36,333 nucleotides of DNA, from positions 1-36,333 of the forward strand of contig JAFAOB010000184.1 in assembly GCA_019238055.1 (NCBI GenBank), read 5' to 3'. This DNA is from Alphaproteobacteria bacterium. GTDB lineage: Bacteria > Pseudomonadota > Alphaproteobacteria > ATCC43930 > CGMCC-115725. Below the pieces are notes generated by a model. The model made no database searches and had not been told where the DNA came from. It saw nothing but the letters and a program-made list of their open reading frames with translations. Shown here in pieces: positions 1-36,333 of this stretch. The position numbers and the translations under genes are program-made. Each line of letters starts with the position of its first letter. Positions within the stretch are counted from its first letter, which is position 1.

Positions 1-81
1 TTGGTAGCGTTGCAGATTGCGAACCGTTCCCCTCTTGACGTAATCCGTCCCTTGACAGCGCTTGCAGACAATCTCGCCCAT
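1..81 (-). mobile_element. 5' part of an IS1-like (InsA zinc-ribbon) transposase CDS, truncated by the window edge
   Basis: Reverse complement of 81..1 reads MGEIVCKRCQGTDYVKRGTVRNLQRYQ..., the CxxC...YVKxGxxRxxQRY start typical of InsA-like transposase N-termini. The likely IS end lies about 20-40 bp further right (around 118). Confidence 0.65.
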
Positions 82-135
82 GGCTCCCTCTGTCTACGAC
101 GAACCATGCCCTTCTACACCTTATATGTATCTTAA

Positions 136-486
136 GTCAGGACTCTCATCGAAATAATTCTCGATGATGATTTGACCGATGATCCGGTCGCTACGGCGCA
201 CATCCTTACTCCCTCCGGTGAATTGCTCGCCATGGCCGAGGTCGAATAATGCGGACGTGAATTGGTGTTGCGCGGCCTCCATATACACGGAGTGACGCTG
301 GGCGCAAATGATCTTGGCTGGCCGCGACTGAGACAGCTCGCCAATGCGATTATGGGAAGGTTGGATATTGATCGGATCGTCATTGAGGGCGCTGTTCGGA
401 CCTCGGGTGCGCAAAGGGGGCGTATCCCGCGTACCCTCAGGTTCTCCCGGCGCATATCTATTGCGGGCAGAACCGGGGTTTGTTAA
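136..486 (+). pseudogene. Remnant ORF of unknown family with an in-frame TAA at 247-249
   Basis: One frame reads VRTLIEIILDDDLTDDPVATAHILTPSGELLAMAEVE*CGRELVLRGLHIHGVTLGANDLGWPRLRQLANAIMGRLDIDRIVIEGAVRTSGAQRG..., protein-like on both sides of the stop. Confidence 0.45.
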
Positions 487-724
487 GACGGTTTCTGCTG
501 CGCAGATTTTAGCGAAGCGTCACCTGCCGTTGCAGTCCGCGAAGGCGGTCGTCGAACGCCTCCTCGAAAACCAAGACGTAACGATCGAAATCCCCGAGAT
601 CGAAGACCCCGATTTATTCGAGAGCGAATTGGAAGACCTTGGCGTTAGTGCCGTTCGCCGCGACGTCATCACGGACAGGTCCGCGATCCCCAGCCCCGCC
701 CGATTGCGATTCGCCAAGGATTGA
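480..724 (+). CDS. Small hypothetical protein or remnant (VKTVSAAQILAKRHLPLQSAKAVVERLLENQDVTIEIPEIEDPDLFESELEDLGVSA)
   Basis: Second half of ORF 344..724 has protein-like composition; no clear ATG start near the conserved part, so it may be decayed. Confidence 0.3.
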
Positions 725-759
725 AATGGCCGCTGCCGATGGCAGCGAGCGGACGCTCC

Positions 760-1020
760 CCAACGCTCCGATGCGGCTGATGACCCCAAGGAGGTCGATG
801 ACGCCACGCGCATCGATCCCGACGCCCGGCCGATACCCCCAGAAGAGTTGGAAGGCGCGCCGCGTCCCGCATCAAGACATTACGCCGCGCGCTCGGTCTG
901 ACCCGGGAAGAATTCGCATCCCGCTCGGCACCTTGCGCGATTGGGAACAGAGCCGCTTCGAGCCCGACCAGCCCGCGCGCTTGGCGCATGGCCCGGATGA
1001 GAAACACGGGTTATGCGGAC
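760..1020 (+). pseudogene. Frameshifted XRE/HTH antitoxin-like transcriptional regulator remnant
   Basis: Pieces in different frames: DDATRIDPDARPIPPEELEGAPRPAS / RIKTLRRALGLTREEFASR / PLGTLRDWEQSRFEPDQPAR, which together match the usual HTH_3 antitoxin pattern (IKxLRxxLGLTQEEFAxRFxIPLGTLRDWEQGRxxPDxPAR). Confidence 0.6.
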
Positions 1021-1322
1021 GCCGCGTCGGCTTCATTGCGCCAATCCTCGCTCTCAAAAAAACACGACCCTTAGGTGAGCCGGCTTTCGCGCCGAAACTT
1101 ATGAATGACTGCCTGCACCGTCAATGCGGCGCTCCGACAATTATGGTTATTATTCCGCTTGTGCCGCTGATTGCTGACATCGTGAGCAGGGCTCAACCTG
1201 AGTTCGCCCGCACCGTCGGATAAATTAGGGTGGATATGGTGCGCGCCACCGCAAACAGTGTTTCCACACGGTCTGCTTAATTTTTGCATGAGGAAGTTAC
1301 GGCCGTCTCGGCTCTATAATAA

Positions 1323-1847
1323 ATGATGATCATCGCTACACCGCGGCTGAACCTGCGCTGTTGGAAGGAGACGGATCGCGACGTGTTCGCCGCGATGCAT
1401 GCCGATCCTGACGTGATGCATGACTACGGAGGGCCGATCAGCCGAACGGAGAGCAACGCAAAGCTCGACCGTTACGCATTGGCATACTATAGACATGGCT
1501 TCTGCCGCTGGGCGGTCGAGAGCCAAGAGGGGGTTTTTCTCGGCTACACCGGTATCATGCCGTCGCGCCCCGATCATCCGCTTGGATCACATGCTGAAAT
1601 CGGCTGGCGATTGGTGCGGCAAGCATGGGGTTATGGATATGCGACAGAGGCCGCACGCGCAGCGCTGAAGGATGTGTTCACACGCGTCAGGCCCACTGAG
1701 GTTCTCGCCTATACGGCTCCTGACAATCTGAGATCGCAGGCCGTAATGGCCAGATTGGAATTGCAGCGTGATCCTACGCGCGATTTCACCGCTAATTACT
1801 TTGGCGTCAAAAGCTGGCATGGACTGGTCTGGGTGGCACGGCCGTAA
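1323..1847 (+). CDS. GNAT family N-acetyltransferase (RimJ/RimL-like)
   Basis: ORF 174 aa: MMIIATPRLNLRCWKETDRDVFAAMHADPDVMHDYGG...EIGWRLVRQAWGYGYATEAARAALKDVF. Confidence 0.9.
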   Translation: MMIIATPRLNLRCWKETDRDVFAAMHADPDVMHDYGGPISRTESNAKLDRYALAYYRHGFCRWAVESQEGVFLGYTGIMPSRPDHPLGSHAEIGWRLVRQAWGYGYATEAARAALKDVFTRVRPTEVLAYTAPDNLRSQAVMARLELQRDPTRDFTANYFGVKSWHGLVWVARP

Positions 1848-1948
1848 TTCTTGGATTTCGCACCGAGGCAAAGCACCATGCCGAGGCCTGCGCCGCAGTA
1901 TTCCGTGTTCCTGCTCAAGTGAGCGGCGCTCCTGTAGAGTGAGGCGAG

Positions 1949-2413
1949 ATGTTCAGGAGAATGCACGCAATGGCTCACGCAATCTCGCCAGATCACCCAA
2001 TCGTTGGTACGTGGCAATTAGTGTCCTTTACGGAGAATGATATCGAAACCGGCGCAGTGACACATCCGATGGGCGAGCGAGCCAAGGCCGCTGTGATCTA
2101 CACGGCTGATGGGTATGTCATTACGCTGTTTACGGCAGAAGGCCGGACTCCGCCGCTGGCCCCGCTCTCGACGGATCAGGAGGCGGTTGACCTGTATCGC
2201 AGCATGATTGCCTTTGCCGGACGCTACGAGCTGAAGGGCGCTAAGCTGGTCTACCATCCTGAGATTTCGTGGAACGAAGCGTGGAACGGGACAACACAAG
2301 AACGCCTGTATAAGGTTAACCCTTCACGCTTAGAGGTAAGTTCGGTGCCAGCCGTCAGCACGCTAACCGGCAGGACAACTGTTTTCTCATTGGTATGGGA
2401 GCGTATGCCATAG
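1949..2413 (+). CDS. Lipocalin-like domain protein
   Basis: ORF 154 aa: HPIVGTWQLVSFTENDIETG...ERAKAAVIYTADGYVITLFTAEGR...AFAGRYELKGAKLVYHPEISWNEAWNGTTQERLY. Confidence 0.8.
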   Translation: MFRRMHAMAHAISPDHPIVGTWQLVSFTENDIETGAVTHPMGERAKAAVIYTADGYVITLFTAEGRTPPLAPLSTDQEAVDLYRSMIAFAGRYELKGAKLVYHPEISWNEAWNGTTQERLYKVNPSRLEVSSVPAVSTLTGRTTVFSLVWERMP

Positions 2414-2546
2414 CCGGCTGGGTCGGCGGAATGCGCTGCGCTTTTCCGCTCTACCATTACTGTCGGTTGGCCCTAGAGCAGCCCTGGATTGTGTCGTGTA
2501 GCGGATCTTAGTGATCTCTGGATCGGGTTTGGTTTGAAGAGCAGAG

Positions 2547-3149
2547 GTGAGTGATACCGAGAAAACCAAAGATTTGCGGCAATTGCTTGCCGAGATCCGC
2601 GCCTGCAAGGCGTGCGCGGCTGATCTGCCGCTCGGGCCGCACCCGATTGTTCGCGGGGCAGCCTCGGCACAGTTGCTGATCATCAGCCAGGCACCTGGAA
2701 AGCGGGTCCATCAGACGGGCTTGTCATTCGATGACAAAAGCGGCGAGCGGCTGCGCTGCTGGCTCGGGCTCGATCGCGGCACCTTCTACGACGAAACCCG
2801 GGTCGCGATTGCGCCGATTGGCTTCTGTTATCCTGGTAGCGGCAAGGGCGGCGATCTGCCGCCGCGACCCGAATGCGCTCCGCTATGGCACGCGCGCCTG
2901 CGCGCTCTATTGCCGGCCATCGAATTGACCCTGCTCGTTGGGCGTTATGCGATCGCCTATTACCTCCCGGCGCGGCGAGCCTCGAAGATGCGCCAGACGA
3001 TCGAATGCTGGCGGGATTTCTTGCCGGAGTTCTTCGTGCTGCCGCATCCGAGCTGGCATACGACGCGCTGGCTGCGCGACAATCCCTGGTTCGACAGCGA
3101 GGTCCTGCCCGAGTTGCGTGCGCGGGCCGCCGCTGCGATCAGTCGATAG
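2547..3149 (+). CDS. Uracil-DNA glycosylase family protein
   Basis: ORF 200 aa (GTG start): CKACAADLPLGPHPIVRG..LLIISQAPGKRVHQTGLSFDDKSGERLRCWLG...FFVLPHPSWHTTRWLRDNPWF. Confidence 0.85.
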   Translation: MSDTEKTKDLRQLLAEIRACKACAADLPLGPHPIVRGAASAQLLIISQAPGKRVHQTGLSFDDKSGERLRCWLGLDRGTFYDETRVAIAPIGFCYPGSGKGGDLPPRPECAPLWHARLRALLPAIELTLLVGRYAIAYYLPARRASKMRQTIECWRDFLPEFFVLPHPSWHTTRWLRDNPWFDSEVLPELRARAAAAISR

Positions 3150-3534
3150 ATGCTTCGATGCGTTCCATGTCTTCGTCGCTGAACCCGAAATGGTGCCCGA
3201 TTTCATGGATCAGCACATGGCGCACCAGCTGCTCCAAATCTTCGCCGGTCTCGCACCAATAGTCGAGAATCGGACGGCGGTAGAGAAAGATCATATCGAG
3301 ATTTGGCCGCGGATCGCTGACGCTTTTGTGCGGCAATGCCACCCCGCGATAGAGGCCGAGAATGTCGAATGGACTATCGAGCCCCATGGCCTCTTCGGTC
3401 TCTTCATCGGGAAACTCTTCGACGTGGATCACGACTTCACCGAGGTACTTTTTCAGCTGGCGCGGGATTGCCCCCAGCGCGCTATTGGCGAGGGCCTCGA
3501 TATCGGCAATTGTCGGCGGGGTGCGTTCCTTCAT
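3139..3534 (-). CDS. Zincin-like metallopeptidase family protein (DUF1025-type)
   Basis: Start placed at MKERTPPTIADIEALANSALGAIPRQ...; HEIGHHFGFSDEDME zinc motif; 3' end overlaps the convergent UDG gene by 11 nt. Confidence 0.85.
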   Translation of the reverse strand: MKERTPPTIADIEALANSALGAIPRQLKKYLGEVVIHVEEFPDEETEEAMGLDSPFDILGLYRGVALPHKSVSDPRPNLDMIFLYRRPILDYWCETGEDLEQLVRHVLIHEIGHHFGFSDEDMERIEASID

Positions 3535-3608
3535 CGAAGCACCCGGCGCTTGACCTTGGCGCCGCCAGCGCGCACTTCGTTTGACGGCGACAACAATCGG
3601 AGGCTGAT

Positions 3609-3926
3609 ATGGTCGAAAGGCTGGTTGGAGCAGCGCGACACGCGGCAATCCACGAATTGCATGGCTGGGCCGAAGTCGCCGACCGCGATGCGATCCGCAA
3701 GAGCTATCATTTCGGCGACTTCTCCGAGGCCTGGGGGTTTATCTCGCGCATCGCGCTGTTGGCCGAAAAGATGGATCACCACCCGGAGCTGTTCAACGTC
3801 TACAATCGTGTCGAGATCGTGCTGTCGACGCATGATGCGGGTGGGCTCAGCGAGCGCGATGTCAAGCTCGCTCGGGCGATCGACGAGATCGCCCCCGAAC
3901 GCGACCGCCGCCCGCCTCTGCCTTGA
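3609..3926 (+). CDS. phhB: 4a-hydroxytetrahydrobiopterin dehydratase (pterin carbinolamine dehydratase)
   Basis: ORF 105 aa: ...[61 protein letters not shown]. Confidence 0.92.
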
Positions 3927-4026
3927 GGCGATGCGGCTGTTTTGCGCTTGGCAGCGGCGGGCCCGAAACCGCCGCGGCCCGGCTGTTTCAGCGATGGAAG
4001 GAGATGAGCCGAGCGGGCCCCGCCTC

Positions 4027-4632
4027 TTAGAAGGGCGCGGTCAATATGACGTTTACCAGTTCCACGCCTGGGTTATGAACACCAAGACCAGCATTGGAAA
4101 TGTGATAAAAATCGACGCCGAGCCGCCGGTCATCGGCGAAGCGATAATCCAGTTCGGCACCTGAGCGGAATTCCCAGTAATAGCCCAGATCGATGCCGTG
4201 ACCCCCGTTGAAATAACCGCCCGCAAAACTCGGCGTTATTATAAAATTATAGGGGATGTGGATATCGAATCCGAACCCGACATAGGTATAAACCGCCCCC
4301 TTTCCGGTCCCGAACACGCCGACAAAGGGCGAGAAGATCCATAATTGATCGCCAAAGCGAAATTCGCTGAGCGCCAGGCCGGTGGCCCCAGACCCGGCGT
4401 GTTTATAGTTGGGCAGCACGTCGAACGCGCCGCCGCCGATCACGATCCGCGGCGGATCGCCCGGAGATCCAAAAGTGACCGCCTGCGCTGCCGCCGACCG
4501 GCTGAAACCCGTGCCGCACACGAGCAGCCAGCCGATTATGATCCAGTGCTTCGCTCGTGCGCTGGTCAAAAAGCTCCCCCCTCGTTCGCGCAAAGGTTTA
4601 CGGCATCCTAGGGAATGGATGACGCCGCGCAA
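4027..4632 (-). CDS. Acyloxyacyl hydrolase / PagL-like lipid A 3-O-deacylase family outer-membrane protein
   Basis: Signal-peptide-like N-terminus, beta-rich protein, C-terminal FYHISNAGLGVHNPGVE motif. Real start may be internal to the ORF. Confidence 0.75.
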   Translation of the reverse strand: MRGVIHSLGCRKPLRERGGSFLTSARAKHWIIIGWLLVCGTGFSRSAAAQAVTFGSPGDPPRIVIGGGAFDVLPNYKHAGSGATGLALSEFRFGDQLWIFSPFVGVFGTGKGAVYTYVGFGFDIHIPYNFIITPSFAGGYFNGGHGIDLGYYWEFRSGAELDYRFADDRRLGVDFYHISNAGLGVHNPGVELVNVILTAPF

Positions 4633-4636
4633 GCAA

Positions 4637-4674
4637 AACCTGCCCTTCCCCCCTCCTAGGGGTCAGGGCAGGTT
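4637..4674 (-). terminator. Rho-independent-like hairpin downstream of the 4757..5389 gene
   Basis: AACCTGCCCT(4637-4646)/AGGGCAGGTT(4665-4674) perfect 10-bp inverted repeat with an inner CCCC/GGGG stem; followed by TTTT on the minus strand. Confidence 0.65.
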
Positions 4675-4756
4675 CAAATGGCTCGATCTCCAGAACAACC
4701 AGCTTACGGCCGAAGCTCCGATCCCGGTGCGTCAGCGGCAGGTCGGGAGATGATGC

Positions 4757-5389
4757 TCACGCCGCGCGCACGTACCGGCGGCACTCGATACGCAGCTGGT
4801 CGCGGAAATGCGGTCGCATCTTCTGGGTCCATGGCGTATCGGCCGCCTTGCGCCAGTCGGCCGAGTGCAGGATCTCAGGGGCCTCCAGGTGATAGAGCGC
4901 CACATAGCGCTGGGTCCCACCGATACCCCGATAACGGCGGGCGCAGAGGACACCGGGGACTGCACCCAAAGCCGGCACATGCTCCGAATTGTACCATTCG
5001 TTGAACTCGTGCTCGTGCTCCGGGACGACATTCATGCCAATCAACATCAGCGCCGGGGCATTGGACGGGGCGGTCCGGTCGCCGGGGAACAGCTGCTCGC
5101 CTTCGTAGCGCAGGATGCTCTTGCGGAACTTGGCGGTGCGCTTTGTCCACGGTGATCCATTGGCGCCGCCGACTGCGAGGTAGGCCGGGCTCTTCAGCAC
5201 CTCGACGCTCTCGAGATCGTAGGTGGCGACCGAGATTTTTGGGTTGTCGATGCCGATCCAGCGATCGGCGTTGAGGAATCCTGGCACGCGCAACCGTTCG
5301 GGGATGTGTTCGAGATCGTACCAATCGTGAAACTCGTCTTCCGGTGCGGCCGAAAAATCCATCGCCGCGATCAGGATGCCCTTTGCCAT
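4757..5389 (-). CDS. Duplicated EthD/ABM-like small-molecule-binding domain protein (two DxxW Y..EH.P repeats)
   Basis: MAKGILIAAMDFSAAPEDEFHDWYDLEHIPERLRVPGF...LMLIGMNVVPEHEHEFNEWYNSEHVPALGAVPGV; two internal homologous halves. Confidence 0.75.
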   Translation of the reverse strand: MAKGILIAAMDFSAAPEDEFHDWYDLEHIPERLRVPGFLNADRWIGIDNPKISVATYDLESVEVLKSPAYLAVGGANGSPWTKRTAKFRKSILRYEGEQLFPGDRTAPSNAPALMLIGMNVVPEHEHEFNEWYNSEHVPALGAVPGVLCARRYRGIGGTQRYVALYHLEAPEILHSADWRKAADTPWTQKMRPHFRDQLRIECRRYVRAA

Positions 5390-5586
5390 TGCGTCCTCCC
5401 GATAGCTTTCTGCTCCATCATCCCGAGCCCGGTTCACGTTGTAAATCCTGTCATGTAAAGGCCTGTTCGCAAATTTTGCCCCCGGGCCGACACGCTCGTG
5501 CTTTAAGGCTGCGGACTCGCTGCTCCCGGTATTTCCGCCACTCCGGGCACGCTATGATCCATGGCACCGTGATGGAGGGATCGTAA

Positions 5587-5988
5587 ATGACTGCCACAAC
5601 CCCGTTTCTTCAGCATGCGGAAAAGCTGGGACCGCTGGCCTCGCGCTATGTCGAGGTGGACGACCTGCCGTGGAAGCCAACCCCCTGCGCAGGCATCGAT
5701 ATGAAGATATTGCTCGAAGACCCCGAGACCGGGCTCTTGACCGCATTGTTCCGCTGGCAGCCCGGCGCTGAACTGGCCCTGCACGAACATATCGAGATCG
5801 AGCAGACCTTTGTGCTCGAAGGCAGTCTCGTCGATGACGAAGGCGAGGTGCGCGCCGGCAATTACGTCTGGCGGCCGAAAGGCAACCGCCATCTCGCCCG
5901 CTCGCCAAACGGCGCGCTGGTTCTGTCGATTTTCCTGAAGCCCAACAAGTTCCTCGCCGGCGAGGCCGCGGGCCAAGACCTGCGCTGA
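5587..5988 (+). CDS. Cupin domain protein (ChrR/2,4'-dihydroxyacetophenone dioxygenase-like)
   Basis: ORF 133 aa: LFRWQPGAELALHEHIEIEQTFVLEGSLVDDEGEVRAGNYVWRPKGNRH; upstream GGAGG. Confidence 0.85.
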   Translation: MTATTPFLQHAEKLGPLASRYVEVDDLPWKPTPCAGIDMKILLEDPETGLLTALFRWQPGAELALHEHIEIEQTFVLEGSLVDDEGEVRAGNYVWRPKGNRHLARSPNGALVLSIFLKPNKFLAGEAAGQDLR

Positions 5989-6043
5989 CGTGGAACCTCG
6001 CGGGGCAGTTTGGTCAAGACCGCCGATCTCCGATGATCCAATA

Positions 6044-7327
6044 TCACCGCGGATAACGGCGGCGCTGCACAAAAACCAGCGCCATGATGCTGAGCGCCGC
6101 GGTGAACATGATCCAGATGCTCGGCGACAGGCTGTTGCCGGTCAGCGCAATCAGCGAGGTGGCGATAAACGGGGTGAACCCGCCAAAGATCGTGACCGCG
6201 ATAGCAAAGCTCAGCGACACGCCAATGCCGCGCACCGGTGTCGGAAACAGCTCGGCGAGCTGCGACGGCAACACGCCGCTGTAACCGGCCTTGACCAGGC
6301 TGAGCCAGCCGGCGGCGAAAATGGCTGTTGGCAGCGACGGCCATGCGACCAACAGGTAAAACAACGGATAGGTCGTCAGCAGGAACAGCCAGCCGGTCCA
6401 CTGCAACAGGCCGCCGCGCCCGAATTTGTCGGACAGATGGCCGGCCAATGGCGAGGCAAGGCCGAGAACGATGGCGCCGACCAGGGTCGCGGTAAACCCG
6501 GTGGTCTGCGGCAGGTGCAGCTCCTTGATCGCATAAGTCGGGATATAGAGAATGATATAAGCCGAGCTGTTCGAGATCGCCGAGATGCCGGTCGCCAGCA
6601 GGAATTCGATCGGGTTGGCGCGCAGCATGTCGCGCACCGGGGTGCTCGTCGGCTTGATCTGGACAAATTCCGGGGTCTCGTCGAGCCGGCGGCGAATGTA
6701 AAGGCCGGCCGGGCCGACCAGCAGCCCGAACAGGAACGGGATGCGCCAGCCCCATCCGGAAAGCTGTGCCGGCGACAGCAAGCTCGCCAGCAGGATCCCG
6801 AAACCCGAAGCCAGAAAATTCGTGATCCCGGTGCTGGCCCATTGCCAGCTCGCGACAAAGCCTTTGCGCGAAGCGGTCTGCTCGGCGAGAAACGTGACGG
6901 CACTGCCAAATTCGCCGCCGACCGAAAACCCCTGCAGCAGGCGCGCGAACAGGATCAACAGCGGCGCCGCCAGTCCGATCATGCGATATCCCGGGGTCAC
7001 CGCCGTCATCGTCGTGCCGACGACCATCAGCATGATCGACAAGGTGAGCCCGGCGCGGCGGCCCTTGCGATCGGTATAGGCGCCGATTACGATCGCGCCG
7101 ATCGGACGCATGACATAGGCGGCACCAAACGTGCCGAGCGTCAGCAATAATGAAGCGGTCTCGTTGCCGGTCGGGAAAAACACTTTTGAGATCGTGACCG
7201 CGAAGTATCCATAGACCAGAAAATCGAACCATTCGATGGCGTTGCCGAGCGAGGCGGCAACGATTACCCGCGTCAGGCTCGGCCTCGTGCGGGCGAATGG
7301 TGGAACAAAGGTGTCGGCGGTCATCAC
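6044..7327 (-). CDS. MFS transporter, metabolite:H+ symporter (MHS)-like
   Basis: ORF 427 aa: ASLGNAIEWFDFLVYGYFAVTISKVFFP...FGAAYVMRPIGAIVIGAYTDRKGRRAGL...LLQGFSVGGEFGSAVTFLAE. Confidence 0.93.
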   Translation of the reverse strand: MMTADTFVPPFARTRPSLTRVIVAASLGNAIEWFDFLVYGYFAVTISKVFFPTGNETASLLLTLGTFGAAYVMRPIGAIVIGAYTDRKGRRAGLTLSIMLMVVGTTMTAVTPGYRMIGLAAPLLILFARLLQGFSVGGEFGSAVTFLAEQTASRKGFVASWQWASTGITNFLASGFGILLASLLSPAQLSGWGWRIPFLFGLLVGPAGLYIRRRLDETPEFVQIKPTSTPVRDMLRANPIEFLLATGISAISNSSAYIILYIPTYAIKELHLPQTTGFTATLVGAIVLGLASPLAGHLSDKFGRGGLLQWTGWLFLLTTYPLFYLLVAWPSLPTAIFAAGWLSLVKAGYSGVLPSQLAELFPTPVRGIGVSLSFAIAVTIFGGFTPFIATSLIALTGNSLSPSIWIMFTAALSIMALVFVQRRRYPR

Positions 7328-7534
7328 GTCTCCCGGGACGCTTCATTCAAATTTTCGCCATAATGGCGGATCTTCCGAGAATTTCTAGTGGGACATTTGC
7401 CATCTCGTTCCTTATGGAGCTAACAATTCTCGATGATCAGCTCGATGCTACAGATACTTTAGATCGAATGCATGCGGGGCGAGGCGGGTGAGCTATTCGC
7501 CTCGAAATGCCGCTCACGGAGAGCAGCCGTGGAC

Positions 7535-8137
7535 ATGACCCTTTTCGCCGCCGCCGTAGTGTTTATAGCTGTCCTGCTCATCCTCTATCGCAAGAACCAG
7601 CAGCTACAACGGCAATTTGCTGCCAAACAGGCACCGGGCCCGCGCAAGGGCGCCGAAGAACAGCGGGACGAGCGCCTATCGCAGCAGCTTGAAGCGGTGA
7701 TGCGGGAAACCGTCAAATTCTCCGCTAGCCGGGTTATGGGGCGGGGCGAATACGAGGTATTCCGCGCCGCCTTGAACTTCACCCGGCAATCGTTTCCGGC
7801 AGGTCCTTACCCGTTTTATGTGTTCCCGCAAGTAAGCCTCGGACAGATCATCCGAACAACAGCGCGCTTGGATTGGCAGGCGGATCAGGCGCACCGGGCG
7901 ATCAACAGCAAGCGTTGTGACCTGTTGATTGCCGACCGGCACGGCAACCCGGTGGCGGTTCTCGAATACCAAGGGAGCGGGCATGACATCGGCGGTACGG
8001 CCGAGCGGCGCGACCGGATCAAGCGGATTGCCCTCGAAAGAGCAGGGGTGCGGTATGTCGAAATCAGGAACGGTGCGACACCGGCCGAGATACAGCAGAC
8101 CATCCGGACCGTGTTGACGAGAACCTCTGCCGCATAG
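7535..8137 (+). CDS. DUF2726-type protein with N-terminal transmembrane anchor
   Basis: MTLFAAAVVFIAVLLILYRKNQQ; VFPQVSLGQIIRTT...AINSKRCDLLIADRHGNPVAVLEYQGSGHDIGGTAERRDRIKRIALERAGVRYVEI. ORF extends upstream to 7472. Confidence 0.8.
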   Translation: MTLFAAAVVFIAVLLILYRKNQQLQRQFAAKQAPGPRKGAEEQRDERLSQQLEAVMRETVKFSASRVMGRGEYEVFRAALNFTRQSFPAGPYPFYVFPQVSLGQIIRTTARLDWQADQAHRAINSKRCDLLIADRHGNPVAVLEYQGSGHDIGGTAERRDRIKRIALERAGVRYVEIRNGATPAEIQQTIRTVLTRTSAA

Positions 8138-8149
8138 GACGCCGGTCGA

Positions 8150-8375
8150 AATATGCGGGAGGCCGTGCTGCACACGCCCCGACCGGCGCGAGCTTCTCAA
8201 ATTGCTCGACGATCTCGCTTCTCGGCGACCTCGTGACGGTGATGCGCATTGACCGTCTCGCGAGCAGTACCTTCGATCTATTCGGCATCGTCAAGCGCAT
8301 CATGGACGCCAAGGCGCAACTTTCGGTCACTGGCGGAGCCGCGCGCCGATACCGGCGCCAGCACCGAGCGCCTGC
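8150..8375 (+). pseudogene. Serine recombinase / resolvase remnant (frameshifted)
   Basis: Frame pieces RPDRRELLKLLDDLA / GDLVTVMRIDRLASSTFDLFGIVKRIMDAKAQL / FRSLAEPRADTGASTERLL match the resolvase central region (GDxVxVxRIDRLARSTFDLFxIVxxIxxAxAxFxSLAEPWADT). Confidence 0.75.
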
Positions 8376-8641
8376 TCCGGCGTCTCGGCCTCGAAGTTGC
8401 GGAAAGCGCAATCGGTAGCGGTGAAGAATTGGGCCTGCAGGTCCTTGTCGTGGCGTGATCCTCCGGTTGCTGGTTATTGGTTACTCGATCCTTGAAGATG
8501 GGAAAGGGGCGATCATGCGGAATTTTTGGGTTAGTGCGGGAGACAACTGGGCATGCAACAGGCTCAGCAGGCGAGAACTGTCCGAGAGACTACGTCCTAT
8601 CTTGGGACTGAACCGCACCAGTTGAAAACTACGTGTGACGT

Positions 8642-8678
8642 CCTAATTCAAAAAAGAGCATAGCTCTCTTAATTTAGG
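8642..8678 (+). promoter_or_regulatory. 5'-UTR hairpin whose 3' arm runs into the Shine-Dalgarno of the 8689 ORF
   Basis: CCTAATT(8642-8648)/AATTTAGG(8671-8678, one bulge) outer stem plus AGAGC(8655-8659)/GCTCT(8663-8667) inner stem; SD AGGAGGGG starts at 8676. Confidence 0.4.
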
Positions 8679-8688
8679 AGGGGAAACA

Positions 8689-8946
8689 ATGGCTTATGTC
8701 GCCTATGACCACGCGTTGACGCCGGACAAGGACAGGGTCGTACCAGTAAAACAGTTCGCTCCGACGTTGGCAAAGGCTCTGGCTGCTGCTGATGCCGTTA
8801 TCGCTCAGGGTGGCTTTTTTAACCTGCGCATTGAGGCGGAGGACGGCCACATTCTTTTTAGCGAAGCCGAACTACGCGCCCGTTCCCAGGCGCATACGCC
8901 TTCATGGCATGCAATGCCGCTTGCGGCCGCAGCGGCGCCGGCATAA
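8689..8946 (+). CDS. Small hypothetical protein (85 aa)
   Basis: ATG preceded by strong AGGAGGGG SD; protein-like sequence MAYVAYDHALTPDKDRVVPVKQFAPTLAKALAAADAVIAQGGFFNLRIEAEDGHILFSEAEL. Confidence 0.7.
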   Translation: MAYVAYDHALTPDKDRVVPVKQFAPTLAKALAAADAVIAQGGFFNLRIEAEDGHILFSEAELRARSQAHTPSWHAMPLAAAAAPA

Positions 8947-9757
8947 TCAGCCGGCATGATGAAACAGGGCAGGGGCGGGATGCACGATGCGTGATCGGAC
9001 GCGTGCGTGTTCGAACCGCCGAACCGCAGCAGAAGCCGCGGTTAGCCCGCCCGCCCGTGAACAGTGCCGTCACGGTCCGGCGGCTCCGGCCCGGTTGACC
9101 GCTCTTGAAATTCGGGGTTCGGGCTGGCGCGCGCCGCCAGCCCTGGATCTCGAAATAACTTTTCACCCTCGAAACGCACGGCCTTCATCGCTCGACTTCT
9201 ACACGAGCGCGCGCCCGCGCGGCATGTGAAACATCTTGGCAAGCGGAATCCGGTTTTATTGCCACCAAGATCACCTGTTCAAATGGCGTTACTGTTTAAC
9301 GGGTCAGTGTGATTGGTGAAGAGATGACAGCCAATTCCGGCAATCCGTCCCCTCACCCACGCCAAATCCGCGCCCACAATTACCGGCTCCGCGCGCAAGT
9401 CATGCGATACTGTTTTGGCGCGGTCCCGCAGGCCTTCGACAGCCCTCCCATCATCTGCGACTGTGACGGCGGCTGCCGGTCGGTATCGAGGCGGATTTCG
9501 CGAACCAAGATTACCGATCCCAGCCGACCGGGAGACTCGCAGATCGGCTGCGAGGCCATTCTACCTCGGAAAAGACAAAGTTCGAGGAAGATAAATTTCG
9601 TAAGTTGGATTTATCTTTAATTGGATTCGACATGGCTTATTTGGCCTTGTCATTCCGTGCCGGGCGGCTATTACGTGTCTCTACTGGACTTTCCATATCC
9701 CTTACCGTAATTCCCGGTTCTACAAAAATACTCGGAATGCGCGGCACGGCGTTTCCG

Positions 9758-12700
9758 TCAGATCGTGAAGTATTTGGCCTGGGGATGGTGGACGACGATC
9801 GCCGAAGTCGACTGCTCGGGGTCGAGCTGGTCCTCCTCGGACAGGCCGACCCCGATCTCATCGGCGCGCAGCAATTCAAGCAATTGCCGCTGATCGGCGA
9901 GGTTGGGGCAGGCGGGATAGCCGAACGAATAGCGGCTGCCACGATAGCCTTGCGCCAGCATCGCCTCCGGGTCGCGCGCCTCCTCGGCGGCAAAGCCCAA
10001 CTCGCCGCGGATACGCCGGTGCAGATATTCAGCCAGGGCCTCGGCCATCTCGACCGACAGCCCGTGCAGATAAAGGTAATCCTGATAGCGGTCCTGGGCG
10101 AACCACTCGCGCGCGGTATCGGACGCGCGCCGGCCCATCGTCACGACCTGCAACCCGATGACATCGTGCTCGCCGGCATCGACGTCGCGGAAGAAATCGG
10201 CAATGCACAGCCCGCCCTCCCTGTCCTGCCGCGGGAATGAAAAGCGGGCGATCTCGCGCCGCCGGTCCGGGGCGAACAGGATCACATCGTTGCCTTGCGC
10301 CGCGCACGGCCAATAGCCATAGGCGGCCTGCGGCACCAGGATCTGCTCACGAATTGTGATTTCGAGCATCCGCGCCAAGACAGGACGCAGCTCGTCTTTG
10401 GCCCATTCGCGATACTCGTCCAATGACTTGCCATCCTTGCGATAGCCCCATTGGAACTGGTAGAGCATGCGCTCATTCAAGTATGGGACGACCGCTTTTG
10501 GCGACAAGCGAGTGATCGTTCGCGGGCCCCAGAACGGCGGCTGCGGCACCGGCACGGCGCGGGTCAACTCGGCGCGGCGCAGGCGGATCGCCTCGAGATC
10601 AACCGGGCGCAACGGCCGCGCATCGGCGGCGCGGCCGAGCTTGCGCGACGGCTTGACCGACCGGGCCTCGTTGCGGATGCGGATTTCAGCGAGATGAGCA
10701 TCGAATTCGCGATTGACGATTTTGTCCATCAAAGCGAGCCCGGCAAACGCATCGCGCGCATAGGCGACCCGCCCCGAGGCATAGGCCTTGACACAATCCT
10801 CCTCGACATAGCGCCGGGTCAGGGCCGCACCACCGAGCATGACCGGCAGATCGAGCCCTTGCCGGCTCATTTCCTCGAGGTTCTCGCGCATCACCACAGT
10901 TGATTTGACCAGCAGGCCCGACATGCCGACGGCATTGGCATGGTGCAGCGCTGCGGCCTCGAGGATGGCCCCGATCGGCTGCTTGATGCCGAGATTGATG
11001 ACCCGATACCCGTTGTTGGTCAGGATGATGTCGACAAGATTCTTGCCGATGTCGTGCACATCGCCGCGTACCGTCGCCAACACGACGGTCCCTTTTTCCT
11101 GGCCTTCAACCCGTTCCATATGCGGCTCAAGAAAGCGCACCGCCGTTTTCATCGTCTCGGCCGATTGCAGCACAAACGGCAGCTGCATCTTGCCGGCGCC
11201 GAACAATTCGCCGACGGTCTTCATGCCGGCGAGGAGGATGTCGTTGATGATGTCGAGCGGCTTCCAGCGCTGCATTGCCATATCGAGATCGGCTTCGAGA
11301 CCCTGCCGGTCGCCGTCAACGATACGCTGGGCGAGCCGCTCTTCGAGCGTTTCGGGGCGGGTCTTTTTTTCGACCGCCGCGGCGGTACGGTCTTGGAACA
11401 AGGCAATAAAGGCCTGCAGCGGGTCGTAGCCATTGCGACGGCGGTCGAAGATCAAATCTTCGGCGACTTTCGCCTCCTCCGGGGCAATCCGGTGCAGAGG
11501 GACGATCCGCGAGAAATGCACGATCGCGCCGGTCAGCCCGCGGCGCAACGCATGATCGAGAAAGACCGAGTTAAGGGTCTGCCGCGCCGACGGGTTAAGC
11601 CCGAACGAGATGTTGGAAAGCCCGAGAATGATCTGGCACTCGGGCATCGCCCGCGCGATCTGTTCGATCGCCTCCAGAGTATTGAGGCCCAACCGGCGGT
11701 CGTCCTCATTGCCGGTGCAGATCGTAAAAGTCAGTGGGTCGAACAGCAGATCCGACGGCGGCAGACCATATTTGCGGCAGGCGAAATCGTAGAGCCGGCG
11801 GGCGATCGCGACCTTGTGTTCAACCTCCTTTGCCATGCCGGTCTCGTCGATCGTCAACGCGATGACCGCCGCGCCAAAGCGGCGCGCGAGCTCCAGGCGC
11901 CTGGCAGCGGCATCCTCGCCATCTTCGAAATTGATCGAATTGATGATCGGCTTGCCGCCGTAGAGCTTTAGTGCGGCTTCGAGCACCGGGTATTCGGTCG
12001 AATCGATGACGAGCGGCGCATTGACCGCGCCACGCATCCGGCTGACCGCCTCGCTCATATCGGCGACTTCGTCACGGCCGACAAAAGCGGTACACAAATC
12101 GAGCGTATGCGAGCCTTCCTTGACCTGCTCGCGCGCCATCTCGACGCAACCGTCCCAGTCGCCCGCCTCCTGCAACTGGCGGAATTTGCGTGATCCGTTG
12201 GCGTTGCAGCGCTCGCCGATCGATAGCCAAGCGTTTTCCTGTCGCAGCGGCACCTGGCCATAGAGCGAGGCGAGGGCCGGGATCCACACCGGGCGGCGTT
12301 GGCGCGACGGCGGTCGTGACCGGTCGCGCCCGAGGCGGCGCAGCATCGCGTCGAGTGCGGCAATATGCGAGGCATCGGTGCCGCAACAGCCGCCGATCAT
12401 ATTGATGCCGTCCTCGACGACAAAGCGTTCGAGCCAATCTGCCAGTTCGGCGGCGCCGAGCGGGTATCGCGCCTCGCCGGCGACGAGCTCGGGAAGACCG
12501 GCATTGGGCTGCACCGAGATCAGACCGGGCCAGTTCTCGCCGAGCCATTTGACATGCTCGGCCATTTCACGCGGCCCGGTGGCGCAGTTGAGACCGATCA
12601 TCGGCACATCCAGCGCCTCGATGACTGTTGCGGCGGCGGCGATGTCGGCGCCGACGAGCAGACTGCCGGTGGTTTCGACCGTAACCTGAACCAAGATCGG

Positions 12701-13252
12701 CGTATCCTTGCTGGCATCCGCGCGCGCCCGTTTGGCGCCGTTGACCGCCGCCTTGATCTGCAGCGGATCCTGGCAGGTCTCGATGATGATTGCATCGACC
12801 TCGCCGGCGATCAGCCCGGCGCACTGGACCGTCAGAGCGTCCTCAAGCTCCTGGTAAGCGACATGGCCGAGCGAGGGTAATCGGGTTCCGGGACCGACCG
12901 ATCCCAGTACGAACCGCGTGCGACCATCATGCCTGAATTCGGCAATCGCCTCGCGAGCGATCTCGGCGGACAGTCGATTTAACGCAAAGGCTTTGTCGGC
13001 AAGGCCGAATTCGCCCAATGTGATCGGCGATCCGCCAAAGCTGTTGGTCTGGATCGCGTCACAGCCGGCCGCGAGATAGCCGCGGTGGATTTCGCGGATC
13101 AGATCGGGCCGACTTTCGCACACGATCTCGGTGCAATTCTCGTTCCCGAGAAAATCGCGCTCAATGTCAAGATTGCGGGCCTGAACCTGGGTTCCCATCG
13201 CGCCGTCGCAGAGCACGACGCAATCGGTGAGATAATCGAGAAAATGGGTCAT
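9758..13252 (-). CDS. metH: Cobalamin-dependent methionine synthase
   Basis: 1164 aa; Hcy-binding (CDGAMGTQ..., IGGCCGTD), pterin-binding (LSIGERCNANGSRKFR...), B12 (VRGDVHDIGKNLVDIIL), and activation domain (YLHGLSVEMAEALAEYLHRRIR..GSRYSFGYPACPNL). Confidence 0.98.
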   Translation of the reverse strand: MTHFLDYLTDCVVLCDGAMGTQVQARNLDIERDFLGNENCTEIVCESRPDLIREIHRGYLAAGCDAIQTNSFGGSPITLGEFGLADKAFALNRLSAEIAREAIAEFRHDGRTRFVLGSVGPGTRLPSLGHVAYQELEDALTVQCAGLIAGEVDAIIIETCQDPLQIKAAVNGAKRARADASKDTPILVQVTVETTGSLLVGADIAAAATVIEALDVPMIGLNCATGPREMAEHVKWLGENWPGLISVQPNAGLPELVAGEARYPLGAAELADWLERFVVEDGINMIGGCCGTDASHIAALDAMLRRLGRDRSRPPSRQRRPVWIPALASLYGQVPLRQENAWLSIGERCNANGSRKFRQLQEAGDWDGCVEMAREQVKEGSHTLDLCTAFVGRDEVADMSEAVSRMRGAVNAPLVIDSTEYPVLEAALKLYGGKPIINSINFEDGEDAAARRLELARRFGAAVIALTIDETGMAKEVEHKVAIARRLYDFACRKYGLPPSDLLFDPLTFTICTGNEDDRRLGLNTLEAIEQIARAMPECQIILGLSNISFGLNPSARQTLNSVFLDHALRRGLTGAIVHFSRIVPLHRIAPEEAKVAEDLIFDRRRNGYDPLQAFIALFQDRTAAAVEKKTRPETLEERLAQRIVDGDRQGLEADLDMAMQRWKPLDIINDILLAGMKTVGELFGAGKMQLPFVLQSAETMKTAVRFLEPHMERVEGQEKGTVVLATVRGDVHDIGKNLVDIILTNNGYRVINLGIKQPIGAILEAAALHHANAVGMSGLLVKSTVVMRENLEEMSRQGLDLPVMLGGAALTRRYVEEDCVKAYASGRVAYARDAFAGLALMDKIVNREFDAHLAEIRIRNEARSVKPSRKLGRAADARPLRPVDLEAIRLRRAELTRAVPVPQPPFWGPRTITRLSPKAVVPYLNERMLYQFQWGYRKDGKSLDEYREWAKDELRPVLARMLEITIREQILVPQAAYGYWPCAAQGNDVILFAPDRRREIARFSFPRQDREGGLCIADFFRDVDAGEHDVIGLQVVTMGRRASDTAREWFAQDRYQDYLYLHGLSVEMAEALAEYLHRRIRGELGFAAEEARDPEAMLAQGYRGSRYSFGYPACPNLADQRQLLELLRADEIGVGLSEEDQLDPEQSTSAIVVHHPQAKYFTI

Positions 13253-13289
13253 CCGACGAGGGGCTCGCGATCGATCAACGCAGCGATAG

Positions 13290-14228
13290 TCAGGCAGCCG
13301 CGGCGGCCGGCTTTTTCGCGCGCACGCCCAAAAGGTGGCAGATGGCGACGATCAGATCGGCCCGGTTGAGTGTATAAAAATGAAACTCGTGCACACCCTC
13401 GGCATGAAGTCGCCGGCATTGCTCAGCGGCAATTGATGCGGCAACGAGCCGGCGCGTGTCGGGATCGTCGTCCAATCCGGCGAAATGCGTTTCCATCCAG
13501 GCTGGGATCGAGGTGCCGCAACTGGCGCTGAATTTCTTCACTTGAGCATAGTTCGTGACCGGCAGGATACCCGGCACAATCGGCACGGTAACGCCGCGAG
13601 CAGCGGCTCGGTCACGAAAGCGGAGATAGAGCTCGACATCAAAAAAATATTGGGTGATCGCCCGGCTTGCCCCGCCATCGAGCTTTCGCTTCAAATTGTC
13701 GAGATCGTGCTCAGTGCTGGCAGCTTCGGGATGGGTCTCGGGATAGGCGGCAACACTGATTTCAAAATCGGCGATCTTTTTGAGACCTGCAACCAAATCG
13801 GCGGCGTAGGCATAGCCATCGGGATGGGGTGTATAAGGTCGCACCTCAGCCGGTGGATCACCGCGCAGCGCGACGATGTGGCGGATTCCGGCCTCCCAGT
13901 AGTCCTGGGCGACGGCGTCGATCTCAGTCCGACTGGCGGCAACACACGTCAGATGCGCAGCTGGTTCGAGATCGGTTTCGCGGCGGATGCGGCGGACCGT
14001 TGCATGTGTGCGCTCGCGAGTGGACCCGCCAGCGCCATAAGTGACCGAGACGAAACGTGGGGCCAGCGGCTCGAGGCGCTTGACGACCTCCCACAGCCGC
14101 GCCTCCATTTCGGCCGTCTTGGGCGGGAAAAATTCAAAAGAGACGCGGGGTGGCCCCGCATCGAAATCGATTACCGGATCGGCGGCAAGGCGACCGCGCG
14201 ATTGGAATGAAGTTGAAATTTCGCTCAT
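13290..14228 (-). CDS. metF: 5,10-methylenetetrahydrofolate reductase
   Basis: From MSEISTSFQSRG...; VSFEFFPPKTAEMEARLWEVVKRLEPLAPRFVSVTYGAGGSTRERT...ALRGDPP; start overlaps the upstream stop (TGATG). Confidence 0.96.
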   Translation of the reverse strand: MSEISTSFQSRGRLAADPVIDFDAGPPRVSFEFFPPKTAEMEARLWEVVKRLEPLAPRFVSVTYGAGGSTRERTHATVRRIRRETDLEPAAHLTCVAASRTEIDAVAQDYWEAGIRHIVALRGDPPAEVRPYTPHPDGYAYAADLVAGLKKIADFEISVAAYPETHPEAASTEHDLDNLKRKLDGGASRAITQYFFDVELYLRFRDRAAARGVTVPIVPGILPVTNYAQVKKFSASCGTSIPAWMETHFAGLDDDPDTRRLVAASIAAEQCRRLHAEGVHEFHFYTLNRADLIVAICHLLGVRAKKPAAAAA

Positions 14229-15235
14229 CAGCGCAGTTGCCTTTCGAGAAGAGGGAGCGAAACATTCTCCGTCAGACCGCCAAGCGACTGTCCAATCCCA
14301 AGCGCCGATCCGCGGGCGGCGGTCCAGATCACGACGGTAAGCGGATCGCCGGGTAATGGATGTGGCAGGGCCGGATCGAGGCCGGCGGCGCGGCACCATT
14401 CGGCGATCTCACGGTCGGCAAAGCCAAGCCGGCGGTGGGCATGCTCTTCGCGCAAAAATTCGAGACTGTGAGGGGCGAAGTCGACCAGCACCAGCATACC
14501 GCGCGGCCGCAACACCCGGGCCGCCTCGACGATCACTGCCCCGGGGCGATCCGCGTAATGCAGAACCTGATGAATGACGACCGCGTCGAACGAACCGTCG
14601 GGCAAAGGCAATTGGTACATGTCGCCGAGCTGCACACGCGCATTTGCAAGGCCTGCTCGTTCGAGATTGACCCGCGCCAGAGCCAACATCTCACGCGATT
14701 GGTCGATCCCAAGCGCCTGGCCCACCTGCCCTGCCAGGATCTCGAGCATGCGGCCGGTTCCGGTGCCGATGTCGAGCAAGTCGTTCGGGCCGCCTTTGGT
14801 GATGATGTCGACAAGCGCCGTTTCGACCTCGCGCTCGTCGATGTAGAGTGAGCGAATGCGGTGCCATTGCGCGGCATTGGCCCGGAAATAATCGGCGGCG
14901 AGTTCGGCGCGCTGCCGTTTAATCGCCGCCAGCCGCTTGAGGTCGAGAGCCAAGGCCGGGTCGGCATCATCGCACGCCGCGATGAGCTGGCGCACAAGCC
15001 CGGCAACTGGCCCTGATCCGCTTAGCCGGTAAAACGCCCAGCTGCCCTCGCGCGAGCGGTCGAGCACGCCGGCATCGCAGAGCAGCTTCAGATGCCGCGA
15101 CACGCGCGGCTGGCTTTGACCGAGGATCTGCGTCAGCTCGCTGACCGTCAGCTCACCGCCTCGCGCGCACAATGCGACCAACCGCAGTCTCGTCGGCTCG
15201 GCGATCGCGCGCAGTGCTGCAAGCAGGTGCTCCAT
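14228..15235 (-). CDS. sahR: ArsR-family HTH + SAM-methyltransferase-fold regulator, SahR-like
   Basis: N-term LRAIAEPTRLRLVALCARGGELTVSELTQILGQSQPRVSRHLKLL (ArsR wHTH) fused to DLLDIGTGTGRMLEILAGQVGQALGIDQSREML (methyltransferase fold); first gene of the metF-metH operon. Confidence 0.85.
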   Translation of the reverse strand: MEHLLAALRAIAEPTRLRLVALCARGGELTVSELTQILGQSQPRVSRHLKLLCDAGVLDRSREGSWAFYRLSGSGPVAGLVRQLIAACDDADPALALDLKRLAAIKRQRAELAADYFRANAAQWHRIRSLYIDEREVETALVDIITKGGPNDLLDIGTGTGRMLEILAGQVGQALGIDQSREMLALARVNLERAGLANARVQLGDMYQLPLPDGSFDAVVIHQVLHYADRPGAVIVEAARVLRPRGMLVLVDFAPHSLEFLREEHAHRRLGFADREIAEWCRAAGLDPALPHPLPGDPLTVVIWTAARGSALGIGQSLGGLTENVSLPLLERQLR

Positions 15236-15264
15236 CGGTGTTGCTTCTCACCTTTCCAGGGACC

Positions 15265-15293
15265 AACATATGCGGATATCTTTATATGCGCAA
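15265..15293 (-). promoter_or_regulatory. Predicted sahR-metF-metH promoter with overlapping palindromic operator
   Basis: On minus strand TTGCGC(15293-15288)-17 nt-TATGTT(15270-15265). Imperfect 22-bp palindrome catatgcggatatctttatatg at 15267-15288 fills the spacer; sahR start at 15235. Confidence 0.7.
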
Positions 15294-15394
15294 CCGATTT
15301 TACCGGGATTATGAAGCCGAGTCCCCTAAAGCAGGCCTTGCCGAATGGGCGGATTTCCCGCATCTATTTCGCGTGGTAAGCAGAAGGGCGCTGT

Positions 15395-16276
15395 ATGCGA
15401 GATCGATCGACTAGACTTCCGCCGCTCCGTCTGGTATTGGCGCAATCCCTGGTCATCATCCCTTTGATTTTGTCGGGATGCGCAACACATCCGCAGTCTC
15501 AGCAGGCGGCGGTGGCGGAGGAAGATTTCCACGATCCAATAGAAGACGTTAATCGTAAAATCTTCGATTTCAATCAAGTCGTCGACCGCCATGTCTTGGT
15601 TCCGGCAGCAAAAGCTTACCGCGCAGGCCTGTCCGAACCGATACGCGATTCGATCCACGACTTCTTGAATAATCTGTCAGAGCCGCTGATTTTCGCCAAT
15701 GATACATTGCAGGGTAGGTTGGGCTATGCCAAAGATTCTGTGATCCGGTTCGTACTGAACTCGACCCTGGGTATGGCTGGTCTCGTCGACCTCGCCGGGC
15801 GCTGGGGCATCCCCTATCGAGAGACCGATCTGGGGATAACCTTCGGGGTTTGGGGAATTCCCGAAGGACCCTATTTGGTTATCCCGGTGCTTGGCCCATC
15901 CGACCCGCGTGATATCGCCGGCACGGGCATCCAGGCTTTCGGAGACCCCTGGAACCGGCTGGTATCCGGCGAACCATGGACCCTCTATTGGATCCCGTAC
16001 GCGCGCAGTGCGATTGCCGGCATCGATCAGCGAGCGCGCTATCTCGACACGCTGGCCGATATCGAACGGACATCGCTCGATTATTACGCGACCATTCGGT
16101 CTCTCTATCGTCAGCGCCGTGCGGCGCTGGTCCGCGGCGAGCGTCGGAACCTGCCGCCGCCTGCCAGCTTCACCGAGAACAGCGGCGCGCCGGCCTCGGC
16201 GGTATCGGTTAGCGGAACCTCTCCGGCTGGAGTTGTTTCCGCATTACGAGATAACTCCGAGGTTTCCGCGCAATGA
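15395..16276 (+). CDS. mlaA: MlaA/VacJ family lipoprotein
   Basis: Lipobox LILSGC; DPIEDVNRKIFDFNQVVDRHVLVPAAKAYRAGLSEPIRDSIHDFLNNLSEPLIFANDTLQG. Confidence 0.95.
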   Translation: MRDRSTRLPPLRLVLAQSLVIIPLILSGCATHPQSQQAAVAEEDFHDPIEDVNRKIFDFNQVVDRHVLVPAAKAYRAGLSEPIRDSIHDFLNNLSEPLIFANDTLQGRLGYAKDSVIRFVLNSTLGMAGLVDLAGRWGIPYRETDLGITFGVWGIPEGPYLVIPVLGPSDPRDIAGTGIQAFGDPWNRLVSGEPWTLYWIPYARSAIAGIDQRARYLDTLADIERTSLDYYATIRSLYRQRRAALVRGERRNLPPPASFTENSGAPASAVSVSGTSPAGVVSALRDNSEVSAQ

Positions 16277-16881
16277 AGCGACGATTGGTGTTGATCGGCG
16301 GGTGCACTCTGGCCCTCGCCAGGGTACTGCCGGCCCCGTCTGCAGCCGCGGCGGATCCTGCTGCCGTGATCACAAGCCTCGGCAACGAGGCACTTAAAGT
16401 ACTTGGCAAGAATGTCGATCCCAACCTGCGCGTCACTCGCTTTCGCGAATTGTTTCGCAAGGATTTTGATGTTCCTGGCATAGCGCGCTTTGTCCTCGGA
16501 CGCTATTGGCGGCTGGCAACACCAGCGCAGCAGCAAGAATACGTCACTCTCTTCACGGACTATATTGCGCTCGTCTATGCTGACCGCTTGGCGGAATACG
16601 CGGGCGCAACTCTACGCGTCACCGGCAGCCGCCCCGCGCCTGACGGAGAATTGGTATCGACTGAAATCATCCGGACAACGGGTGAGGCCCCTGCCCGCAT
16701 CGATTGGCTGCTGATGCCGCAAAACGGGACTTACAAAATCACCGACGTAATCGTCGACGGCGTGAGTATGTCGGTGACGCAGCGCTCCGAATTCGCCTCC
16801 GTTATCCAGCGCCATGGGGGCCAGGTACAGGGCCTGATCACCGCCTTGCGGCAAAAAATTGCGAGCTCCGGCCCGCATTAA
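16273..16881 (+). CDS. mlaC: MlaC/Ttg2D family phospholipid-binding protein (copy 1)
   Basis: FRELFRKDFDVPGIARFVLGRYWRLATPAQQQEYVTLFTDYIALVYADRLAEYAGATLRVTGSR; overlaps the mlaA stop by 4 nt (ATGA). Confidence 0.92.
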   Translation: MKRRLVLIGGCTLALARVLPAPSAAAADPAAVITSLGNEALKVLGKNVDPNLRVTRFRELFRKDFDVPGIARFVLGRYWRLATPAQQQEYVTLFTDYIALVYADRLAEYAGATLRVTGSRPAPDGELVSTEIIRTTGEAPARIDWLLMPQNGTYKITDVIVDGVSMSVTQRSEFASVIQRHGGQVQGLITALRQKIASSGPH

Positions 16882-17030
16882 AGTACCGGCTTTGGCATCG
16901 ACGTTCACGACGGGCGGTCAGCGAGAGCCTAGCTGAGAAGCCCCTCAGCACCTCTTAACCGCGCGCGGGTGGCGTGAGAACCGACGAGACAACGCATTGT
17001 TAATCCATCAAATTCGGCAAAGTCTCCAAG

Positions 17031-17654
17031 GTGAGCGTTATGTGGCGTCGTCTCGTTATGGTTACGTTCATGATGATGCTCCCCCCGCTCGGACCGGCCT
17101 CAGCGGCGACAGCCGACGCGCGAGCGACGGTCTTTATTCAAACCCTTGGGAAGCAGGCTCTAGCGGTGGTTCGCAGCAATATGGCGCCGACCCAAAAGCT
17201 CCAATATTTTCGTGAGCTGCTGGACCAAGACTTCGATATGCCTGAAATCGCGCGCTTTGTGCTTGGACCCTACTGGCGCACGGCGAGCAGTTCCGAACAA
17301 CAGAAATTCACAAAACTATTGTCGGATGATCTTGTCCGCTTTTACCGGCAACGGTTTATCCGTTATGAGGGCGAGACATTCGAGCTCACGGGCAGCCGGT
17401 CGGATCCTGCTGGAATGATTGTGACCAGCCATATCCTGCGTCCGAACGGGCCACCTATCGAGGTCGATTGGCAGCTGACGGTGCAGAATGGTCGTTACAA
17501 GATCAGCGATGTCATCATCGACAACATCAGCATGGCTTTATCAGAACGCCAAGCCTTCGCCCGACAATTCCAGCTGAGCGGTGGCAAGATGGCGGGCTTG
17601 CTCGCAAGAATGGAGAGGGACGCGAGTATTGGCACCCTCGTCGGTTCGCCTTAA
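17031..17654 (+). CDS. MlaC/Ttg2D family phospholipid-binding protein (copy 2)
   Basis: FRELLDQDFDMPEIARFVLGPYWRTASSSEQQKFTKLLSDDLVRFYRQRFIRYEGETFELTGSR; paralog of the preceding gene. Confidence 0.9.
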   Translation: MSVMWRRLVMVTFMMMLPPLGPASAATADARATVFIQTLGKQALAVVRSNMAPTQKLQYFRELLDQDFDMPEIARFVLGPYWRTASSSEQQKFTKLLSDDLVRFYRQRFIRYEGETFELTGSRSDPAGMIVTSHILRPNGPPIEVDWQLTVQNGRYKISDVIIDNISMALSERQAFARQFQLSGGKMAGLLARMERDASIGTLVGSP

Positions 17655-17709
17655 GTCGGCAGAAGCCCCGAGGCCATTTCTTGCCAGGGTGAGCGCCGAC
17701 GTCTTTTGT

Positions 17710-18483
17710 TCAGCGGCGGCCCCAGGCGATAAAGCCGTCGTTTTTGAGACCGGGTTTGCCGTAGGTCAGCGGCTCGCCGGTGATGGTTTCGACACGGCCG
17801 CCGGCGGCTTCGAGGATCGCCTGTCCGGCGGCGGTATCCCACTCCATGGTCGTCCCGAAGCGCGGGTAAAGATCGGCCTCGCCCGCGGCGATCAGCCCGA
17901 ATTTGAGAGCACTGCCGCACTTTTTGCGCTCCAGCACCGAAAAATTTTGCAGAAATTCCCCGATCCGGCGGCTGTTCTCGTGAGAACGGCTGTGCACGAC
18001 GACAAACCCGTCCGGCGATGCCCTACGCGCTCGAATCGGTTCGATCGCGCCGCCGCGGCGCTGGCGCGTCGCCGTGCCCGGACCACTAGCAGCATAGGTC
18101 AGCCCGACCGCTGGCCCGTGCAAAACTCCGAGCACCGGGCGGCCGTCTTCGACCAGACCGATGCACACCGAGAACTCGCCGTTTTTGGCGACGAATTCCC
18201 GCGTCCCGTCGAGCGGATCGACGACCCAGAACCGCGACGCCGCGGGCGGGAGCCCCTCGGCGTCGACCAGTTCCTCAGAGACGATCGGAATGTCGGGAAA
18301 GACCGCTTGCAGAATTTTGACAATGACCCGCTCGGCGGCGAGATCAGCCTCGGTCACCGGGGTCTTGTCGAGCTTATGGCGAACGTCGAAATCCTGCGCA
18401 TAAACCGCCATGATCGCCTCGCCGGCCGCGAACGCGGCGCGGCGCGCGGTGTCGAGCATCCGGTCCCCGCTGCTCTCGCTCAT
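17710..18483 (-). CDS. cysQ: 3'(2'),5'-bisphosphate nucleotidase CysQ / inositol monophosphatase family
   Basis: KLDKTPVTEADLAAERVI...PIVSEELVDAEG...FWVVDPLDGTREFVAKNGEFSVCIGLVEDGRPVLGVLHGPA; ATGA overlap with the upstream gene. Confidence 0.92.
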   Translation of the reverse strand: MSESSGDRMLDTARRAAFAAGEAIMAVYAQDFDVRHKLDKTPVTEADLAAERVIVKILQAVFPDIPIVSEELVDAEGLPPAASRFWVVDPLDGTREFVAKNGEFSVCIGLVEDGRPVLGVLHGPAVGLTYAASGPGTATRQRRGGAIEPIRARRASPDGFVVVHSRSHENSRRIGEFLQNFSVLERKKCGSALKFGLIAAGEADLYPRFGTTMEWDTAAGQAILEAAGGRVETITGEPLTYGKPGLKNDGFIAWGRR

Positions 18484-20819
18484 GCCGCCCTCGACCGCTC
18501 GGCCATGCGGATCGCGTCCCACAATCGTTCGGGGGTCACCGGCATGTCGATCTGCTCGATCCCGAGCGGGGCGAGCGCATCGACGATCGCGTTGACGAGC
18601 GCCGGCGGTGCGCCGATCGCCCCCGCTTCGCCCGCCCCCTTGAGCCCAAGCGGGTTGGTGCGACACGGGATGACATTGTAGGCGAATTCGATGCGCGGCA
18701 GATCTTCGGCGCGCGGCAGCGCGTAATCGGTCCAGGAGCCAGTCACCAGCTGCCCGGTTTCCGGGTCATAGACTGTGCGTTCGAGCAGCGCCTGGCCCAC
18801 ACCCTGGGCCACCCCGCCCTGCACCTGGCCGCGCAACAACAACGGGTTGACCACGGTTCCGAAATCATCGACGACCAGATAGCGCACAATGTCGACATGC
18901 CCCGTCTCCGGCTCGATCTCGACCTCGCAGACATGGCAGCCGTTTGGAAAGGTTGGCGATGGCGGTGTGAAATGCCCGCTTTCGGCAAAGCCCGGTTCGA
19001 CATCTGCCGGTAATTGCGCAGGATTGAATGCGGCGCGCGCCACCGCTTCGATCCCGACCTCTCGGTCGGTCCCGGCAATCCGAAAGACGCCATCGGCAAA
19101 GGCGACATCGGCCTCGGCCGCTTCGAGAAGGTGGGCGGCGATGCGGCGCCCCTTGGTTATCAGTTTCTGGGCTGCGGCATCGACCGAGGCGCCGCCAACC
19201 GGTAACGAGCGCGAGCCTCCGGTGCCGCGGCCAAAGCCGATGGCTGCGGTGTCGCCCTGCACCACCCGGATCTTTTCGAGCGGCAGGCCGAGCCGCTCGG
19301 CGGCGAGCTGGGCGTAGGCGGTATGGTGCCCCTGACCCGAGGATTGGGTACCCATCAGCATCGTCAAGGTACCGCTCGGTTCAAAGCGCAGTTCAGCAAA
19401 TTCGTCGGGCGGGAAACCCGATTGCTCGATGTAAACGGCGTGCCCAATGCCGCGATAACGGCCGCGGGAGGCGGCCTCGGCGCGGCGCGCCGCAAAATCA
19501 TCGAGATCGGCAGCGGCAAGCGCATCATCCATGTTTCGCGCGAAATCGCCGCTGTCATAGATGAGGCCCAGCGGGGTCGCATAAGGCATCGCCTCGGGTC
19601 TGATGAAATTGCGCCGGCGCAATTCCTGCGGCGCGACACCGAGCCGGCGGGCGGCGAAATCAACGAGTCGCTCGATTGCATAGGCCGCCTCCGGGCGTCC
19701 GGCGCCGCGATAGGCGTCGATTGGCACGGTGTGCGTAAACACACCCTTGACCGCAACCGAGATCGCCGGGATTGCATAGACCCCGCTATACATGACCGCC
19801 CCCGAGGCGGTCGGGATCTCGGGCGCATAATTCGACAGATAAGCCCCCATATTGGCGATCGTCGTTACCGAGAGGCCGAGGAAACGAAGCTCCTGATCGA
19901 GCGCTAATTCGAGCCGGGTGACATTGTCACGGCCCTGTGTGTCGGTCATGAACGAGTCGGCGCGCTCGGGCGTCCATTTGATCGGTCGGCCAAGCCGTTT
20001 CGCCGCCCACAGCACCAATACATGCTCGGGATAAAGAAACAGTTTCATGCCGAACCCGCCACCGACATCGCGGGTGACGACGCGGATGCGGTTTTCCGGG
20101 ATCCTGAAGACGCTCTCAGCCAACAGGCTGCGCAGAAAATGCGAGCCTTGGGTCGAACTCCACAAGGTATAGGTTTCATCGCCAGGGTCGTACTCACCGA
20201 TGGCGCCGCGTGGCTCCATCGAATTGGCCACCACGCGGTTATTAATGATGTCAAGCGTTATGCGGTGGCGTGCCGTCGCCAAGGGCCGGTCGACCGCGGC
20301 GGCATCGCCGATCGCCCAGTCGAAGGCGAGATTGCCGGGGGCTTCGTCCCAGACCTGAGGCTGTCCGGGGTCGAGCGCGTGCTCGGTTTCGACCACCGCC
20401 GGTAAAGGCTCGTAATTGATCTCGATCAATTCGGCGGCATCGCGCGCGTCTCCCAGGCTTTCGGCCACGACCATCGCTACGGTGTCGCCGACATGGCGCA
20501 CCCGCTCGCGCGCCATCGCCGGCCGTGATGGCAAGGGGGCAGGCGAGCCGTCGCGATTGTTGACACCAGCGACGCACGGGATCGGCCCAAGCCCGTCACA
20601 CGCCAGATCATCGCCGGTCAAGACCGCCAGCACGCCCGGTGCGGCCGCCGCCGCAGCCGTATCGATTGCGCGGATATGGGCATGCGCATGCGGTGAGCGC
20701 AGCATAACGGCATAGGCTTGGCGCGGCAGCGCCTGATCGTCGACGTAATGGCCGTGGCCGGTCAGAAATCGCCAGTCTTCGACGCGGCGCACCGGCTGGC
20801 CGATCCCGAATTGGTTCAT
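18480..20819 (-). CDS. Xanthine dehydrogenase/CO dehydrogenase family molybdopterin-binding subunit (CoxL form II-like)
   Basis: Start at MNQFGIGQPVRRVEDWRFLTGHGHYVDD; VGGGFGMK; AYRGAGRPEA active-site loop; GTGGSRSLPVGGASV; C-term LGLKGAGEAGAIGAPPALVNAIVDAL. Confidence 0.93.
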   Translation of the reverse strand: MNQFGIGQPVRRVEDWRFLTGHGHYVDDQALPRQAYAVMLRSPHAHAHIRAIDTAAAAAAPGVLAVLTGDDLACDGLGPIPCVAGVNNRDGSPAPLPSRPAMARERVRHVGDTVAMVVAESLGDARDAAELIEINYEPLPAVVETEHALDPGQPQVWDEAPGNLAFDWAIGDAAAVDRPLATARHRITLDIINNRVVANSMEPRGAIGEYDPGDETYTLWSSTQGSHFLRSLLAESVFRIPENRIRVVTRDVGGGFGMKLFLYPEHVLVLWAAKRLGRPIKWTPERADSFMTDTQGRDNVTRLELALDQELRFLGLSVTTIANMGAYLSNYAPEIPTASGAVMYSGVYAIPAISVAVKGVFTHTVPIDAYRGAGRPEAAYAIERLVDFAARRLGVAPQELRRRNFIRPEAMPYATPLGLIYDSGDFARNMDDALAAADLDDFAARRAEAASRGRYRGIGHAVYIEQSGFPPDEFAELRFEPSGTLTMLMGTQSSGQGHHTAYAQLAAERLGLPLEKIRVVQGDTAAIGFGRGTGGSRSLPVGGASVDAAAQKLITKGRRIAAHLLEAAEADVAFADGVFRIAGTDREVGIEAVARAAFNPAQLPADVEPGFAESGHFTPPSPTFPNGCHVCEVEIEPETGHVDIVRYLVVDDFGTVVNPLLLRGQVQGGVAQGVGQALLERTVYDPETGQLVTGSWTDYALPRAEDLPRIEFAYNVIPCRTNPLGLKGAGEAGAIGAPPALVNAIVDALAPLGIEQIDMPVTPERLWDAIRMAERSRAA

Positions 20820-20844
20820 AGAGTGCGACCTCCGATACTCCCGC

Positions 20845-20866
20845 ATATCGGCGGCCTTGCCGATAT
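20845..20866. promoter_or_regulatory. Inverted repeat upstream of the CoxL-like gene
   Basis: ATATCGGC(20845-20852)-ggcctt-GCCGATAT(20859-20866), 26-47 nt upstream of the start codon. Confidence 0.4.
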
Positions 20867-21259
20867 TGCCATAGCACCGCTGCGGCCTTTCGTGATTGGT
20901 CCGGCAACTCGAGGAGCTCAAGCTCTTCGCCATTGCGGGCGGGGATAGCGGCCCAGATAAAGCAATTGGCGGCGTGGCCGGGAGCACTCGGCGTCAGGCC
21001 CGCAAACGGCGTTTTGGGTGATGAGGGCGGGTCGGGCTTACGTCGAGATCAACGCTTTGGTGACAACGGTGGGCGTCGAGTGTGGCTGTCATCGGAATGC
21101 CCAGGGGCAGTCGCGGAGCCTAACCTGCCGTCGGTGGGTTAATCTCTGATCGACGTCGCCGCCGAGCGGGGCAGCGCTGTTTCGCCTCCGGACGGAACCC
21201 CCTAGTATCGCGCCGGCTCCGGATCACGCCGGAATGCGCACCCACGAGGAGGATGTCCG

Positions 21260-21982
21260 ATGTTGGAAGTATGGAGCTGGCCGACCCCGAATGGGCACAA
21301 GGTGCACATCGCGCTCGAAGAACTCGGCCTACAATATAAGGTGATCCCGATCAATATCGGCGCAGGCGATCAGTTCAAACCGGAATTTCTGAAGATCAAC
21401 CCCAATCACCGCATCCCGGCGATTGTCGATCCTGACGGGCCGGGGGGCAAACCATTCACCCTGTTCGAATCAGCCGCGATCCTGATCTATTTGTCGGAAA
21501 AGACCGGCGGCAAATTAATCCCAAAGGATCCGATCGGCCGCTATAAATGCTTTGAATGGATGATGTTCCAGATGGGCGGTGTCGGCCCGATGTTTGGTCA
21601 ATGGAACCACTTTGGCGCCTACGCGAAGGAAAAGATCCCGTATGCGATCGAGCGCTACACCAATGAAGTCAGACGCCTGACCCGGGTGCTGAACCATCGT
21701 CTCGACGAAGCGCGTTGGCTCGCCGGTGACGAATACAGCATGGCCGACATCATCACCTTCCCATGGATCCACACCGCCGTCCAGACCGGCGCGCGTTTTG
21801 CCGAACGCGGCAGCATCAATCTGGGCGATTATCCCGCCGTCAAACGCTGGTACGACGAGATCGAAGCACGGCCTGCGGTGCAGCGCGGCCTCGCGGTATT
21901 GGCCGACCAGCAGCGCGATCAGCAAATCAGCGAGACCGAGCGCGAAAACATGTTTGGCACGACCCAATTCGCCGCGCGGTGA
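21260..21982 (+). CDS. Glutathione S-transferase (YfcG/YghU-like)
   Basis: MLEVWSWPTPNGHKVHIALEELGLQYKVIPINIGAGDQFKPEFLKINPNHRIPAIVDPDG..LFESAAILIYLSEKTG; SD GAGGAGG upstream. Confidence 0.93.
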   Translation: MLEVWSWPTPNGHKVHIALEELGLQYKVIPINIGAGDQFKPEFLKINPNHRIPAIVDPDGPGGKPFTLFESAAILIYLSEKTGGKLIPKDPIGRYKCFEWMMFQMGGVGPMFGQWNHFGAYAKEKIPYAIERYTNEVRRLTRVLNHRLDEARWLAGDEYSMADIITFPWIHTAVQTGARFAERGSINLGDYPAVKRWYDEIEARPAVQRGLAVLADQQRDQQISETERENMFGTTQFAAR

Positions 21983-22049
21983 CTCTCTCTTCATGCGCGA
22001 GCAGGGTGGCGGCTATCGGCGGGGGCAGAGGGAAAACGCAAGAGCGGGA

Positions 22050-22376
22050 TCACGGCAACCGCCGTAACCGCTGTACCAGTTCAGCGCCGTCGATAACCGC
22101 GTTCCAATGATCGATGACAGCCGCTTCGTTGAGCCGAAGCCAATCGGAAACTGCATGCAAATCGGCGGCGCTAAGCCGTCCGGCGACGACGCGCGGCGTC
22201 GGGCGCAACGCCACAACCGCGAGATTGTTCGGGTCCATTTGCTGACCGTGAGCCATCATCACCTTGATGCGCACGTCGTGCGGCGCGCCATAGCTCGGTC
22301 CGACCCAAATCACCATCGGCAACCCCGTAGTGCGGGGGTAGAGATTGGTCATCAGGTCGAGGTCGTTGCTGTGTGA
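22050..22376 (-). CDS. Conserved-looking hypothetical protein
   Basis: MSHSNDLDLMTNLYPRTTGLPMVIWVGPSYGAPHDVRIKVMMAHGQQMDPNNLAVVALRPTPRVVAGRLSAADLHAVSDWLRLNEAAVIDHW; protein-like composition, exact start uncertain. Confidence 0.65.
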   Translation of the reverse strand, partial: SHSNDLDLMTNLYPRTTGLPMVIWVGPSYGAPHDVRIKVMMAHGQQMDPNNLAVVALRPTPRVVAGRLSAADLHAVSDWLRLNEAAVIDHWNAVIDGAELVQRLRRLP

Positions 22377-22587
22377 CATGGTTCCTGTCAGCAAATGACT
22401 GTGCGATTTCCAGATCTGTGATCAAATCGGTTTTTCCACAGCTCACGATCTCACCGACAGCGCCCATCTTGTGCGCATTGGTGAGGCGCGGCAATCCACC
22501 GTCGGTTGCGGCGGTTTGGCTGAGGCCATCCTTCCCATGGCGCAGAATCAGGCAGAGGACATCTCCGCGGGCCGCCGCCGGCGCTGG

Positions 22588-23733
22588 TTATTCAAACCAG
22601 GCGAGGTCGATCGCATCGCCCATTCTGGTGTAGCCGAGATCGCTCGGATGCAGACCGTCGCCGCAATCGTAGCGCGACAGCATCTGCGTCGGAATTTCCG
22701 GGTCACGCAGCGCTTGGTCGAAATCGGCAACCGCATTGAAGGCGCCGCCATCGCGGATCCAGTTGTTGACCGCGACCCGGACCTCCTCGCGCTGCGGGTT
22801 CCAGGCATTGGCCATGTAGGTCTCATTGCCAAACGGGGTCAGCGTAGCCCCGATGATCTTGATGCCGCGGCTATGGGCACGCACCGCCATCTGTTTGAGA
22901 CCGGCGATCATCTGCGCTGCGGTTGGCTCCTCCTCCGGCTTTTTCCAGCGGTTGCGCAGATCGTTGGTGCCGAGCATGACGATGACATGGGTGACGCCGG
23001 GCTGGGACAGAACATCGCGGTCGAAGCGACGCAACCCGCTGTCGCCGCGGATATCGAACAGGATGCGATTGCCGCCGAGCCCCTGGTTCATCACGGCCAT
23101 CGGCCGGCCGCGCGGACGCGCCGTCAGCCGGCGGGCGAGCTGGTCGGGCCAGCGGCAAAAGCCGTCCATCGTCGAGATGTTGCCGTCGGTCAGTGAATCG
23201 CCGAGGGTCACGATGCCGCCAGTATCGGTGCTGGCGAGCACGTCGACGCCGCAGACAAAAAACCAATCGCTGGTCAAGGTAGCGATCGGCATCACCTGCG
23301 CCGCGGTAAAATCACCCGGTGGCGAGATGTAGTTGGTCTGGCGTGCATAGCGGCCGGTGATCTGGAAGTTGTTAAGGATCTCGTCCGGCAGGTAGAGGCT
23401 GACCGCGAGATCGGCGAGCGGCGGCAGATCGAGCGCCACCGGATCGCTGAACAGCACCGCGCCGGCTGCAATTGTAGCCTGCTTGGCGCCCCCGAAGGTC
23501 AGCTCGCGATCCGTGCCGGCAACAATCGCAGCACTGCCTTCGCGCCGGGCGATATGGACCGCACCAATGTCCAGCGGGCGCTGGCCATAGGCGTTCGAGA
23601 TCCGCACCCGCACCTGGTTGCCGCCAAGGCTGGCGCGCATCGTCATGCGCAAGGTCTGGTTGGTGAAGGCGCCAGTCTCAGCCGGCGCCGGCGCTGTCGT
23701 CCAAGTGCCAACCCAATGCGATTCGTCAGGCAT
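22588..23733 (-). CDS. SGNH/GDSL hydrolase family protein
   Basis: VTLGDSLTDGNISTMDGFCRWPDQLARRL (block I GDS), VIVMLGTNDLRN, DGLHPSDLGYTRMGDAI (DxxH). Confidence 0.93.
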   Translation of the reverse strand: MPDESHWVGTWTTAPAPAETGAFTNQTLRMTMRASLGGNQVRVRISNAYGQRPLDIGAVHIARREGSAAIVAGTDRELTFGGAKQATIAAGAVLFSDPVALDLPPLADLAVSLYLPDEILNNFQITGRYARQTNYISPPGDFTAAQVMPIATLTSDWFFVCGVDVLASTDTGGIVTLGDSLTDGNISTMDGFCRWPDQLARRLTARPRGRPMAVMNQGLGGNRILFDIRGDSGLRRFDRDVLSQPGVTHVIVMLGTNDLRNRWKKPEEEPTAAQMIAGLKQMAVRAHSRGIKIIGATLTPFGNETYMANAWNPQREEVRVAVNNWIRDGGAFNAVADFDQALRDPEIPTQMLSRYDCGDGLHPSDLGYTRMGDAIDLAWFE

Positions 23734-23909
23734 TGCGCGTCCTCCTCGATTGCTCAGATGGTCCCCCGGCGGAGTTCTCAGAGGCTCCGCCTAAACAGCT
23801 GCAGAATAGCACCAAGGTGAGTAATCGGTGACTCCTGCGGTCGAACCCTGTCGCGACCACCGGCAACCTTTTAGCGGCTGGCAGGGGCAGGCGCGGCTAA
23901 GCGCCTCAT

Positions 23910-24515
23910 TCATGCCGTGGGCGGCTTGGTGGCTTGCATCGAGGGGCGGGTTTCAAAGCTCTCGTACCAACTGGCGAGGGTCGGGTGGCGGCGGCGCCAG
24001 CCATCCTCGGGGAAGCGCAGATCGAGATAACCCAGCATGCAGCCAATTGCGATCGGCCCGATCGTCAGCGATCCCGACAGATCCTCGCGCTCGGCGGTGG
24101 CGAGCCCTTGATGGGCTTTCCTCATCTGACCGTCGGTCCAGCCCGCCCAGCGCCTGTCTTCCGGCCGCGTTGCCTCATAGGCGCACAGGATTATCGCGTC
24201 GAGGATGCCGTCGGCCAGAGCCTGCTGGCGCAAGGCCGTCCATCGCGCCGGCCCTGCCGCCGGAAAGAGTTTGGGGCCGGACGTCATATCGTCGAGGTAT
24301 TCGCAGATGACCGGCGAGTCGAACAGCACCTCGCCATCGTCGGTGACGAGGCTCGGGACTTTCATCAGTGGGTTTTCGAGCGCCAGCTGGTCGTTGCCCT
24401 GAATCGGGCTGAGCGAGGTCGACACCAATTCGATGCGGTTGACGAGCCCATGTTCGTGGGCCACCACCATGACCTTTCGCGCAAAAGGCAAGCGGGGTGA
24501 GTGGCGCAACTTCAT
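23910..24515 (-). CDS. Glutathione S-transferase family protein
   Basis: MKLRHSPRLPFARKVMVVAHEHGLVNRIELVSTSL...NPLMKVPSLVTDDGEVLFDSPVICEYLDDM. Confidence 0.92.
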   Translation of the reverse strand: MKLRHSPRLPFARKVMVVAHEHGLVNRIELVSTSLSPIQGNDQLALENPLMKVPSLVTDDGEVLFDSPVICEYLDDMTSGPKLFPAAGPARWTALRQQALADGILDAIILCAYEATRPEDRRWAGWTDGQMRKAHQGLATAEREDLSGSLTIGPIAIGCMLGYLDLRFPEDGWRRRHPTLASWYESFETRPSMQATKPPTA

Positions 24516-24561
24516 ATCGAGCCCTCCAAAAAAGCGCCGGTCTGCCGCGGCCCCCGGCTCA

Positions 24562-24590
24562 CGGCATCATGATGCTCGCGGCATCATGAT
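24562..24590. repeat. 17-bp-period direct repeat of CGGCATCATGAT in a divergent promoter region
   Basis: cggcatcatgat at 24562-24573 and 24579-24590; each contains the 8-bp palindrome ATCATGAT. Confidence 0.6.
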
Positions 24591-24601
24591 AGAGTGGCGT
24601 C

Positions 24602-25342
24602 ATGCCGAGCGACGTTATCGATTTGCGCGATTTTTACCAGACCGGACTGGGTCGGGTCGCGCGCCGCATGATCCGTCGCACGATCCGCAGCATGTGGCCC
24701 GACTTGCACGGGATGCGTCTGGTCGGCATCGGCTATGCGACGCCGTTTCTATCGGCAATTTCGGCCGACACCGAACGCACCGTGAGTCTGATGCCGGCTT
24801 CACAAGGAGTGCTCGGCTGGTCGCCCGATGGCCGGAATCTGGTCGCGCTTGCCGATGAAAACGAATTGCCTTTCTCCGATTATTCGATTGACCGAGTGCT
24901 CGTGGTGCACGCGCTCGAGACCAGCGAGGCGGCCGGGGCGTTCCTGAAGGAGATCTGGCGGGTGCTGGCCGGAGGCGGGCGGCTGTTGATCGTTGTCCCC
25001 AATCGACGGGGCATCTGGGCGCGGCTCGACCGGACGCCGTTTGGCTCGGGCCAGCCCTATACGATGTCGCAGCTGTCGCGTTTGCTGCGCGACGAACTGT
25101 TCACCCCGGTCGCCACCGCCGCCGCGCTGTTTGTTCCGCCGTCGCGGCACCGGATGACATTGCGCTCGGCCGCCGCCTGGGAGCGGCTTGGCAAGCGCTG
25201 GTTTCCGACTTTTGCCGGAGTGGTACTGATCGAGGCGGCAAAGCAGATCTATGCCAAGCCGGCCGCCGCGCGTGCCCCTCGCCGTCGGCTCGTCTATGCA
25301 CCGGCCCGGCCCGGCCTGTCGCATCGCGAGGTCGACCTCTAA
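24602..25342 (+). CDS. Class I SAM-dependent methyltransferase
   Basis: ORF 246 aa: DRVLVVHALETSEAAGAFLKEIWRVLAGGGRLLIVVPNRRGIWARLDRTPFGSGQPYTMSQLSRLL. Confidence 0.85.
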   Translation: MPSDVIDLRDFYQTGLGRVARRMIRRTIRSMWPDLHGMRLVGIGYATPFLSAISADTERTVSLMPASQGVLGWSPDGRNLVALADENELPFSDYSIDRVLVVHALETSEAAGAFLKEIWRVLAGGGRLLIVVPNRRGIWARLDRTPFGSGQPYTMSQLSRLLRDELFTPVATAAALFVPPSRHRMTLRSAAAWERLGKRWFPTFAGVVLIEAAKQIYAKPAAARAPRRRLVYAPARPGLSHREVDL

Positions 25343-25416
25343 ACGTATCCCGCTTCGCTCGCAGAAGAGTGGAAAGCCGGCGCCGTAATACCGACAACAC
25401 CCCGTGCCGAGTAAGT

Positions 25417-26142
25417 TTAAGTTTCGGATCGGATAGACGTTCGACCGGAAAGAACAAAAACACCCTGCTCAGCGAGGAGATTGGCTAGACCGCCCCGAGG
25501 GTCGAGAGCATACGGCCGACCATGACGGTCGAGTGTGAGGCTGCGCTCGACGCGGACTTCGAGTTCGTCACACAGCGCGACAAAGTCGCGGATCGTGCAC
25601 AGATGGATGTTTGGCGTCTCGTACCACGGATGCGGCAACAGGTCGGATATCGGCATCCGGCCGCTCAGCAACAGGCCGAGGCGAATTTTCCAGAATCCGA
25701 AATTCGGAAACGAGACGATCGCGCGCCGGCCGATTCGCACCAGCGCCTCGATGACCCGACGCGGAGCGCGCGTGGCCTGCAAAGTCTGGCTCAACACGAC
25801 GACATCGAACGCCCGCGCCGGATAGGCGTCGAGGTCGCGGTCGGCATCGCCCTGGATCACCGAGAGGCCGTGGGCAACGCAGGCGTTCACGCCCGATTGG
25901 CTTAGCTCGATACCGCGCCCATCGACACCCTTTTGGCGGGTCAGATACGCGAGGAGCGCGCCGTCGCCGCAGCCGATATCGAGAACCCGCGCGCCCGGGT
26001 CGATCATCTCGGCGATCAGCCGCAAATCCCGCCGCAGTTCGTCGGTGCTGACGGTAGGGGTTGGCGACGGCGCCTCGACCCTGGCCAAACCCAAGGCTTG
26101 CGGCATCGCAATTACCGCGACAGGCCGCGATGCTCGGCGCAT
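25417..26142 (-). CDS. metW: Methionine biosynthesis protein MetW
   Basis: [76 protein letters not shown]; follows metX. Start may be 26106. Confidence 0.93.
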
Positions 26143-27275
26143 CCGGCGAGAAAGCCGCGCAAGGTTTCAAACAGCTCGGGCTCGTGAAGCAGGAATGCAT
26201 CATGGCCGTTTTCCGTCGCGATCTCGACAAAACTGACATTGGCGGCAACCGCGTTCAACGCCTGCACCAGCTGTCGGCTTTCCGAAGTCGGGAACAGCCA
26301 ATCGCTGGTAAACGAGATCACACAAAAGCGTGAGCGCGTGCCGGAGAAGGCTTGGTGCAACGATCCTCCGTACTCAGCGGCAAGATCGAAGTAATCCATC
26401 GCCCGCGTAATGTAGAGATAGGAATTGGCGTCGAACCGGTCGACAAAGGTGCTGCCTTGATGGCGCAAATAGCTTTCGACCTGGAAATCGGCGTCAAAGC
26501 CATAAGTGACGGCATTGCGGTCTTGCAGATTGCGGCCAAATTTTCGGTGTAAAGCGGTTTCCGACAGATAGGTGATGTGTGCCGCCATGCGCGCCACAGC
26601 AAGCCCGCGCGCCGGCTTGCGACCGAGGCTCAGATAACGGCCGCCGCACCAATCGGGATCGGCCATGATCGCCTGCCGGCCGACTTCATGAAACGCGATG
26701 TTCTGCGCCGAGTGACGCGCCGCCGCAGCGATCGGCACCGCCGAAAACACGCATTGCGGGTAACTCGCGGCCCATTGCAGCACCTGCATGCCGCCCATCG
26801 AGCCGCCGATCGCGCAAAACAGGCTCTCTATCCCGAGGTGCTCGATCAGGCGCTTCTGGGCCCGCACCATATCGCGCACCGTGATGACCGGAAACGACAG
26901 CGCCCAGGGCTCGCCGGTCGCGGGATCGATGTCCTGTGGCCCGGTTGTGCCCATACAGCCGCCGAGCACATTGGCGCAGATCAGAAAATAGCGCTCGGTA
27001 TCGAGCACGCGGCCGGGACCGACCATGGTTTCCCACCACCCGGGTTTGCCGGTGATCGGGTGTGGATCGGCAGCGTATTGGTCGCCGGTCAGCGCGTGGC
27101 AGATCAGGATCGCGTTCGAACCCTCGGCGTTGAGCGTACCATAGGTCTGATAGGCGATGGTAAATGGACCAAAGTCGATCCCGCAATCGAGCCTCATCGG
27201 TTCGCGCACGAAGAGCCGATGACCTGGCCAATTCTCGAACGAGCGCGGACGCGGGCGAAATGCTAATGTCGACAC
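26112..27275 (-). CDS. metX: Homoserine O-acetyltransferase
   Basis: [39 protein letters not shown]...[17 protein letters not shown]...[19 protein letters not shown] start at 27275 has SD AGGA; an in-frame ATG at 27335 is the alternative. Confidence 0.95.
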
Positions 27276-27284
27276 GTTTGATCC

Positions 27285-27334
27285 TGATCGGCGAGGTTCG
27301 GTGATCGGCGAGCCGGCCGCGACGCAGCCGATCA
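27285..27334 (-). promoter_or_regulatory. metX leader: one TGATCGGC segment that can pair with either of two GCCGATCA copies, the second abutting the SD
   Basis: Plus-strand tgatcggcgag at 27285-27295 and 27302-27312 (17-bp period) and gccgatca at 27327-27334. Confidence 0.4.
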
Positions 27335-27465
27335 TTCATGCGGCAACCTGGGCTTGTCGATTTGGGGCGCCTAACTAGTGTTGGGCGGCCAAGCATGTCA
27401 ACGTTTTCTTTGATTTCACAAAGACGCGCTTTACTAGTATCAGCCGCGCAGCAGCAAAGCAGACA

Positions 27466-28344
27466 ATGGCCACGATCCTCTCCGACCTCACTGATTTACG
27501 CCGCCGCATCGATATGATCGATGACCAGATGCACGATCTGCTGATGGAGCGCGCGGAGATCGTGGCCCAGGTGGCCGCCAGCAAACGCGGTGGCGATGTT
27601 GCCTTCTATCAACCAGCACGCGAGGCGCAAATTCTGCGGCGGCTAGCGGCTCGCCATCATGGCATCCTTCCGGTCGCCCCCGTTTTGCGCATCTGGCGGG
27701 AAATGCTGGCGGCGACCGTGCGGTTGGAAACACCATTCACGGTTGCTGTGTTTGTCCCCGCGCAGTCGCAGGGATCATGGGATCTTGCCCGCGACCATTA
27801 TGGCAGCCACACCCCGATATCGGCCTGCCGCTCGAGCCGCGAGGTGATCCGCGCCGTGATCGAAGGCAACGCCACGGTTGGCATTCTGCCGATACCGGAG
27901 GAAGGCGAGCCTGACCCCTGGTGGCCGCGTCTCGGGTCGCAAAACGGTGACGCTCCGCGGGTCATCGCTCGGCTGCCGTTTGGTATCCGTGGTAATGCGC
28001 GCAGCGACCACACTGATGCTTTCGCCATCGGTCGCAGCACGCAGCAAGAGACTGGCGCCGACCGCACCTTGTTCGTGACCCAATCGGTGATCAATACGAG
28101 CCGTGCGCGATTGCTCGAGCTCCTGGCAGCGGTGGACCTCAACGGTATCGTTCTTGCCTCCTATGAAGAAGCCCAGTGCACGCTCCACCTGATCGACCTC
28201 GAAGGTTTTATCCCGACCTCCGATCCCCGCATATCGCGTTTTTACAAGCAGTTTGGCAGCGCACAGTATCGGCTGCTATCGTTTGGCGGTTATGCGTCGC
28301 CACTGCCCGAGGTCGGGTTAGAGCCGGCCGCCGCGAAAGGCTAG
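27466..28344 (+). CDS. Chorismate mutase domain fused to PheA-like (PDT/ACT-like) C-terminal region
   Basis: N-term LTDLRRRIDMIDDQMHDLLMERAEIVAQVAASK (AroQ chorismate mutase); C-term ...SRARLLELLAAVDLNGIVLASYEEAQCTLHLIDLEGFIPTSDPRISRFYKQFGSAQYRLLSFGGYASPL. Confidence 0.88.
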   Translation: MATILSDLTDLRRRIDMIDDQMHDLLMERAEIVAQVAASKRGGDVAFYQPAREAQILRRLAARHHGILPVAPVLRIWREMLAATVRLETPFTVAVFVPAQSQGSWDLARDHYGSHTPISACRSSREVIRAVIEGNATVGILPIPEEGEPDPWWPRLGSQNGDAPRVIARLPFGIRGNARSDHTDAFAIGRSTQQETGADRTLFVTQSVINTSRARLLELLAAVDLNGIVLASYEEAQCTLHLIDLEGFIPTSDPRISRFYKQFGSAQYRLLSFGGYASPLPEVGLEPAAAKG

Positions 28345-28351
28345 ACCCGAT

Positions 28352-29455
28352 ATGGCTTCGACAATGCCCCCGGTGCCGCGCCCAGGAATTCTCGAAATCG
28401 CCCCCTATGTCGGCGGTGAAGCGCGAATTCCTGGCGTCGAGCGCCCGATCCGTCTCGCCTCGAATGAAAGCGCGCTTGGGCCTAGCCCGAAAGCAATGGC
28501 GGCGTTTGTCGCCCTCGCCAGCGAGATTCACCGCTATCCCGAAGGCAGTGCGGAGGCTCTGCGCGAGGCGATCGGGCAGTACCACCGGCTTGATCCGGGG
28601 CGGATCGTCTGCGGCGCCGGGTCGGACGAACTGATCGCGCTGTTATTGCGCTCTTATGCCGGTCCCGGCGACGAGGTGTTATACAGCCGACACGGTTTTC
28701 TGATATACTCGATTGGTGCCTTGTCCGTTGGTGCGACGCCAATCGCTGCACCGGAACGCGCTCTGACCGCTGATGTCGATGCGCTGTTGGAACGCGTCAC
28801 GACGCGCACGAGGATTGTGTTTCTCGCCAATCCCAACAACCCGACCGGCACCTATCTCGGGGCTGCCGAACTGGCCCGGCTGCATTCCGGCTTGCCCTCC
28901 TCGGTCGTGCTGGCAATCGATGCCGCTTATGCCGAATTCGTCAACCGCAACGACTACGAGCCCGGCATCCGCCTCGTCGACCGCGCCGACAATGTCGTGA
29001 TGCTGCGCACCTTTTCAAAGATTTACGCGCTCGCCGGTCTGCGCCTCGGCTGGGCCTATTGCCCACCGGCGATCGCCGATGTGCTGAACCGGGTTCGCGG
29101 TCCGTTCAATGTGTCGACGCCGGCTATCGCGGCAGGCATTGCCGCGGTCGAAGACACCGAGGCATTGGCACGCGCCCGCGCCCATAACGATCGCTGGCAA
29201 CCATGGTTCTCGCAGCAGCTCGCGGCGCTGGGTCTGCCCCTGACACCGAGTGTGGGCAATTTTGTGCTGCCGCGCTTCCCCGATGAACCTGCCCATGATG
29301 CCGATGCGGCCTTTGCCTTTCTGCAATCACGTCACATCCTGACTCGCAAATTGGGCAGCTACGGTCTTCCGCAATATCTTCGGATCACGATCGGCACCGG
29401 CGAGGAGATGGAAAAGGTGGCGGCGGCGCTGGATGAATTCATGGCCCCGCGATGA
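28352..29455 (+). CDS. hisC: Histidinol-phosphate / aromatic aminotransferase
   Basis: IRLASNESALGPSPKAMAAF...FLANPNNPTGTYLGAAELARLH...MLRTFSKIYALAGLRLGWAY. Confidence 0.95.
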   Translation: MASTMPPVPRPGILEIAPYVGGEARIPGVERPIRLASNESALGPSPKAMAAFVALASEIHRYPEGSAEALREAIGQYHRLDPGRIVCGAGSDELIALLLRSYAGPGDEVLYSRHGFLIYSIGALSVGATPIAAPERALTADVDALLERVTTRTRIVFLANPNNPTGTYLGAAELARLHSGLPSSVVLAIDAAYAEFVNRNDYEPGIRLVDRADNVVMLRTFSKIYALAGLRLGWAYCPPAIADVLNRVRGPFNVSTPAIAAGIAAVEDTEALARARAHNDRWQPWFSQQLAALGLPLTPSVGNFVLPRFPDEPAHDADAAFAFLQSRHILTRKLGSYGLPQYLRITIGTGEEMEKVAAALDEFMAPR

Positions 29456-29587
29456 ACATCGTGCGGTTATCGCTCCTGCAGCGTTGTCTCCACTGAACCA
29501 AGCAGCCCGGGCCGGCGAATATGGACTTTTGATCGCTGCAGGCCGCGGCTCTTCCGATAACCATATAAAGCATTCCGAGGCAGTATT

Positions 29588-30472
29588 GTGAGCCAACCAT
29601 TGTTCCATCGCGTCGCGCTGATTGGGATTGGGCTGATCGGCTCGTCATTAGCCCGTGTGCTGCGCCGCGACAGCCCTGCCACCGAGATTGTCGCCTGCGC
29701 CCGCCGGGCCGAGACCTTGGCCGCAGTCGAGCGCCTTGCTCTCGCTGACGTTACCACGCACGATCCCGCGGAAGCAGCCGAGGGCGCCGATCTCGTCGTG
29801 ATCGCCACCCCGCTCTCGGCCTATGCCGAAATCGGCCGCCATATCGCCCCGGCGCTAAAGCAGGGCGCGATTTTGACCGATGTTGGATCAGTCAAAGAGG
29901 TCGTCGTCCGCGATCTCGGGCCCCATGTGCCGGAGGGCGTACATTTTGTGCCGGGCCACCCGGTCGCCGGCACCGAGCATTCCGGGCCCGAAGCGGGGTT
30001 TGCCGAGCTGTTCCGCGACCGCTGGTGCATCCTGATCCCGTTGCCCGAGACCGCACCCGAAGCTGTCGCCAATATCGGCCGGATGTGGGAAATGGCAGGC
30101 ATGCGGGTCGTGACGATGACTGCCGCGCATCACGATCGGGTGCTGGCAATGACCTCGCATCTGCCGCATCTGATCGCTTATACGATCGTGGGCACCGCCA
30201 CAAATCTCGAGGAAAGCCTCAAATCCGAGGTCATCGCGTTCTCGGCCAGCGGCTTTCGCGATTTCACCCGTATTGCCGCCTCAGACCCGGTGATGTGGCG
30301 CGACATTTTTCTCAATAATCGCGAAGCAGTGCTCGATGTATTGCAACGCTTCAGCGAGGATCTGACCGCATTGCAGCGCGCAATCCGCTGGGGCGAAGGC
30401 GATACATTACAGGAATTGTTCACGCGCACCCGCGCCATCCGCCGTTCGATTATCGAAGCAAAGCAGGCTTAG
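29588..30472 (+). CDS. tyrC: Prephenate/arogenate dehydrogenase family protein
   Basis: FHRVALIGIGLIGSSLARVLRR...TDVGSVKEVVV...FVPGHPVAGTEHSGPEAGFAELFRDRWCIL; GTG start with GAGG SD. Confidence 0.94.
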   Translation: MSQPLFHRVALIGIGLIGSSLARVLRRDSPATEIVACARRAETLAAVERLALADVTTHDPAEAAEGADLVVIATPLSAYAEIGRHIAPALKQGAILTDVGSVKEVVVRDLGPHVPEGVHFVPGHPVAGTEHSGPEAGFAELFRDRWCILIPLPETAPEAVANIGRMWEMAGMRVVTMTAAHHDRVLAMTSHLPHLIAYTIVGTATNLEESLKSEVIAFSASGFRDFTRIAASDPVMWRDIFLNNREAVLDVLQRFSEDLTALQRAIRWGEGDTLQELFTRTRAIRRSIIEAKQA

Positions 30473-31297
30473 CTAGAGGCGCGCGAGATTGGTCATGAGA
30501 TCGTAAGTAAACCACCCATCATGGGTGATAAAGATCTGAGGTCTTGCGGATACAGCGCCTCTCGTAATACCCAAGCCGTCGCTAAAGGGTTCGAATGCGA
30601 CTATCTTCGGACACGGGATTCGGAATGCTTTCCTTGATCCAGAAAAATATATTTGCTTTGTTGTTACAGCGACAAGCCCGGTATCGGTAGGACCAACTCG
30701 GTTCGATCGACGGCGTGGCCCTTAAATCCGACGACATGATAGTAGACCCCCTTTATGATTCGTACACTGACGCCTTGTGATCCCCCGGTATACTGTCGAC
30801 GCGTCTTCTCTTCGAGATAGTCGACTTGCTTGAACGCCCAGACGAGCTGCTCGCCCTTTTGGAAGTTGAGCGGGAGCTCGCCATCAAGACTCATTCGCTT
30901 CGGGATCACGCCATGCATGAGATCTCAAAGTGCCGCAGATTTAACCATCCAGTCCCAGGCGTCTGTCTGTAGCAAGGTCCCAGACGAAAGTGAAAGGCCC
31001 ATCTTCAAGTCGACGAGCCGGGTTTCGACTTGTTCGCTAACAGCGCCGCGATCAAGCGCGCTATTGACCGCCGATGACCAAGCCGCCAGAGATAAGTCGT
31101 CCCTTTCAGCCTCCGAGATGAACGACTGCTCAGCGACCTCTTTTACCCGGCTTACCACAGTGGCAACAGAGGTGGTTGGAGGCCGTTAAAATAATATTTG
31201 TGATTTCGCGCCTACCGCTTTCGTACTTTTCGGCACATCCACGATGCTCATGGTGGAAAAGTCCTGCCGGCTTGCCGCACAATACGCAATTGCCCAT
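30473..31297 (-). pseudogene. Zinc-ribbon N-terminus + bacterial-PH-like C-terminus protein, disrupted by two frameshifts and one in-frame TGA
   Basis: Minus-strand pieces: MGNCVLCGKPAGLFHHEHRGCAEKYESGRREITNIILTA (start 31297) / VSRVKEVAEQSFISEAERDDLSLAAW...DAWDWMVKSAAL*DLMHGVIPKRM...KGEQLVWAFKQVDYLEEKTRRQYTGGSQGVSVRIIKGVYYHVVGFKGHAVDRTELVL / DTGLVAVTTKQIYFSGSRKAFRIPCPKIVAFEPFSDGLGITRGAVSARPQIFITHDGWFTYDLMTNLARL* (stop 30473-30475). Confidence 0.85.
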
Positions 31298-31338
31298 CGC
31301 TTCCTCGGAGACTACCGTTTTCCAAGGAATGCATCATC

Positions 31339-32184
31339 TCAGGAAAAACTGGAGTTTTCATCGCCGCGAGCCTGTTCGGTCGCGTTTGCATTAGGCTGAG
31401 GGGCGGTTCTGGTTCGCTGGAAAGCATCGCTAAAGGCCGCGGCGAGAATTCCGGTTGGCATCGCGATAAGGCCGATTCCAGCGATGGAAGTAAGTCCCCC
31501 GAGGACTTTGCCGAACACCGTATGAGGGTAGGTGTCGCCATAACCTACTGTAGTCAGTGTGCAAACGCTCCACCACATCGCTCTTGGAATGCTTTCGAAG
31601 GTTTGTGGATCATTCTCGCCTTCGAGCAGGTACATTCCGGCAGCCGAGAATACGAGCACAAACGTTGCGAGCATTAGGCTTAAGCAGAGTTCTTCTCGCC
31701 GGTCGGTTACCGCCTGTGAGAGATTGCACATCGCGAGCGAGAACCTACCTAATTTCGCAAGTCGGAGAATTCTCATAAGCCGGAATATCCGCAAAAGCAT
31801 AAAATTCGATCCGCCTGGAACGATCGGCAGAACAAGGGACGGCAAGAACGCGATCAAATCGATGATGGCAGCCGGGGTCAGAATGTAATGAATCCGTCCT
31901 CGAATGCCCCGAAATCTCGGATTTTCTCCCTCCGCCCACAACCGGACCACATATTCTCCTAGAAATAGCAGCGCTAATAGCCATTCAAGGCAAGCAAACG
32001 TCCGGGGCGCTACACTCTCGATTGTCGGCTCCGTCTCCAAGATCGCCAGAATTGAGGAAATCGTAACAATCCAAACCACGGCCCGGTTCGTGGGCGAAAG
32101 CCCATCGCGCTCGTAAGCCCGGGGGTCAACTTGCCGCCAAACGGCCTGCCGAAGACGCCTTGTTCCTGTCAATTCAGACCGCAT
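31339..32184 (-). CDS. Voltage-gated potassium channel-like ion transporter
   Basis: S4-like LLRIFRLMRILRLAKLGRF and selectivity filter TLTTVGYGDTYP; six hydrophobic segments. Confidence 0.93.
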   Translation of the reverse strand: MRSELTGTRRLRQAVWRQVDPRAYERDGLSPTNRAVVWIVTISSILAILETEPTIESVAPRTFACLEWLLALLFLGEYVVRLWAEGENPRFRGIRGRIHYILTPAAIIDLIAFLPSLVLPIVPGGSNFMLLRIFRLMRILRLAKLGRFSLAMCNLSQAVTDRREELCLSLMLATFVLVFSAAGMYLLEGENDPQTFESIPRAMWWSVCTLTTVGYGDTYPHTVFGKVLGGLTSIAGIGLIAMPTGILAAAFSDAFQRTRTAPQPNANATEQARGDENSSFS

Positions 32185-32218
32185 CCATCAACTCATGCCC
32201 CTGTGGGCGGCCGCAGCG

Positions 32219-33646
32219 CTATTCTGCGGCGCGATCGCATAGGGTGGCGCGGCGCGATTTGCCGCCATTGGCGGCCAAGTAAACCGCGCGGTTGGTCTCG
32301 ACATTGAACGCGAGACGCCGTGTCGCGGCGTCGTATTGCGGCCGCGCCAGGATCCGTGCCGCCAATTCCAGATGATTGCCGATGTCGAAATACTCGATCA
32401 TCGCCGGGTGATATTTCCCGAATTGCAGAAAAGTATGGATTCGCGACGCGATCACGCGGCAGCCGAGCTCGAGCGCCTGCGAGATTGGGCCGGACGAGGA
32501 CTGACCCACCTCAAGGTATGGAAAAACCACGGTGTCGCAGATCGCCATTCCGGTCAGGAATTCATCGTCGCTGGTGGCCCCGAGAAAATGAATGCGGTGC
32601 GAGAGATCCTTCGGGTGCTGGATCAAGAGGTCGCGCATCGAGCCATCTACGGCCACCGAGACGGTCGGTGTGCCGGGTGCCGGAGCCGCACGGATCCGCT
32701 CGGCGACGTTAGTGTCTACGTATCCGGCATCGAACAGCGCCGCCACGGTCGGATCGATTGGCTGGTGCGACCTGATCTCGTTCGGATGAATGCCCCCAAA
32801 GATCAACAGGTGATGGTCGTCTGACAGGTGATGCAGAGCGCGGATTACGGTGTCGAAGCCCTTGTAGCGCCCGATAAACCCAAAGACGCCGATGAGCTTG
32901 GCCTCGCTCGGGACGATGTCGAGGATCGGAAACCGGTGTCGGTTCGCGGCGCGGCGGATCCTGCGGGCCTCGGCATCGCCAAGGAACGACAGCGGATGAT
33001 CGTAGACGTTGCGCAGACCATGGACATATTTCATGTGCGCTAGGTCGCGTTGGGTGTGTACAACAACTGCCACCGGCTTGAACCGCTGCGCTCGACGCAG
33101 GCGGCTTGCAATTCCGGCTGACAGCAGGTGGGCACGGTTGTATTCGCCCCGCATCGCCGCCGCCTCGGCGAAATTGAATCGCGCGATCGCCTTCAACCAT
33201 TTGCCATAGTCGAATGCCGCGGCATCGAACATCGAGTGGAACGTCACCGACAGCTGAGGTGCGGCGCGCACGATCCAGCCGAACCGGCGAAAGATGTCAC
33301 GGGCCGTACGGCCCAGGGTGCCGTGCTCGAGCTGCAAGTTGACAGCATCGAAGTCCTTGAGCTCGCGGCAGATCTCTTGAATGTGCCGATCACCGAACTT
33401 GCGCACACGGCCATGGGTGCTGCGCAATAAATATTGGTTCAGGTCGAAGACACGGATGTCGAAAACATCGCTCAATTGCTTTTCGAGGCTGCGCGTATAG
33501 GCCGCGATGCCGCACAACTCGCTATAAGTTGACACAAGTGCGAGCCGCGGCCGCGTTGTACGCATCGCTGCACGAAATCGAGCGGTGCTCACGCCTCCTT
33601 CCGGAAACAGCAGCGGCCGAGATGACTCGAATTCAACGGTCGACAT
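32219..33646 (-). CDS. Glycosyltransferase (GT4-like)
   Basis: LALVSTYSELCGIAAYTRSLEKQL...LIGVFGFIGRYKGFDTVIRALHHLSDDHHLLIFGG...FPYLEVGQSSSGPISQALELGCRVIAS. Confidence 0.85.
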   Translation of the reverse strand: MSTVEFESSRPLLFPEGGVSTARFRAAMRTTRPRLALVSTYSELCGIAAYTRSLEKQLSDVFDIRVFDLNQYLLRSTHGRVRKFGDRHIQEICRELKDFDAVNLQLEHGTLGRTARDIFRRFGWIVRAAPQLSVTFHSMFDAAAFDYGKWLKAIARFNFAEAAAMRGEYNRAHLLSAGIASRLRRAQRFKPVAVVVHTQRDLAHMKYVHGLRNVYDHPLSFLGDAEARRIRRAANRHRFPILDIVPSEAKLIGVFGFIGRYKGFDTVIRALHHLSDDHHLLIFGGIHPNEIRSHQPIDPTVAALFDAGYVDTNVAERIRAAPAPGTPTVSVAVDGSMRDLLIQHPKDLSHRIHFLGATSDDEFLTGMAICDTVVFPYLEVGQSSSGPISQALELGCRVIASRIHTFLQFGKYHPAMIEYFDIGNHLELAARILARPQYDAATRRLAFNVETNRAVYLAANGGKSRRATLCDRAAE

Positions 33647-33671
33647 GCTGTTTCCTGTCCGCGGTCACGCG

Positions 33672-34931
33672 CTAAAGGTGATCTCTGACCGAGCGGATGG
33701 TCAGACCGCCGATCCCCCAAACGATAAAGCTGGCCAGGAACACGACCCCCGGCGAACGCCATCGCCGCGGGTAGAGTGCTTCCTCGGGTAGGCTCGGCGG
33801 TACGAAATCTGCAATGTAGATCTGTTGGCGGTCGGCATTGATGCGCGCGCGGTCAAGAGCCTCGAGCGCGTGCTGATAGGCGGCCTCAGCAAAACGCCGT
33901 TCGCTTTCGAGCTCTTCATAAGAGCCTATCATCCGCGACAGCGCCTGATCGCGCGTTCTTGCGGTAACCGTCGCCTCGCTCTCGATCGCGCTGCGCTGAG
34001 CTTTGAGCGTGGCAATGCGCGCTTCGAGCAATTTAAGCGCCGGGGCGTCGTCCCGCAGATATGTTTTCAGTGTCGACAGATCGGTCCCGGCGCGTACCAG
34101 CTCGTCGCGCAACCGATTGGCAAGAGCCGCATTCGCATCGGCCGCCTTATGGGGGTCGATCAGCCCTTCTTTGTCGCGGTAGTCGCGCAGACGCGCCAAT
34201 GCGGCGGTCAAGCGCCGCTCTGCCGCCGCGACGTCATTCTCGGAATTGCGCAATGCGTCGCGCCGGGCGCGGGCCGACATATCGTTGACCAGCCGCTCGG
34301 AGGACCCCAGCACCGCCCGCGCCAATGTCAGCGCGTCACCCGGGGTGAACGCCCGTACGCGAACCGCAATTGTGCCATTGGTCGGATCAAAAAAGGCGTC
34401 GACCTGGCGCTGCCAATAAGCGATCAGTTCCTCGATTGTCGCCGGCAGGTGCAGCCGCGCCGGCCAATCCGCAGCGGGTGTTGAAAATGTCCGCCGCAGG
34501 TCCAGTGTTTTGCCGAGATCGTCGATGACCGCCCGGCTGCCGATATATTGCGCGACCACATAGGAATTGAGCGCGCTTTGCAATGCTGGAGCACTCGCCG
34601 GCCACAGCATCCCGGTATCGATACGCACCGGCTCGGCAGAGCGCAAGGCAAAATGAAACTCGGCAACATATTGATTGGCAGCGATCAATAGATAATAAGC
34701 GGCGGCAACCGCTGTCGGCAGGACGACGAACAATATAAACGACAACAATGTCAATGGAACACGGCGAGCCTTGGCCGCAGCGGAACCGACAAGCCGCGGT
34801 CCGGGCGAAAGGGCGGGCTCGATCGCGGGAGTGGGCGCCAGCAACCCGCTGGCTCCTGGTTGTACGGGCGGCGCCGGGTGCGGCTCGGCCGTCGCCTGCG
34901 CATTGCGGAGGGCTATGACCGAGCCCGTCAT
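33672..34931 (-). CDS. Capsule polysaccharide export inner-membrane protein (KpsE/Wzz-like)
   Basis: TM near N-term and C-term, YLLIAANQYVAEFHFALRSAEP, long coiled coil, C-terminal YPRRWRSPGVVFLASFIVWGIGGL. Confidence 0.88.
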   Translation of the reverse strand: MTGSVIALRNAQATAEPHPAPPVQPGASGLLAPTPAIEPALSPGPRLVGSAAAKARRVPLTLLSFILFVVLPTAVAAAYYLLIAANQYVAEFHFALRSAEPVRIDTGMLWPASAPALQSALNSYVVAQYIGSRAVIDDLGKTLDLRRTFSTPAADWPARLHLPATIEELIAYWQRQVDAFFDPTNGTIAVRVRAFTPGDALTLARAVLGSSERLVNDMSARARRDALRNSENDVAAAERRLTAALARLRDYRDKEGLIDPHKAADANAALANRLRDELVRAGTDLSTLKTYLRDDAPALKLLEARIATLKAQRSAIESEATVTARTRDQALSRMIGSYEELESERRFAEAAYQHALEALDRARINADRQQIYIADFVPPSLPEEALYPRRWRSPGVVFLASFIVWGIGGLTIRSVRDHL

Positions 34932-35593
34932 CAGATCGTTTCCTGCAACATGCGGTGATAGCGGGTAAGAGCTGCGCCAATCTCGTCGTAGAGCGACAAT
35001 GCGCCGTCGGCGAGGATCGCGCCGCGGTCACAGTATTGGCGGATCGTCTGCGGGTTGTGACTAACGAGGATGATGTCGGAATGCGCCATGCGAGCGCGGA
35101 AGGCGTCGGCGCATTTGCGGCGAAAGCGCTGGTCTCCGACCTCGGTTATCTCGTCGATCAAATAGACGTCGAAATCGATCGCCAGGCAGACCGCAAAGGC
35201 AAGCCGGGCGCGCATCCCGGAGGAATAAGTATTGACCGGCATTGTCCAGTATTCGCCGAGTTCGGCGAAATCTTCGACATAGTCGAGGGTTGCGCCCACC
35301 GGAGCGCCATAGATGCGGGCGATGAAGGCCGCATTCTCGCACCCGGAGAGCGCGCCGTGAAAGGTGCCGCCAAACCCGAGCGGAAACGATACCCGCCCAT
35401 AGCGCCGCACGATGCCGCGGTCGGGCAATTCCGAGCCGGCAATGAGCCGGATCAGGGTCGACTTGCCGGCGCCATTGACGCCGAGAATGCCAACATTGTG
35501 TCCCGCTTCGAAGGTGGCACTGGCATTGTCGAGCACAAGTTTGCGCCCGCGGGGCGTCCGAAACGTCTTTGTTACGTGCTCGAGCCGGATCAT
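34931..35593 (-). CDS. Polysaccharide ABC transporter ATP-binding protein (KpsT-like)
   Basis: Walker A GVNGAGKST; YSSGMRARLAFAVCLAIDFDVYLIDE; ATGA overlap with the upstream gene. Confidence 0.93.
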   Translation of the reverse strand: MIRLEHVTKTFRTPRGRKLVLDNASATFEAGHNVGILGVNGAGKSTLIRLIAGSELPDRGIVRRYGRVSFPLGFGGTFHGALSGCENAAFIARIYGAPVGATLDYVEDFAELGEYWTMPVNTYSSGMRARLAFAVCLAIDFDVYLIDEITEVGDQRFRRKCADAFRARMAHSDIILVSHNPQTIRQYCDRGAILADGALSLYDEIGAALTRYHRMLQETI

Positions 35594-36237
35594 AGCGGCT
35601 CACAAAGCCGGTGCCGCAGCCCGCGTTCCAACGCCAAGCCGGTAAGCAACACCGATCCAGCGACCGCCAGCAGATAGGAGCGATCAAGCCAATGCGGCAG
35701 ATAGCCGGTAAAAAAGCTCGCGCGGAACCAGTCGACGCCCTGTAAGACCGGATTCCAAGCAAGCGTGGCGCGGATCCAATCCGGCATCATTCCCGGGACA
35801 TAAAATATTCCGGAGCAGAAATACAAAATGCGGATCAGTTGCGCCCAGATCTTGTCCCAGGATTTAAAAAACGCATTGACCACCGCATTGACAAAACCAA
35901 AGCCGCAACCCAACAGCCACACAGCAAAGGTCGCCGCGGCCACTCCGCCAAAGTCGGATGGCAAGGTGCCCAACCCGATTGCCCCGAACCCGGCCAGAAG
36001 AATCACGGCCACGAGGATGTCGGTGACGAGTTCGAGCAGGCCGCGCGCTAAAATTACATCAAAGGTGCCGACCAAAGGCAATTGCAGCAGTGCGCCATTG
36101 GCCGTCACTGCATAAGAGGCGGTTTTCACAATTACCTCTGGTTGAGATGTCTGACCGCCCGGCCTGCTCTGCCGCTGCCCATATTTAGAGTGACAGACAT
36201 GGACAATGGCCTTGGACATCAGAATTTTGCATCTCAT
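35590..36237 (-). CDS. Polysaccharide ABC transporter permease (KpsM-like), N-terminally abnormal, possible pseudogene
   Basis: ASYAVTANGALLQLPLVGTFDVILARGLLELVTDILVAVILLAGFG...LYFCSGIFYVPGMMPDWIRATLAWNPVLQGVDWFRASFF is ABC-2/KpsM core; the first ~35 residues do not resemble the usual RYxxSxLGYLWxLxEP start. Confidence 0.75.
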   Translation of the reverse strand: MRCKILMSKAIVHVCHSKYGQRQSRPGGQTSQPEVIVKTASYAVTANGALLQLPLVGTFDVILARGLLELVTDILVAVILLAGFGAIGLGTLPSDFGGVAAATFAVWLLGCGFGFVNAVVNAFFKSWDKIWAQLIRILYFCSGIFYVPGMMPDWIRATLAWNPVLQGVDWFRASFFTGYLPHWLDRSYLLAVAGSVLLTGLALERGLRHRLCEPL

Positions 36238-36333
36238 CGCGACAGTGATCGACGCGTGTGGGCGACCGCGTCATCGTGGGCGCGGTCACCCGCCTACCGC
36301 AACCGTTCGCGTGCTGGCCACCCTGCGCCGGTT

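Follow-up and report, generated by a model that had tools for sequence, protein, structure and literature searches.

A predicted SahR operator inside the promoter of an sahR-metF-metH operon from an uncultured alphaproteobacterial lineage

The imperfect palindrome at positions 15267-15288 of the window, which is the whole analysed stretch of 36,333 nucleotides, can, judging from sequence, be taken with near certainty as the binding site of the SahR regulator encoded by the adjoining gene. It is highly likely that SahR binds this operator within the -35/-10 spacer, represses sahR-metF-metH, and is released from the DNA by S-adenosylhomocysteine (SAH). The circuit is a further instance of the known SahR circuit and is ordinary in kind. 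The features of the region are as follows.

15288..15293, minus strand: predicted -35 element TTGCGC (TTG register conserved at sahR and ahcY)
15267..15288, no strand assigned: imperfect 22-bp palindrome, predicted SahR operator (exact pattern match and PWM)
15265..15270, minus strand: predicted -10 element TATGTT (sequence; register kept in relatives)
14228..15235, minus strand: sahR, 335 aa (Pfam HTH_5 and Methyltransf_11; orthologues; invariant DxGTGxG motif)
13290..14230, minus strand: metF, 5,10-methylenetetrahydrofolate reductase (NF006950 and TIGR00676 above cut-off)
9758..13252, minus strand: metH, B12-dependent methionine synthase (TIGR02082 above cut-off, 1233 bits)

The sequence CATATGCGGATATCTTTATATG at 15267-15288 matches the pattern CATATnnnGATATCnnnATATG with 0 mismatches, and is read on the sahR strand as CATATAAAGATATCCGCATATG. 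The original prediction described it as a 22-bp imperfect palindrome, and 8 of its 11 position pairs are indeed complementary. The window contains 92 22-mers with exactly 8/11 complementary pairs and ten more that exceed 8, so palindromy itself is not rare and the significance of the site rests on its specific sequence. With up to three mismatches allowed, the pattern has a single match in the window, and dinucleotide shuffles give 0.02. The exact pattern occurs twice in the 4.72 Mb genome, against 0.004 occurrences expected by chance, in a scan made by pattern only, which weak true sites could escape. These are the only zero-mismatch sites, one before sahR-metF-metH and the other directly upstream of ahcY.

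Absence of the motif from orthologous sahR-metF loci had been named as a result that would speak against the prediction, and the motif is present there. The palindrome lies upstream of sahR in 30/30 fetched loci (sahR loci from relatives and from this genome), at 13-77 nt before the protein match. Among named genome records, 79 SahR orthologues have sufficient sequence upstream, and in 78 of them the gene is preceded by the same palindrome of about 20 bp; the single miss (L183) has a decayed copy of 12.5 bits. Some genomes belong to both sets, and the larger one takes in isolates of Terasakiella, Novispirillum, Kordiimonas, Pseudokordiimonas, Haematospirillum, Sphingosinicella, and Marinimicrococcus. 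The operator consensus among orthologous loci is ATATAAAGATATCTTTATAT; the 20-bp core (15268-15287 in the window) is conserved among loci, and the flanking bases vary. A PWM built from 29 orthologous sites, with the window's own site left out, gives 25.7 bits for the window site, 37.3 for the ahcY site, and 43.4 for the consensus. The second-best score in the window is 4.9 bits, and 5.1 Mb of simulated sequence has a maximum of 22.7 bits, with 0 matches as good as the window site.

The site is asymmetric, as claimed at the outset. Its -35-side half is full consensus, and its -10-side half is degenerate, with CGC in place of TTT, so that the three lost consensus bases all fall in one half. Across the compared loci, the asymmetry is specific to the window site and some close relatives. 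A general decay bias of the -10-side half was considered and rejected, with 34 vs 33 mismatches over 30 loci.

The promoter was proposed to consist of TTGCGC and TATGTT with a spacer filled by the palindrome, and this arrangement is present. On the minus strand the two hexamers are separated by a 17-nt spacer that is nearly all palindrome, and the predicted -10 element overlaps the operator end. The match to the sigma-70 consensus is weak, at 3/6 for TTGCGC and 4/6 for TATGTT, and a generic promoter scan found no promoter. Conservation supports the putative -35/-10 assignment. In 14/14 closest sahR loci, a TTG starts six bases ahead of the 20-bp core, with a TAT hexamer at 17-nt spacing, and the ahcY promoters of five genomes (this one and four relatives) have TTG in the same register against the palindrome, again 17 nt from a TAT. 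In more distant relatives, the positions of a TTG-like element cluster at 6-9 bases ahead of the core. The ATG of sahR lies at 15235, and 31 nt separate the operator region from sahR. Riboswitch control was rejected for the window, where an Rfam search gave no match to a riboswitch or other known RNA regulator.

The gene behind this promoter was read as an ArsR/methyltransferase-fold gene coupled through TGATG to metF and followed by metH, and profile HMMs agree on all three. The sahR stop codon overlaps the metF ATG, metH begins 37 nt after metF, and metF adjoins sahR in 30/30 loci. SahR comprises an ArsR-type (winged) HTH at about residues 6-73 (Pfam HTH_5 match at 14-58) and a class I methyltransferase-fold domain at about 150-260 (Pfam Methyltransf_11 match at 154-250). 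Full-length orthologues are found in most relatives. The SAM/SAH pocket residues D155, G157, T158, G159, G161, D178, and D205 are invariant in 14 orthologues. The structure search found separate matches to HTH or methyltransferase domains and no solved structure of a full-length SahR homologue.

A scan of the rest of the genome for the motif at ahcY and metK had also been proposed, and it was productive at ahcY. The other exact match lies at C362:904-923, some 35 nt ahead of the probable start codon (ATG) of ahcY. Beside it lies a 5' fragment of ahcY (TIGR00936 match), and the 3' part is found on C385. TTGACT directly abuts the palindrome here, which is the same geometry as in the sahR promoter. 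AhcY, methylenetetrahydrofolate reductase, and methionine synthase carry SAH to methionine, and thus the two sites cover one pathway. The ahcY site is present in 14/24 SahR-bearing genomes and in 0/5 without SahR (Fisher p = 0.025, with the relatedness of the genomes ignored); in the other 10/24 no site was found within 350 nt.

For metK the outcome was different. The gene has no match in this draft genome, which is rated 91% complete. Genomes of the same genus have metK, some in pieces, which points to a gap in the assembly as the likely cause here; assembly gaps most likely explain both the missing metK and the split ahcY. Only 1/24 of the metK upstream regions from SahR-bearing genomes (L089) has a site, with the checks of metK and ahcY covering 350 nt, so that sites farther up an operon would be missed. 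Another genome (G040) has a one-mismatch site just upstream of metK by genome coordinates. Since ahcY lacks the site in 10/24 genomes and metK lacks it in nearly all, the content of the regulon varies. Further targets were sought in this genome at fetched loci around 2-3-mismatch matches, and these hold nothing above 6.5 bits.

The original reading of a SahR-type operator with autorepression is thus supported by ortholog conservation, the ahcY site, and the promoter geometry. These, with the site itself and the domain architecture, are what is seen here; that the protein binds DNA, acts as a repressor, and has SAH as its ligand is predicted by analogy with studied orthologues. A SahR dimer on the palindrome would occupy the -35/-10 spacer and cover part of the -10 element, and RNA polymerase would be kept off the sahR-metF-metH promoter. 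With these elements covered, repression would most simply come from shutting out RNA polymerase. Accumulating SAH would bind the methyltransferase-like domain, and SahR would leave the DNA. Its release would raise AhcY, which converts SAH to homocysteine, via the second operator, and would raise MetF and MetH, which carry homocysteine to methionine. SahR itself would also rise, which amounts to negative feedback. The degenerate -10-side half (25.7 vs 37.3 bits) predicts a weaker operator than that of ahcY, and sahR-metF-metH may therefore be less tightly held than ahcY.

SahR, its autoregulation, and its core regulon were already published in 2014 (Leyn et al., PMC4239095). It is described there as an ArsR-family regulator that responds to SAH and has a 20-bp palindromic motif, present in 7/9 Rhodospirillales and 4/4 Caulobacterales genomes, and its alphaproteobacterial core regulon comprises sahR, ahcY, metH, metF, and metK. 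The ArsR-family regulator, a palindrome of about 20 bp, autoregulation, and the sahR, ahcY, metH, and metF targets are common to that regulon and the present one, the motifs being compared by the palindrome length of 20 bp given in the text of PMC4239095. In contrast, metK belongs to the published core, whereas here the gene was not found and 1/24 SahR-bearing relatives has a site, and the operator here is asymmetric and weakened. In the accessible part of PMC8877191, SahR of Ensifer aridi LMR001 is likewise autoregulated by a promoter operator, with sites at sahR, ahcY, and metH, and deletion of sahR raises sahR expression. That part also gives sites at metK and bhmT and describes no sahR-metF-metH operon such as the one here. 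SamR of Xanthomonadales is a SahR-like regulator that adjoins metH genes, as here (PMC4239095). Its palindrome has 24 bp and shares only ATC-10-GAT with that of SahR, and its regulon covers wider biosynthesis without ahcY; the core here has 20 bp, and ahcY is a target. The present analysis extends the complete SahR control circuit to an uncultured lineage of Alphaproteobacteria; the operator lies inside the -35/-10 spacer at both targets, and the target set is small.

It is unlikely that a SahR-like regulator binds here and senses another ligand, such as SAM instead of SAH. One fold binds both molecules, and the pocket motif that is invariant in the 14 orthologues would serve either. SAM sensing has been suggested for SamR, a distant SahR relative, and the published alphaproteobacterial predictions come from comparative genomics, the SAH response having been shown in Desulfovibrio (PMC4239095). 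However, SamR regulons contain no SAM-cycle genes except metK and use the 24-bp palindrome (PMC4239095), whereas in this genome the second site stands before ahcY, whose product removes SAH, and no metK target was found. It is quite unlikely that the effector domain of SahR has kept methyltransferase activity and that the repressor thus both makes and senses SAH. If it did, enzyme turnover as well as ligand binding would act on the operator of sahR-metF-metH.

The genus Brevundimonas is one of the Caulobacterales. From Brevundimonas sp. M20, the protein ArsR^M was described in 2023 as an arsenite methyltransferase; it is encoded at the head of a metRFHH operon, whose promoter it shifts (PMC10190100). 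The ArsR-methyltransferase fusion at the head of a met operon is shared with the arrangement here, and the EMSA shift of its own promoter parallels the autoregulation predicted here. The motif CTTTATATAAAG reported for it has its centre on the outer arm (PMC10190100), in contrast to the GATATC centre of the present operator. The residues H223, Q224, H227, Y228, F254, and H268 given as contacts, among which Gln and Tyr contacts were proposed (PMC10190100), match conserved residues here with an offset of one: H222, Q223, H226, Y227, F253, and H267 are invariant or nearly so in the 14 orthologues. It is very unlikely, in spite of such likeness, that arsenite methylation in the manner of ArsR^M is the main role of the protein and that the operon joins arsenic metabolism to that of methionine. 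The As(III) contacts derive from docking, the activity assay is a kit that counts SAH release, and SahR is never mentioned in PMC10190100. The alignment of 14 SahR orthologues has no invariant cysteine and so none of the conserved arsenic-binding cysteines of the ArsM type, and the conserved partners are metF, metH, and ahcY rather than ars genes. Given SahR in all four Caulobacterales genomes, the matching residues, and the met operon, the name ArsR^M very probably stands for a SahR orthologue, as judged from the named residues and the operon. The SahR and ArsR^M literatures may thus describe one protein family. Were the effector domain active, the reported action of ArsR^M on arsenite would show one side of an SAH-making repressor. 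That the palindrome belongs to another regulator altogether, or mainly serves the divergent mlaA (15395), is hardly credible. Relatives of mlaA are found in 60/80 orthologous loci, and a look-alike palindrome, TTGATATCAA, with the same GATATC core adjoins a MarR-like gene in this genome (L005). However, AAAGATATCTTT tracks sahR and ahcY and not mlaA, and it also occurs at loci with no mlaA relative found in the neighbourhood (e.g., L021, L029, L031).

The genes mlaA and mlaC (phospholipid transport) occupy 15395-16881 and run divergently from sahR. MlaC is weakly like the hopanoid-associated HpnM.

Palindromes of the form TTGATATCAA or TTGACATCAA, with a related core, occur at G000:C364:12761-12780 (L005:1501-1520) and at L058:1501-1520, just upstream of genes that resemble the MarR type by sequence. 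They are probably operators of a separate regulator, which SahR motif scans could mistake for SahR sites. One of the 2-3-mismatch candidates in this genome is such a MarR look-alike and was rejected as a further SahR target. Similar patterns are also found in G002, G009, G021, and G052.
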